From Kofleriaceae bacterium (GTDB lineage Bacteria > Myxococcota_A > Polyangia > Haliangiales > Haliangiaceae): DNA of 64,000 nt. A program made the position numbers and the translations under genes. Location of the stretch: NCBI GenBank assembly GCA_018057825.1, contig JAGPCY010000015.1, positions 24,200-88,199 of the forward strand, given 5' to 3'. Positions within the stretch are counted from its first letter, which is position 1. Each line of letters starts with the position of its first letter. Below, piece after piece: positions 1 through 64,000 of the stretch. The notes below the pieces were generated by a model, which worked only from the letters and a program-made list of their open reading frames with translations, made no database searches and was not told the DNA's origin.

Positions 1-783
1 TCCCTGCGCTGCAGCAGACAGCGGCTGAACGGCGGCCCTCACGCACCACCACCACCACCGCTCAGATGGACGGCGGTGCTCCCGCGATCCGGACCTCTTC
101 GTGAAAGGTGGGTGGGGGCCCCTTCGCGTTGCGAAGGGGGAGGGTTATGTCGGAGGTCACCAACTCCCTGCGCTGCAGCAGACAGCGGCTGAACGGCGGC
201 CCTCACGCACCACCACCACCACCGCTCAGATGGACGGCGGTGCTCCCGCGATCCGGACCTCTTCGTGAAAGGTGGGTGGGGGCCCCTTCGCTTTGCGAAG
301 GGGGAGGGTTTTGCCGGAGGTCACCAACTCCCTGCGCTGAAGCAGACAGCGGCTGAACGCCGGCCCTCACGCACCACCACCACCGCCCCAGATCTCCCAC
401 GATGCTCCCGCGATCCGGACGTTTTGGGTGGGGGCCCCTTCGCTTTGCGAAGGGGGAGGGTCTTGTCGGAGGTCACCGACTCCCTGCGCTGAAGCAGACA
501 GCGGCTGAACGCCGGCCCTCACGCACCACCACCACCGCTCAGATGGACGACGGTGCTCCCGCGATCCGGACGTTTTGGGTGGGGGCCCCTTCGCTTTGCG
601 AAGGAGGAGGGTTTTTTCCGAGGTCACCAACTCCCTGCGCTGAAGCAGACAGCGGCTGAACGCCGGCCCTCACGTGCCACCACCGCCGCCCAGATCGCCC
701 ACGACGCTCCCGCGATCCGGACGTTATGGGAGGGGGGCCCCTTCGCGAAGCGAAGGGGGGAGGGTTTTTTCGAAAAACCCTCC
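1..783. repeat. Tandem array of five ~150-164 bp multi-hairpin repeats (array A)
   Basis: Five head-to-tail copies begin near 1, 165, 329, 481 and 632, with periods of 164, 164, 152 and 151. Each copy has a conserved head (GAGGTCACCAACTCCCTGCG), an A/C-rich CACCACCACC stretch, a GCTCCCGCGATCCGGAC block, and a perfect 9 bp hairpin (CCCCTTCGC, 3-nt loop, GCGAAGGGG, first copy 119-139). The copy ends in GGAGGGTT. The stem is kept while the loop varies (GTT, TTT, GAA). No protein-like reading frame is conserved, and the array may continue to the left of the window. It ends only a few bases from the 3' end of tRNA-Cys. Related arrays lie at 7698-7999 and 31494-31938. It is not a CRISPR, because whole units repeat without unique spacers. 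Confidence 0.9.
759..783 (-). terminator. Terminator-like hairpin downstream of tRNA-Cys
   Basis: A perfect 11 bp inverted repeat (GGAGGGTTTTT / AAAAACCCTCC, 3-nt loop) lies 5 bases past the mature 3' end of the tRNA on the minus strand. It has no clear U-tract after the stem, so intrinsic termination is plausible but unproven. It is also the last element of repeat array A. Confidence 0.45.
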
Positions 784-788
784 AACAG

Positions 789-860
<72 letters not shown>

Positions 861-919
861 GACGTCGCTGTCGGGTTTACCAACCCGGCCCGGCGCCTGC
901 AAGAGTGGCGGCGCGGGAA

Positions 920-3062
920 TCAACGGGCGCGACCGAGGACGAACTCGAGGCCGAACCCGACGGTCCAGGTCGAGGCCACCCCGCCGCTGCGATCGGCCCC
1001 GAGGTGTTGCCGACCGTCGAGGCGCAAGGTCACGGCGCGATCGGCCGCGACCGCGGCGGTCACGCCCCAGGCCACGTCAGGATCGAGATCTCGCTCGAGG
1101 TCGCGCGGCGGGCTGGGCAGGGCGAAGCCGCCGCCGCCCACGAGCACGCGCAGCTCGCCGCGGGGGCGTTCGAGCAGGCGGACGCCGAGGTAGGCGTGGC
1201 CGCCCAGCACCAGGGCGCTGTCGTCGCGGTCGACCAGCGAGGTCGGCACCACCGCCAGCTCGGCCTCCGCGAACAGCGCGGGCCGGAACCACCAGGCCGC
1301 GCGGGCGGTGACCGCCGCGCCGCTGGCGACGATGTCGCCGTCGAGCGCCGGGTTGCCCAGCTCATTGCCGCCGACCGCGTCGGTCGACAGGAGCACGGCG
1401 CCGACGCTGATGCCGGCGGTCGCGATCGGCCGGCGCGGCGCTGCCGCGGGCGGCGGCGGTGCCTCGGGCACCTCGGTCGGCGCCGGCTGCCGGATGCTGA
1501 TCGCGACCTCACCGAGCGCGCGCTGGGTCGCGGGATCGATCACGCGGATCGAGCCGCTGGCCGGTGCGTCGGCGGCGGCGCGCACCGTGGCGATCACCTC
1601 GCCCGGGCTCGCGACGCTCAGGGTCGCGGTGATGCCGGGGGACGCCTCGACCTGCCAGGTCGACCCGAGCGGCGCGTTGCTGGTCAGCGCCAGGGCGACC
1701 TCGACGGTGGCGCCAGCCTCGAGCTCGACGGTGCCGGAGCGCGGCGCGACCTCGACCCCGACGACCTCGAGGGCCAGGGGCGCGAAGGCCTGGCCACCGT
1801 CGACGCAGGTGACCGCCGTCGGGCCGACGTCGGTGAGCACGAGCTCGGCCGCGGCGTCTCCGCCCGCGGTCGCGCAGGCCAGCCCGTCGGTGGTGAGGCG
1901 GGCGCCGCGGGCGACCAGGAGCGGGGCCGGGGCCGCGGTCGGAGCGATCGGGGCGTCGTCCGCCAGCGCGGCCGGGAGCGGGGCGGTCGCCGCGCCCGGC
2001 GCCGCGATCGCCAGGCCGCGGACCACGATCTCGAGAGCCGGCCCGGGCTTGCTCTCGAGTCGATCGCGATCGAGCGACGCGATCCGGGCCTGATAGCGAC
2101 CGGGCGGTGCGCCGTGCAGCTCGAAGCGGGTCACGCTCGCCGGAAGCTCGACGGCCGCGACCACTGCGTCGCCGCGCGCCAGCTCGATCCGATAGCTCGC
2201 GGCCTTGGGCTCGGGGGCCCACGCCGCGTCGACGGTGGCGCCGTCGCCGACCGCCAGGAAGCCGAGGGGGCCGGGGGTCATCCAGCGCGGCGCGGGCGGC
2301 AGCGGCCGCGGCCGCTCGGGCGGCTTGCCGACCGCGATCCGCGTGCCCATCCCCGAGGCGACCGCGACCTTGCCGCCGGCCTTGCCGCGGACGGCCACCG
2401 CGTCGCCGTCGTGGTTGGCCACCGTCGACAGGCCGGCCGGGTCGACCGCGACCAGCGCGCTGCCGCGCCCGAGCTCGGACTCCGACGATGGCGTCACGAC
2501 CTTGAGCCGCTTGCCCGACAGCTCGCCCAGTCGGCTGCGCAGCGCGCCGCGCTCGAGCACGGCCTCCGGGGCGTCGATCCGGGCGCGCCGGCGCTCGGGG
2601 ACCGTAGATCACGACCACGGTGTTCTCGCGCAGGTACAGCCGCTGGGTGTCGATGAAGGTCACCTCGGCCGAGGCGCGCTCCTCGGCGCCGACCCGCCAG
2701 GCCCGGAACAGATCCATGCCGCGGCGGGCCGCGTCCCACGCCGGCTCGCTGGGGCGGCGAACCCGGACGTCGCCCGACTTGCCGGTCAGGCGCGCGTCGG
2801 GGCGGTCCTCGACCTTGGGCACCTTCAGGATCTGCCCGGCGACGAGCTGGTGGGGCAGCGGGCCGAGCTGGGGGTTCAGGCGGTGGAGCTCCGGCAAGAG
2901 CCGGCGATCGCCCAGCACCCGGACCGCGATCTCCATGCAGGTCTCGCCGCCCTGGACCACGTAGTCGGTGGTCGGCTCGTCGGCGGACGCGGGCGCGGGC
3001 GCGGCCAGGGCCACGGCGCAGGTGACGACAGACGCGAGACGAAGGCTGGCGAGATGAGGCAT
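920..3062 (-). CDS. LysM-FecR outer-membrane/surface protein, interrupted by an apparent frameshift
   Basis: This is the last gene of the kinase-cyclase operon; its ATG overlaps the preceding stop as TGATG. The N-terminus is a signal peptide ending near PASADEPT. A LysM domain follows (VQGGETCMEIAVRVLGDRRL to AGQILKVPKV), then a FecR-like segment (GDVRVRRPSEP, LRENTVVVIYGP). At about 2597-2600 (GGGG on the plus strand) the frame shifts, and the protein continues in another frame as RIDAPEAVLERGALRSRL, then FecR-like repeats, an Ig/fibronectin-like region and a C-terminal beta-barrel-like end (TVGFGLEFVLGRAR). Removing one base restores a single ~713-residue protein. Either a homopolymer sequencing error or a real disruption would explain it. 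In related proteins LysM binds glycan (family knowledge); a wall-to-outer-membrane role here is inference. Confidence 0.75.
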
Positions 3063-4369
3063 CACGGCGTTCCTGGCTTCGCGCGCCGCAGGCGGCGCTC
3101 GATCTTGCGCGCCGCCACATCGGCGGCCAGCGGGCGGGTGAGGACATCGGCGACGCCGCGGCGGGCCAACGTCAGCGAGGCGGCGATGTCGCCAGCGGCG
3201 ACCGCGGCGATCACCGGGCGTCCCGTGGCGAGGCAGGCGTCGACGGTCGGGCTGTCGGCGTCGACGACGATCAGATCGGCCGCGGCCGCCTCGGCGGGCA
3301 CCGAGCGGTGGCACGCGACGCCCGAGGCCGCCAGCGCCACCATGACCTCGTCGGGGATCGCGCCGATCACCGCGACCGTGCCGAGGACGGCGCCGGTCGG
3401 CACGGCCTGCGCCGCCTCGGTCTGGGTCACCATCCGGTGCGCGCGATCCTCGACCACCTTGCCGCGCCCGAAGCCCGGCCGCCAGCCGCCCCCGTCGAGC
3501 TGGGTCGCCAGGCGCTCGCAGCTCACCGCGACCTCGGCCATCGTCGGTCGATCGGCGGGCGCCTTCTGCAGCATCCGCCCGACCAGGACGCCGACCGCGT
3601 CGGGCAGGCCGGGCACCAGCGCGGTCAAGACCGGCGGCGCGGTGTAGACGTGTTTGCTCATCACCAGCGCGGCGGCGCCGTCGAAGGGCGGTCGATCGGC
3701 GCACAGCTCGAACAGGATGCAGCCGAGCGCGTAGACGTCGGAGGCCGCGGTCAGCGGCGCCGCGCGCGCCTGCTCCGGCGACATGTACATCGGCGTGCCG
3801 CCGGTGACGTCGGCCTGGGTCAGCCGGCCGGTGGCGTCGGCGCCGTCGAGGGAGAACGCCAGGCCGAAGTCGATCACCACCGCGCGCTCGGCGTCGCCCC
3901 GACGGTCGATCAGGATGTTGTCGGGCTTGAGGTCGCGGTGGATCATGCCGGCCTGGTGGGCGTGCGCCATGGCCCGGGCGACCTCGGCGGTCACCGCCAG
4001 GGCCCGGGACAGCGGCAGGCCGCCGTCGGCCAGGCGAAACAGGGTCTGGCCGCTCAAGAGCTCCATCACCAGGAAGCCGCGGGGACCGTCTTGCCCGACG
4101 TCGTAGATCTTGCACAGCCCGGGGTGATCGAGGCGGGCGGCCAGCTTGCCCTCGCGGAGGAACCGGCCGCGGGCCAGCGGATCCTCGAGGCTCATGATCT
4201 TGAGCGCGACCTCGCGTCCGAGGACCGTGTCGCGGGCCCGCCACACCGAGCCCATGCCGCCGGCGCCGAGCGGCGCCTCGAGGCGGTAGCGGTCGAGCAC
4301 CACCTGGGCGACGTCGACCACCGCGAACATGCCCGACGGCAAGGTCGGGTGGCTGCTGTCGACCGTCAC
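3062..4369 (-). CDS. Ser/Thr protein kinase with C-terminal receiver-like domain
   Basis: This is a bacterial PknB-type kinase of 435 aa. The glycine loop GAGGMG is at about 35-40, the ATP-binding Lys at 57 (VALKIM), HRDLKPDN at about 144-151 and DFG at 167-169, followed by GGTPMYMSPEQA. The catalytic residues look intact. Residues ~320-430 resemble a response-regulator receiver fold (LIVVDAD strand, PVIAAVAAGD, final RPLAAD), but the usual conserved Lys is Arg. It has no transmembrane segment. The GTG start overlaps the cyclase stop by 4 nt (GTGA), and its own stop overlaps the LysM gene, so the three are probably translationally coupled. The second operon kinase (6178-7443) has the same C-terminal domain. 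Confidence 0.92.
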   Translation of the reverse strand: MTVDSSHPTLPSGMFAVVDVAQVVLDRYRLEAPLGAGGMGSVWRARDTVLGREVALKIMSLEDPLARGRFLREGKLAARLDHPGLCKIYDVGQDGPRGFLVMELLSGQTLFRLADGGLPLSRALAVTAEVARAMAHAHQAGMIHRDLKPDNILIDRRGDAERAVVIDFGLAFSLDGADATGRLTQADVTGGTPMYMSPEQARAAPLTAASDVYALGCILFELCADRPPFDGAAALVMSKHVYTAPPVLTALVPGLPDAVGVLVGRMLQKAPADRPTMAEVAVSCERLATQLDGGGWRPGFGRGKVVEDRAHRMVTQTEAAQAVPTGAVLGTVAVIGAIPDEVMVALAASGVACHRSVPAEAAAADLIVVDADSPTVDACLATGRPVIAAVAAGDIAASLTLARRGVADVLTRPLAADVAARKIERRLRRAKPGTP

Positions 4370-6129
4370 GTCGCCACCTCGTACAGCTCGATCATCTCGG
4401 CGCGGCCCGGCGCCTGGTGGGCGCCCAGCGCGATGTACTCGGGGCCGGGCGCGGCGTCCTTGGTCGCGCGCGACGCCAGGATCTGCTGCGGCCGCGCCAG
4501 GGCCTCGAGCCGGGCCGCGACGTTCACGGTGTCGCCGATGCAGGTGTACTCCATGCGGGCCTCGGAGCCGAAGTTGCCGACCACCGCCTCGCCGGTGTTG
4601 AGACCGATCGCGAGGTGGATCGTGACCCCGTACTGCGCCTGCCAGGCCTCGTTGCCGATCTCGAGCCAGCGCAGCATGTCCTCGGCCGCCGCCACGGCGC
4701 GGGCCGCGTGGTCCGGCTGCTCGGCGGGCGCGCCCCAGAACGCCATCACGCAGTCGCCGATGAACTTGTCGACCGTGCCGCCGTGGCGGAAGACGATCTC
4801 GGTGAGGATCGTGAAGAGCTGGTTCAGGATCGCGACCACCTGCTCGGGCGGGAGCTTCTCGACCAGGCTGGTGAACGACGCGACGTCGGCGAACAGGACG
4901 GTGATCTGGCGGCGCTCGCCGCCGAGGCGGAGGTCTTGCTTCTCGGCGACGATCTGATCGACGAGCTGGGCCGGCAGGTAGCGGCCGAGGTCGCCGCGGA
5001 TCTTGCGCTCGCGCGCGATCGTCGCCTCGCTGGCCGACAGGTCGGCGGCGGCGTTCGACATCGCGGTCGCCAGGTCCTCGAGCTCGTCGCCGGTGTCGAC
5101 CTGGACCCGACGCTCGAAGCGGCGGTGCGCGAGGTCATCGGCGAAGCCGACCAGGGTCCGGACCGGCGCGGTCAAGCGGCCGCTCCACACCAAGGCCAGG
5201 CCGATCGCGCCGAGGGCGGCCAGCGCGATCGCGATGATCACCGCGCGCCGCATCCGCGGGATCGACGCGAACACCGTGGCCGCAGGGCGCTCGGCGACGA
5301 CGACCCACGGCACCTCCTGGAGGCTGCGGGCCGCGCCGACCACCTCGCCACCGGCGCGCGGGTAGATGCCGAAGGCGTCGAAGCGGGTGGGCTGGGTCGG
5401 GTCGCTCGAGCCGATCTTGGCCAGCACGCCGACCACGCCATCGGTGCGCGCCGCCGGCAGCTCGAAGGCGACCTCGGGATCGGGGTGGGCGAGGATGCGG
5501 CGGTTGGCGTCGACGATGAAGACGCTGCCGAGATCGCCGCCGAAGCTGTCGTGGGCGAGCTGCTCGACCTGATCCTGGACCGCGGCCAGGGACGCCGGGG
5601 CCATCACGTACCAGGTGGTCACCCCGCGCGCCGGCACCACCATCATCGCCCGCGGGCCGGTTGGACCCGCGAAGGCGGCGCCGACCGCCGGTAGGTCGCC
5701 GGCGGCGCGGGCCCGAAGATCGTCGGGGAGGCGGTCGGGCATCACCGAGCCGGCGCCGGTCTCGGCGATCACCTCGACCGCGACGCCGTCGGCGTCGTAG
5801 ATGCCGACCTGATCGATCGTCGGGCTGGCGCTGACCAGGCGACGGACCACGGCGATGCGGATCTCCTCGGCGGTGTCGGGGTCGGCCAGGGTCGCGCCGA
5901 TCGCGGTCAGGGTCGCCTCGGTGTCATCGAGCGCCCGATCGCCGGCGCGCGCCAGGTCGGCGACCGCGGTGCGGAGCTGGCCGCGGATCGACTCTTCGAG
6001 GGCGGCCCGGTTGACGTCGATCAGGATGAAGCCGATCGCCACCAGCGGCGCCACCACCAGCGCGACCGTCATGGCCGCGAGGCGGACGCGGAACGAGCGC
6101 TTACGCACGGCGGCCACGGCGGCGAGCAT
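4366..6129 (-). CDS. Membrane adenylate cyclase (class III) with extracytoplasmic sensor and HAMP
   Basis: The 587-residue protein starts with a basic segment and a transmembrane helix (~20-42). An extracytoplasmic sensor region follows (~45-290, Cache-like by layout), then a second helix (AVIIAIALAALGAIGLALVW), a HAMP linker (RLTAPVRTL...DTGDEL) and a class III cyclase domain. Catalytic motifs are intact: metal Asp in LFADVASFT, KFIGDCVMAFWG with the adenine-type Lys, and IGDTVNVAARLE. It likely converts ATP to cAMP in response to an envelope signal. It lies between two Ser/Thr kinases in the operon, 48 bp downstream of the first. A cyclic-nucleotide-binding domain is encoded nearby at 8331-11171, a possible but unproven target. 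Confidence 0.93.
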   Translation of the reverse strand: MLAAVAAVRKRSFRVRLAAMTVALVVAPLVAIGFILIDVNRAALEESIRGQLRTAVADLARAGDRALDDTEATLTAIGATLADPDTAEEIRIAVVRRLVSASPTIDQVGIYDADGVAVEVIAETGAGSVMPDRLPDDLRARAAGDLPAVGAAFAGPTGPRAMMVVPARGVTTWYVMAPASLAAVQDQVEQLAHDSFGGDLGSVFIVDANRRILAHPDPEVAFELPAARTDGVVGVLAKIGSSDPTQPTRFDAFGIYPRAGGEVVGAARSLQEVPWVVVAERPAATVFASIPRMRRAVIIAIALAALGAIGLALVWSGRLTAPVRTLVGFADDLAHRRFERRVQVDTGDELEDLATAMSNAAADLSASEATIARERKIRGDLGRYLPAQLVDQIVAEKQDLRLGGERRQITVLFADVASFTSLVEKLPPEQVVAILNQLFTILTEIVFRHGGTVDKFIGDCVMAFWGAPAEQPDHAARAVAAAEDMLRWLEIGNEAWQAQYGVTIHLAIGLNTGEAVVGNFGSEARMEYTCIGDTVNVAARLEALARPQQILASRATKDAAPGPEYIALGAHQAPGRAEMIELYEVAT

Positions 6130-6177
6130 GCCGCGGCGCGACGGGCGCTCGCCACATACGACTCGGGTAGGTGCGGG

Positions 6178-7443
6178 TCATTTGGGCTCGGCGCCGACCG
6201 GGGTCAGGCGTCGGCTCGAGGTGGCGAGGCGTCGGAGCTTGCGGGCCAGGGCGTCGGCGCGCACCGGGCGGGGCAGGGCGTCCTTGCAGCCGACCCGGAC
6301 CCGGGCCGCCAAGGCGTCGAAGTCGCCGGCGGCGACGTCGGTGATCACCGGCAACGAGCCGGCGACCAGGGCCTGCAAGCGGGGCAGATCGGCGCCCGGG
6401 GCGAACACGGCCAGGGCCCGGCTGTTGCCGGCCTCGACCACCCGGATCCCGGCCGCCGCCAGCTCGACCCGCAGCTCGCCGTCGAGCTCGCCGTCGACCG
6501 CGAGGGGCAGGGTGTCGACGTCGTCGGGCGCGTCGGCGAAGGCCGGGCGCGGCAGGACCCGCTCGGAGCGTTCGCGCAGGCGAAACGAGCCCGAGGTCGT
6601 CGAGGTCGGCGCCAGGGCCGCGGTCAGGCCGGCGACCACCGCGGTCGCGGTCGGGCGCAAGGGGGGGCTCTTGCCCAGCATCGACAGCACCAGCTCGTCG
6701 AGGTCGATCGGGATCGTCGGCTCGATCTCGAGCTCGCGCAGCGACAGCGGCGGCGCGTAGGCGTGGCGCGTCAACAGCTCCGCGACCGGGCCGAGGAAGG
6801 GCGGTCGGCCGGCCAGCATCTCGTACAGCGTGCAGCCCAGCGAGTAGATGTCGGACGGCGGGCCGACCTGTTTGCCGCGAGCTTGCTCGGGCGACATGTA
6901 CGCCGGCGTGCCGCCAAGGATGCCCTCGTCGGTCATCCGCCCGATCGAGCTCGTGGGATCGGCGATGAAGGCCAGGCCGAAGTCGACCACCTTGATCAGT
7001 CGTCCGCTCGCGGCCGTCTCGAGGAAGGTGTTCTCGGGCTTGATGTCGCGATGGACCAGGTTGATCCGGTGCGCGGCCTCGAGGACCAAGGCGATCGCCC
7101 GCGCGATCTCGAGGGCGTCGGTCCGCGGCACGGCGCCGGCGTCGAGGCGGGCGCGCAAGGTCTGGCCGGCCAGGAGCTCCATCACCAGGTACAGCCCGCT
7201 CGGCGTCTCGCCGAAGTCATAGACCCGCACCGCGTTCGGATGATCGAGCGTCGCCGCGACCCGGGCCTCGCGCACGAACCGGGCCCGCGCATCGCCGCGG
7301 CTCGCCAGGTTCGCGTGCAAGATCTTCACCGCCACCTCGCGCGCCAGCTCTTCCTGGCGCGCGCGCCACACCACCCCCATCGCGCCCTCGCCGATCGGCG
7401 AGTCCAGCCGGTACTTGCCGGCGAGCACATCTCCCGCTTGCAC
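6178..7443 (-). CDS. Ser/Thr protein kinase with degenerate C-terminal receiver-like domain
   Basis: The start is placed at GTG 7443 (VQAGDVLAGKYRL). Upstream the frame runs only into a hexanucleotide tract that reads as an artificial Arg-Pro repeat. The 421-aa product has GEGAMG (18-23), Lys40 (VAVKIL), HRDIKPEN (131-138) and DFG (154-156), so it should be active. Residues ~310-421 match the tail of the kinase at 3062-4369 (PVITDVAAGDF, PRPVRAD, ARKLRRL). The acceptor-Asp strand reads AVFAPGAD, so phosphotransfer to this domain is unlikely. It is the first gene of the operon with adenylate cyclase, a second kinase and LysM-FecR protein. Confidence 0.92.
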   Translation of the reverse strand: MQAGDVLAGKYRLDSPIGEGAMGVVWRARQEELAREVAVKILHANLASRGDARARFVREARVAATLDHPNAVRVYDFGETPSGLYLVMELLAGQTLRARLDAGAVPRTDALEIARAIALVLEAAHRINLVHRDIKPENTFLETAASGRLIKVVDFGLAFIADPTSSIGRMTDEGILGGTPAYMSPEQARGKQVGPPSDIYSLGCTLYEMLAGRPPFLGPVAELLTRHAYAPPLSLRELEIEPTIPIDLDELVLSMLGKSPPLRPTATAVVAGLTAALAPTSTTSGSFRLRERSERVLPRPAFADAPDDVDTLPLAVDGELDGELRVELAAAGIRVVEAGNSRALAVFAPGADLPRLQALVAGSLPVITDVAAGDFDALAARVRVGCKDALPRPVRADALARKLRRLATSSRRLTPVGAEPK

Positions 7444-7531
7444 GGCCCACAGTATGCCACCCACCGCCCGCCCCGTGGTCCCCAACACCCGTCCGCTCCG
7501 CCTCCGCCTCTCCCTCTGCCTCCGCCGCCCC

Positions 7532-7669
7532 CGTCTCGGTCTCGGTCTCGGTCTCGGCCTCGGCCTCGGCCTCGGCCTCGGCCTCGGTCTCGGTCTCGGT
7601 CTCCGTCTCGGTCTCTGCCTCGGCCTCGGCCTCGGACTCGGTCTCGGTCTCGGCCTCGGTCTCCGCCTC
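7532..7669. repeat. Hexanucleotide tract (CTCGGY)n, 138 bp
   Basis: About 23 tandem copies of a 6-bp unit, CTCGGT or CTCGGC with a few CTCCGT/CTCGGA variants, lie about 90 bp upstream of the kinase start. A more degenerate CCTC-rich lead-in runs from about 7495. On the minus strand the unit is GAGRCC. A tract of the same unit and the same length is at 45044-45181. I see no evidence that it is translated. Confidence 0.9.
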
Positions 7670-7697
7670 ACCACCATCCTCGCCGCCACTAAACGCC

Positions 7698-7999
7698 CGA
7701 GGTCACCCCCTCACTGCGCTGAAGCAGCCGGCGCCCCTGGGGGGCGCCCGCCGACCGGAGGGAGGGGTCTCGGAGGGGAGGCTCGCTGGGGCTACGCCCC
7801 AGCGAGGGGAGGTTTGGTGACTTGGTGACAAACCTCCCCAAAAAGAACCGACCGGAGGGAGGGGTCTCGGAGGGGAGGCTCGCTGGGGCTACGCTCCAGC
7901 GAGGGGAGGTTTGGTGACAAACCTCCCCCAAAAACCGACCGGGAGGCTCGCTGGGGCTACGCCCCAGCGAGGGGAGGTTTGGTGACAAACCTCCCCAAA
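7698..7999. repeat. Multi-hairpin repeat array B
   Basis: The array has one full head (GAGGTCACC...CACTGCGCTGAAGCAG, 7699-7726) followed by a GGCGCCCC/GGGGCGCC hairpin (7730-7748). Three copies follow of an 11 bp hairpin, CTCGCTGGGGC-TAC-GCCCCAGCGAG (7782-7806, 7879-7903, 7947-7971). Each is followed by a second hairpin, GGGGAGGTTTG-GTGA-CAAACCTCCCC (complete at 7904-7929 and 7971-7996). The first copy of that second hairpin has an 8-nt duplication in its loop. One stem copy has a C-to-T change that still pairs as G-U. The right edge lies about 10 nt past the stop of the minus-strand lipoprotein gene. Confidence 0.88.
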
Positions 8000-8006
8000 A
8001 GAACGC

Positions 8007-8291
8007 TCAACTCAGCACGAACCCACGCCCGACATCCCCCTCGTCGCTCGAGCCACGGATGCGGTCGGCGCACGGATCGGCGCACGGATCACCCTCGCCG
8101 CACGGGTTGGCGGTCTGGTTCGGATCGGTCGCCGCGCACGGGTCGCCGGTCGGCTGATCGGGCTGGGCCTCGACGGTGGTGTCGGTGGTGGCCGGCTTGG
8201 CCTTGCCGCCGCAGGCCGCGGTGCCGAGCATGGCGCCGGCGAACACGACGGTCTTCCAGATGGTCTTGGTGGCTTCGCGACGAAGGTTCAT
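8007..8291 (-). CDS. Small lipoprotein
   Basis: This is a 94-aa product from ATG 8291 (MNLRREATKTIWKTV). It has a basic n-region, a hydrophobic segment and a lipobox (LGTAAC), then a Thr/Pro/Asp-rich mature part with paired-Cys motifs (GDPCAATDPN, NPCGEGDPCADPCADR). It has no recognised domain. The start lies 40 bp downstream of the polyferredoxin stop on the same strand, so it may be the last gene of the redox operon. A longer reading from 8327 is possible, but the lipoprotein signal fits 8291. Its stop abuts hairpin array B. The function is unknown. Confidence 0.7.
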   Translation of the reverse strand: MNLRREATKTIWKTVVFAGAMLGTAACGGKAKPATTDTTVEAQPDQPTGDPCAATDPNQTANPCGEGDPCADPCADRIRGSSDEGDVGRGFVLS

Positions 8292-8330
8292 CCGACGGAT
8301 CGTACGCGGCAAAACGCCGCAGTTCAACGT

Positions 8331-11171
8331 TCATCCCGCCATGAGGCCGCGCATGCGCCGGACCAGCTCGGCGATGATCGCGGTCGAGATCTCCGGGCGC
8401 TCGACCAGGAGCGCCTTGAACTCCGCGCCGGGCACGACCAGGAGCCGAGTCCGCTCGACCGCGCGCACGGTCGCCGACCGCGGCGCCGCGTCGAACACCG
8501 CCATCTCGCCGATGCACGCCCCGGGGCCGAGCTCCGACAGCGTTCGCTCGGGCCGATCGCCGCCACCGGTGAACACCCGGACCTTGCCCTTGACGAGGAG
8601 GAACACCGCGTCGCCGACGTCGCCCTCCTTGCACACGTCCTGGCCGATCTGGAGATGCTGCTCGACCACCACCGCGGCGACCTCATCGAGATCGTCGGGT
8701 GCGAGGTCGGCGAACATCGGCACCTGACGCAGGAGCATCAGGCGCTCGATCTCGGTCAGGGTCTCGACCCGGGCGTTGGCGTCGAGGGTGGCGTAGACGC
8801 CGGCGTTGCCGACGCCGCGCACGGTCTGGGCCAGGACCGCCGGATCGGCCGCGGGATATTCCCCCGACGAGCCCCCGGCCACCGCGCGCACCGCGGCCTG
8901 CCGCACCTTCGGCTCGGGGTCGGTGAGGGCCTTGTGCAAGAGCTCGCGGGTCAGGCGAGCCCGCGCGCCCAACGCGCGGACCGCGGCCTGGCGGACCATC
9001 GGATCGGGATCGTCGGTGGCCGCCAGGAGCGCGGCGCGGGCGCCGTCGTCGTCGAACCGCGACAGCACGATCGCCAGCGCCGCCCGCAGGTAGCGCGACG
9101 GATCCCGGGCGATGGCCAGGAGCGGCGCGACCTCGAGCGGGGTCGGCGCGCCGTTCCACAGCGCGTCGACCGCGGCGCCGAGCGGCCTGAGCAGCTCGTC
9201 GGGGACCACGCCGCGCAGCGCGTCGACCCGGGTCGGCGCCGTCGACGGCTTGGCGGCGATCGCGTCGCGGGCGGTCGCCACCTCGGGGCGCGGCGTCATC
9301 GCCCCACACAGGCCGAGGGCCCGGGCCGCGCGCTCGCTGCCGCGCCAGCGCGCGGTGTGGGCGACGAAGCGCAGCGTGGTCGACTCGTGCCCGACCGTGT
9401 CGGCGGCGTGGGCGGCGCGGGCGGCTGCCGCCAGCTCTGCGATCGCCGCGGTCTCGGCCGCGATCAGCGTGGTGAGCGGACCGCTCGGTCCGAGGAGCGC
9501 CGCCAGCTCGGCGGCGGCGTCGGCCGGGGTGACCGCGTGGTCGGCGGCCAGCGAGGCCAGCGCGCCGTCGGACGGCCGGGCGCCAGCCAGCGCGGCCTCG
9601 ATCACCAGCCGCTCGAGGGCCTTCTTGTACTGCTGGCTCTTGAGGCGCTGCTCGACCGAGCCCTGGTAGGCCGGGTCGAAGAGCTGGCGCTCCTCGGCCG
9701 ACAGCTCGGCCAGGATCTTCTGGTGATCCTTGTCGGACACGCCGAGCTGGGCCCGCAGGCTGTCGAGGATGACCAGCTCGCCCTTCGACACCAGGCCGTC
9801 GGCGACCAGCTCGCGCACGGTCTCCTTGTAGGCGCGCAGCCGGGCCTCGCGCTGCTTGGCGCGCTCGTTGTGCAGGAGGTAGATGTCGCGCAGGTCGTCG
9901 GACGGCGGGGCGTCGCCCCACTCCCACTTGCGCAGGATCTTCTGCGCGAACCGCTCCTGCACGTGGTCGGACTCGCGGCGCCGCCAGCGCCGGAAGAAGA
10001 TCGCCGCGGTCGCGAACACCACCGCCACGCTCCAGCCGTGGACCACCCAGCTCGGCAGTCGGCGCAGGGTCGGCTGGCCGGCGAAGAAGTAGAAGGCGTT
10101 GATCGCGACGAAGCCGGCCAGGACCAGGGACTGGTGGCGGGCGACCCGCGCCACCTCGGCCTTGGCCTCGTCCGAGGCGTCGGCGACCAGGCGGCGCCGC
10201 CCCAGGCGCGCGAGGAGCGACTCGAGGCCGGTGAAGGCGGCGAACGAGCCCAGCCCGAAGACGACCAGCGTCAGCGGCGCCGCGATCACCCGCGGGATCG
10301 CCTCGAAGAAGTAAAGCCCTGGCTCGAGCCAGGTCGACGGTTGGCTGCGCTCGTAGGCCCAGGCGCCCGAGAAGTAGTAGTCCCAGGTCTCGGCGTAGAG
10401 CCAGTAGTAGACGTAGAACGCGGCGACCACGCCGGGCCAGGCGAAGTACGCCAGCCGGCGACCGCGGACATCGGCCTCGGGCAGCTCCTTCCAGTAGCCC
10501 TGCTCGAGGTCGATGTCGGGGCAGTGCTTCTTGCACGCGACGCACGGCGCGCACTGCGAGGTCGGCTCGGCCGCGCCGGCCGCCCGGGGCGCCGGCTCGG
10601 TGTAGATCTTCTCGACCAGGCCGACCGGGCAGATCAGGTTGCACCAGGTCTTGCCGGCGAAGGTGAGCGACACGATCGCCGCCGCCACCACCACGACCAG
10701 GAGGAAGCCGGACAGCCACACCGCGCTGCCGTTGGTGGCGATCAGGCGCAGCGACAACCCGACGAGGAGCAGCCCGAGCTGGAGCAGGAGGTAGTTGCGC
10801 GCCAGCCAGCCGTCGGCCTTGCGGGTCCCGGGCCGCCCGGCCAGGCGCCCGAGCTGACCGACCACCGCGAGCGGGCAGATCCGCCGCCACACGTGGTAGC
10901 CGGCGATCACCCAGAACAGCGGCAGGGCGGCGATGCCGACCGTCCACAGGATCCGGTTGCCGTGCTCGACGCCGAGGATGGTCGGGATGGTCGCCGCCAG
11001 GGCCACGACCAGGATCACGCGGGCCGCGACCAGGTAACCCGGCGCGGCGCCCCCGTCGGTGAAGGCCGCCCAGCCGCCGGTCGCCGCCTTGGCGGACTTC
11101 CCGGATTTCGGCTTTCCGTCGCTCGCGCTGGATTGCGCGCCGACCACCGGGAGCTTCTTTTTGTCGGTCAT
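8331..11171 (-). CDS. Polyferredoxin-like membrane protein fused to HEAT repeats and a cyclic-nucleotide-binding domain
   Basis: The 946-residue protein has an N-terminal membrane part (helices within ~30-420) with NapH/CcoG-like cysteine motifs: WRRICPLAVVG, TWCNLICPVGL and a [4Fe-4S]-type CAPCVACKKHCP. A cytosolic charged linker follows (~420-560). HEAT-like repeats come next (DPDPMVRQAAVRALG, DPEPKVRQAAVRAV; ~720-800). A C-terminal cNMP-binding domain (~815-945) contains LSELGPGACIGEMAVFDAAPRSATVRA, close to the phosphate-binding cassette consensus. The ATG is 4 bp after the stop of the heme lipoprotein gene, implying one transcript. The likely role is membrane electron transfer gated by a cyclic nucleotide. 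The family of the membrane part is well supported; gating is inference. Confidence 0.9.
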   Translation of the reverse strand: MTDKKKLPVVGAQSSASDGKPKSGKSAKAATGGWAAFTDGGAAPGYLVAARVILVVALAATIPTILGVEHGNRILWTVGIAALPLFWVIAGYHVWRRICPLAVVGQLGRLAGRPGTRKADGWLARNYLLLQLGLLLVGLSLRLIATNGSAVWLSGFLLVVVVAAAIVSLTFAGKTWCNLICPVGLVEKIYTEPAPRAAGAAEPTSQCAPCVACKKHCPDIDLEQGYWKELPEADVRGRRLAYFAWPGVVAAFYVYYWLYAETWDYYFSGAWAYERSQPSTWLEPGLYFFEAIPRVIAAPLTLVVFGLGSFAAFTGLESLLARLGRRRLVADASDEAKAEVARVARHQSLVLAGFVAINAFYFFAGQPTLRRLPSWVVHGWSVAVVFATAAIFFRRWRRRESDHVQERFAQKILRKWEWGDAPPSDDLRDIYLLHNERAKQREARLRAYKETVRELVADGLVSKGELVILDSLRAQLGVSDKDHQKILAELSAEERQLFDPAYQGSVEQRLKSQQYKKALERLVIEAALAGARPSDGALASLAADHAVTPADAAAELAALLGPSGPLTTLIAAETAAIAELAAAARAAHAADTVGHESTTLRFVAHTARWRGSERAARALGLCGAMTPRPEVATARDAIAAKPSTAPTRVDALRGVVPDELLRPLGAAVDALWNGAPTPLEVAPLLAIARDPSRYLRAALAIVLSRFDDDGARAALLAATDDPDPMVRQAAVRALGARARLTRELLHKALTDPEPKVRQAAVRAVAGGSSGEYPAADPAVLAQTVRGVGNAGVYATLDANARVETLTEIERLMLLRQVPMFADLAPDDLDEVAAVVVEQHLQIGQDVCKEGDVGDAVFLLVKGKVRVFTGGGDRPERTLSELGPGACIGEMAVFDAAPRSATVRAVERTRLLVVPGAEFKALLVERPEISTAIIAELVRRMRGLMAG

Positions 11172-11175
11172 GCCG

Positions 11176-12960
11176 TCACTCGGGCAGCGGCCGGGTGATC
11201 GCCGGCGCCGCCGGGTCGGCCAGGACGCACGGCCAAGCCGGGGTCTTGCCCAGCTCGGCGGCGAGGAAGGCCTTGGCCTTGCACGCCTGATCGGCCATGA
11301 ACTGCAGCGTGTAGGCCTCCCAGCGATGGCCCGGGACGATCTGGAAGTTCAGCGTCGCGATCGCCGGGTTGCCGACGGTCGGCGCGCCGGCCTTGGGGTC
11401 GGCGGTCGCCGGGTCGCGGTAGTCGCGCACGCCGAAGTTGCGGATGTGGCACTGCGCGCAGGTCATGCCGTTCTCCTCGCCGTGGTCGCGGCGACCATCG
11501 TCGAGGGGCAGGGCGGCGACCGCCGGACCGAGCTTGTGCTCGCGGTACAGGTTGACCGCGTCGATCTTGCCCGAGGCCGGCTGCTTGCCGCTGAGATCGG
11601 GCAGGTCGACGAACCCCTGGGCCTTGCGACACAGCTTGTCGTAGCCCGGCCGGTGCTTGGGATCGTCGGGATCGAAGTCGGGGGCGCACGTGCCGACCCA
11701 CGCGGTCTGATCGGGCGACGGCACCGCCTGGGTCCAGAAGCCGGGGATGCCGATGTTGACCCAGCTCTGGGTCGCGCCGTCGGCCGCGATCAACGGCTTC
11801 TGCACGCTCCAGGCCCAGCCGTCTCCCGAGGCGTAGCTGCCGTCGGGGTTGCGGGCCGAGCCGCCGCCCATCCGGGCCTCGGTCGGCAGGGCGATGAAGC
11901 CCGAGCGCGCCCACGCCGCGGTGCCGCGGTAGCTCATCACGTCGCGCACGAAGGCCGCGACCGCGGCGCCGTGGGCCTTGGGGTCCTTGCGGAACCGCGG
12001 CTGGACCTTGCCGTCGGCGGTCAGGAAGTGGCGCCAGAACGCCTCGGCGAAGACCTTGTTGTTCTCGGCCTTGGCCTCGGGCGGCAGGTCGGGGCGATCC
12101 TCGACCGGGCGGACCCGGAACATCGCGAACACCGGCTCGGGAGCCTGGGTGGCCTGGTAGACCAAGCGCAGCTCGTGGAACTTCTTGTCGATCCGCGGCC
12201 GCACCGCGACGAGCTGCCAGTGATCGCGTTCGGCGAAGGCGGTGTCGAAGGCGCCGGAGTGCGGATCGAGGCGCGGGTTGCCGTGGGTCGCGGCCAGGCT
12301 CTTCAGGAACATTCGGTAGGACTGCGCCGGATCGATGGCCGGGAGCTTGGCCAGCGCCTCTTGCGACAGGTGGGCCCGCATCGACGCCTCGCTCCAGGTC
12401 AGCAGGTCGACGAACGGGTAGGCCTTGGCGGTGGCGGCCAGGCGCGCCGGCTCGCGGATCGTGAACAGGAGTTCGTTCTCGTCGCCGGCCCACGGCGCGG
12501 TCGGCACCGGCTGGGGCTTGGCGGCGACGGTGAAGCTCCAGTTGATCGAGGTCGGCGGCGCGTCGGCTGCCGGGCCGGTCAGCTCGTCGACGGCCAGGGT
12601 GAAGGTCGCGGTGCCGAGCTCGGCCTTGGTCGGCGTCCACACCACGGTCTGGGTCAACGCGTCGAAGCGCGCCGAGCGCGGCATCGCGGTGACGTCGACC
12701 CGGACGTCGTCGAGATCCTGGTCGATCGCGGCCACCGAGAACGCCACGGTCTGGCCGACGCCGACGGTCTTCCAGCCGGGGTCGAACAGCTCGGGGGCCC
12801 GGTTGTCGCGGCGCGGCGGCGGCGCCGGCGGCTCGACCGCGACCGCGGCGTCAGGGCTGGCCGGTGGGGCCGGTGGGGCGGGGCGCTTGCCGCCGCCGCA
12901 CGAGGCGGCGGTGACGACAGCGGCGATAGCGGCGGACCACGCGCGGGTGCGGAGGAGCAT
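11176..12960 (-). CDS. Heme-binding lipoprotein with cadherin/Ig-like domain
   Basis: The start at ATG 12960 gives a signal peptide with lipobox (VVTAASC) and 594 aa. After a Pro/Ala linker comes an Ig/cadherin-like domain (NRAPELFDPGWKTV ... WTPTKAELGTATFTL). A long region of unknown fold follows. Near the C-terminus is one c-type heme motif, CAQCH, within NGMTCAQCHIRNFGVRDYRDP. The single CxxCH and aromatic-rich surroundings suggest an electron-transfer or oxidase-like protein facing the periplasm or outside. It is directly upstream of the polyferredoxin fusion gene (4 bp gap), so the two probably work as one redox chain. The exact family is not recognised. Confidence 0.78.
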   Translation of the reverse strand: MLLRTRAWSAAIAAVVTAASCGGGKRPAPPAPPASPDAAVAVEPPAPPPRRDNRAPELFDPGWKTVGVGQTVAFSVAAIDQDLDDVRVDVTAMPRSARFDALTQTVVWTPTKAELGTATFTLAVDELTGPAADAPPTSINWSFTVAAKPQPVPTAPWAGDENELLFTIREPARLAATAKAYPFVDLLTWSEASMRAHLSQEALAKLPAIDPAQSYRMFLKSLAATHGNPRLDPHSGAFDTAFAERDHWQLVAVRPRIDKKFHELRLVYQATQAPEPVFAMFRVRPVEDRPDLPPEAKAENNKVFAEAFWRHFLTADGKVQPRFRKDPKAHGAAVAAFVRDVMSYRGTAAWARSGFIALPTEARMGGGSARNPDGSYASGDGWAWSVQKPLIAADGATQSWVNIGIPGFWTQAVPSPDQTAWVGTCAPDFDPDDPKHRPGYDKLCRKAQGFVDLPDLSGKQPASGKIDAVNLYREHKLGPAVAALPLDDGRRDHGEENGMTCAQCHIRNFGVRDYRDPATADPKAGAPTVGNPAIATLNFQIVPGHRWEAYTLQFMADQACKAKAFLAAELGKTPAWPCVLADPAAPAITRPLPE

Positions 12961-13030
12961 GCGCCGCGAGCATAACGGATCCGGCTCGCCGCGGTGACGG
13001 CGGTGCCGGCTTGGGGTAGGGTCCGCGGCC

Positions 13031-15025
<1,995 letters not shown>

Positions 15026-15049
15026 GCGCACCGGAGCGGCGCGGCTGGT

Positions 15050-15565
15050 TCACTCCATCGTGATCGCGCCCGCGGTCGCCGCCACCGTGACCTCCTTGCC
15101 CTTCACCTTGCCGACCAGCTTGAGCGTGTAGCGCTTGCCCTTGGTCAGGCCCTCATCCTCGTCGATCGTGATGTCGCCCTCGAGGACCGGGTCCTTGGGG
15201 TCGATGCCGGTCAACATCCGGTTCGCGGCGTACTTGTCGCCGTCGTAGAACTCGAGCGTGAGCGAGGTGGCGCCGAGCTTGCCGAGGAACGCGGTGTAGT
15301 TGAACGTCCACTCCTGGACGTCGTTGCCGTTGACCTGGCCCTTGACCGAGGTCACCGCCTTCTTCTTCCAGTCGGCGATGGTGCCCTTGTCGTCGCCGCC
15401 GGCCTCGAGGGGGCTGGCGGTGATGAGGATCTTGCCCTTGAAGGTGGCGATCACCTTCTTGGAGACGTCGGCGTGGGCCGGCCCAGGGGTGAAGGTCGTC
15501 GCCGCGGCGACGGCCACCAGGGCGGGCGCCAGGCGAGCCAGGATCGAGACGGTGGGCGTATACAT
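15050..15565 (-). CDS. Exported protein of unknown function
   Basis: The 171-aa product has a clear Sec signal peptide ending GPAHADV. The mature domain of ~140 aa is rich in Lys/Asp/Gly and looks all-beta ([50 protein letters not shown]). No catalytic motif or lipobox is visible. Its stop lies 25 bp from that of tkt, convergent. It is probably a periplasmic or secreted small beta-domain protein; I do not recognise the family. Confidence 0.75.
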
Positions 15566-15665
15566 GGGGGCCTCCGCGCGGAGTCTACTCCCAACGACAC
15601 CCGTCCGCGAAAGCCGTTGCAGGTGTCCGCGTAGGCCCTCGTGGGCCGTCGGCGAACGCGCTGGG

Positions 15666-16601
15666 TCAGGCCTTGTCGGTGGGCTCGGTGGGGGCCACCG
15701 GTGCGGCGGCCGGCGCTTGGACGGCGCCGTCGGCGGCGGTATTCACCGGACGTGGGCCGCGGTCGGGGCGGGGGCCACGATCGGGGCGCGGGCCGCGATC
15801 GGGGCGCGGGCCGCGGCGATCGCCGCCGGGGCCACCGGGACCACCACCGCCGGGACCACCACCGGGGCCGCCCGGCCCACGGCCGCGGCGCGGACCGCGG
15901 TTGTCGCCGCCGGGCGCATCGGCCGCGGCACCCTCGGGGCGCGGGCCGCGGCGATCGCCGCCAGGACCACCCGGGCCACCGCCGCCGGGGCCGCCACCGG
16001 GTCCACGCCCCCGGCGCGGGCCGCGACCGGGGCCGCCGCCGCGGCGGTCGCGATCGCCGCGCGGGTCGCGCGGCGCCGAGGTCAGGACCCAGCCCAGGCC
16101 GGCGCGCGGGATCTCCCCCGGGCGCGCGCGATCCTCGCGATCGTCCTTCTTGTCGCCGCCCGAGGCCAGGGCCTTCAGGGCGCCGAGCCCGCGGGGCTTG
16201 GGCGGGCCACGCTCGCCGCCGCCGCGGCCGCCGCGATCGCCGCCGCGATCGCCACCGCGGCCGCCGCGATCACCGCCGCGATCGCCGCGATCGCCGCCGC
16301 GATCGCGCTTGCCACCACCGGTGGCGACGCGATCGACCGCGTAGTGGAACTCGCCGACCGCGGTGGAGCCGACCGGACCGGTCTCGCCCTGGAAGACCCG
16401 CACCAGGCGGACCCGGGCCAGATCGGCGCCGACGATGTCCAGCGCCTCGATCATCCGCTGGGCGCGGTCGGCCGCGACGCCGAGCGAGCCGGCCATCGCC
16501 TCGGCCATCGCCTCGGCGGCGACCCCTTCGGCGATCTTCGCGGCGCGGGCGGCAGCGCCGCGTTGGAGCATCACGGTGGAGAATTCGGTCAGGGTCTTCA
16601 T
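15666..16601 (-). CDS. RGG/RG-repeat-rich protein with helical N-terminal domain
   Basis: The 311-aa product has a compact Ala-rich helical N-terminus (~1-95, [19 protein letters not shown] ... [12 protein letters not shown]). A long disordered tail follows, built of [21 protein letters not shown] and [11 protein letters not shown] repeats and interrupted by a short ordered stretch ([17 protein letters not shown]). Dense RGG boxes are typical of RNA-binding or condensate-forming tails. The DNA is itself repetitive, so length may vary between strains. It is divergent from purB. The function is unknown; RNA binding is inference. Confidence 0.8.
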
Positions 16602-16737
16602 GGCAGGCCTCGCAGGGCGGCGCTTCTACCACGACGCCCGCGCCGATCCCAGGGCAAAGCCGACGCGTCGCGCCGGGCCTTGCGCCGGCCGTCCGAACCT
16701 TGGTACGGAGTCGCCGGCCGCGGGCCCCGCGGCGATC

Positions 16738-18075
<1,338 letters not shown>

Positions 18076-18085
18076 CGAGGTAGCC

Positions 18086-22872
<4,787 letters not shown>

Positions 22873-22943
22873 GCCGGGCGGCGCCGCGCCGCGACCGAGG
22901 CCGCGCTTGCCGACGCCCGCCGGGGCGCCTATGGTGCCGCGCC

Positions 22944-23600
22944 ATGGCGATGCCGACCTTCAAGCTGCCCAAGGACCTCCTGCCCAAGGATCTCGCGAGC
23001 CGGGTGAAGACCTCGGTGCGCGCGGCCCTCGACCGCGCCGACGAGGCCGGCGGCGACCTGCGCGACTATCTGCAAGATCGCTGGGTCCACGATCCGCGGG
23101 TCGCGCGGATCAAAGCCAAGCTCGGGGTCGGAGGGGCGCCGCGCGCGCCGTCCGAGGTCCCGGCCCCGGTCGCCGCGGCCGCTGCGGTCGCCGCGGTCAC
23201 CCCGCGCCCCGCGCCGGCGGTGGGCCTCGGCAACCCCGGCATCAAGGCGCAGATCTACGGCAAGCAGAGCTGCCCGTGGACCGGCCGGGCCATGACCGTG
23301 CTCGAGAAGCACAAGGTCGACTACGACTTCATCGACCTCGAGCAGCCCGAGCACGAGGCCCTGGCGCCCCGCTTGGCCGACGAGACCAAGCAGCACACCG
23401 TGCCGTACGTCTACCTGCGCGGCCAGTTCATCGGCGGCTACAACGCCCTGGCCGAGGTCGAGCGCCTCGGTCAGCTCGAGAACGCGCTCCTGTCGGCCGA
23501 TGAGCGGGCCGCGCTGCCGGCGCACCAGCGCGCGGTGACGATCGTGGCCCGGCCCAACACCGACGAGGTCGCGCCGGCCGACGCCGACCCGGCGGAGTGA
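22944..23600 (+). CDS. Glutaredoxin-domain protein (CPWT active site)
   Basis: The 218-aa product has a helical N-terminal extension (~1-75) rich in charged residues. An Ala/Pro linker and a glutaredoxin fold follow (~95-175: AQIYGKQSCPWTGRAMTVL, TVPYVYLRGQFIGGYN). The active site is CPWT, so it lacks the second Cys of dithiol glutaredoxins. The TVP cis-Pro and the GGYN glutathione-binding motifs are present. A monothiol-type role in glutathionylation or Fe-S handling is likely. The start is at ATG 22944, 71 bp after purL. The stop sits in a 14-bp tandem duplication. Confidence 0.88.
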   Translation: MAMPTFKLPKDLLPKDLASRVKTSVRAALDRADEAGGDLRDYLQDRWVHDPRVARIKAKLGVGGAPRAPSEVPAPVAAAAAVAAVTPRPAPAVGLGNPGIKAQIYGKQSCPWTGRAMTVLEKHKVDYDFIDLEQPEHEALAPRLADETKQHTVPYVYLRGQFIGGYNALAEVERLGQLENALLSADERAALPAHQRAVTIVARPNTDEVAPADADPAE

Positions 23601-23621
23601 TCCGCGCGGAGTGATCCGCGC
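23594..23621. repeat. 14-bp tandem duplication over the glutaredoxin stop codon
   Basis: GGAGTGATCCGCGC occurs twice in direct tandem. The first copy contains the TGA of the upstream gene. The second creates the short spacer before the convergent peptidase gene. Confidence 0.8.
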
Positions 23622-23624
23622 GCG

Positions 23625-24902
23625 TCAGTACGCGTCGTAGGCGACCTCGGCGACCGGCCGAGGCTGGGCCGAGAAGCCGTCCCGCACCGCGGCCGCGGTC
23701 GTGACCGCGACCGTGATCAGGCGCGACGGATCGAGGTGGCGGCTGGCGGCGGCGCGGACCTCGGCCGACGATAGCTCGGCCAGCCGGGCCGGCAGGCCGG
23801 CGGTGTAGCCGATCGGGAGCTCGAACAGCGCGTCGCGCACCGCGAGCTGCATGCGCTGACGCGCGGTGGCGAGCTGGAACGGCAGCGAACCGGTGAGGTA
23901 CGACCGCGCCAGCGCCAGCTCCTCATCGGTCAGGCCGTGCTCGGCGAGGTCGGCGAACAAGGCGTAGGTCAGCTCGGTCGCGGCCGCGGCGACCTCGATG
24001 CCGGTCGCCATCCACAGCTCGAACCAGTGGCGGTGACGCGACCGACGGAGCGCGCAACCCGCGCCGTAGCTCCACCCGCGCTTGACCCGGATCTCTTGCA
24101 TCAGCCGCGACGAGAACATCCCGCCGAAGCCGGTCTCAAGCGCGAGCATGGCCGCGGTGTCGGGCTCGCCGTAGCGCGGCCCGACGTGGCCGAAGCGGAG
24201 CTGGGCCTGGGTCCGCTCGGGCTTGTCGACCAGGACGACCCGCGCCGGTCCACCGTCGGGGGCGGGCGGGACCTCGACCGGCGGGCGCTCAGCCCGGGCC
24301 GGCAGGCGCTCGGTCAGCGTCGCCGCGAGCCGGGCGGCGCCGGCCTCGCTGACGTCGCCGGCGATGCCGATCACCAGGTTGTCGACCGCGACCTCGCGCC
24401 GCCACAGCGCGGCGGCGGCGGCGCGATCGAGGGCGGCCAGGGACGCCTCGGTGCCGAGCGCGGTGCGCGCGTACGGGTGACCGGGGCAGACCTCGCGATC
24501 GAACCACCGGGTCGCCAGGGCGGCGTCGTCGTCGCGGACCTCGTCGAGGAGCTGCGGGCTCTCGCGGCCCAGCCGGGCGTGCTCGTCGTCGGCGAAGCCG
24601 GGGGCGGCCAGGATGTCGGCGAGGAGCGCGGCCACCGGCGCGGCGTTGCGGGTCAGCGCCAGGGCCGACAGCGTCACGCTGTCGCGGCCGATCGTCACGT
24701 CGATCGCCGCGCCCAGGCTGTCGAGGGCCTCGTCGAAGGCGCGGCGGTCGCGGTCCCCGGCGCCGCGGCGCGCCAGGAGCGCGGCGTGGCGGTGCAGCCC
24801 CTCGGCGCCGATCGGATCGGCGGCGGCGCCGCCGCCGATCGCGACGTCGATCCACACCAGCGGGGCGTCGGACGAACGCTCGGTGATGACGCGGGCGGTC
24901 AC
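23625..24902 (-). CDS. M16-family peptidase-like subunit, catalytically degenerate
   Basis: The 425-aa protein has the two-domain M16 (insulinase/MPP) fold (VWIDVAIGGGAAADP; SRLMQEIRVKRGWSYGAG; GSLPFQLATARQRM). The zinc motif HxxEH is replaced by HRHAALLARRG, so this chain should be inactive. It likely pairs with the active chain upstream, as in alpha/beta MPP-type or PqqF-like pairs. The start is GTG 24902 with a GTGA overlap, which strongly suggests coupled synthesis of the two subunits. Confidence 0.9.
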   Translation of the reverse strand: MTARVITERSSDAPLVWIDVAIGGGAAADPIGAEGLHRHAALLARRGAGDRDRRAFDEALDSLGAAIDVTIGRDSVTLSALALTRNAAPVAALLADILAAPGFADDEHARLGRESPQLLDEVRDDDAALATRWFDREVCPGHPYARTALGTEASLAALDRAAAAALWRREVAVDNLVIGIAGDVSEAGAARLAATLTERLPARAERPPVEVPPAPDGGPARVVLVDKPERTQAQLRFGHVGPRYGEPDTAAMLALETGFGGMFSSRLMQEIRVKRGWSYGAGCALRRSRHRHWFELWMATGIEVAAAATELTYALFADLAEHGLTDEELALARSYLTGSLPFQLATARQRMQLAVRDALFELPIGYTAGLPARLAELSSAEVRAAASRHLDPSRLITVAVTTAAAVRDGFSAQPRPVAEVAYDAY

Positions 24903-26269
24903 GCGGCGTGATCCTCGTCGTCGGCGTCGTCGGCGTCCTCGGCGTCCTCGTCCTCGGGGTCCTCGCTCTCGGGGTCACCATCGGGGACCGCGACGATCGT
25001 CGTGCGCGCCGACGGCACCAGGTAGGTCGCGATCACCCGGACCACGTCCTCGGCAGTGACCGCGGCCAGGCGCTGGCCGAGCTCGGCCAGGGTCCGGAAG
25101 TCGCCCAGGGCGGTCTCGTGGTGGCCGAGCGCCTCGGCCTTGCCGTCGGCATCGACGAGCTGGGCCCAGAAGTCGGTCTCGGTCAGGTTCTTGGCCTTCA
25201 TCAGCTCGCCCGGGGTGACGCCCTCGGCCACCACCTCGGCCAGGACCTCGTCGAGGACCGCGATCGCGTCGGCGGCGCGATGACCGCGGGTGCAGGTCAT
25301 CGCCACCCGACACAGCGACGGATCGCGAAACGGCGTGAGCTGGACGTCGACCGACGACACCAGCTCGCGCTCGATCACCAGGCGGCGGTGCAGCCGGGCC
25401 GACGGGCTGCCGGCCAGGAGCGTGGTGGCCAGCTCGAGGGCGGCCCAGTCGGGGTGGGCCTGGCCGACCGCGCGCCAGCCCAGGAGCACCCGGTCGCTGG
25501 AGATCGGCTTGGCGCTGACCAGCTCCCGCGGCCCCGACGGCGGTGGCTCGATCAGCGCGGCGCGGTCGGGCAGGGCGGCGGGCGCCAGATCGCCGTAGGC
25601 CGCGACCACCTGGGCCAGGAGGTCGGCCTCGTCGATCGCGCCGACCACCACCAGGGTGGCGTTGTTGACCGCGTACCAGGTCCGGTAGAACGCGCGGATC
25701 TGCTCGAGGGTGACCGCGCGGATGTCCGCCATCCACCCGATCGTCGGCCAGCGATACGGGTGGACGTCGAACGCGGTGGCCATGAGCTGCTCGTCGAGCC
25801 AGCCGTCGATGTCGTCCTCGACGCGCTCGCGGCGCTCGTTGGTGACAACGTCGCGCTCGGGCTCGACGGTGGCCGACTCGAGCACCAGGCGGTGCATGCG
25901 CTCGCTCTCGAGGCGGATCGCGAGGGGCAGCTCGTGGGCCGGTAGGCTGAGGCGGTAGTGGGTCCAGTCGACCCAGGTCGCGGCGTTGGACTCGCCGCCG
26001 GTGGCCTCGACGACGCGATCGAACTCGCCGGGCGGCAGCGACTGGGTCTGGCCGAACATCAGGTGCTCGAACAGGTGCGCGAGGCCGGTCTGGCCGACCT
26101 CCTCGTGGCGCGAGCCGACCCGGAACCAGGTCTGGTACGACACGATCGGCGCGCTGCGATCGACGGCGCACACCACGCCGAGCCCGTTGCTCAGGCGCCA
26201 GCGCCGGACCGGCACAGCGCCGATCGCGCCTTCGGCTTCGAGAGTCACGCCTGCGAGTGCGGGGACCAC
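24899..26269 (-). CDS. M16-family zinc peptidase, active subunit
   Basis: The 456-aa product has the inverted zinc motif HLFEH (H65, E68, H69) in GLAHLFEHLMFGQT. The downstream acidic ligand region is ERDVVTNERRERVEDD. The C-terminal M16 domain is also present (AVGQAHPDWAALELATTLL). The tail is a run of Glu/Asp (DPESEDPEDEDAEDAD). No signal peptide is obvious, so it may be cytosolic, or it may be exported by a route I cannot see. The start is GTG 26269. It is coupled to the degenerate partner by a GTGA overlap. Confidence 0.93.
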   Translation of the reverse strand: MVPALAGVTLEAEGAIGAVPVRRWRLSNGLGVVCAVDRSAPIVSYQTWFRVGSRHEEVGQTGLAHLFEHLMFGQTQSLPPGEFDRVVEATGGESNAATWVDWTHYRLSLPAHELPLAIRLESERMHRLVLESATVEPERDVVTNERRERVEDDIDGWLDEQLMATAFDVHPYRWPTIGWMADIRAVTLEQIRAFYRTWYAVNNATLVVVGAIDEADLLAQVVAAYGDLAPAALPDRAALIEPPPSGPRELVSAKPISSDRVLLGWRAVGQAHPDWAALELATTLLAGSPSARLHRRLVIERELVSSVDVQLTPFRDPSLCRVAMTCTRGHRAADAIAVLDEVLAEVVAEGVTPGELMKAKNLTETDFWAQLVDADGKAEALGHHETALGDFRTLAELGQRLAAVTAEDVVRVIATYLVPSARTTIVAVPDGDPESEDPEDEDAEDADDADDEDHAA

Positions 26270-26334
26270 CCGAACGTTCTACCAGGCCCGCCGGGTCGCG
26301 CCCACGGCCGCCGCCGTGGTTTCGCCGCGCGTCG

Positions 26335-27414
26335 TCAGGTCAAGGCGACGTCGATCGTCAGATCGGCGATCGCGCCGAGCGCGCGCTCGCCGCCGACCAG
26401 CTCGGCCGGCGTCACGACGCCGATCGCGTCGAGGGCGCCGTTGGCCAGGCCATGGGCCAGGCGCGCGGCGATCGCGGCCGTGATCGCATAGAGATCGCGG
26501 CCCGAGGCGGTGACCGTCGCGGTGCGGCGCGGCCCGTGGGCGGTCGCGACCACCGCGAAGCGCGTGAGGCCGTGGGCGTCGTCGGGCGGCGCGCGGCCGG
26601 GGTCGACCAGGGCGTCGATCGTGGCGGCGGCGCCGGGCACCCAGCGCAGGAGCGGCGCCGCGGCGCCCAGGGCCCGATCGAGCCAGGGCGCGCCGGTCGG
26701 CGCGACGTAGGTGTCGACGCGATCGACGCGATGGCGGCGCGGCACGGTGATGGCCTCGACGGTGGCGAAGGGCCGGGCCCGGCGCAGGCCGAGGTCGCCG
26801 AAGTCGATGGTCTTGCCGCGCGCGGTCGGCGCGACCTCGTCCCAGCGGCCGCGCTGCCAGCGCGGCGCCGGACCGGCCAGGGCCGCGACCAGCGAGCGCG
26901 CCATCCCCGGCGCGATCGCGGCGCCGTCGAAGCCGTAGGCGATCTCGATCGCGGCGACCGGCTCGTCGACCGCGGCCAGCGCCGCCACCGCCCAGTCGGC
27001 GGCCCAGTCGCCGAGCGCGCCGAACCCACCGACCGCGCTGACCAGGCAGCGCCCGCTGCGGCGGGCCGCCGACTCATGCTCCTCGTACAGCGCGCGCACG
27101 AAGCCGGGCTCGATCGCGACGTCGAGGTAGTGGACCTCGGCGGCCACCGCCGCGGCCGCCAGCGCCGGGCCGACCCGGGCGAAGGGACCGGCGGCGCCGA
27201 TCACGGCGGTGCAGCCCGCCAGCGCCTCGATCAGGGCGGCGCGATCGTGGATCGGCGCCGCCACGACGTCGCCCGGGACCAGGCCGAGCTCATCGGCGGC
27301 GGCGACCAGGCGCAGCCGATCGCGGCCGACCAGGCGGACCGCGGCGCCGCGCTCGACCAGGGCGGCCGCGATCCGGCGGCCGATCGCCCCGGCTGCGCCG
27401 TAGACGGCGATCAC
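26335..27414 (-). CDS. Saccharopine-dehydrogenase-like NAD(P)-binding oxidoreductase
   Basis: The 359-aa protein has an N-terminal Rossmann motif (VYGAAGAIGRRIAAALVERG). Features of the trans-acting enoyl reductase / saccharopine dehydrogenase-like family follow (CTAVIGAAGPFARVG, VHYLDVAIEPGFVRAL, VGGFGALGDWAADWAVA). The start is GTG 27414, overlapping the stop of the upstream barrel gene (GTGA). The substrate is unknown. Relatives act on lipid or polyketide intermediates in some bacteria, but nothing here fixes that. Confidence 0.85.
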   Translation of the reverse strand: MIAVYGAAGAIGRRIAAALVERGAAVRLVGRDRLRLVAAADELGLVPGDVVAAPIHDRAALIEALAGCTAVIGAAGPFARVGPALAAAAVAAEVHYLDVAIEPGFVRALYEEHESAARRSGRCLVSAVGGFGALGDWAADWAVAALAAVDEPVAAIEIAYGFDGAAIAPGMARSLVAALAGPAPRWQRGRWDEVAPTARGKTIDFGDLGLRRARPFATVEAITVPRRHRVDRVDTYVAPTGAPWLDRALGAAAPLLRWVPGAAATIDALVDPGRAPPDDAHGLTRFAVVATAHGPRRTATVTASGRDLYAITAAIAARLAHGLANGALDAIGVVTPAELVGGERALGAIADLTIDVALT

Positions 27415-28826
27415 AGCGGAAACCCCAAGGTCAGGCGCGCGCTGTGGCCGAGACGCCAGTAGTCGCCCAGGCCGGTCGCCATGCCGTAGCCGGCGCGCAC
27501 CGACGCGCAGGCCGGGGCGTCGTAGTCGTAGCCGGCGTCGGCGCACCCGAGCTGGGCCAGCGGATCGAACCGGCTCGCCCCGGTGGTCGTCGGGGCCTGG
27601 GCGTCGAGGCGATAGCCGAGCGACACCGTGAGCCGATCGCGGCGGAGCTGGACGCCGACGGCCGCGCTCACGCGCGCCGCCCAGGGCGCTCGCGCCGACA
27701 GCGCGGCGGCGGTGGTCGCGCCGGTGTCGTAGCCCAGCCGCGCACCGAACCGCCACACCCGCGCGTCGTCCTGTTCGGCGCCGACCTCGAGGGCGTAGGC
27801 GTCGTCGAGCCCGCGCGCCAGGGTCACGAACTCCGGCACCCCGGCGTCGGCGAGCTCGCCGCCGAACACCCGCAGGTGTTGCGGCTCGGCCCGCGACAGC
27901 CGGCGCAGACGGGCCTCGGCGGTGGCGTCCCAGCCCCGGGGCAACGTGGCGCGCAGCCCGACGCGGTAGGTCTCGGGCAGGTGCTGATGGAAGACCGCAT
28001 CGCCGCGGACCTCCGCGCCGCCGTCGCGCGGGGCGCGGGTGATGATCGCGGTGCCGGCGGTGGTGTAGCGGCCCGACTCCCACGGCCGCTGCGCCGACAG
28101 CCCGAGCGTCAACCCGCGCGGCAGCCGCACCAGGACGCCGAGGGTGTAGACCGCGTCGTTGATGCCCAGGGTCGCGGGCTCGAGCTCGACCCGCCACAGC
28201 TCGCGGGCCGCCGGGGCGCCCAGCCCACAGGCCACGCCGCCGCAGTCGCTGCCGATGCCGCGGACCGGATCGCGGCCAGCCTCGAGGGCGGTGTCGCGGG
28301 CGAACCGCAGGACCTGGCGGTGGTCGGTGACGTCGACCCAGATGCCGAAGTGGAAGCGGCTGCCGAAGCGGAACGCGACCCCGGCGCCGCCGCCGAAGCG
28401 CCGGGTCCGGGACCCGCGGGTGTGCTCGGCGACCGCGGGATCGTCGATCGTCTCGTCGGGCGGCGGCACGTTGAGCTGGCCGGCGAACGACAGCGCGCGG
28501 CCGCCGGTGACCGCGCCGATCGCCAGGCCGGCGCCGGCGGTGCGGTCGCGCACGGCCTCGCCTGCGGTCACCGACCCGTCGAGCGCGACCTGGCGTCGGT
28601 CGATGCCGAGCTGGTCGACCGCGCCGAGCACGGTGACGGTCCCGAGCGTGCCCGGACGCAGGATCCCCAGGGTCGCGGGGTTGACCACCCCACCCGCGGG
28701 ATCGCCGCCGGTGACGCCGGCGAAGACCATTCCGTCGGCGCCGATCACCTCGCCCGGCTCGGCCCGGGCGGGGGTCACCGCGATCAGACCGATCGCGGCG
28801 CAGACCGAGGCCGACCTTGTGCGCAC
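27411..28826 (-). CDS. Outer-membrane beta-barrel protein (OMPP1/FadL-like)
   Basis: Starting at GTG 28826, the 471-aa product has a signal peptide ending TPARA. The mature start is EPGEVIGADGMVFAGVTGGDPAGGVVNPATLG, the N-terminal pattern of FadL/OMPP1 transporters that follow the rule of early Gly/Asn-Pro-Ala motifs. The rest is alternating amphipathic strands ending HSARLTLGFPL. Family members carry hydrophobic compounds across the outer membrane. It is coupled to the oxidoreductase downstream, suggesting uptake and conversion of a hydrophobic substrate (inference). Confidence 0.8.
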   Translation of the reverse strand: MRTRSASVCAAIGLIAVTPARAEPGEVIGADGMVFAGVTGGDPAGGVVNPATLGILRPGTLGTVTVLGAVDQLGIDRRQVALDGSVTAGEAVRDRTAGAGLAIGAVTGGRALSFAGQLNVPPPDETIDDPAVAEHTRGSRTRRFGGGAGVAFRFGSRFHFGIWVDVTDHRQVLRFARDTALEAGRDPVRGIGSDCGGVACGLGAPAARELWRVELEPATLGINDAVYTLGVLVRLPRGLTLGLSAQRPWESGRYTTAGTAIITRAPRDGGAEVRGDAVFHQHLPETYRVGLRATLPRGWDATAEARLRRLSRAEPQHLRVFGGELADAGVPEFVTLARGLDDAYALEVGAEQDDARVWRFGARLGYDTGATTAAALSARAPWAARVSAAVGVQLRRDRLTVSLGYRLDAQAPTTTGASRFDPLAQLGCADAGYDYDAPACASVRAGYGMATGLGDYWRLGHSARLTLGFPL

Positions 28827-28910
28827 GCCCGCACCGTACACCGAGTCGCGGCCGCCACGCGATCGCCGGTCACCGCCGATCGCGGCCCGCGGCCCTGGTA
28901 CACTGCGCCG

Positions 28911-30218
28911 GTGCGTAGAGCCATCGTCGTCGCGCTGATCGCGCTGGGGCTGTCGGCCGCTGCCGGCTGTGAGAAGACCAACCACGCCAACATCGACAAG
29001 TGGATGACCTCGAAGAAGGGGCCGGGGAAGCTGCGCGCGACCCTGCGCAACGGCTCGATCGATCCCGACCTGTCGGCCCACGCCGCCCAGAACTTGTTCC
29101 GGCGCAGCGAGGAGGAGGAGGTCAAGCGGGCCTTCGAGGGGATGGCGCCGGAGCGTCGGCGGGAGGTGGTCGCCAAGCTGGCGCCGCGGCTGTGGACCCT
29201 GGCCCGGATCGAGGGCGAGATGACCAAGCCGTCGCCGACCCAGGAGATCGGCAAGGACGCGCTGTGGGAGGTGCGGCCCTTCGCGGACGACGCCACCCGG
29301 GCCGCGATCGATGGCTACCTCACCGACTGGTTGACCGGCGGGTATTACGAGGGCCGGGCCTCCTCGGGCCGGATCGCCGGCGCCGCGATCATGCGCGCCC
29401 TCGGCCCCAAGGCCGGCGAGCGCCTGATCGCCGAGGCCAATCGGATCATCGCGGCGCCCGACAAGGACGGCAAGCGGCTGCGGCTCGGCGACCAGCTCCT
29501 CCTCGGGCTGGCGGCCTCGGGATCGCCCGACGCGGTCAAGCTGGTGATCGAGATCGCGACGATGAAGCGCGACGACGACACCCTGACCCGGCGCGCGATC
29601 GACGCCGTCTACAACGCCTTCATCGATCCCCGCGGGTTGTTCCCGGTGGCCGATCCCGCCGGGCTGGCGCCCAGCCTCGAGCGCCTGGGCGCGATCGCGC
29701 GCGACGATGGACAGGAGTCGCGGGTCGCCAACGACGCCGTCGAGCTGATCCGGGCGGTCGGGATGCCGGGCTGCCTGCCGCCGCTCCTCGAGATGGTCAG
29801 CCAGCCCCATCGCGATCCTGCGTTTCGGTGGGTCGGGGCCAATAACGCCATCCGCTGCGGCGGGGCCAAGGCCCTGGTCGAGGTCGCCGGCCGGCTGTCG
29901 ACCGGCGGCAGCTACGAGCAGAGCATCCTCTCGGGCGCGATCGTCGCGCCGCTGTCGACCCTGGGCGATCGCGAGGGGCTCCTGGCCGCGGCGCGCGAGC
30001 TGACCGGACACCCGAGCTGGGTCGCGCGCTGGATCGGGCTCGAGGCCCTGGCCTCCCTCGGCGGCAAGGCCGAGGCGGCGCGGATCGCCGGGCTGGCCAA
30101 GGACAAGGCCAAGCTCGTCGGCTACTGGGGCGATCAGTCCGGGCTGCCCAAGGCCCAGCAGAAGGCGGTGCCGACGCTGGGGCAGCGGGCGACCGAGCTC
30201 GGCGCGACCCTCAAGTGA
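28911..30218 (+). CDS. HEAT-repeat lipoprotein
   Basis: Starting at GTG 28911, the 435-aa product has a short signal peptide with lipobox (LSAAAGC). The mature part is alpha-helical: the first stretch (TNHANIDKWMTSKKGPGKL) resembles the first helices of HEAT/ARM proteins, and HEAT-like units recur along the chain (PSWVARWIGLEALASLGGKAEAARIAGLAK). It has no enzyme motif and is probably an envelope scaffold. It is divergent from the barrel gene with an 84 bp spacer. Confidence 0.82.
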   Translation: MRRAIVVALIALGLSAAAGCEKTNHANIDKWMTSKKGPGKLRATLRNGSIDPDLSAHAAQNLFRRSEEEEVKRAFEGMAPERRREVVAKLAPRLWTLARIEGEMTKPSPTQEIGKDALWEVRPFADDATRAAIDGYLTDWLTGGYYEGRASSGRIAGAAIMRALGPKAGERLIAEANRIIAAPDKDGKRLRLGDQLLLGLAASGSPDAVKLVIEIATMKRDDDTLTRRAIDAVYNAFIDPRGLFPVADPAGLAPSLERLGAIARDDGQESRVANDAVELIRAVGMPGCLPPLLEMVSQPHRDPAFRWVGANNAIRCGGAKALVEVAGRLSTGGSYEQSILSGAIVAPLSTLGDREGLLAAARELTGHPSWVARWIGLEALASLGGKAEAARIAGLAKDKAKLVGYWGDQSGLPKAQQKAVPTLGQRATELGATLK

Positions 30219-30385
30219 CCGGGCGCGAGGTCGGCACGGTGGCCGGGGAAGTGACGGCCGGCGCTGACAAAGGCGCCGCGAACTAGCGCGCGAGCGCCGA
30301 CAGGTAGTATCTTTGAGCTGGCCCTCAGTGGGGGGGCCACGCGATCGAGCGGTACTTCGATCGGCCACGCAGGAGCCACGCGCGG

Positions 30386-31135
<750 letters not shown>

Positions 31136-31147
<12 letters not shown>

Positions 31148-31494
31148 ACGTGTTGATCCGTGAACCCGGTGCGTAGCGCGCGGGCGCCGTGGTTTCTACC
31201 GGGCGGGTATCCGGAACCACCGACGTGAACCAGCGGTTTCAGAGGTGGCGGCGAACGGTCGTTGCGATGCGTTGCGTTGATCCTAGGACCGGCTGCGTAG
31301 CGCGCGGGCGCGGTGGTTTCTACCGGGCGGGTATGCATTTTGATCCCTGAACCCGGTGCGTAGCGCGCGGGGTTGGTGGTTCCTACCGGGCGGGTATCCG
31401 GCAGCCCGTGCGTGAACCAGCGGTTTCGGAGGTGGCGGGCGAACGGTCGTTGCGATGCGTTGATGCTGAACCCGGCGCGTGAGGCGCGAGCGTG
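31136..31494. repeat. Second intergenic repeat family (three to four units)
   Basis: Imperfect units share TTGATCCCTGAACCCGG, TGCGTAGCGCGCGGG and TACCGGGCGGGTAT. Units begin near 31154, 31278, 31340 and 31461. Two of them (31154-31277 and 31340-31460) also carry GTGAACCAGCGGTTTC and GAACGGTCGTTGCGATGCG; one is short and the last is truncated. A fragment at 31136-31149 overlaps the stop codon of the FHA gene. No protein-coding frame is conserved. The family is different from the hairpin arrays and runs directly into array C. Confidence 0.85.
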
Positions 31495-31938
31495 GTCACC
31501 ACCCACCTGCGCTGCACCACCCGGCGCCCCGGAGGGGCGCGTCTCGGGTGGGGGACCCGCCGGGGGCGTGACCCCGGCGGGGGAGGGTTTGGTGACAAAC
31601 CCTCCCAAAAGACACGGGGCGCGTCTCGGGTGGGGGACCCGCCGGGGACCTGGCCCCGGCGGGGGAGGGTTTGGTGACACGCACGTCCGAGGTCACCACC
31701 CATCTGCGTTGCACCACCGCGGCGCCCCGGAGGGGCGCCGGCGCCCCGGAGGGGCGCGTCTCGGGTGGGGGACCCGCCGGGGACCTGGCCCCGGCGGGGG
31801 AGGGTTTGGTGACACGCACGTCCGAGGTCACCAACCACCCGTGTTTGCACCACCGCGGCGCCCCGGAGGGGCGCGTCTCGGGTGGGGGACCCGCCGGGGA
31901 CCTGGCCCCGGCGGGGGAGGGTTTGGTGACAAACCCTC
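31494..31938. repeat. Multi-hairpin repeat array C
   Basis: About four units begin near 31494, 31613 (partial), 31689 and 31826. Heads read GGTCACCACCCACCTGCGCTG or close variants. GCGCCCC-GGA-GGGGCGC hairpins follow, then GTCTCGGGTGGGGGA. The central 10 bp stem is CCCGCCGGGG/CCCCGGCGGG (for example 31556-31581). The last element is GGAGGGTTTG-GTGA-CAAACCCTCC, complete at about 31581-31606 and 31915-31937. Compared with array B the last stem changes CCTCC to CCCTCC with the matching change on the other arm, so pairing is kept. The right edge touches the stop of the minus-strand His-rich lipoprotein gene. Confidence 0.88.
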
Positions 31939-31940
31939 AA

Positions 31941-32189
31941 TCAAAACGGATGGTGATGGCCGTTGGGCCCCGCCAGGTGGGGATGCGGGTGCGGGTGGTG
32001 ATGGTGCGGGCTGGTGCCGTGGGGATGGGCGCCGTGGGCGTGCTCGTGGGGCTTGTGCTTGGGCGCGGCCGGACGATTCGGCGTCGGCTCGACGCGCCAG
32101 GTGCGCTTGCGCGGAGCGGGGCGGGGGCTCGAGGAGCAGGCCGCGACGCTGAGCAGACCGAACACGGCGACGAGCGCGAGCCAGCGCAT
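31941..32189 (-). CDS. Histidine-rich lipoprotein
   Basis: The 82-aa product starts at ATG 32189 (MRWLALVAVFG); a GTG one codon earlier is also possible. The lipobox is LSVAAC. After a basic Pro-rich spacer the tail is His-rich (HKPHEHAHGAHPHG, HHHHPHPHPHLAGPNGHHHPF, nearly half His/Pro). Such tails bind Ni, Zn or Cu in other proteins, so a surface metal buffer is plausible. The start overlaps the upstream stop as TGATG. The stop lies within 4 bp of a hairpin of array C. The ORF is short, but the strong signal, coupling and composition support it. Confidence 0.75.
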   Translation of the reverse strand: MRWLALVAVFGLLSVAACSSSPRPAPRKRTWRVEPTPNRPAAPKHKPHEHAHGAHPHGTSPHHHHPHPHPHLAGPNGHHHPF

Positions 32190-33772
32190 CACTTCTTCTT
32201 CGAGTCTGCCATGCGGCGCTTGAGCGCCGCCAGCTCATCGTCGAGCGTGGCCGACGATCGCTGGTTCGCGGCCGCGGCCTTGGCCTTGAGATCGGCCAGC
32301 GGATCGCGCGGCGGCGCGGTCGGGCGCGGCGGCGGCGGGCTGGTCGCGGCGGCGCTGGCAGCGGCGCTGGCGGCGGCGGTCGTGGCGCCAGCGGCCCGGG
32401 CCGCGACGGCCGCTGCGTCGAGGGCGGCCAGCTCGCGATCGAGCGTCGCCAGCTCGCCGAGCATGCGATGCATCGCCGAGCGCTCGGCCTCGGCGCGCGT
32501 GGCGTCGCCGGCGCCGGTGGCGAGGTCGGCGGCGCGGCGGGCCGCTTCGACCGCGCGCACGAGCTCGGCCTTGCGCGTGACCGCCTCGGCTCGCACCGCG
32601 GCCAGATCGGCCGCCGGAGGTGGCGGCGGGGCGGCGGCGCCGCCGAGATCCTCGAGGTCGCCGGGCATGGCGGCGGCCCGCGCGGCGGCGGTCGCGGCGC
32701 TGGTCGCCGAGCGGAGGCGCTCGTGGGTCGCGGCCCGGGCCTCGGCGCGTCCCTCCTCGAGGACGGCGCGCTTGTCGGCGCCGACCGTCCACACCACCTC
32801 GGCGATCTGGCCGGCGCCGTCGGGGGCCGGCGCCAGAGGGGGAGCGGCCAGCGCGGCTTCGATCGCGCTCGCCACCAGGAGCGGGCTCGGCGCCGCGGCC
32901 CCCGCGCCGCGGGCCTCGAGGGCCTTGAGGGCGCGCGCGCCGGCCTCGGCGGGATCGTCGAGGAGGCCGATCATGCGCGCGCCGATGAGCTGGGCCCGCG
33001 CGATCGCCCGGGCGGTCGGTCGCGCGACCACGACGTCGCCGGCGCGCCAGGTCCGCGCGGCGTCGGCGCTGGCGCCGAACAGCTTGGCGCGCAGGCCGAG
33101 CATCGGGACCTGGCGGCGCAGCACCGCGGCGGCGTCGACATCGCCGGCGGCGTCGAACAGGTAGGTCAGGCGCTCGCTGACGTCGGCCAGCGAGAGCTGG
33201 AGCGCCAGCGCGCCGGTGGCCTCGGCGCCCAGCCCGGCGACCTCGACCACCACCGCCCGGGTGGCGATCGCGAAGCGGGCCTGCAGCGCGGCCCGGGCCT
33301 CGGCGCCGGCCGCGGCGAAGGCGTACTCACCGACCGGGCCGACCACCACGATCCGATCGGCCTCGACCCCGGCCTCGGCCAGCGCCACCGCCGCGTGGTC
33401 GTCGATCGCGCACACCCGATCGGCGTTGGTCTCGCCCCAGCCCCGGCCCGGCTCGAGCTCGCCGACCACGCCGATCACCGGCGCCGGGTTGGTCACGGCG
33501 TCGCGCGCGGTGGTGAGCGCCGCGGTGGTGAACGGATCGAAGCCGACCGCGACGTCGGGCGGGTTGGCGTCGATCTCCTTGCGCAGCCGCCGCTCGGCGG
33601 TCTCGCCGAGCAGCACCCGACGCATGCGATCGGGCAGGCCGCCACCACCGACCGCGCCGAGATCGATCGCGCGCACCCGCATGCCGGCGGCCTCGCAGGC
33701 GGCCAGCACCGGCACCACCACCGCCGGCTCGGCCGCGCTCGAGGTGACGATCAGGACGTGGGGCGCAGTCAC
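32189..33772 (-). CDS. Protein with glycosyltransferase-B-like N-terminus and coiled-coil tail
   Basis: The 527-aa product starts at GTG 33772, overlapping the upstream dehydrogenase stop (GTGA). Residues ~1-290 have a Rossmann-like opening (HVLIVTSSAAEPAVVVPVLAACEAAGMRVRAIDLG). The layout is that of MurG-type glycosyltransferases (GVVGELEPGRGWGETNADRVCAIDD, RIVVVGPVGEYAFAAAG), but I see no diagnostic donor-binding motif. Residues ~300-527 are Ala-rich helical with a Pro-rich break and a basic end (ALKRRMADSKKK). It may be cytosolic or membrane-associated. The function is uncertain. It sits between a 2-hydroxyacid dehydrogenase and a His-rich lipoprotein. Confidence 0.7.
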   Translation of the reverse strand: MTAPHVLIVTSSAAEPAVVVPVLAACEAAGMRVRAIDLGAVGGGGLPDRMRRVLLGETAERRLRKEIDANPPDVAVGFDPFTTAALTTARDAVTNPAPVIGVVGELEPGRGWGETNADRVCAIDDHAAVALAEAGVEADRIVVVGPVGEYAFAAAGAEARAALQARFAIATRAVVVEVAGLGAEATGALALQLSLADVSERLTYLFDAAGDVDAAAVLRRQVPMLGLRAKLFGASADAARTWRAGDVVVARPTARAIARAQLIGARMIGLLDDPAEAGARALKALEARGAGAAAPSPLLVASAIEAALAAPPLAPAPDGAGQIAEVVWTVGADKRAVLEEGRAEARAATHERLRSATSAATAAARAAAMPGDLEDLGGAAAPPPPPAADLAAVRAEAVTRKAELVRAVEAARRAADLATGAGDATRAEAERSAMHRMLGELATLDRELAALDAAAVAARAAGATTAAASAAASAAATSPPPPRPTAPPRDPLADLKAKAAAANQRSSATLDDELAALKRRMADSKKK

Positions 33773-34725
33773 GCGCGCACCCGGTTGGGCGGTTCGCGCC
33801 CGGCCAGGACGTCACACACGGCGTCGATGCACAGCTCGGCCATACGCACCCGAGCTGTAGTGGTAGCGGATCCCAGGTGCGGCGCCAAGACGGTGCGGGG
33901 GGCGGCCGCCAGCCGCGGCGGGATCGCCGGTTCGGCGCGGTAGACGTCGAGCCCGGCGGCGCCCAGGTGACCGGCCTCGAGGGCGTCGGCGACCGCGTCG
34001 TCATCGAGGCAGGCGCCGCGCGCGGCGTTGATCAGGATCGCGCCGCGCCGCATCCGGGCCAGCGCGCCGCGATCGATGATCCCGCGGGTCGCGGGGGTGA
34101 GCGGGCAGTGCAAGGACACCACGTCGCTGTCGGCCAGGAGCTCGTCGAACCCGACCCAGGTCACGTCGCCGTCGCGGCCGGTCCGCGGGCCGCGGGTGTC
34201 GGCCGCGATCACCCGCATCGCGAAGCCCTGGGCGCGGCGGGCGACGGCGCGGCCGATCCGCCCGAGGCCGATGAGGCCGAGGGTGCGCCCCGCCAGCTCG
34301 GTGCCGAGGAGGAACTCGGGGGCCCAACCGTTCCAGCGGCCGGCCCGCAGCAGGCGCTCGCCGTCGCCGAGGTGGCGCGCCGCGGCCAGGATGAGCGCCC
34401 AGGTGAAGTCCGCGGTGGCCTCGGTCAGGACGTCGGGCGTGTTGGTCACGATCACGCCGCGGGTCGCGGCCGCCGCCAGGTCGACGTTGTCGTAGCCGAC
34501 CGCGTAGTTGGCGATCACCCGTAGGCGTGGTGCGGCATCGAGGGTCGCGGCGTCGACCCGATCGTCGAGGAGGGTCACCAGGGCGTCGGCGTCGGCGGCC
34601 GCGGCCAGCCAGGTCGCGCGATCCCAGCGCGGTCCCGGCGGCTCGCACACGACGTGGCCGGCCAGGCGCGGGCGCCACGGCGGCGCGCCTTCGGGCAGAC
34701 GGGCGGTGAAGACGACCTTGGCCAC
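33769..34725 (-). CDS. D-2-hydroxyacid dehydrogenase (glyoxylate/hydroxypyruvate reductase type)
   Basis: The start is GTG 34725 (VAKVVFTARLPEG), giving 318 aa. It shows the D-isomer 2-hydroxyacid dehydrogenase signatures: IANYAVGYDNVDLAAA, NAD motif GLIGLGRIGRAVA, SLHCPLTPATRGIID, the catalytic Arg in NAARGACLDDDAV, and the His of APHLGSATTTARVRM. Glyoxylate or hydroxypyruvate is the usual substrate of close relatives. It is first in a three-gene coupled operon. The longer upstream frame has no homology-like content. Confidence 0.93.
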   Translation of the reverse strand: MAKVVFTARLPEGAPPWRPRLAGHVVCEPPGPRWDRATWLAAAADADALVTLLDDRVDAATLDAAPRLRVIANYAVGYDNVDLAAAATRGVIVTNTPDVLTEATADFTWALILAAARHLGDGERLLRAGRWNGWAPEFLLGTELAGRTLGLIGLGRIGRAVARRAQGFAMRVIAADTRGPRTGRDGDVTWVGFDELLADSDVVSLHCPLTPATRGIIDRGALARMRRGAILINAARGACLDDDAVADALEAGHLGAAGLDVYRAEPAIPPRLAAAPRTVLAPHLGSATTTARVRMAELCIDAVCDVLAGREPPNRVRA

Positions 34726-34788
34726 GCCATCGGAGTGCCCGACCGCGCGGCTGGGCGCAAGCCCCGCGCGCCGGTCGTCAGATGCTGA

Positions 34789-34817
34789 TTGACAACCACA
34801 ATGTCCCACCTTAGCTT
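34789..34817 (+). promoter_or_regulatory. Candidate sigma-70-type promoter for the ATPase-TPR gene
   Basis: The divergent intergenic region 34726-34870 contains a locally AT-rich patch with TTGACA at 34789-34794. A weak -10 candidate TAGCTT follows at 34812-34817, giving 17 nt spacing. The -35 is a full consensus match; the -10 matches only at T, A and the last T. Confidence 0.4.
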
Positions 34818-34870
34818 CCGCGCGCTTCTCGGGGCCCACCGGCCCTGGGGCGAGAGGCGACGGACGAGCT

Positions 34871-37678
34871 ATGGAATCGCAGCCGACGGAATCGCAGCCG
34901 ACCCATCCACCATCTGCAGGATCGCCACAATCGGCGCCGGTGCCTGTGGCCGCCTGGTACGCTGACGCGGTGTCGTCCGCCGCGCCGGAGATCGAGGGCG
35001 ACCTGTTCGGCGAGAGCGAGGACGAGCTCACCCAGGCCATCCCGGCGGTCTACGATCTGCGCAGCCGGTTCACCGGGCGGCGCGGCGCGCTGGCCGCCCT
35101 CGACACGATGCTGGCGACGATGCTGGCGGATCGGCAGCTCGGCTTCGCCGCGCTGATCGGACCGCCGGGGTTCGGCAAGAGCCGGCTGGTGGTCGAGCTG
35201 GCGCGCCTCGCCCGCGAGCGCGATCCCAAGGTCCGGGTCCTGACCGGCGCCGTCGAGGAGGGCGCCGGCCCGTTCCACGCGGTGGCGCGGCTCTTGTGCC
35301 AGCGGTTCGGCGTCGCGCCGGGCGCCGCGGTCGGCGAGGCGCGCGAGCGGGTCCTGGCCGGCGTCGCCGACGTCTTGCCGGCGGCCCGGGTGACCGAGGT
35401 CGCCCACCTCTTGGCCCACCTCATGCGGGTGCCCTTCGACGACAGCCCGGTGGTGACGCCGCTCCTCGAGACACCGCAGCAGCTCGAGTCGCGGACCTTC
35501 CTGGCCCTCAAGCGGTTCTTGGCCGCCGACGCCGATCGTCGGCCGCTGGTGCTGGCCCTCGAGAACCTGGAGCTGTCGGGCGCCGAGACGATCAACCTGG
35601 TGAATTACCTGGCGGCCGGCCTGCAGGCGGCGCCGGTGCTCATGGTCGCGACCGCCCAGGCCTCGGTCTACGACCTCCACCCCGGCTTCGGCGCCGGCGA
35701 GGTCGTGCCCGAGCGGATCGACCTCGGGGCCTTGACCGCCGAGGACACCGACGACCTGGTGCGCGAGCTACTGCGCCCGCTCGGCGCGGTGCCGGATCGC
35801 CTGCTGGTCCACGCCCGCACCCTGGGCGGCTCGCCGCGCGCGATCCAGGAGCTGGTGCGGCTCCTCCTCGAGAGCGACTGCATCGTCCGGGGCCCGGGCG
35901 CGAGCTGGCGCCTCGACGCTGTCCGCCTGGCGGAACAGCAGCTCCCCCGCACCTACGAGCAGCTCGTCCACGCGCGCCTGGCGGTGATGGATCCGGTGCA
36001 TCGGCGCGTCCTCGAGATGGCCGCCACGGTCGGCGAGCTGTGCTGGATGGATGCGGTCTTGGCCCTCGAGCGCGGCGAGACCCTGCGCCTCGACGACCCC
36101 GACGGCCCGACCCTGTCGCAGATCGCCGCCTCGGGCGATCACTCGCGCACCACGGTGGCCGCCGCCCTGGCCAAGCTGGTCGAGCACGAGTGGCTGGTCG
36201 AGAGCGATCCGCCGACCGTCCTCGGCGAGCGCGAGCTGCGCTTCGCCTATCCGATCCTGCACAGCCTGGTCAGCGCCGGCGTGCCCGACGCCCGGCGCCG
36301 CCACTACCATCGCCTGGCGGCGCAGTGGCTCGAGCTTCGGCCGGAGGGCCGCGGCCCGGCGGCCCAGGAACACGTCGCCCGTCACCTCGAGCTGGCCGGC
36401 GAGCTGCGCGAGGCCGCCGGCCGCTATCGGCGCGCGGCCGAGGCGGCCCGCGCCGCCTACGACAACGAGCGCGCGATCCGGCTCTACGATCGCGCGCTGG
36501 TGTGCGTCGGCGACACCGATCACGCGGCCCGGATCCACCTGTGGCACGACCTCGGCTCGGTCTACGAGCACGTCGGCGACTTCGAGGCCGCCCTGGGCGC
36601 GTTCGAGCGGATGCTGCGGCTGTCGTGGGTCGCGGCCTCGAAGGCCAAGGCCGCGGTGGCCTTCAACAAGATGGGCCGGGTGTGGCGGCGCAAGGGCGAT
36701 CTCAAGCTCAGCCTCGAGTACCTCGAGCGCGGCGCCGAGCTGTTCCGGGCCGCCGGCGACGCGCGCGGCATCGCTGGCTCCCTCGACGACATCGGCAAGG
36801 CGCTGCACCTCCTGGGCCGCTACGACGAGGCCTTCAGCAAGATCACCGAGGCCCTGCAGCGCCGCGGCAAGGGTGGCGATCGCCGCTCGATCGCCGCCTC
36901 GCTGTCGAACCTCGGCGTGGTGCAGCAGGCGCGCGGCGAGCACGACGCGGCCTTCAACTGCCACCGCGAGGCCCTCGAGCTGCGCCGGGCCGCCGGCGAT
37001 CGCTGGGGCGCGGTGGTGTCGCAGAACAACCTGGCGGTCCTGCACCACGAGGCCGGCGCGATCGCCGAGGCCCGGGCCGGCTGGACCGAGGCCTTGGCCG
37101 AGGCCGAGGCGATCGGCTCGCTGCCGCTGGCGGCGATGGTGCTCATCAACCTGGGCGAGGTCGCGATCGAAGAGGGCAAGCTCGAGGAGGCCCGCCGGCG
37201 GCTCGAGGACGCCCTCGAGATCGTCGAGGATCTCGAGGATCGCCAGCTCGAGAGCGAGGGCTGCCGCAACCTGGCCCTGCTCGAGAATCAGGTCGGCGCG
37301 ATCAGCAAGGCGCGCGACCTCGCCGAGCGGGCCCTGACCGCGGCCACCACCGCCGGCCTGAAGGAGCAAGAGGGCCTGGCGCTCCTGGCGCTGGGCACGG
37401 TCTTGTCGACCAGCCTGTACGACGCCGAGCGCACCGAGATCATGGATAGCCCGGGCGAGCCGGCGGCCGAGACCTTCTTCCGCCGCGGCCTCGCGGTCCT
37501 GCGCGGCATCGGCCACGACAGCGCCACCGCCAAGGCCCTCGAGCAGTACGGCCGCTACAAGATCGAGAACGGCGAGCGCGACGTCGGCAAGGATCTCCTG
37601 CGCGAGGCCCTGGCGATCTACGCCCGGCTCGGCCTGCCGCGCGGCGAGAAGGTCCAGCGCGATCTGCAATCGCTGTAG
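34871..37678 (+). CDS. STAND-like ATPase with C-terminal TPR repeats
   Basis: The 935-aa product starts with ~60 disordered residues, then an AAA/STAND ATPase (GRRGALAALDTML; Walker A GPPGFGKSR at ~97-105). The Walker B position reads LVLALENLEL, without the usual Asp pair, so hydrolysis may be weak. A winged-helix-like stretch follows (~380-470, LSQIAASGDHSRTTVAAALAKLVEHEWL). About twelve TPR-like units make up the rest (for example RIHLWHDLGSVYEHVGDFE). The layout recalls LuxR-MalT and cyclase-linked ATPases but lacks their DNA-binding or cyclase ends. It is probably a signalling hub. Confidence 0.85.
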   Translation: MESQPTESQPTHPPSAGSPQSAPVPVAAWYADAVSSAAPEIEGDLFGESEDELTQAIPAVYDLRSRFTGRRGALAALDTMLATMLADRQLGFAALIGPPGFGKSRLVVELARLARERDPKVRVLTGAVEEGAGPFHAVARLLCQRFGVAPGAAVGEARERVLAGVADVLPAARVTEVAHLLAHLMRVPFDDSPVVTPLLETPQQLESRTFLALKRFLAADADRRPLVLALENLELSGAETINLVNYLAAGLQAAPVLMVATAQASVYDLHPGFGAGEVVPERIDLGALTAEDTDDLVRELLRPLGAVPDRLLVHARTLGGSPRAIQELVRLLLESDCIVRGPGASWRLDAVRLAEQQLPRTYEQLVHARLAVMDPVHRRVLEMAATVGELCWMDAVLALERGETLRLDDPDGPTLSQIAASGDHSRTTVAAALAKLVEHEWLVESDPPTVLGERELRFAYPILHSLVSAGVPDARRRHYHRLAAQWLELRPEGRGPAAQEHVARHLELAGELREAAGRYRRAAEAARAAYDNERAIRLYDRALVCVGDTDHAARIHLWHDLGSVYEHVGDFEAALGAFERMLRLSWVAASKAKAAVAFNKMGRVWRRKGDLKLSLEYLERGAELFRAAGDARGIAGSLDDIGKALHLLGRYDEAFSKITEALQRRGKGGDRRSIAASLSNLGVVQQARGEHDAAFNCHREALELRRAAGDRWGAVVSQNNLAVLHHEAGAIAEARAGWTEALAEAEAIGSLPLAAMVLINLGEVAIEEGKLEEARRRLEDALEIVEDLEDRQLESEGCRNLALLENQVGAISKARDLAERALTAATTAGLKEQEGLALLALGTVLSTSLYDAERTEIMDSPGEPAAETFFRRGLAVLRGIGHDSATAKALEQYGRYKIENGERDVGKDLLREALAIYARLGLPRGEKVQRDLQSL

Positions 37679-37756
37679 CGCCCCGCCGGGTAGGCGCCGG
37701 GGATGTGGCCGCGGCCCGCGTTGCAGGGCCGCGCGGCCTCTGGTACGCCCATCGCC

Positions 37757-38992
37757 GTGACCGCATCGCCCGCGCCCGCCACCGACGCGCCGCCGCCGGG
37801 ACGGCTGGCGCGCCTGGTGAAGAAGATCTGGTGGCTTCACAGCTTCTTCGCGCTGGCCTTCGGCGTCGGCGTGATGCTGTTCGCGCGCCACGGCCTGGCC
37901 TACGCCGACAAGCTCCTCATGGTCTTGTTCCTGTCGTGGCTGCTGATGTTCGTGGCCCTGCGCTTCATCGTCGGCCCGGCCAACCGCAGCGACGACGAGA
38001 AGCTCTTGAAGAAGGGCGTGCGGCTCGGCACCAACTACGTCATCAAGCAGCTCTATCAGCAGATGTTCTTCTTCCTGGTGCCGCTGTACGGCGCCAGCGC
38101 CACCTGGTCCTTGTCGTCGTGGAACTGGTGGATGGCGCCGGTGCTCCTGGTGTGCGCGGTGGTGTCGACGATGGATCTGGTCTTCGACAACGTGATCATG
38201 GAGCGGCGCTGGCTGGCGTCGGCGATGTACGGGCTGGCGATGTTCGGCGTGCTGAACGTGGTCCTGCCGCTGGTGTTCGGCGTGACCCACAAGGACGGCC
38301 TGTTCCTGGCGTCGTTGGCGACGCCGCCGGCGGTGGCGCTCCTGACCTTCTCGGCGCGCGCGGTCCTCACGCCGACCGGCCTGGTGGCCACCGCCCTCGC
38401 GACCGGCGGCCTGTTCGCCGCGGTGTACTACGGCCGGCGGGCGATCCCTCCGGCGCCCCTGGCCATGTCCGAGACCGCGGTCGGTCACGGCACCCGCGGC
38501 AGCGAGGAGTGCCTGCCGCCGTCGAAGCATGTGCTGCGCCGCAACCGGCTCGACGGCCTGCGCTGCGGTTCGCTCCTGGTCGAGCCCGGCGGGCTCAAGG
38601 AGGGCGTGGTCCATGTCTGGCGCCACCGCGGTCGCTCGGTGCGGATCGAGCCGGCCCGGTTGCCGTGCGACGGCGACGGCGCGGTGTTCGTGAGCGAGCT
38701 GCCGATGGCGGCGCTGCCCGCTGATCCCGAGGGGGTGTGGAGCTGCATCACCGAGACGCGCGGCGGCCAGCTCGTCGGGGCGCGTCGCTTCGTCGTGGTC
38801 GGAGCCGACGGCCAGGCCAGCCCGGCCGCGGTCGACGCCGGCCGGGGCGGGGAGTCGCTCGACGGCGGCGTGGCGCGCGACGGTGGGGCCGCGGCCCTCG
38901 ACGCAGGCGGGCCGGCCCTCGACGCGGGCGGGGCGGCCCACGACGCGAGCGCGGCCGACGACGCGGGCGCGCCGACCCTCGACGCGCCCTGA
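37757..38992 (+). CDS. Membrane protein with DUF5924-like and DUF2914-like domains
   Basis: The start is taken at GTG 37757 (VTASPAPATDAPP), giving 411 aa. About six helices (~25-250) begin KKIWWLHSFFALAFGVG and include TNYVIKQLYQQMFFFLVPLYGASATW, the pattern of DUF5924. A soluble domain like DUF2914 follows (HVWRHRGRSVRIEPARLP, GVWSCITETRGGQLVGARRFVV). The tail is a low-complexity (A/L)DAGG series. Gamma-proteobacterial relatives have the same two-domain layout; none has a firm function that I know. It follows the ATPase-TPR gene on the same strand. Confidence 0.85.
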   Translation: MTASPAPATDAPPPGRLARLVKKIWWLHSFFALAFGVGVMLFARHGLAYADKLLMVLFLSWLLMFVALRFIVGPANRSDDEKLLKKGVRLGTNYVIKQLYQQMFFFLVPLYGASATWSLSSWNWWMAPVLLVCAVVSTMDLVFDNVIMERRWLASAMYGLAMFGVLNVVLPLVFGVTHKDGLFLASLATPPAVALLTFSARAVLTPTGLVATALATGGLFAAVYYGRRAIPPAPLAMSETAVGHGTRGSEECLPPSKHVLRRNRLDGLRCGSLLVEPGGLKEGVVHVWRHRGRSVRIEPARLPCDGDGAVFVSELPMAALPADPEGVWSCITETRGGQLVGARRFVVVGADGQASPAAVDAGRGGESLDGGVARDGGAAALDAGGPALDAGGAAHDASAADDAGAPTLDAP

Positions 38993-39013
38993 GCTGGGCC
39001 CGGGGCCGGCGGC

Positions 39014-39997
39014 TCAGTTGCCGGCGCGCGCGGCCTCGAGCCGGCGCGCCAGATCGAGCGCCGCCAGATCGCGCGGGGCGACCGCGCGAGCCAGGGCGAC
39101 GAGGTGTGCGGCGGCGTCGAGCTCGCCCGCGGTGATCTGATCCTCGGCCCCCGCGAGCTGGGCGGCGACCAGGCCCGGCGTCGCCGCGAGCGCCCGCGTG
39201 GCCAGCGCGGCCCGGCGCGGCTCGTCGCCCGCGGTGGCGGCCAGGCGGGCGGCCTCGGCGAGGAAGTGGCCGCGATGTTCGTGCGCGGGGTCGGCGTCGG
39301 CCGCGGCCTCGGCCTCGTCGATCGCGCCGCCGGTGGCGCCCAGGCGCTCCGACAGTCGGGCGAGATCGAGCCAAGCCCAGGCCAGGCCGGGCGCGGCCGC
39401 GACCACCTCCTCGAGTTCGGCCCGCGCGGTGTCGAGGTCGCCGCGCGCGGTCAGCGCCCGGGCCAGTCGCCACCGCGGACCAGGCGCCCGCGGGTCGCGG
39501 CGCACCTGGGCCTTGGCCATCGCCAAGACGGTGGCGTCGGCCAGCTCGCCATCCTCGGTGAAGACCTCGTCGTTCCACTCGCCGTCGCGATCGAACAGGA
39601 GCGCGGTGGCGTCGATCGCGCCCGACAGCCAGCGATCGAAGCGCGAGCCATCGCACACCGGCTCGCCGGTCTCGGCGTCGTCGCGCCAGACCTTGCCGTC
39701 GCGATCGACGGTCAGCGCCTCGCCCAGCCAGTCGATGATCGGCAGCCGCCCGGCGTCGTCCCACGGCGGGGCCTGGGCGATCTCGGTCAAGGTCAGGCTG
39801 TCGCCGAACAGGCGCCCGCCATCGAACGCCAGGTAGACGTCGATCACCGCGGCCGGCCAGTCGAGGGGCACGTCGACCCGCGGCTCGCCGAGGTCGTGCA
39901 TGCCATCGGGCCAGCGCTCGAGGGCGCCGACGATGCGATCGACGATCGTGTCGGGTTCGGTCGGGGCCGGGCCCCGTGGGCCGCGTCGACGGCTCAC
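39014..39997 (-). CDS. SMI1/KNR4 (SUKH)-like protein with TPR repeats
   Basis: The 327-aa product starts at GTG 39997, overlapping the upstream stop (GTGA). Residues ~15-110 resemble a SMI1/KNR4 domain (DLGEPRVDVPLDWPAAVIDVYLAFDGGRLFGDSLTLTE ... GRLPIIDWLGEALTVDRDG, quoted in part). TPR-like helices follow (PRWRLARALTARGDLDTARAEL; WLDLARLSERLGATG). SUKH domains often act as immunity proteins, but a solo SUKH-TPR is not proof of that. It is the last gene of a three-gene operon. Confidence 0.72.
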   Translation of the reverse strand: MSRRRGPRGPAPTEPDTIVDRIVGALERWPDGMHDLGEPRVDVPLDWPAAVIDVYLAFDGGRLFGDSLTLTEIAQAPPWDDAGRLPIIDWLGEALTVDRDGKVWRDDAETGEPVCDGSRFDRWLSGAIDATALLFDRDGEWNDEVFTEDGELADATVLAMAKAQVRRDPRAPGPRWRLARALTARGDLDTARAELEEVVAAAPGLAWAWLDLARLSERLGATGGAIDEAEAAADADPAHEHRGHFLAEAARLAATAGDEPRRAALATRALAATPGLVAAQLAGAEDQITAGELDAAAHLVALARAVAPRDLAALDLARRLEAARAGN

Positions 39998-41400
39998 GGC
40001 AGCATCAGGTGGCCGACCGCCACCACCGGTTGACCGGCGCCGTCGACGCCGCGGAACACCGCCGCCGCCGCGACGCCCGCCGGGACCGGCCAGGCGCCGA
40101 GGGCCGCGCCATCGGCCGCGCCCGAGAGCTCGACGGTCGCCACCGGGGTGCGGACCCCGCGGCCGTCCTCGGTCAGCACCGTCAGCGTGCCGGCGCCGAG
40201 GGCGGCGCCGCGCGCGCTCAGGGCGAGCTTGCCGTCGGCCACGGTCATGGCGAGCTGACCGCGACCGAGCCAGCGCAAGAGGCCGGCCTGGTAGCCGGCG
40301 ACCACCGGCAGGATCACCCGGGCCTGCTCGAGGAGGCAGTCGTCGTCGAGCCACCAGCTCAGGGTGCCGCGGACCTTGCGGTAGCGCGCCAGGCACACGC
40401 CGAACAGATCGCGGAGGGTGGCGCCCTGGCGTTGGGTCGCGACCACCATGCTGAGCTGGTTGGTGACCTGAGGCAGCGGCCGCACCTGGGCTCGCGCCAG
40501 GACCGCGGCCAGGGTCGCGCCGCTGGCGCGCCCGACCTCGGCCGGGCGGGGCAGGGTGTGCTCGGAGAAGAACTGGCGGCCGGTCCACTCGGCGAGCCCG
40601 GCCCGGGTGCCGGCGCCGTCGCTGGTGAAGTACGCGCGCCAGTCGGAGCGGCTCGGCACGTCGGTGGCGGCCGGCACGCCGAGGCGGCCGTAGGCGATCG
40701 CGACCAGGCGCTCGAAGCGCGAGCCGCGCTCGCCGCGGCCGAGATCGTCGAAGTGGGCGGCGGCGTCGCCGCGGACCCGACTCGGGCCGCCCAGGTCGCC
40801 GAGGACGTGGAGCATCGCGCCGGCCGCGACCAGGGCGCCGGCGAGGTGCCGGGCGCGCTCGCCGGGCGTCGCCGCCCGCACCGCCTTGTCGTACTGATCG
40901 ACCCAGCCCGCCATGCCCAGCGGGTTGTCAGCGGCGACGATCCAGTCGGGCGCCGGCCGCCCGGCGCTCGGGCCGCCACCTTGGCGCCGCAGCCGCTCGT
41001 CGAGCCGGCCCAGCCACGAGCGGGCCGGGGCCCGCCAGCCGGCGCCGGTGGTCGGATCGAAGAAGTGGTTCGCGGCCCAGGCCGGGGTGGCGTCGGCGAG
41101 GGCGGCCCCGGCCAGGAGCCAGGCCAGCGCCGTCTGCTGCCCGCGCAGGTCGGGGACGTAGCCGTCGATCGCGGTGTGCGCGGCGAGGGCGGCGAACAGC
41201 TCGGGGGCGTCGGCCGGCGGGACGGTCAGCGGCTCGAAGAGCCCGCCGCGATGGCCGAGGGCGCGCAGCCACGCGTCGAGGTTGGCGGCCAGGGCGGCCT
41301 GCTCGGCCAGGCCGACGTGGGTCGTGGTCTCCCAGGCGACGGCAGGCGCCGCGGTCGCGGTCAGCACCGCCGCGGCGATCAGGGCGCGGGCGCGGGTCAC
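39994..41400 (-). CDS. Zinc-dependent phospholipase C / S1-P1 nuclease-like secreted enzyme
   Basis: Starting at GTG 41400, the 468-aa product has a signal peptide cleaved before WETTTHVGLAEQA; a mature Trp followed by an early His is typical of the zinc PLC/P1 nuclease fold, where the amino-terminal Trp binds zinc. Further candidate ligands are AAHTAIDGY and HVLGDLGGPSRVRGDAAAHFDDLG. A C-terminal beta domain (~370-468) ends the chain. It likely cleaves a phosphodiester or lipid substrate outside the cell. It sits between a lipoprotein and the SUKH-TPR gene, with GTGA overlaps on both sides. Confidence 0.8.
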   Translation of the reverse strand: MTRARALIAAAVLTATAAPAVAWETTTHVGLAEQAALAANLDAWLRALGHRGGLFEPLTVPPADAPELFAALAAHTAIDGYVPDLRGQQTALAWLLAGAALADATPAWAANHFFDPTTGAGWRAPARSWLGRLDERLRRQGGGPSAGRPAPDWIVAADNPLGMAGWVDQYDKAVRAATPGERARHLAGALVAAGAMLHVLGDLGGPSRVRGDAAAHFDDLGRGERGSRFERLVAIAYGRLGVPAATDVPSRSDWRAYFTSDGAGTRAGLAEWTGRQFFSEHTLPRPAEVGRASGATLAAVLARAQVRPLPQVTNQLSMVVATQRQGATLRDLFGVCLARYRKVRGTLSWWLDDDCLLEQARVILPVVAGYQAGLLRWLGRGQLAMTVADGKLALSARGAALGAGTLTVLTEDGRGVRTPVATVELSGAADGAALGAWPVPAGVAAAAVFRGVDGAGQPVVAVGHLMLP

Positions 41401-42458
41401 GGGGCACCTCCGGTGCGCGGCGCCGGCCACAGCTCGCGGATCCGGCGGTGCATGGTCTGGCCGAGGTCGACGGTCTTGTCGAGGTTCGGGCACTGGCCGC
41501 GGCCGCAGGTGAGGAGCACCACCAGCCCGCGCTCGGCGTCGTAGAACGCGACCGCGAAGATGTCGTTCTCGATCGCCCGCAGCGACTTGTCGGCGATCTC
41601 GTCGCGCTCGTCGGCGCCGGGCAGCCCCAGGCGCAGCTCGTCGTAGCGGTCGGAACCTGCGGCGCCGGCCAGGCGCCACATGCGGACCGCGACGTCCCAG
41701 GTCTGGTCGCGGCCGAGGGCCTTGTAGTGCTGCGACGAGTAGGTCGCGGTGTCGGGCTCGTCGCCCAGCGGCCCCGACTCGAACTGGCCGTCGTAGTCGG
41801 TGCGGCTCTTGATGTCGGCCTCGGTCAGGAGCTGGGCGGCGACCAGGTACGGCCCGGTGCCGGTCGGTCCCAGGGTCGGCCGCGGCCGGCCCAGCTCGGC
41901 GATGGCCTCGTCGGTCTCCCAGCCGGTCACCGCGGCGATGACGCCGCCACCGCCGACGAACCGCAGGTGGCGGGCGTGGGAGTGATCGGGGCGCCAGCGC
42001 TCGAGCTCGACGAAGTTGTCGCGCTGGGCGAAGTCGTGGCGCTGGCCAAAATCGGCGAACCGGCGATCGCTGCGATAGGCGACGAAGCCGCGCTTGTAGA
42101 TGAGGAGGCGGAAATCCGCGAGGCGGGCGCCGGCCGGGATCCCGTCGGGGCCGTCGGCGGTCAGCGCCGGGATCTGGTAGGTCCCAGTGGCGTCGGTCGA
42201 GACCACCGCGTCCTTGGCGCCGGCGGCCACCGTCAGGCCATCGCCGCGGACGAAGGTCCAGGCGGCGTAGACCAGGGCGCCGGGGACCGGGCTGCCGTTG
42301 GCGCCGTCGACCACCCGGCCGGTGAAGGGGCCGCGCAGGTCGCCGGCGACCACGTCGTCGGGGCGGCCGCGGAAGGTCGCGGTCCGCGGCGCCGGCCCGG
42401 CCGCAGAGCACGCGGTCAGGGCGACCGCCGTGGCGAGGGTGCAGAGGAGGCGTGGCAT
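41397..42458 (-). CDS. Lipoprotein with carboxypeptidase-regulatory-like domain
   Basis: Starting at ATG 42458, the 353-aa product has a lipobox (ATAVALTACSAAG). An N-terminal domain (~35-120) fits the CarboxypepD-reg beta fold (GPFTGRVVDGANGSPVPGALVYAAW ... STDATGTYQIPAL, quoted in parts). The C-terminal region is polar and contains LLTCGRGQCPNLDKTVD. I see no catalytic motif. It is first in the operon with the phospholipase-like enzyme, to which it is coupled (GTGA), and may be its surface partner. Confidence 0.78.
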   Translation of the reverse strand: MPRLLCTLATAVALTACSAAGPAPRTATFRGRPDDVVAGDLRGPFTGRVVDGANGSPVPGALVYAAWTFVRGDGLTVAAGAKDAVVSTDATGTYQIPALTADGPDGIPAGARLADFRLLIYKRGFVAYRSDRRFADFGQRHDFAQRDNFVELERWRPDHSHARHLRFVGGGGVIAAVTGWETDEAIAELGRPRPTLGPTGTGPYLVAAQLLTEADIKSRTDYDGQFESGPLGDEPDTATYSSQHYKALGRDQTWDVAVRMWRLAGAAGSDRYDELRLGLPGADERDEIADKSLRAIENDIFAVAFYDAERGLVVLLTCGRGQCPNLDKTVDLGQTMHRRIRELWPAPRTGGAP

Positions 42459-42575
42459 CGGCCGGGGCGTCTTAACGCGAGCGGGCGGCCCGTGTAAACC
42501 CACCGCCGGCCCCGCATTGGCGCGCCGAGACCGCGCGGTCGGCGCCGACTTGCTGGTACGATCGGCCCATCGACC

Positions 42576-43949
42576 GTGCGTTGCTCGAAGTGTGGTCACG
42601 ATAATCCGCCGGGCGCCGGCTTCTGTCTCAACTGCGGGACCTCGTTGGTCGGTCCGGCGCCGCTGGCGAATTCGACTCCGGGTCCGCCCGGCGGGTTGCT
42701 CGTGACCTGCCCGGCGTGTCGGACGGAGAACCCGCCGTCGATGCGGTTCTGCCGCAACTGCGGCACGGTGCTCCAGGCCTCGTCGCCGGGGATCTTGCCG
42801 ACGCCGTACATGGGCGGACCGCCGATGGGCCAGCCGCCGATGCCGGCGACGCTGGCCGCGCCGCCGCCGATGGGGCCGATGGGCCAGCCGCCGATGGGGC
42901 CGATGGGCCAGCCGCCGATGGGGCCGATGGGCCAGCCGCCGATGGGGCCGATGGGCCAGCCGCCGATGGGCCAGCCGATGGGGCCGATGGGCCAGCCGCC
43001 GATGGCGCCGCCGAGCCCACCGCCGATGATGCCGCCTCCGATCATGCCGGCGTCGGCGGGGCCGGGCCCGTGCCCGCGGTGCAACGCGCCGATCCAGCCG
43101 GCCTTCGCCTTCTGCCAGCAGTGCGGCTTCCGGGTCGCGGCGCCGACCCCGATGGCGCCGACCCCGATGGCGCCGACCCCGATGGCGCCGACCCCGATGG
43201 CGCCGACCCCGATGGCGGCGCCGGTCGAGGTCGTCGGCTCGATGCAGGCTGCCCCGCCGGCCGAGGTCGCGCGGGGCCGGACCGCCCCGGCGGCCGAGCC
43301 GGCCTGGGGGTTCGCGGTGTCCGTCAATCGCGACGGCTCGGACGGCGAACGCTATCCGCTGTCGGGCGACTACGTGACCGTCGGCCGCACCGGCGCTGAC
43401 ATCTCGATCGAGCAGGACCGGTTCCTGGCCCGGGTCCACGCCCGCCTCGAGCCGACCGCCGATGGCGCGCGGGTGGTGCCGGTCGACACCTTGAATGGCG
43501 TCTTCCGCAAGCTCGACCGCCCGGTCGAGCTGGCCCACGGCGCGATCCTCCTCATCGGTCGCGAGGTCCTGCGGTTCGAGAAGCTCGATCACGACGAGCG
43601 CACCCCGGCGCCGCTGGTCCGTCACGGGGTCGCGATGTTCGGGTCGCCGCCGCGCGAACCGTGGGGGCGGCTGTCCCAGCTCCTGCCGTCGGGGGGCATC
43701 CGCGACGTGCGTCACCTCACCGACGATGAGATCGTGGTCGGGCGCGAAGAGGGCGAGCTGGTGTTCTCGGACGACGCCTTCCTGTCGCGTCGGCACTGCA
43801 CCCTCAACTGGGATGGCCAGCGCGCCACCATCACCGATCTGAACAGCTCGAACGGCACCTTCCTGCGGCTGACCGGGGTCGGTCCGGTCCGCCACGGCGA
43901 GCACCTGCGCGTCGGCGATCAGCTGTTCCGCATCGAGCTGCGGCGGTGA
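42576..43949 (+). CDS. Zinc-ribbon protein with two FHA domains
   Basis: The 457-aa product starts at GTG 42576. Three zinc ribbons are present: Cys3-6-17-20 (MRCSKCGHDNPPGAGFCLNC), TCPACRTENPPSMRFCRNC, and CPRCNAPIQPAFAFCQQC. Between and after them are Met/Gly/Gln/Pro repeats. Two FHA domains occupy ~235-340 (VTVGRTGADISI, RVHARLEP) and ~370-455 (VVGREEGEL, LSRRHCTL, LNSSNGTF). It should bind phosphothreonine peptides. It is directly followed by a PP2C phosphatase gene (6 bp). The N-terminal ribbon has the same spacing as the kinase at 45217-46824. Confidence 0.92.
   Translation: MRCSKCGHDNPPGAGFCLNCGTSLVGPAPLANSTPGPPGGLLVTCPACRTENPPSMRFCRNCGTVLQASSPGILPTPYMGGPPMGQPPMPATLAAPPPMGPMGQPPMGPMGQPPMGPMGQPPMGPMGQPPMGQPMGPMGQPPMAPPSPPPMMPPPIMPASAGPGPCPRCNAPIQPAFAFCQQCGFRVAAPTPMAPTPMAPTPMAPTPMAPTPMAAPVEVVGSMQAAPPAEVARGRTAPAAEPAWGFAVSVNRDGSDGERYPLSGDYVTVGRTGADISIEQDRFLARVHARLEPTADGARVVPVDTLNGVFRKLDRPVELAHGAILLIGREVLRFEKLDHDERTPAPLVRHGVAMFGSPPREPWGRLSQLLPSGGIRDVRHLTDDEIVVGREEGELVFSDDAFLSRRHCTLNWDGQRATITDLNSSNGTFLRLTGVGPVRHGEHLRVGDQLFRIELRR
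42867..43003. repeat. 24-bp in-frame tandem repeats in the FHA gene
   Basis: About five copies of a 24-bp unit (CCGATGGGGCCGATGGGCCA plus 4 bases) encode Pro-Met-Gly-Pro-Met-Gly-Gln-Pro repeats. One copy is interrupted. The unit keeps the frame, so copy number can vary without breaking the protein. Confidence 0.85.
43141..43216. repeat. 15-bp in-frame tandem repeats in the FHA gene
   Basis: Five copies of GCCGACCCCGATGGC encode repeated Ala-Pro-Thr-Pro-Met. They form the linker between the third zinc ribbon and the first FHA domain. Confidence 0.88.
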
Positions 43950-43955
43950 ACCCCG

Positions 43956-45038
<1,083 letters not shown>

Positions 45039-45043
45039 GCTCC

Positions 45044-45181
45044 GAGACCGAGACCGAGGCGGAGGCCGAGACGGAGACCGAGGCCGAGACCGAGACCGAG
45101 AACGAGGCCGAGGCGGAGGCCGAGACCGAGGCCGAGGCGGAGACCGAGACGGAGACCGAGACCGAGACCGAGGCCGAGGCG
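45044..45181. repeat. Hexanucleotide tract (GAGRCS)n, 138 bp
   Basis: Twenty-three consecutive hexamers of GAGACC, GAGGCC, GAGGCG, GAGACG and one GAGAAC start 5 bp after the phosphatase stop and end 35 bp before the convergent kinase stop. It is the same unit as the tract at 7532-7669 read on its other strand. The invariant GAG with variation only in the next three bases would spell (Glu-Thr/Ala)n, but no gene uses that frame here. Confidence 0.9.
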
Positions 45182-45216
45182 ACACCGCGGATCGGCTCAG
45201 CCGGTTGCGGCGCGCC

Positions 45217-46824
<1,608 letters not shown>

Positions 46825-46904
46825 CCGATCGCGATTGTCGCCCAACTCGAGGGCGCGTGCATCGACCAATCCCGACTATTTCGCATCGCACCGTCGCGCG
46901 GCGG

Positions 46905-47372
46905 TCAACGCGCGGCGAGCCACACCGCGATCGCGGCGCCGACGACGATCGCGCCCGCGAGGATCGGCCAGGCCCGCGGCAGGCGGGCGCGCGGGGCCGC
47001 AACCACCGGCGCCGGCAGGCCGGCCACGGCCTCGGGGTCGCCGATGAAGAGCCGGATCCGGGGGCCACCGGCGCCGAACTCGACGGTCACCGGGGTGGCC
47101 AGGGGGACCGCCAGCTCGGTCACGCGCTGGCCGTCGACGAAGGTGCCGTTCGAGCTGCCGAGATCGACCAGGACCCAGCCGCGCTCAGCCGGGCGCAGCT
47201 CGGCGTGGCGAGACGACGCGTCGATGTCGCGATGGGCGTCGAAGGACACCTGACAATCGGGGTGGCGGCCGAACTGCGTGCGCCCGGCCGCCGCCAGCTC
47301 CTGGCGCTGACCGCGGCGTGACCCGGCCAGGTGATCGACGATCACCAGCGGCGGCGGTGGCCCCTCGCTCAT
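46905..47372 (-). CDS. FHA-domain membrane protein
   Basis: The 155-aa product starts at ATG 47372 (MSEGPPPPLVIVDH). One FHA domain spans ~10-105 (TQFGRHPDCQVSF, SSRHAELRP, LGSSNGTFVDGQRV), with the conserved Arg, Ser and Asn. A single C-terminal helix follows (AWPILAGAIVVGAAIAVWLAA). It likely docks phosphorylated partners at the inner membrane. It is 80 bp upstream of the zinc-ribbon kinase start, a likely partner. Confidence 0.92.
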   Translation of the reverse strand: MSEGPPPPLVIVDHLAGSRRGQRQELAAAGRTQFGRHPDCQVSFDAHRDIDASSRHAELRPAERGWVLVDLGSSNGTFVDGQRVTELAVPLATPVTVEFGAGGPRIRLFIGDPEAVAGLPAPVVAAPRARLPRAWPILAGAIVVGAAIAVWLAAR

Positions 47373-47409
47373 GACCCACCGTTCCACAACTCGAGGGCGC
47401 GATCCACCG

Positions 47410-49119
47410 TCACGGCGCGACCGCCGAGGACAGGGTCGCGGCCAGGCCCGGGTCGTCGGCGCCGAGCTCGAACCAGCGCCGCCACGCCGCCAGCGCGCCG
47501 GCTCGATCGCCGCGGGCCTGGGCCACCGCGCCCGCCACGACCCAGGCCTCGGGGAGCAGCGGCGCCAGCGCGCGCGCCCGGGCCACCGCCTCGGCGGCCC
47601 GTCCCGGCGCGCCGCGGTTGAGCGCGCCCCGGGCGGCCCGAAGCTCGCGCCGCGCCGCCCGCACCTGCTCGGCGGCGCCGCGATCGGCCTCGGGGTCGGG
47701 CGCCAGATCCGCGGGCGGCACCGGGCGGTCGCCCTCGCCGCGGAGCTCGTGGCGCAGGTCGAAGCCGCGCAGGCGCGCGCCGGCGCCGGGGCCGTCGCCG
47801 ATCCACAGCTGGAGCGAGGCCGGATCGAGGACGACGACGTGCGCGGCGGCGACGTCATCGAGGGCGGCCCGGTGACCGATCGGCAGGACCGCCTCGTCGG
47901 CTCCGCGGCGATCGCGCAAGAGCGTTGCCACCGCGGCGGCGTCGGCCGGCGGGATCGCGGCCAGGCGCTCGGCCCGCGCGGCCCGGGCCACGGTCGCCGC
48001 GGTGCGGAGCTGGCGGTCGTTCTCGGGATCGTCGGCGAAGGCCCCCGACACCAGCACGTCGCCGACGGCGCGGCTGGCCGGGGCGCGACGGACGCCGACC
48101 CGGGTCGGGCTGCGATCGACGACCGCCCACCGACCGCGGGCGCCGTCGACGATCACGAAGGCGGCGGCGCCGAGCGTCGGCGTGGCCTCGAGCTTCTTGA
48201 TCGCCGCGTCGAGGTCGGTGCACTCCTCGAGGATCTCGCGGGCGATGAGCGCGATCGGCACCGCCGAGCGCGAGGCCCGGACGTCCCGGGTCCGCGTCGG
48301 GTGGACCATGATCGCCAGGCCGGCGGCGTTGACGCCGGTGACCACGCCGGTCAAGCCGGGCCATCCCACGCCCGCCCACGCCTGACGGCCGGTCGGCTTG
48401 ACGATGAACAGGACCGGCGCGCCGAGGCCATCGCCGCCGTCGACCAGGCCGGGCAGGGCGAAGCTCCGTCCGATCCACAGCCGGTCGGTGGCGGCGCCGG
48501 CCTGCGGCGCGACCACGGTCAGCGCGCGGGCCAGGTTGCGGGTCTGGACCTCGGCGGTGGTCGCCGACGGCTGGCCGATGTCGAGGACGGTCGCGGTCCG
48601 CAGGACCTCCTGGTACGAGCGATCGACGCCCGACTGCGCGGCGCCGCGCACCAGCCCGGCCAGGCCGCGGCGATGGCGATCGGTGATGCCGTCGTCGACG
48701 AAGCGCAGCCGCCAGTCCTTGCGCATGGCCTGGGTGAAGCCGAACCAGCCGCCGTCGCCGGCCAGGGCGTCGATCGACGGGCCGAAGCCGGCCAGGGTCG
48801 CCGGCAGGCGCGGCCCGAGGAGCCGGCCGTGGGCGGCGCCGATCGCGAAGGGCTCGCCGGCCGCGCGCACGACGGTCAGGCCACCGACGTGGGTCAGGCG
48901 GGCCTCGGACCAGCGCAACCCGACGCCGACCCCGTCGACCTGCTCGACCTCGATCGGCGCGCTGACCGGCTCACCGTCGGGGACGTCGTAGGCCACGGAG
49001 CGCCGGTAGATGAACCAGGCCACCACCAGCGCGGTCGCGCCCAGGGCCACGAGGAGCCCGGTCGCGCGCAGCGCGCGGCCCGGCGACGCGCGCCGGCTGC
49101 CGATGACCAGGTCGGGCAT
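47410..49119 (-). CDS. C45/acyltransferase-like (AAT family) protein, probably inactive, with TPR-like tail
   Basis: The 569-aa product has an N-terminal membrane helix (~18-40). A domain like acyl-CoA:6-aminopenicillanate acyltransferase / choloylglycine hydrolase follows: GAAHGRLLG, GWPGLTGVVTGVNAAGLAIMV, TDLDAAIKKLEATPTLGAAAFVIVDG. In that family a Gly-Cys nucleophile precedes the GRxxx strand; here the matching stretch is ALTVVAPQAGAATDRLWIGRSF with no Cys, so autocatalytic activity looks lost. The C-terminal ~120 residues are helical and TPR-like (GALAAWRRWFELGADDP). It is in the zinc-ribbon/FHA/kinase gene group. Confidence 0.78.
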   Translation of the reverse strand: MPDLVIGSRRASPGRALRATGLLVALGATALVVAWFIYRRSVAYDVPDGEPVSAPIEVEQVDGVGVGLRWSEARLTHVGGLTVVRAAGEPFAIGAAHGRLLGPRLPATLAGFGPSIDALAGDGGWFGFTQAMRKDWRLRFVDDGITDRHRRGLAGLVRGAAQSGVDRSYQEVLRTATVLDIGQPSATTAEVQTRNLARALTVVAPQAGAATDRLWIGRSFALPGLVDGGDGLGAPVLFIVKPTGRQAWAGVGWPGLTGVVTGVNAAGLAIMVHPTRTRDVRASRSAVPIALIAREILEECTDLDAAIKKLEATPTLGAAAFVIVDGARGRWAVVDRSPTRVGVRRAPASRAVGDVLVSGAFADDPENDRQLRTAATVARAARAERLAAIPPADAAAVATLLRDRRGADEAVLPIGHRAALDDVAAAHVVVLDPASLQLWIGDGPGAGARLRGFDLRHELRGEGDRPVPPADLAPDPEADRGAAEQVRAARRELRAARGALNRGAPGRAAEAVARARALAPLLPEAWVVAGAVAQARGDRAGALAAWRRWFELGADDPGLAATLSSAVAP

Positions 49120-49193
49120 GGCCGCGGACCTTACCCGACGGCCTGGCCGCCGTCACGGCCGCCGGCGGGCCACCGTGCCCACGACCCGCGCCG

Positions 49194-49718
49194 TCAGTTC
49201 ACGACGACCAGATCGTGGCCGTCCTTGCCGCAGAACCGCACCGAAAGATCGTAGCGGGTGCGGCACACCGGGCAGGCCTTGCCGAGGACGCCCGTCAGCG
49301 GTGGGTCCGGCTTGCGCGTCGCGCGGTAGGCCGCCGGCGGCACCAGCTCGGCGCCGTCGTGGGGGCAGCGGCGCAGCCCGGGGTCGAAGCCGCGCCCACA
49401 CCGCGGGCACATGCCGCCGGTGGCGCGGCCCTCGAGCATGTCCTCGGCGGCGACCAGGCGGCGGGCGTCGCGCGGGCAGTACGCCAGGCCGGCGTACTCG
49501 GTGCGGCAGGTCGGGCACACCATGCCCGAGGCGGCGACCTCGAGACCACCGCCGGTCGTGCCCGGCCGGCGGACCGCGCGCACGACCGCGATCGGCGGAC
49601 GCGTGCGCGGCGCGACCGCGGGTGGCGACGGCGCCTCTGCCGTTGGACGTCGGCGACGGCGGGTCCACGCAGCGAGGCCAACCGCGAGCGCAACCGCCGC
49701 CAGGGCGCCGACGAGCAT
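49194..49718 (-). CDS. Membrane-anchored triple zinc-ribbon protein
   Basis: The 174-aa product starts at ATG 49718; two GTG codons just upstream are alternatives. An N-terminal helix (MLVGALAAVALAVGLAAW) is followed by a basic stretch and three zinc-ribbon-like units: CPTCRTEYAGLAYCPRD, CPRCGRGFDPGLRRCPHD and CPVCRTRYDLSVRFCGKD. Each has Cys-Cys-Cys followed by Asp where a fourth Cys is usual, a shared variation that suggests CCCD metal sites. It is first in the minus-strand group leading to the zinc-ribbon kinase. The function is unknown. Confidence 0.85.
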   Translation of the reverse strand: MLVGALAAVALAVGLAAWTRRRRRPTAEAPSPPAVAPRTRPPIAVVRAVRRPGTTGGGLEVAASGMVCPTCRTEYAGLAYCPRDARRLVAAEDMLEGRATGGMCPRCGRGFDPGLRRCPHDGAELVPPAAYRATRKPDPPLTGVLGKACPVCRTRYDLSVRFCGKDGHDLVVVN

Positions 49719-49937
49719 CACCACGGCGCCGAGCTCTTGCGGGCGGGGTCGGCGTCCACCGACCGTCTGACGAGCGCGAACACGGACACCTCAACCTCGA
49801 CGGTAGCAACCGGTCGCGGCGGCGGTCAATCGCGACCTGACCCGGGTTCGCGTGGGCGTCGCGCCCACATTGTGCGGTCGGCACGGTCGGGCCCCGGCCG
49901 GCCCCCGCGCTCCGACGGTCGTGGGTACAATGGGCCG

Positions 49938-50570
49938 ATGTCTCGCCTCGCCTTCGTCGCGCTCCTCCTGGCCGCCCCCGCGGCGGCCCACGCCGATCTG
50001 TTGAGCCTGCGGGTCGAGGCCCACGGCGGCGGCGCCGGTGGCGTCGGCGTCGGCGGCGACCAGAAAGACAACGCCTTCCAGGCCGGGGCCCGCGGCGGCG
50101 CCTACGGCGCGCTGGTCGGCGCCGAGCTGTTGTTCATCGACGGCTGGGTCTCGCACCAGCAGTACAACGACGGCGCGCTGATCGGCACCTGGACCCAGTT
50201 CATGCTCGGCATGGACGTCGACGTCGATCTGGGCGTGCCGACCGCGCCGCCCGGCGGCAAGGCCAAGGGCCGCCCGAAGGGCTACTTCGAGGCCGGCCTG
50301 GGCCTGGGCTTCGGCGTCGGTACCGGCCAGCAGGTCGAGCTGCCGCTCGACAACAGCGAGGTCACCGACAAGGGCTTCCTCCTCGAGGCCAAGCTCGGCG
50401 CCGGGGTCAACCTCGGCCCGGTGTTCTCGCTCGGGTTCGTGATCCCGGTGACCGGCGGCTACTTCTTCAAGAGCGGGCCGGGGGTCGCCGCCAACGACAC
50501 CGGGACGCACTACGAGGCGATCGGCGCGGCGTTTCTCGTGAACGCCCGGTTCAAGCTGAAGCTGAAGTGA
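49938..50570 (+). CDS. Outer-membrane beta-barrel protein
   Basis: The 210-aa product starts at ATG 49938 and has a signal peptide ending AAHADLLS. The mature part is Gly-rich with alternating aromatic strands (GYFEAGLGLGFGVGTGQQV, KLGAGVNLGPVFSLGF, FLVNARFKLKLK) and a Lys/Pro loop near the middle (PPGGKAKGRPKG). It looks like a small 8-stranded barrel. It is divergent from the zinc-ribbon gene group. No specific family is recognised. Confidence 0.8.
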   Translation: MSRLAFVALLLAAPAAAHADLLSLRVEAHGGGAGGVGVGGDQKDNAFQAGARGGAYGALVGAELLFIDGWVSHQQYNDGALIGTWTQFMLGMDVDVDLGVPTAPPGGKAKGRPKGYFEAGLGLGFGVGTGQQVELPLDNSEVTDKGFLLEAKLGAGVNLGPVFSLGFVIPVTGGYFFKSGPGVAANDTGTHYEAIGAAFLVNARFKLKLK

Positions 50571-50615
50571 CGGCGATCCGGCCCGCGGCCGTGGTCGGCC
50601 CGCCGTCGCGCCGGC

Positions 50616-51227
50616 TCACTCGCCGTCGTCGTAGATCGTGATCAGGTCGTAGCCGCGCGCGGTCGCGCGCTCGCTCCACACCAGGGCCAGGCCGCGTCGC
50701 CCGCCGGCGCACCGGATCGCCGTGACCCCGCCGCGGGCGAGCTGCGCGTTGATCCGCACCCGCAGCGGCTCGTAGTGGGCATGCTCCGGTGGCAGCGGCT
50801 CGAAGGCGACGCCGAGGAGCTGGTTGTAGCGCCAGCGCGGCGCGACCGCGGTGCAGCCGCCGGTGCCGACCGTGCGCTGGGCTAGCGGGCGGTAGAAGTT
50901 GCCGACGTTGCGACGCTCGCGGGCGGCCGGGTACGGCGTGCCGTCGTCGGCGGCGAGGTCGGCCTTCTCGGCCTCGGTCAGATCGGGCAGTCGACCGAGG
51001 AGATCGTAGCGGCGCAAGAGGATCTCGAAGGCCCCGACCTCGGCGAAGTCGAACAGCCCCACCCAGGCGTCGCGGCCGGCCAGGGTCGCGCGCTCGAAGT
51101 CCCAGACCACGCGGTCGGCCATCGACGCACCGGCCGGCGCCGCCGGCCAGGTCGCGCCCGGGTAGGCGGTGCCGGAGCCACCGCCACATCCGAGGACCAC
51201 CGCCGCCGCCGCGAGCGCGGCCCTCAC
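50616..51227 (-). CDS. Lipoprotein of unknown function
   Basis: Starting at GTG 51227, the 203-aa product has a lipobox (AAAVVLGCGGG) and a soluble domain with no catalytic motif recognised (ADRVVWDFERATLAGRDAW; NVGNFYRPLAQRTVG; YDLITIYDDGE). It is translationally coupled to the ferritin-like gene by a GTGA overlap, so it may be its envelope partner. Confidence 0.76.
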   Translation of the reverse strand: MRAALAAAAVVLGCGGGSGTAYPGATWPAAPAGASMADRVVWDFERATLAGRDAWVGLFDFAEVGAFEILLRRYDLLGRLPDLTEAEKADLAADDGTPYPAARERRNVGNFYRPLAQRTVGTGGCTAVAPRWRYNQLLGVAFEPLPPEHAHYEPLRVRINAQLARGGVTAIRCAGGRRGLALVWSERATARGYDLITIYDDGE

Positions 51228-52099
51228 GCCGCCTCCGCCCAGGTCGCGCCGTAGTCGTCGAGGGCGCTGCCGCACTCGACGCCGAGGGCGACGAAGCCCG
51301 GCACCAGCACCTCGCGGACGCAGGCCGAGAAGATCTGGCGCTCCTCGGCGGGCGTCATCAGGCCGTGGCCGCGCACCGCCTCGGTCACCGCGCCGATCGG
51401 GCGCTCGCGCTCGACGACGGTGGCGACGCCGCGCAGGGCGATCGGCACCATCGTCGCGGCCGCGGCCCGGGCGTCGTCGCCGCCGCGATCGAGGGCGTAG
51501 CGCAGGTACGACCAGCCCAGGCGCGCGTGCATGACCTCGTCGGAGTAGATCGAGGTCAGGACCTCCTGGGCGGTCGGATCGACCGTGAGATCGCGGGTCG
51601 CCGACAGGACCGTGGTGGCGTAGGTCTCGGACACGCACGACACCAGCATCGTGTTGGCCAGGGCCTGGTGGAGCTTGGGGCGCTTGGGATCGTCGGGCAG
51701 GCTCGACATGCCCGGCGGCGGCAACACGCGCTTGCCGGCGTAGATCTCGATCATGCGCAGGCACAGCTCGGCGTGGCGGACCTCGTCGATGCCGGCCCGC
51801 AGGCACAAGGACAGCACGTCGGCCGGCGCGGCCGCCGCGACCAGATCGATCGCCAGGACCGCGAAGGTCGAGACCGCGAGGTACTCGGCGGCGGCGCGCC
51901 GGGTCCAGGTCTCGCCGAGGCGGGCCCGCTCCTCGGGCGTGAGGGCCGCGGCGGTGGTCTCGGACCACGGCACCGGCACCGGCCGGCGCCGCATCAGGCG
52001 CTGATGTTCGGTCTCGAGGGGCGTGCCCGAGAGCCACCATCGGCTGACCGGCTCGAGGACATCGTCGTGGGTCTCGGCGATCGCGTCGTCGGTGCGCAT
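51224..52099 (-). CDS. Ferritin-like diiron-domain protein
   Basis: The 291-aa product has a four-helix ferritin-like core. The two Glu and two ExxH iron-ligand motifs are present: AAAEYLAVSTF, AGIDEVRHAELCLR, SCVSETYATTVL and IYSDEVMHARLG. The extended N-terminus (~1-65) is charged. It may oxidise iron or act on a small substrate. It has no signal peptide, so it is cytosolic, while its coupled partner is a lipoprotein. Confidence 0.87.
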   Translation of the reverse strand: MRTDDAIAETHDDVLEPVSRWWLSGTPLETEHQRLMRRRPVPVPWSETTAAALTPEERARLGETWTRRAAAEYLAVSTFAVLAIDLVAAAAPADVLSLCLRAGIDEVRHAELCLRMIEIYAGKRVLPPPGMSSLPDDPKRPKLHQALANTMLVSCVSETYATTVLSATRDLTVDPTAQEVLTSIYSDEVMHARLGWSYLRYALDRGGDDARAAAATMVPIALRGVATVVERERPIGAVTEAVRGHGLMTPAEERQIFSACVREVLVPGFVALGVECGSALDDYGATWAEAA

Positions 52100-52199
52100 C
52101 GCCCGCGAGTCTACGACAGCGCGACGCCGCGGCCGACGTTCTTGCGCCGACGTTTGCGGCGCCGGCGTGGGCCGGTCGCGCTCGGGCCGGCCGCCGCGG

Positions 52200-52628
52200 T
52201 CAGGCGAGGCCGACCGCCGGCCACGTCCACAGCGCCGCCGCGCCGAGGATCAAGACCCGGCCGAGCGCCGGGCGCCAGCGCGCCGGGACGTCGAAGGTGT
52301 CGAGGACCTCGTCGCCGCCGCGGAGCAACCGGACCAGGCCGGGGACCGCGCCGAGGGCGGCGACCCCGACCGCGAGCTGGGCGAGCGCGCTCGGCGGCCG
52401 GGCCAGGAACGCCGCTGGCCACACCGCGGCGACCAGGAACACCTCGGCGATGATCAGCGCGCCCAGGGCCCAGCGGTGGCCGGCGAGCACCGCGACCGCC
52501 GCGACCGCGAGGGCGGCGGCCAGCTCCGGGCTGTGGGCGTGGGCGGGCAAGGGCAAGATCGCCAGCGCCGACAGAAGCCCGGTCCCCGCGGCCCAGCGAT
52601 CGCTCGCGAGTGCTGACAGGAGGCCCAT
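52200..52628 (-). CDS. Small membrane protein
   Basis: Starting at ATG 52628, the 142-aa product has several hydrophobic segments (LLSALAILPLPAHAHS, AALAVAAVAVLAGHRWALGALIIAEVFLVAAVW, VLILGAAALWTWPAVGLA, in parts) separated by short loops. No family is recognised. The start lies 3 bp from a four-box palindromic site, so regulation at the promoter is likely. A longer reading from 52655 would overlap that site. Confidence 0.68.
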   Translation of the reverse strand: MGLLSALASDRWAAGTGLLSALAILPLPAHAHSPELAAALAVAAVAVLAGHRWALGALIIAEVFLVAAVWPAAFLARPPSALAQLAVGVAALGAVPGLVRLLRGGDEVLDTFDVPARWRPALGRVLILGAAALWTWPAVGLA

Positions 52629-52630
52629 GA

Positions 52631-52692
52631 GACAAATGTAATCGATCGCGGACAATTGTCGCGACGATTGTCGGCGCGCCGTGACATTTGCC
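52631..52692. promoter_or_regulatory. Four-box palindromic operator candidate
   Basis: Four related boxes occur: GACAAATGTA (52631-52640), the perfect palindrome GACAATTGTC (52651-52660), GACGATTGTC (52663-52672) and GACATTTGCC (52683-52692). Box starts are spaced 20, 12 and 20 bp, and the whole block is an imperfect dyad centred near 52661.5. It lies between divergent membrane-protein genes. Its density and symmetry are far beyond the local GC-rich background. The regulator is unknown; none is encoded next to it. Confidence 0.7.
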
Positions 52693-52787
52693 CGGCGACC
52701 GAGCGTAACTAATCGAAACCAAATCGTCCCGATCGCCTACCCGGCGCCAGCCTCGCCCCCGCTGGCGCTTCGTGGCACGCTCTCCTC

Positions 52788-53168
52788 ATGACCTGGATCC
52801 TCGTCAAGCTCGCGGTGCGGCTGGTGGCCTTCACGCTGGTGTTCTGGTTCGCGACCCGCAAGAACGAGAAGATCAAGATCCAGCCGCGCTGGGCCTTGCC
52901 CCTGGTCGCCGGCATGTTCGCGCTGTTCAACGTCGGCCTGTACTGGCTCCTGCGGCCGGTGCTGAACCTCGCCACCTTCAACGTCGCGTGGTTCGCGATG
53001 CCGCTGGTGATCAACCTCTTGTTCGTGATCGCCACCGTGCGGGTGTTCCAGAACAAGCAATGGCTCCAGGTCGACGGCGTGCGCGCGACCTTGTGGCTGG
53101 CCGGCGTCCTCACGCTGGCCCATGGCGTCCTCTACGTCGCCCTCGACTACCTCCCCGGCAAGGTGTGA
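52788..53168 (+). CDS. Four-helix small membrane protein
   Basis: The 126-aa product is mostly hydrophobic, with about four helices (ILVKLAVRLVAFTLVFWFA; LPLVAGMFALFNVGLYWLL; FAMPLVINLLFVIATVRVF; LAGVLTLAHGVLYVALDY). A charged loop (RKNEKIKIQP) lies between the first two. No firm family is seen; the layout resembles small 4TM proteins. The start is at ATG 52788. The upstream spacer holds the four-box palindrome. Confidence 0.78.
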   Translation: MTWILVKLAVRLVAFTLVFWFATRKNEKIKIQPRWALPLVAGMFALFNVGLYWLLRPVLNLATFNVAWFAMPLVINLLFVIATVRVFQNKQWLQVDGVRATLWLAGVLTLAHGVLYVALDYLPGKV

Positions 53169-53229
53169 TCGGCGACGCGACGCCGGGGTGGGTGGCGCGC
53201 GCGGCGGGGGTCGGGTGATACTGGACGGC

Positions 53230-55206
53230 ATGGCTTGGCGCGCCCTGCTCCTGGCCGCGGCCCTGGCCGCGTGCGGCGACGATCGTCGGGTCGCGCCCGA
53301 GGACGCCAGCGTCGACGCGGCGGAGGTCGACGCCGCCCTGGTCGACGCCGCGGACCCGGACGCCGCGGTCGCAGACGCCGACGCCCGCGGCGCGCCGCCA
53401 CCGGCCGTGATCCTGCTGATCGGCGACGGCATGGGGCAGGGCGCCCTCGACGCCGCGTCGTACTTCCGCCACGGCGCGCGCGAGCGTCTGGCGATGCAGG
53501 GGCTGGCCTACCGCGGCCAGGTGCGCACCGGTGGCCCGTCGGGGACCACCGACTCGGCCGCGGCCGCCACGGTCATGGCCACCGGGGTCTACACGGTCAA
53601 CGGCGCGATCGGCGTCGATCGCGCCGGACGCCCCGTCGAGACGCTGATCGAGCGGGCCCACGCCCGCGGCTGGTCGACCGGCGTGGTCACGACGACGTCG
53701 TTGCCCCACGCGACCCCGGCCGGCTTCACCGCGCACGTCGCGTCGCGCGCGCAGCTCGTCGAGATCGCCGACGCGATGGTCGCCACCCATCCCGACGTGA
53801 TGCTGGGCGGCGGCTCGCTGTACTTCGCGCCGGCGGGGACCGGCTCGGTCCGCACCGACGACGGCCTCCACGATGAGCTCGACCTCGCCGGCTACACCCG
53901 GGTCGCGACCGCGGCCGAGCTGGCGGCCGCGGTGGCCGCCGGGGCGCCGCGGATCTTCGGCGCCTTCGCCCCCGATCAGATGACCTACGTCGCGGCGCGA
54001 CCGGCCGACACCGTCGAGCCCGGGCTGCGCGACATGGCCCTGGCGGCGCTCACCACGCTCGATCGCGATCCCCACGGGATGTTCGTCATGATCGAGGGCG
54101 GGCGCATCGATCACGGCGGCCACGCCAACAGCCTGACCGACGTGATCGCCGAGACCCTGGCCTTCGACGACACGGTCGCGGCGGTGGTGGGCTGGGCGCG
54201 GGCTCGCGGCAACACCACGGTCCTGGTCACCGCCGATCACGAGTGCGGGGGCCTCGAGGTGACCGCGCCGGCGCCGGCCGGCCAGCCGCCGCCGGTGCGC
54301 TGGCGCTGGGGCAACCACACCAACGCCCGGGTCGCGGTCTTCGCCGACGGTCCGGGCGCCGGCTCGGTCGACGGCGCGGTGATCGACCACCGCTGGATCT
54401 ACGCGATCGCCCGGGCCCGGATGGATCGCGGCGCGATGATCATCCCGGGCCGCGAGCCCATCCCCGACGGCGAGCTCACCGATCTGCGCCACCGCGCCGT
54501 GGTCCAGCGCTGGCCGACCGACTTCGGCGTCGGCTACAACCAGCTCGACGCCCTGTGGCTCGACGCCACCGCCGACGGCCTGTTCGTCGGGATCGAGGGC
54601 CTCTTCGAGTGGGGCGAGAACGCGGTCGAGATCTGGATCGACGTCGACCCGGGCGCGGGCACCGGCCCGGCGTCGCCGGCCGGTAGCCTGACCGATCCGC
54701 TGGGGCTCGTGGATCGCCTGCTCGGCGCCACCACGCTCACCGCCGGCGCGGTCGACTTCGCGCCCGACGTCGCGATCGCCACCGTCGGTGGCCTCGATCC
54801 TCACGTCGAGGATCTATGGGACGACGCCGGCGCGCGGGGCCTCAGGCCGCCGCTCGGTCGGCCCGATGACCTCGGCTGGCTGCGGGCCGCGATCAACTTC
54901 GGCGCGGTGCGGACCCGCGAGCGGCCGTCGCCGCCGGTGCCCGGGCAAGGCCTCGAGGTCCGGGTGCCGTGGACCTCGCTCTACCCGGGCGGCGTGGTGC
55001 CGGTCGGCGCCCGCGTCCGGCTGGCCGCGGTCCTGGTCGACGCCAGCGGCGGCTACGCCTCCAACCAGTTCCTCCCGCCGCTGCCGGTCGGTGGTCCCGG
55101 CCCGGGCGCGGCGCCGGTGGTCCTGCCCGGCGTGGTCGAGTACGTCCTCGACGCCAACGGCGACGGCTTCGTCGACGGCGATCGGCCGCCGAGCTCGCTG
55201 CCCTGA
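53230..55206 (+). CDS. Alkaline phosphatase lipoprotein with C-terminal extension
   Basis: The start at ATG 53230 gives 658 aa with lipobox ALAAC (Cys15) and an Ala/Asp-rich spacer. The catalytic domain has the metal site GDGMGQG (Asp66), the nucleophile Ser109 in GTTDSAAAATVMATG, EGGRIDHGGHANS and TADHECGGLE. Family members hydrolyse phosphomonoesters at the cell surface. A ~230-residue extra domain follows the core and ends with a Ca-binding-like loop (DANGDGFVDGD). Confidence 0.93.
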   Translation: MAWRALLLAAALAACGDDRRVAPEDASVDAAEVDAALVDAADPDAAVADADARGAPPPAVILLIGDGMGQGALDAASYFRHGARERLAMQGLAYRGQVRTGGPSGTTDSAAAATVMATGVYTVNGAIGVDRAGRPVETLIERAHARGWSTGVVTTTSLPHATPAGFTAHVASRAQLVEIADAMVATHPDVMLGGGSLYFAPAGTGSVRTDDGLHDELDLAGYTRVATAAELAAAVAAGAPRIFGAFAPDQMTYVAARPADTVEPGLRDMALAALTTLDRDPHGMFVMIEGGRIDHGGHANSLTDVIAETLAFDDTVAAVVGWARARGNTTVLVTADHECGGLEVTAPAPAGQPPPVRWRWGNHTNARVAVFADGPGAGSVDGAVIDHRWIYAIARARMDRGAMIIPGREPIPDGELTDLRHRAVVQRWPTDFGVGYNQLDALWLDATADGLFVGIEGLFEWGENAVEIWIDVDPGAGTGPASPAGSLTDPLGLVDRLLGATTLTAGAVDFAPDVAIATVGGLDPHVEDLWDDAGARGLRPPLGRPDDLGWLRAAINFGAVRTRERPSPPVPGQGLEVRVPWTSLYPGGVVPVGARVRLAAVLVDASGGYASNQFLPPLPVGGPGPGAAPVVLPGVVEYVLDANGDGFVDGDRPPSSLP

Positions 55207-55234
55207 GCCGTCTCGGTCTCGATCGCCCCGGCGT

Positions 55235-55987
55235 CTAGCGCGCGAGCACGGCCGCGACCATCCCGAGCACCGCGACCACCACGACGACCTTGGTGATCAC
55301 GAGCCCGCGCGTCGACATCGCCACGCGGGCCGCCAGATGCGCGCCGGCGGTGGCCCCGATCGCCATGATCAGGCCCGGTCCCCAGCGCACCAGATCGTAG
55401 GCGATGAACACCGCCGCGGTCAGCGCGATGTAGACCAGCATCACCAGCGCCTTGAGCGCGTTGGCCCGCACCAGGTCGTAGCGCAGCCCGGTGGCGAGGA
55501 TGGCGAGGAACAAGAGGCCGGCGCCGGCCTGCAAGACCCCGCCGTAGAACCCGGCGGCGACCAGGCCGACGAGCGCGCCCGGCCCGCGCGGATCGCGGGG
55601 CACCGCGTCGGGCGGCGGGGCCAGCCGCGACGGCGAGATCGCGAGCGCGAGCGCCATCACCGCCAGGGTCGCGACCAGGAGGGTCTCGAAGACCGCGCGC
55701 GGGAGCTGGGTCGCGACGTAGGCCCCGGCGGCGGCCCCGACCAAGACCGGCGGCACGATCGCGCGCGCGGCTCGACCGGGCAGGCGCCCCCCACGCGCGA
55801 ACGCGGTGGCGCCGGCCGCGCACTGCGCGAGGATCGGGATCCGCGAGGTGGCGTTGGCGGTGGTGGCGTCGAGCCCGGCCAGCATGAGCGCGGGCACCAG
55901 GAGCAGCGAGCCGCCGCCGGCCAGGGTGTTGAGGGCGCCCGCGGCCAGGCCGGCCCCGATCAGCGCGGCGATGGTGAGCGGCTCCAC
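55235..55987 (-). CDS. TauE/SafE-family membrane transporter
   Basis: The 250-aa product starts at GTG 55987. It has about eight hydrophobic helices and the paired family motifs GLAAGALNTLAGGGSLLLVPALMLAGL and AAGFYGGVLQAGAGLLFLAIL, with NATSR after the first. These are typical of anion (sulfite/sulfonate) exporters; the substrate cannot be fixed. It is upstream of and same-strand as no other gene; its stop is 29 bp from that of the alkaline phosphatase. Confidence 0.92.
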   Translation of the reverse strand: MEPLTIAALIGAGLAAGALNTLAGGGSLLLVPALMLAGLDATTANATSRIPILAQCAAGATAFARGGRLPGRAARAIVPPVLVGAAAGAYVATQLPRAVFETLLVATLAVMALALAISPSRLAPPPDAVPRDPRGPGALVGLVAAGFYGGVLQAGAGLLFLAILATGLRYDLVRANALKALVMLVYIALTAAVFIAYDLVRWGPGLIMAIGATAGAHLAARVAMSTRGLVITKVVVVVAVLGMVAAVLAR

Positions 55988-56009
55988 CGCGCGACCCTAC
56001 GCCACCCGG

Positions 56010-56765
56010 TCACTCGCCGGGGAGCCGGAAGCCGTAGTTGCGCATGATGTCGCGGCCCGCCGGCGACGCCACGAAGGCGGCGAAGGCGCGCGCGCCGTCG
56101 GTGGCGGGGCCGTTGCCGCACACCACCAGCTCCTGATCGAGGGGATCGTGGAGGGTCTGATCGACCGGGACCGAGACCCCGCCGGTGGTGACCGTGGCCA
56201 GCGACAGCGCGACCAGGGCGGCGTCGGCGCTGCCGTCTTGCGCCCACTGCATCGTGATCTGGATGTTCTCGGCGAACACCAGGCGCGACGACACCGCGTC
56301 CCACAGCTCGAGCTTCTCGAGGGCCTGCTTGGCGGCCTTTCCGTAGGGCGCGTGCTCCGGGTTGGCGATCGCGATCTTGGCGAAGCGCGGCTCGGCCAGC
56401 TCGCGCAGGTCGGTCAGCGGGCCGGCCTTCGACCACGCCACCAGCCGGCCGCGGCCGTACATCGCCCGGGTCGAGCCATCGCAGGCCTTGGCGTCGACCA
56501 CCTGCTGGACGAAGCTCCTCGACGCCGCGGCGTAGAGGTCGAAGGGCGCGCCCTGGGTGATCTGCTTGGCCAGGAGACCCGATGACCCGAAGGTGAAGAC
56601 CACCTTGTGGCCGGTCTTGGCGGTGAAGGCGCGGCCGACGTCCTCGAAGGCCCGCGCCAGATCCGAGGCCGCCGCGACCTTGATCGTATCGCCCGACGAC
56701 CGCTCGCGACAACCGGCGGCCAGCGCGAGAGCGGCGAGGGCGGCGAGGGCGAGACGCGACGGCAT
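56010..56765 (-). CDS. modA: ModA-like periplasmic molybdate/oxyanion-binding protein
   Basis: The start at ATG 56765 gives 251 aa with a lipobox (LALAAGC). Substrate-binding motifs of ModA are clear: VAAASDLARAFEDVGRAF, FGSSGLLAKQITQGAPFDLYAAAS, ANPEHAPYGKAAKQAL and SLATVTTGGVSVPVD. No permease or ATPase gene is adjacent. Molybdate or tungstate is the usual ligand; phosphate or another oxyanion is possible. Its start is divergent from the two-component pair. Confidence 0.88.
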   Translation of the reverse strand: MPSRLALAALAALALAAGCRERSSGDTIKVAAASDLARAFEDVGRAFTAKTGHKVVFTFGSSGLLAKQITQGAPFDLYAAASRSFVQQVVDAKACDGSTRAMYGRGRLVAWSKAGPLTDLRELAEPRFAKIAIANPEHAPYGKAAKQALEKLELWDAVSSRLVFAENIQITMQWAQDGSADAALVALSLATVTTGGVSVPVDQTLHDPLDQELVVCGNGPATDGARAFAAFVASPAGRDIMRNYGFRLPGE

Positions 56766-56849
56766 GCCCGACGATACGGCGATCGCCGACGGGTGGGTGT
56801 TACTGCCGGGTAACACCACCGACCGGTCATCCGGCGGTAGCATGTCGAC

Positions 56850-57548
56850 ATGCGCCGACGCGTCTTGGTCGTCGAGGACGAGCCCGACGTCGCCCGCTTG
56901 CTCGATCATCACCTGCGGGCCGCGGGGTTCGACGTCGCGATCGCGGCGACGGTGGCGGCGGCTCAGGCCGCGGTCCGCGCGACGCCGCCGACGGTGGTCC
57001 TGCTCGACGTCATGCTGCCCGACGGCGATGGGTTCGCGTTGTGCCGCGAGCTGCGCGCCGATCCGGCGACCACGGCGATCGGCGTGATCCTCCTGACCGC
57101 GCGGGCCGAGCCCGACGATCGCATCACCGGGCTCGAGGTCGGCGCCGACGACTACGTCGGCAAGCCCTTCGTCGCGCGCGAGGTCGTCTTGCGGGTGACC
57201 GCGCTGGCCAACCGCCTGGCCGAGCGCGCGACCCCGGCGCCAGGCGCGGCCCTTCGCCTGGGCCCGCTGGCGATCGATCCGCGCGAGCACGTCGTGACCT
57301 GCGCCGGCGCGCCGCTGGCGCTGCGGCCCCTCGAGTACAAGCTCCTGGTGACCCTCGCGGCCGAGCCCGGGCGGGTGTTCTCGCGCGACGATCTGCTGGC
57401 CGCGGTCTGGGACATCCACGGCAGCGTCAACACCCGCACCGTCGACGTCCACGTCCGGCGCCTGCGCCAGAGCCTGGGGCCGGCGGCCGACTGGGTCGAG
57501 ACCGTCCACGGCTTCGGCTATCGCGCCCGCAAGGACGAGCCGAGCTGA
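56850..57548 (+). CDS. OmpR/PhoB-family response regulator
   Basis: The 232-aa product has an N-terminal receiver domain with the acidic pair (VVEDEPDVARLL), phosphoacceptor Asp in VVLLDVMLPDGDGF, Thr in LLTARAE and Lys in GKPFVAREV. The C-terminal winged-helix domain reads LRPLEYKLLVTLAAEPGRVFSRDDLLAAVWD ... RTVDVHVRRLRQSLG (in parts). It is separated by one base from the histidine kinase gene. The adjacent ModA-like gene may be part of its regulon, but no operator is visible. Confidence 0.96.
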   Translation: MRRRVLVVEDEPDVARLLDHHLRAAGFDVAIAATVAAAQAAVRATPPTVVLLDVMLPDGDGFALCRELRADPATTAIGVILLTARAEPDDRITGLEVGADDYVGKPFVAREVVLRVTALANRLAERATPAPGAALRLGPLAIDPREHVVTCAGAPLALRPLEYKLLVTLAAEPGRVFSRDDLLAAVWDIHGSVNTRTVDVHVRRLRQSLGPAADWVETVHGFGYRARKDEPS

Positions 57549-57549
57549 C

Positions 57550-59196
57550 GTGGCGATCCGGACGCGGCTCTTGCTGGGGCTGGTCGCGGTGGTCGCCGTG
57601 GTCGCGGCCGCGACCCTGGTCCTGGCCGAGCGCACCCTGGGCCGCGATCTCGAGCACGAGCTCGACGAGCGCCTGCGCCAGCAAGCCACCGGCGTGATCC
57701 GCTGGCTCGGCAACGCCGGCCACCCGGGGCGGCTGGCCCGCCGCCTCGGCGGCGTGGTCGACGCCCGGGTCACGATCGTCGGCGCCGACGGCGTGATCGA
57801 GGGCGACTCCGAGCGACCGGCGGACGTCGGCCTCGCGGTCGGTCGCGCGCCGGAGATCGAGGCGGCCCGGCGGACCGGCCTGGGCCGCGCGATCCGCAAG
57901 CTGGCGCCCGACGGGCGGCAGGCCTACCTGGTGGCGATGCCAGCCACCGACGGTCGCGTCATCCGGCTGGCGGTGCCGATGCGGCAGGTCGAGGCGACGC
58001 GGGCGGCCCTGCGCTGGCGGTTGGCGCTGGCCGCGGTGGTCGGGCTGGTGGTCGCCCTCGGCCTGGGCGCGGTGCTCATCCGCGCGATCGTCGTGCCGGT
58101 GCGGACGATGACCGCGGCCGCGGCGCGGGTCGCCCGCGGCGACTACGCGATCGGCCCGGCCGCCGAGTCCGGCGACGAGCTCGGCGTCTTGTCGCGCGCT
58201 CTGGTCGGGCTGGCCGACGAGGTCCAGGCCCAGGTCGGAGCCTTGACCCGCGAGCGCGATCGCTCGCTGGCAGTGATCGGCGCGATGGTCGAGGCGGTGA
58301 TCGTGGTCGATCGCGCGGGCGCGGTCAGCCTGACCAACCCGGCGGCCGACCGCTTGGGCCTCACGCCGCCGCCGCCGCCGATCGCCGCCGCGCTGACCGC
58401 GGCCGGGGCCGGGCGCGGCGTCGACGACGAGATCGGCTGGGCCGGGCGGACGCTCCAGCTCTCGGCCCGACCGCTGCCCGGCGGCGAGGGCGCGGTGTGC
58501 GTGATCCACGACGTGTCGCGGCTGCGCGCCCTCGAGGTGGTGCGGCGCGAGTTCCTGGCCAACGCCGCCCACGAGCTGCGCACGCCGGTGACCGCGATCG
58601 CCGGGTTCGCCGACGCCCTCGGCGACGACGCCCTCGATCCGGCCAGCCGGCGCGAGTTCGTCGCGACGATCGAGCGCAACGCGGCGCGCATCGCTCGGCT
58701 GGTCAACGATCTGCTGGCCCTCGAGCGCCTCGACGCCCGAGCCGAGACCGTCGAGGCCGGCGAGCCGATCGCGCTGGCGCCGGTGGTGGCGGCGTGCGCC
58801 GCGACCGCGGCCGCGGCTCGAGCCGGCGCAGCGCCGGCGACGATCGCGATCGCGCCTGAGCTCACGGTGCGCGGCGATCGCGATCGCCTCGAGCACGTGA
58901 TCCAGAACCTCCTCGACAACGCCCACAAGCACGGCGGGGCGCCGATCGCGGTGACCGCCGAGGTCGCTGGCGATCGGGTCCGGCTCCGGGTCGAAGATGG
59001 CGGCCCCGGCGTGCCGGCGGCTCTGCGCGAGCGGGTGTTCGAGCGGTTCTTCCGCGGCCCGGCCGCGACCCGCGGCGACGGCTCGGGGTTGGGCCTGGCG
59101 ATCGCGCGGGCGGCGGCGGCGGCCCTCGGCGGGACCTTGACCCTCGAGCCGTCCGAGGTCGGCGCCCGCTTCGTGCTCGAGCTGCCGCGGGGATGA
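57550..59196 (+). CDS. PhoR-like sensor histidine kinase
   Basis: Starting at GTG 57550, the 548-aa product has two membrane helices (~8-28 and ~155-185) flanking a short extracytoplasmic domain, then HAMP and a degenerate PAS-like region. The HisKA domain has phosphoacceptor His in FLANAAHELRTPVTAIAGF, and HATPase_c has QNLLDNAHKHG and GSGLGLAIARAAAAALGG. It signals to the regulator encoded immediately upstream. The small sensor domain gives no ligand clue. Confidence 0.95.
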   Translation: MAIRTRLLLGLVAVVAVVAAATLVLAERTLGRDLEHELDERLRQQATGVIRWLGNAGHPGRLARRLGGVVDARVTIVGADGVIEGDSERPADVGLAVGRAPEIEAARRTGLGRAIRKLAPDGRQAYLVAMPATDGRVIRLAVPMRQVEATRAALRWRLALAAVVGLVVALGLGAVLIRAIVVPVRTMTAAAARVARGDYAIGPAAESGDELGVLSRALVGLADEVQAQVGALTRERDRSLAVIGAMVEAVIVVDRAGAVSLTNPAADRLGLTPPPPPIAAALTAAGAGRGVDDEIGWAGRTLQLSARPLPGGEGAVCVIHDVSRLRALEVVRREFLANAAHELRTPVTAIAGFADALGDDALDPASRREFVATIERNAARIARLVNDLLALERLDARAETVEAGEPIALAPVVAACAATAAAARAGAAPATIAIAPELTVRGDRDRLEHVIQNLLDNAHKHGGAPIAVTAEVAGDRVRLRVEDGGPGVPAALRERVFERFFRGPAATRGDGSGLGLAIARAAAAALGGTLTLEPSEVGARFVLELPRG

Positions 59197-59209
59197 CCAG
59201 CCGAGATGA

Positions 59210-60685
59210 TCAGCGGGCGCGGCGCCGGACCAGACCCAGGGCGGCGAACAGCGCGGCCAGGGCGGCGGCGCCCGCGGCGCCGTACAGCATCCACGCCGGT
59301 CGGGTCGCCGGCTCGGCGGCGGCCGCCGCGGCCTTGGCGGGGGCGTAGTCGGGCTTGAGCGCGACCGCGCGCCGGAAGTTGGCGCCGCCGTCCTTGCCGG
59401 CGGCCTCGAGGGCCTTGCCCAAGGCGTACTCGCGGCCGGCCTCGGCCGCGGTGGCCTCGCCGCCGGTCGGATCGACCGCCACCGCCTTGCCGAAGGCGGT
59501 GGCCGCCGCGTCCCAGCGCGCCTCGCGCTCGAGACCCTGGGCGTAGCGCAGGTAGAGGCCCGCGGCCTCGGCGGGGTGGGGCACCGCGCCGACCGTCGCC
59601 AGCAGCCGATCGAACTCGGCGATCGCGCCGGCGAGATCGCCGGCGTCGGCCTTGGCCTTGGCCGCGGCGAAGGCCGCCTCGTCGGCCTTGGCCCGGATGC
59701 CGTCGTAGTGATCGAAGAGCCGCTTCGACAGCGCGGCCAGGTCGGCGGCCTCCGGCTCGACGGTCTCCCCGAGGACCTCCTCGGCGATCCGGGTCAGCTC
59801 GATCGCGGCCAGCTCGCGGTAGGTCAGCCACAGCGGCGTGGCCTTGGCGGCCAGCTTGCCGCCGGGGAGCTGGAGCCGCTTCTTGGGCGCCGGCTTGGGC
59901 TCGGGCCCGGTGACGTAGTCGAGCCACGCGGCGCGCGCCGCGGCCCGCACCCGGGGGGCGGCGTCGTCGGTGTACTTCAGCACCGTGGCCACCGCCTCGC
60001 GGTGGTGCGAGGCGCCGAAGGCCCGGAGGATCGCGACGCGCAGGGCCTCGTCGCCGGCGGCCGCGGCCATGGCCTTGCCGGGCTCCTGCCGATCGAGGCG
60101 CTCGAGTTGATAGGTGGCGTAGCGAGCCTTGGCGGTCGAGTCGGACTGCGAGGCGATCGTCAGCGCGGGGACCGACTGCGGCGCCATCGCGCGCAGGCGT
60201 CGGCCGCACTCGTCGCGGTAGATCATCGTGTCAGGGGCGAAGGCCACCTCGACGATCGCCGCCGCCGCCTCGCGGGTGCCCAGGGTGGCCAGGGCCCGCA
60301 GGAGCGCGACGTCGGCCAGGACCTCGCCGCGACCGGGCAGGGCCGGATCGGCCGCCGCCAGCGCCGCCAGCCAGTCGAAGTCGTCGTCGGCCCGCACCTG
60401 CTCGGCCTTCTGCCGCTTGGGGGTCTCGAACTTGCCCGAGGCATCGGGGACCGAGGCCTTGATCGCGCGCAAGACCGCGCGGCGCTCATCGACCGAGTGG
60501 GTCCGGGGCCGCGCGAGCTGGGCCGCGAGGGCCTCGACGGTCGCCCCGCCGAGATCGGCGAGGGCCGCGTCCGGGGCGGTGGTCCCGCGCGCGAGATCGC
60601 TCACCACCGCGGCGGGATCGCGACCGGCCAGGGCCGGCGCGGCGCTGGCGGCGGAGAGGGCGATCGCCAGGGCGACGCGACGCAT
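59210..60685 (-). CDS. Exported HEAT/TPR protein with C-terminal membrane helix
   Basis: The start at ATG 60685 gives 491 aa with a signal peptide ending APALAG. HEAT-like units occupy ~20-250 (DEALRVAILRAFGASHHREAVATVLKYTDDAAPRVRAAA, in parts), then TPR-like units (~330-440, GLYLRYAQGLEREARWDAAATAFGKAVAVDPTG). A C-terminal helix follows (PAWMLYGAAGAAALAALFAALGLV) with a basic end. It is probably an envelope scaffold. It converges on the histidine kinase gene. Confidence 0.85.
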   Translation of the reverse strand: MRRVALAIALSAASAAPALAGRDPAAVVSDLARGTTAPDAALADLGGATVEALAAQLARPRTHSVDERRAVLRAIKASVPDASGKFETPKRQKAEQVRADDDFDWLAALAAADPALPGRGEVLADVALLRALATLGTREAAAAIVEVAFAPDTMIYRDECGRRLRAMAPQSVPALTIASQSDSTAKARYATYQLERLDRQEPGKAMAAAAGDEALRVAILRAFGASHHREAVATVLKYTDDAAPRVRAAARAAWLDYVTGPEPKPAPKKRLQLPGGKLAAKATPLWLTYRELAAIELTRIAEEVLGETVEPEAADLAALSKRLFDHYDGIRAKADEAAFAAAKAKADAGDLAGAIAEFDRLLATVGAVPHPAEAAGLYLRYAQGLEREARWDAAATAFGKAVAVDPTGGEATAAEAGREYALGKALEAAGKDGGANFRRAVALKPDYAPAKAAAAAAEPATRPAWMLYGAAGAAALAALFAALGLVRRRAR

Positions 60686-60780
60686 GGTGGCCTTCGTAGC
60701 CAATCCGTTGGCGCGGCGCAAGTTGCTGGGATCGACGGGACGCACGAGGTGCCGACGCCGGGACCGGTCGGGGTATTCCG

Positions 60781-61203
60781 TCAATGCAGGACGCGCTGGC
60801 CGGGCAAGGTCAGCGGCAGCTCGGTGTCGAAGTCGAGGAAGCGCAGGCCCATCGCCCGGGCCGCCCGGGGCTCCTCGCCGGGGATCGCGAAGTTGAGGCA
60901 GAGGTGGTGCTTGACCTCGGCCTGGGCCACCAGCTCGTCGTCGCAGTCGGGCATGCGGAAGTGCACGGTGACGACCGCGCCCAGCGGCAGCACCTCGGGC
61001 GCCTGGACCAGCATCCCGCCGGCCGACACGTTGCGGACCACCACCGTGACCTCGCCGTACAGCTCGCTCGCCACCACACAGGAGAACAACATATCGAAGC
61101 GGATATGGATGCGCTTCTCGGCGGCGACCCCGACCGAGTCGGCGCGCCGCGGGCGGGACGGGGCAGGGCCGGAGGACCACTCGGAGGGGCGCGTCGACTT
61201 CAT
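60781..61203 (-). CDS. PilZ-domain protein
   Basis: The start is chosen at ATG 61203 (MKSTRPSEW), giving 140 aa. An ATG at 61245 would add 14 residues with unusually AT-rich codons and is less likely. The PilZ domain spans ~45-130 with the c-di-GMP-type motif RIHIRF... and NVSAGGMLVQAPEVLPLG, though the first part of the canonical RxxxR is only partly matched. It probably binds c-di-GMP or is a PilZ-like adaptor. The 5' region 61204-61307 is AT-rich and is shared with a divergent gene. Confidence 0.82.
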   Translation of the reverse strand: MKSTRPSEWSSGPAPSRPRRADSVGVAAEKRIHIRFDMLFSCVVASELYGEVTVVVRNVSAGGMLVQAPEVLPLGAVVTVHFRMPDCDDELVAQAEVKHHLCLNFAIPGEEPRAARAMGLRFLDFDTELPLTLPGQRVLH

Positions 61204-61307
61204 GGAAATAGGATCGGCCCGGGTGACAATGAAGTCAACAATCATACATGTAGGATAAACTCCTCCCTGTCGAACCCCCCGGGCCTCCTATGGTATTTGC
61301 TTGGGGG

Positions 61308-62291
61308 ATGGCGACCCTCGTCACTGGCGCTGGTGGCTTCATCGGCTCGGCGGTGGTGCGGGCCCTGGTCGCTCAGGGGCGGGCGGTGCGGGCCGGGCTC
61401 GCCCCCGGCGAGGCCCCCGACAACCTCCTCGGCCTCGACGTCGAGCGGGTCACCGTCGACGTCGGTGACCCAGCGGCGGTCGCGCGCGCGGTCGACGGGT
61501 GCGACGTGGTCTATCACCTGGCGGCCATCTACAGCCTGTGGCTGCGCGATCCGTCGCGCATCTACGCCGTCAACGTCGACGGCACGCGCCACGTCCTGGC
61601 GGCGGCGGCGGCGGCCGGCGTGCGCCGCGTCGTCCACACCAGCTCGATCGCCGCGGTCGGCGTGCCGCCGCCGGGGCACCTCGCCGACGAGACCCTGCCG
61701 TGGACCCACTGGCGCCAGGCCGATCCGTACATGCGCTCGAAGTACCTGGCCGAGCTCGAGGCCCGGCGCGCCGCCGCCGCCGGCCTGCCGGTGGTGATCG
61801 TGTGCCCGGCGTTTCCGTTCGGCGCCGGCGATCGCGCGCCGACCCCGACCGGGCGCTTCATCGTCGAGGCGCTGGCGGGGCGGGTCCCGGGCTACCCGGC
61901 CGGCGGCTTCTGCGCCGTCGACGTCGACGACGTCGCGGCCTGCCATCTGGCGGCCGAGGCCCGCGGTCGGATCGGCGAGCGCTACCTCGCCGGCAATCAC
62001 AACGTGACCTACCGCGAGTTCTACGCCGCGGTGACCCGGATCGCCGGGTTGCCGCCGATCACCCGGCGGCTGCCGGGGCCGGCGGTGATCGCCGGGGCCT
62101 GGCTGGCCGAGCGCGTCGCCGAGCGGGGTGGCCCTCCGCCGCGCATCACCGTCGCCGCCGCTCGCTACGCCCAGGCCCAGGTCTGGTACGACGTCGGCAA
62201 GGCCCGGCGCGAGCTCGGGCTGCCGTGTACGCCGCTCGATACGACGATCGCCCGCGCCGTGCGCTGGTTCCGCGATCACCCCGTGGCCTGA
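61308..62291 (+). CDS. HpnA-like NAD-dependent sugar epimerase/dehydratase
   Basis: The start at ATG 61308 (MATLVTGAGGFIG) follows GGGG at good spacing, giving 327 aa. An extended short-chain reductase fold is seen: GAGGFIGSAVVRALV, YHLAAIYSLW, VHTSSIAAVG and YMRSKYLAE (Tyr-x3-Lys). The PYMRSKYLAE and NVTYREF positions resemble HpnA (hopanoid-associated epimerase) and dihydroflavonol reductases. No other hopanoid gene is in view, so the exact substrate is open. Confidence 0.9.
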   Translation: MATLVTGAGGFIGSAVVRALVAQGRAVRAGLAPGEAPDNLLGLDVERVTVDVGDPAAVARAVDGCDVVYHLAAIYSLWLRDPSRIYAVNVDGTRHVLAAAAAAGVRRVVHTSSIAAVGVPPPGHLADETLPWTHWRQADPYMRSKYLAELEARRAAAAGLPVVIVCPAFPFGAGDRAPTPTGRFIVEALAGRVPGYPAGGFCAVDVDDVAACHLAAEARGRIGERYLAGNHNVTYREFYAAVTRIAGLPPITRRLPGPAVIAGAWLAERVAERGGPPPRITVAAARYAQAQVWYDVGKARRELGLPCTPLDTTIARAVRWFRDHPVA

Positions 62292-62336
62292 GGAGACGGG
62301 CGGTCGCGCGCCGGCGGCCGCGCTACACTGTCGGCG

Positions 62337-63131
62337 ATGCGCTGGCCGGCCGTCGCCGTGGTCGTGATCGCGCTGGCCGCGCTCGGGCCGGTCGCGCCGG
62401 TCACCGCCGCGCCCGAGGACGGACCGACGCCCTGGCTGGGCGTGACCTACAAGCCCAACCCGTGGGGCGCCGTGCTGATCACCGAGGTCCACCCCGGCGG
62501 GCCGGCGGCGTCGGCCGGGCTGCGCAGCGGCGATATGCTGCACGCCCTCGACGGCACCCCGATCCTCGATCTCGGCGAGCAGATCCGCGCCGCCGGCCTC
62601 GGCGCGCGGATCCGCCTGACGCTCGAGCGCGACGGGCGCGCGGTCGTGCTGCGGGTCCGGCTGGCGGCGCGCCCGAGCCCCGACGAGCTGGTCCACCTGG
62701 CGCTCCACGGCCGGGCCCTGCCGCGGCTGCCCGCGGTCGACGGCGTGGGCCAGCCGGTGCGCGCGCTGGCGGTCCGGGGGGCGCCGACCGCGGTGGCGCT
62801 CTTCGACGCGCGGTGCGCGCCGTGCGCCGCGCAGGTGAACCGGCTGGCGTCGTCGTTGCCGATAGGCGCGCCCCGGGTCCGCGCGGTCGTCCTGGCCGAC
62901 AGCGCCGAGGAGTTCGCCGCCCTGCGGGCCGTGACCCCGATGGCGGCCAGCCTCGCCTGGGTAGCGCGGCCGGTCGCGGCCGGGCTCATCTCCACGCTCG
63001 ACCCCACGGTCGATGGCGCGCTGATCGTGGTCGACGGCGGCGGGGTGATCCGGTTCGCGGCCGCGGTCGGTAGCGACGCCGCGATCGATGGTGCGGCCCA
63101 CGCCGTGGCCAACCTGATCGCGGCGCGGTAG
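62337..63131 (+). CDS. Exported PDZ-thioredoxin-like fusion protein
   Basis: The 264-aa product has a signal peptide (VIALAALGPVAPVTAA). A PDZ domain (~30-115) reads WLGVTYKPNPWGAVLITEVHPGGPAASAGLRSGDMLHALDGTPI (in parts). A second domain (~135-264) looks thioredoxin-like: TAVALFDARCAPCAAQVNRL with a CAPC redox motif. A periplasmic oxidoreductase recruited to partners through PDZ is plausible. It is 46 bp after the epimerase gene and 12 bp before the carbonic-anhydrase-like gene. Confidence 0.85.
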   Translation: MRWPAVAVVVIALAALGPVAPVTAAPEDGPTPWLGVTYKPNPWGAVLITEVHPGGPAASAGLRSGDMLHALDGTPILDLGEQIRAAGLGARIRLTLERDGRAVVLRVRLAARPSPDELVHLALHGRALPRLPAVDGVGQPVRALAVRGAPTAVALFDARCAPCAAQVNRLASSLPIGAPRVRAVVLADSAEEFAALRAVTPMAASLAWVARPVAAGLISTLDPTVDGALIVVDGGGVIRFAAAVGSDAAIDGAAHAVANLIAAR

Positions 63132-63142
63132 CGTCGGCGGCG

Positions 63143-63658
63143 ATGAGCCTCCTGGTCCGGTTCCGCGGCGTCGCGCCGCGCTGCGATCCCAGCGCGTACC
63201 TGGCGCCCCACACCTCGATCATCGGCGACGTCGAGATCGGCGCCGACAGCTCGATCTGGTTCGGCACCGTGATCCGCGGCGACGATCTGCCGATCCGGAT
63301 CGGCCGGGCCACGTCGATCCAGGACAACTCGGTCCTCCACGTCACCTCTCACGTCCGCGGCACCACGGTCGGCGATCGCGTCACGGTCGGCCACCGCGTG
63401 ATCCTCCACGCCTGCGACGTCGAGGACGACTGTTTGATCGGCATGGGCGCGATCATCCTCGACCGGGCCCGGATCGGCCGCGGCAGCTTCGTGGGCGCGG
63501 GTGCGCTGGTGACGCCGGGCACCGACATCCCACCCGGCAGCTTCGTCCTCGGCGCTCCCGCCAAGGTCGTGCGCGCCGTCGACGATCGCGAGCGCGCCCA
63601 GATCGCGGCCAGCGCCCGCCACTACGTCGAGCTGGCGCGGGAGTACCGCGGCGCCTGA
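63143..63658 (+). CDS. Gamma carbonic anhydrase-family protein
   Basis: The 171-aa product is a left-handed beta-helix with hexapeptide repeats (GDVEIGADSSIWFGTVIRGDDLPIRIG, in parts). Candidate zinc His residues lie in NSVLHVTSHVRG and VGHRVILHACDVEDDCLIG. The loop GMGAIILDRARIG and the end VLGAPAKVVRAV fit the YrdA/CaiE/PaaY group. Activity cannot be judged. It follows the PDZ-thioredoxin gene by 12 bp. Confidence 0.93.
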   Translation: MSLLVRFRGVAPRCDPSAYLAPHTSIIGDVEIGADSSIWFGTVIRGDDLPIRIGRATSIQDNSVLHVTSHVRGTTVGDRVTVGHRVILHACDVEDDCLIGMGAIILDRARIGRGSFVGAGALVTPGTDIPPGSFVLGAPAKVVRAVDDRERAQIAASARHYVELAREYRGA

Positions 63659-63718
63659 CCGCGGGATCGTCGGCGCACCCACATTGCATCGCGCCGACGC
63701 CCTCGCTAGCGTGGAGAC

Positions 63719-64000
63719 GTGAACAATCGCGGGCCGGCGCCGTCGAAACGCGCGATGTCTCGCCGCCGTCGTGGAGTCGCGGTCGCGCTGGTCGTCGGGC
63801 TCGCGGCGCTGGCCGGGTCGAGCGCGCCGGCGCGCGCCGACAACGTCGACGTCTTGATCAAGGACGTGAAGTCGAGCGGCGAGTACAAGGTCCGGCTGTC
63901 GGCGGTCCTGTCCCTGGCCAAGCTGGGCGACAAGCGCGGCATCGCGCCGCTCATCGGCGCCCTGGCCGATCGCGACAAGACCGTGCGCGGCGCCGCCGCG
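63719..64000 (+). CDS. Exported HEAT-repeat protein, N-terminal part (runs off the window)
   Basis: From GTG 63719 the frame is open to the window edge (94 codons). It encodes a basic start, a hydrophobic signal-like segment (VAVALVVGLAALAGSSAPARA) and a helical repeat start (KVRLSAVLSLAKLGDKRG, IAPLIGALADRDKTVRGAAA), typical of HEAT/PBS-lyase-like repeats. The C-terminus is missing. It may be an envelope scaffold like the products at 28911-30218 and 59210-60685. Confidence 0.7.
   Translation, partial: MNNRGPAPSKRAMSRRRRGVAVALVVGLAALAGSSAPARADNVDVLIKDVKSSGEYKVRLSAVLSLAKLGDKRGIAPLIGALADRDKTVRGAAA

Follow-up and report, generated by a model that had tools for sequence, protein, structure and literature searches.

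Repeats able to form intrastrand triplexes have been known in bacteria for decades, and we know of no role assigned to them. The BoxC/PIT/TM-ECO repeats of E. coli are extragenic, copy-rich, and variable among close relatives, and they consist of three blocks (R, Y, and a third strand) in the mirror register that an intrastrand triplex by definition requires (PMC4666352). BoxC occurs without strand bias and at no fixed distance from ORFs, and work cited in PMC4666352 attributes no terminator activity to the E. coli PIT elements. REP/BIME sequences, with their RAYT proteins, are extragenic palindromes in many clustered copies, often just after stop codons. Intrinsic (Rho-independent) terminators are stable hairpins situated just after genes or tRNAs, and U-less or clustered-hairpin terminators, in which adjacent hairpins lie ≤80 nt from stop codons without a poly-U tail, have been proposed for other bacteria, with no repeat family and no third-strand covariation described (PMC8355165).

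The repeat family described here is closest to two of these kinds: BoxC/PIT, which has the same geometry but other loops, sequence, and placement, and REPs, which occupy the same niche but have a RAYT and a different anatomy. Relative to BoxC/PIT, loop 2 is a perfect hairpin of 20-27 nt (H2), loop 1 carries an extra stem, and the block order is class III for the gene strand and class I for the opposite one, as these classes are defined in PMC4666352. Loops are 1-6 nt under the ITxF definition, whereas here H2 of 20-27 nt lies between blocks, and neither the window nor 292 loci contain a match to the TM-ECO consensus CCCTCNCCCN3-6GGGNGAGGGN3GGGNGAGGG. Unlike BoxC, the element is strict in orientation and spacing at gene 3' ends. 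It differs from REP/BIME in its length (60-150 nt), its two hairpins plus a third block, its single orientation, and the absence of a Y1/RAYT gene from the host genome. At tRNA-Cys it takes the place of an intrinsic terminator, from which it differs by having no U-tract (no T-run directly after the hairpin), by the second hairpin and third block, and by its tandem arrays and mobile behavior. Both features missing from the description of U-less terminators, a repeat family and third-strand covariation, are present.

The window is a 64-kb stretch (contig C64:24200-88199) of host genome G000 (8.9 Mb, 72% GC). An initial annotation of the window placed three arrays of hairpins beside the 3' ends of minus-strand genes; all three are present there and end 2-10 nt from the adjoining genes (Table 1). 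The interval given for array A is correct within the window but is not its full extent, since the array runs leftward past the window edge, from G000:C64:23853, spanning a scaffold gap of 100 N that reaches as far as window base 1. The annotation also had array A end in a GTGA loop, which is not so: the last stem is GGAGGGTTTTTCGAAAAAACCCTCC on the gene strand. Its GNRA interpretation is unsupported, as the strand relevant to placement is the gene strand (minus here), where the loop reads GTCACC, and the CTGCGCTG head that it took to be common to the arrays is degenerate in array C (CTGCGTTG, CGTGTTTG). The single architecture it proposed for the three arrays was recovered: covariance model R2, built from B/C-type sequences alone, matches the final core of array A. 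In most internal units of array A, one arm of the last stem is missing; the gene-proximal unit retains it, and in A arrays generally an intact H3 is found mainly in the gene-proximal unit. With Rfam, only the tRNA was found in the window, the best sub-threshold match scoring 15.9 bits against a gathering threshold of 72.

Table 1. Arrays, cores, and adjoining genes in the window, and direct-repeat-flanked copies in the same-genus genome G025
Feature	Position	Strand	R2 (bits)	Fold z	Sequence or remark
Array A (A-type subfamily)	1..783	(-)			tandem units of ~151 bp
Array A, gene-proximal complete core	721..783	(-)	33.2	-5.1	H3 GGAGGGTTTTTCGAAAAAACCCTCC; H2 CCCCTTCGC..GCGAAGGGG; Y2 CCCCCCTCCC
tRNA-Cys(GCA)	788..860	(-)			3' end 4 nt from array A
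Array B	7698..7999	(-)			three cores, head GAGGTCACC, and hairpin H1
Array B, third core	7765..7839	(-)	71.4
Array B, second core	7862..7928	(-)	76.4
Array B, gene-proximal core	7935..7996	(-)	63.9	-6.1	R GGGGAGG, Y1 CCTCCCC
Small lipoprotein gene	8007..8291	(-)			stop codon 10 nt from array B
Array C	31494..31938	(-)			four cores
Array C, distal core	31539..31606	(-)	90.3
Array C, internal core	31621..31688	(-)	59.1
Array C, internal core	31756..31823	(-)	59.1
Array C, gene-proximal core	31873..31938	(-)	81.3	-3.3	R GAGGG, Y2 CCCCCACCC
His-rich small lipoprotein gene	31941..32189	(-)			stop codon 2 nt from array C
G025 copy	L188:6560-6623				direct repeats of 64 nt
G025 copy	L176:3036-3103				direct repeats of 38 nt
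G025 copy	L180:1403-1466				direct repeats of ~42 nt

BLAST of the host genome with each of the three arrays as query gave 69, 84, and 63 places among the matches listed, so that the family indeed extends well beyond the window. The places merge to ~86 arrays among the matches listed and form two subfamilies, A (array A) and BC (arrays B and C). Regions around the arrays (80 in G000) were examined with genes called by a codon-usage finder trained on these same regions. Matches to R2 number >130 in G000 and at least 120 in the same-genus metagenome-assembled genome G025, whereas G028 has a single match and those in the rest of the 35 genomes of the order are few or weak, these counts being lower bounds from ~150 candidates scored per genome. 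A-type sequences score 28-42 bits with R2, which recovers gene-proximal A-type cores although none of them is in the model. In a collection of 84,980 species, an exact hairpin pattern was found outside G000 only in G025, where copies are mostly single rather than in the tandem arrays of G000.

On the gene strand, the core is made up of H3 (R, loop, and Y1), H2 without a linker, ~3 nt, Y2, and then GAGAC or a relative of it. In 26 diverse cores, 99.0% of stem cells pair and 13 of 20 pairs have changed on both sides, whereas none of 500 shuffles was as good and slid alignments reached at most 63.7% paired; the paired stem changes reported initially therefore exceed chance. Single-strand folding of the cores gave z-scores of -3.3 to -6.1. 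Pairing is Watson-Crick in 2,623 of 2,691 pair cells (outermost pair excluded), with isolated G-T (10), A-C (18), and other mismatches (14). Wobble pairs should be tolerated under selection on RNA, and their near-absence leaves RNA-level selection unsupported while being compatible with maintenance at the DNA level. Maintenance of the DNA accounts for exact Watson-Crick palindromes no less well than selection on an RNA fold does. The initial claim of RNA structure under selection thus holds for the paired change and is unsupported as to the level of selection, G-T wobble not being in excess.

Judged from the sequences, the most unusual property of the element is one absent from the initial annotation, a third covarying block, Y2, which is mirror-symmetric to R. 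In 97 of 102 elements, Y2 matches R as its parallel (mirror) complement: G in R is answered by C in Y2 at 469 of 473 positions, and A in R by T (75), A (29), G (6), or C (5). Distinct R/Y2 combinations match in 35 of 40 cases, against 11.4 when shuffled (maximum 23 in 20,000) and 21.7 expected (maximum 30) when shuffled within H2 class, although these permutation figures overstate independence because the elements are related. The stronger support is that the rule recurs in three other genera, where the sequences differ. The pairs read in relatives are R GGGGAAAC with Y2 CCCCTTCG and R GGGAAAAC with Y2 CCCTTTCG in G016 (genus g2), R GGGAACG with Y2 CCCTTCG in G018 (g4), R GGGAGGGC with Y2 CCCACCC or CCCTCCC in G027 (g1), and R GAGGGGACG with Y2 CACCCCTCC in G029 (g7). 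A-type cores obey the rule in 23 of 24 cases.

Other readings of these blocks were rejected. A Watson-Crick switch between R and Y2 could operate in some classes (fixed CCT linker) but is broken by CCCACCC and CCCGCCC, and would have only ~4 contiguous bp in G016. Antiparallel pairing cannot account for GGGGAA with CCCCTT, and a G-quadruplex was rejected, as many copies carry GG runs only. The three-way correlation of R, Y1, and Y2 is the signature of an intrastrand triplex motif, the triplex itself being a prediction. That Y2 so often has A where R has A fits a purine motif of the opposite strand (T.AT) better than it fits the pyrimidine motif of which RNA is capable. Because the covariation is three-way, the triplex idea is directly testable by point changes in one block.

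Of 86 G000 arrays, 83 have a gene ending towards them with the relative orientation seen in the window, 78 of them within 64 nt, and the strand of the gene on the far side is near-even (45 versus 40). In G025, the gene is in sense orientation for 54 of 58 copies, so that the suggestion of an amplified family tied to transcript ends is upheld in both genomes. Elements begin -2 to 13 nt from the stop codon in 60 G000 cases and -1 to 12 nt in 47 of the 58 G025 copies, for the most part at 5-6 nt, with a mode of 6 nt; the share of oriented noncoding positions expected in that interval is 2.7% in G000 and 4.7% in G025 (binomial p < 1e-50). Several exceptions are arrays that another repeat disrupts at the hairpin. 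Three G025 copies without a nearby stop codon lie 8-9 nt after tRNA-Gln, tRNA-Asn, and tRNA-Gly, and, with the copy after tRNA-Cys, indicate that translation is not required. TGA, TAG, and TAA are used at elements in background proportions, and CTGA was ruled out as an insertion target, TGA occurring in 52 of 73 cases at elements against 378 of 526 in the background.

Tight co-directional junctions are avoided: the next start codon is <30 nt away in 3 of 31 cases with an element, compared to 56 of 103 without (p = 7e-6). From these downstream gaps, the elements lie mainly at the ends of transcription units. A few G025 copies are found within likely operons, for example after a GAPDH-like gene, with the next gene 18 nt beyond the core. 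Genes upstream-adjacent to an element include those for IF-1, IF-3, L11, L27, EF-Ts, and S20.

The comparison at tRNA-Cys covered 30 genomes of the order. About 12 relatives have a hairpin plus T-run terminator within ~10-15 nt of this tRNA, and in G000, G025, G016, and G029 an H3-H2-Y2 element stands in the terminator's place. A displaced terminator was excluded for G025, where no run of four T occurs within 700 nt of tRNA-Cys. At TypA, G000 and G025 both have the element directly after the same stop codon, and the other same-genus genomes read lack it there; the element does not supply the TypA stop codon, since orthologues without it keep the same C-terminus. Only 2 of 54 G025 element genes (TypA and one other) have an element-bearing orthologue among G000 loci covering ~8% of the genome. 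With most placements not shared between orthologues, the family turns over, and no single gene needs the element.

The initial suggestion of a mobile element gains support from three G025 copies away from stop codons (Table 1), which are flanked by direct repeats matching at 64/64, 37/38, and ~40/42 nt. The repeats restore the end or start of an interrupted gene, and these copies are evidence of insertion. At other copies, flanking direct repeats are no more frequent than background (clear ones in 3 of 58 copies in G025). Y1/RAYT transposase (PF01797) has 0 members in G000, which is 99.7% complete, and 17 in G025. Mobilization by RAYT was rejected because G000 lacks a Y1 transposase and, at the lone G025 Y1 locus with a nearby copy, that copy lies at the neighboring gene's 3' end.

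We favor, with a probability of about one half, a 3'-end module that lacks a U-tract, was once mobile, was amplified in this lineage, and probably serves to define or protect the ends of transcripts. Along the gene strand, the module comprises a stop codon or tRNA end, then a short spacer, a perfect H3 with purine-rich 5' arm R, an abutting perfect H2, ~3 nt, and Y2, which as the parallel complement of R could lie along H3 as a third strand. It would have spread by insertion and tandem duplication, and its retention at transcript ends would be due to the compact double hairpin, which, once Y2 folds back, would mark or shield the 3' end as a weak U-less terminator, a block to 3'-to-5' decay, or both. 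A transcript-end role is favored by the placement, the tRNA cases, and the substitution at tRNA-Cys. In E. coli, a terminating ribosome almost fully represses a canonical terminator a few bp after the stop codon (PMC4824070); this repression and the missing U-tract disfavor plain intrinsic termination at 6 nt, which is why a mobile module that marks or shields ends is preferred. Copies in likely operons, unshared placements, the lack of a wobble preference, and the lack of terminator activity in E. coli PIT elements are points against the 3'-end module.

Several other explanations were weighed; because the readings overlap, the confidences given to them are not mutually exclusive. Chance similarity from base composition, with simple tandem duplication at three places, might be suspected in so GC-rich a genome, but family size, covariance-model E-values to 1e-13, covariation controls, and placement statistics exclude it, and we give it a negligible probability. 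It is possible, though doubtful, that the family is selfish REP/MITE-like DNA without host function, inserting preferentially at gene and tRNA 3' ends through machinery of its own that is now lost or acts in trans, its palindromes kept by DNA processes such as hairpin-templated correction. Such an origin agrees with amplification limited to the lineage of G000 and G025, mostly non-orthologous sites, tandem arrays, the direct repeats around three copies, and exact palindromes without excess wobble. However, precise spacing after stop codons used in background proportions is hard to reconcile with a DNA target motif, stop-adjacent copies lack direct repeats, G000 has no Y1 transposase, and elements of unrelated sequence in other genera show the triplex rule and the gene-end placement again.

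The presence of elements after untranslated tRNA genes, and the lack of favor for G-U pairs, speak against a REP-like mRNA element that would tune how stable the upstream gene's mRNA is, or how it is translated, and would not terminate transcription; H3 and H2 would act by blocking 3'-to-5' exonucleases or by contacting the terminating ribosome at its mRNA entrance. We consider this rather unlikely, but the copies inside likely operons count for it, as does the 6-nt modal spacing, which would place H3 at the edge of a stop-codon ribosome. E. coli REPs ≤15 nt from stop codons lower expression, as discussed in PMC12306157, which also agrees with it. A DNA-level barrier like BoxC/PIT, in which the G-rich strand forms a purine-motif intrastrand triplex or H-DNA (R.R:Y) that blocks polymerases or promotes rearrangement, is less probable still. 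Being strand-neutral, it leaves the fixed orientation and stop-codon spacing unexplained, and E. coli BoxC has neither; yet T (75) or A (29) in the third block at R = A fits A.AT and T.AT purine-motif triplets on the non-gene strand, RNA cannot form purine triplexes (PMC4666352), and the arrays expand and contract.

Returning to the 3'-end module, we suggest tentatively that two abutting hairpins with a back-folding third strand (a predicted triple helix, with three-way covariation, in at least 4 genera) may constitute a new class of bacterial 3'-end element, one that would end or protect transcripts without a U-tract and spread as a mobile module replacing ordinary terminators. If this function is true, it would represent U-tract-independent 3'-end formation in bacteria of very high GC content, whose protein genes are hardly ever followed by canonical terminators, and intrastrand-triplex repeats would gain a fixed genomic position and a testable job.

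Several minor observations were made at these loci. Hairpin plus T-run terminators were found after 1 of 531 protein genes in G000, 0 of 268 in G025, and 0 of 108 in the pooled others (loci of 28 genomes), and are common after tRNA-Cys. The genes at A-type arrays in G000 include translation and housekeeping examples (IF-1, IF-3, EF-Ts, L11, L27, and ClpX). A large cluster of many tRNA genes at G025 L179 has elements after two of them, and a similar tRNA cluster is found in G000 at L157/L081. In G000 L068, L078, L084, and L086, the 5' arm of H3 is cut short at the GTCACC loop by an abutting second repeat (..CCCTGCAAG..GTTGCAAGGGTCCGTCGACATTGGGGGCGAAGGTAT), as if that repeat targeted the hairpin, and an insert of ~100 nt (AGGTGGAGGCAGG..GTGCAC) lies between H3 and H2 in G000 arrays L090, L098, and L103. 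A TGACTCG..CGAGTCA palindrome containing the stop codon occurs 5' of the H3-H2-Y2 core at L241, L248, L144 (G018), and L242 (G027). In the window, a degenerate tandem repeat (GAACCCGGTGCGTAGCGCGCGGG..TTTCTACCGGGCGGGTAT) at 31100-31480 lies directly left of array C, and GTCTCG/CCGAG hexamer arrays occur at 7533-7663 and 45042-45180, as well as at L027, L030, L036, L091, and L103, often on the far side of an element array.
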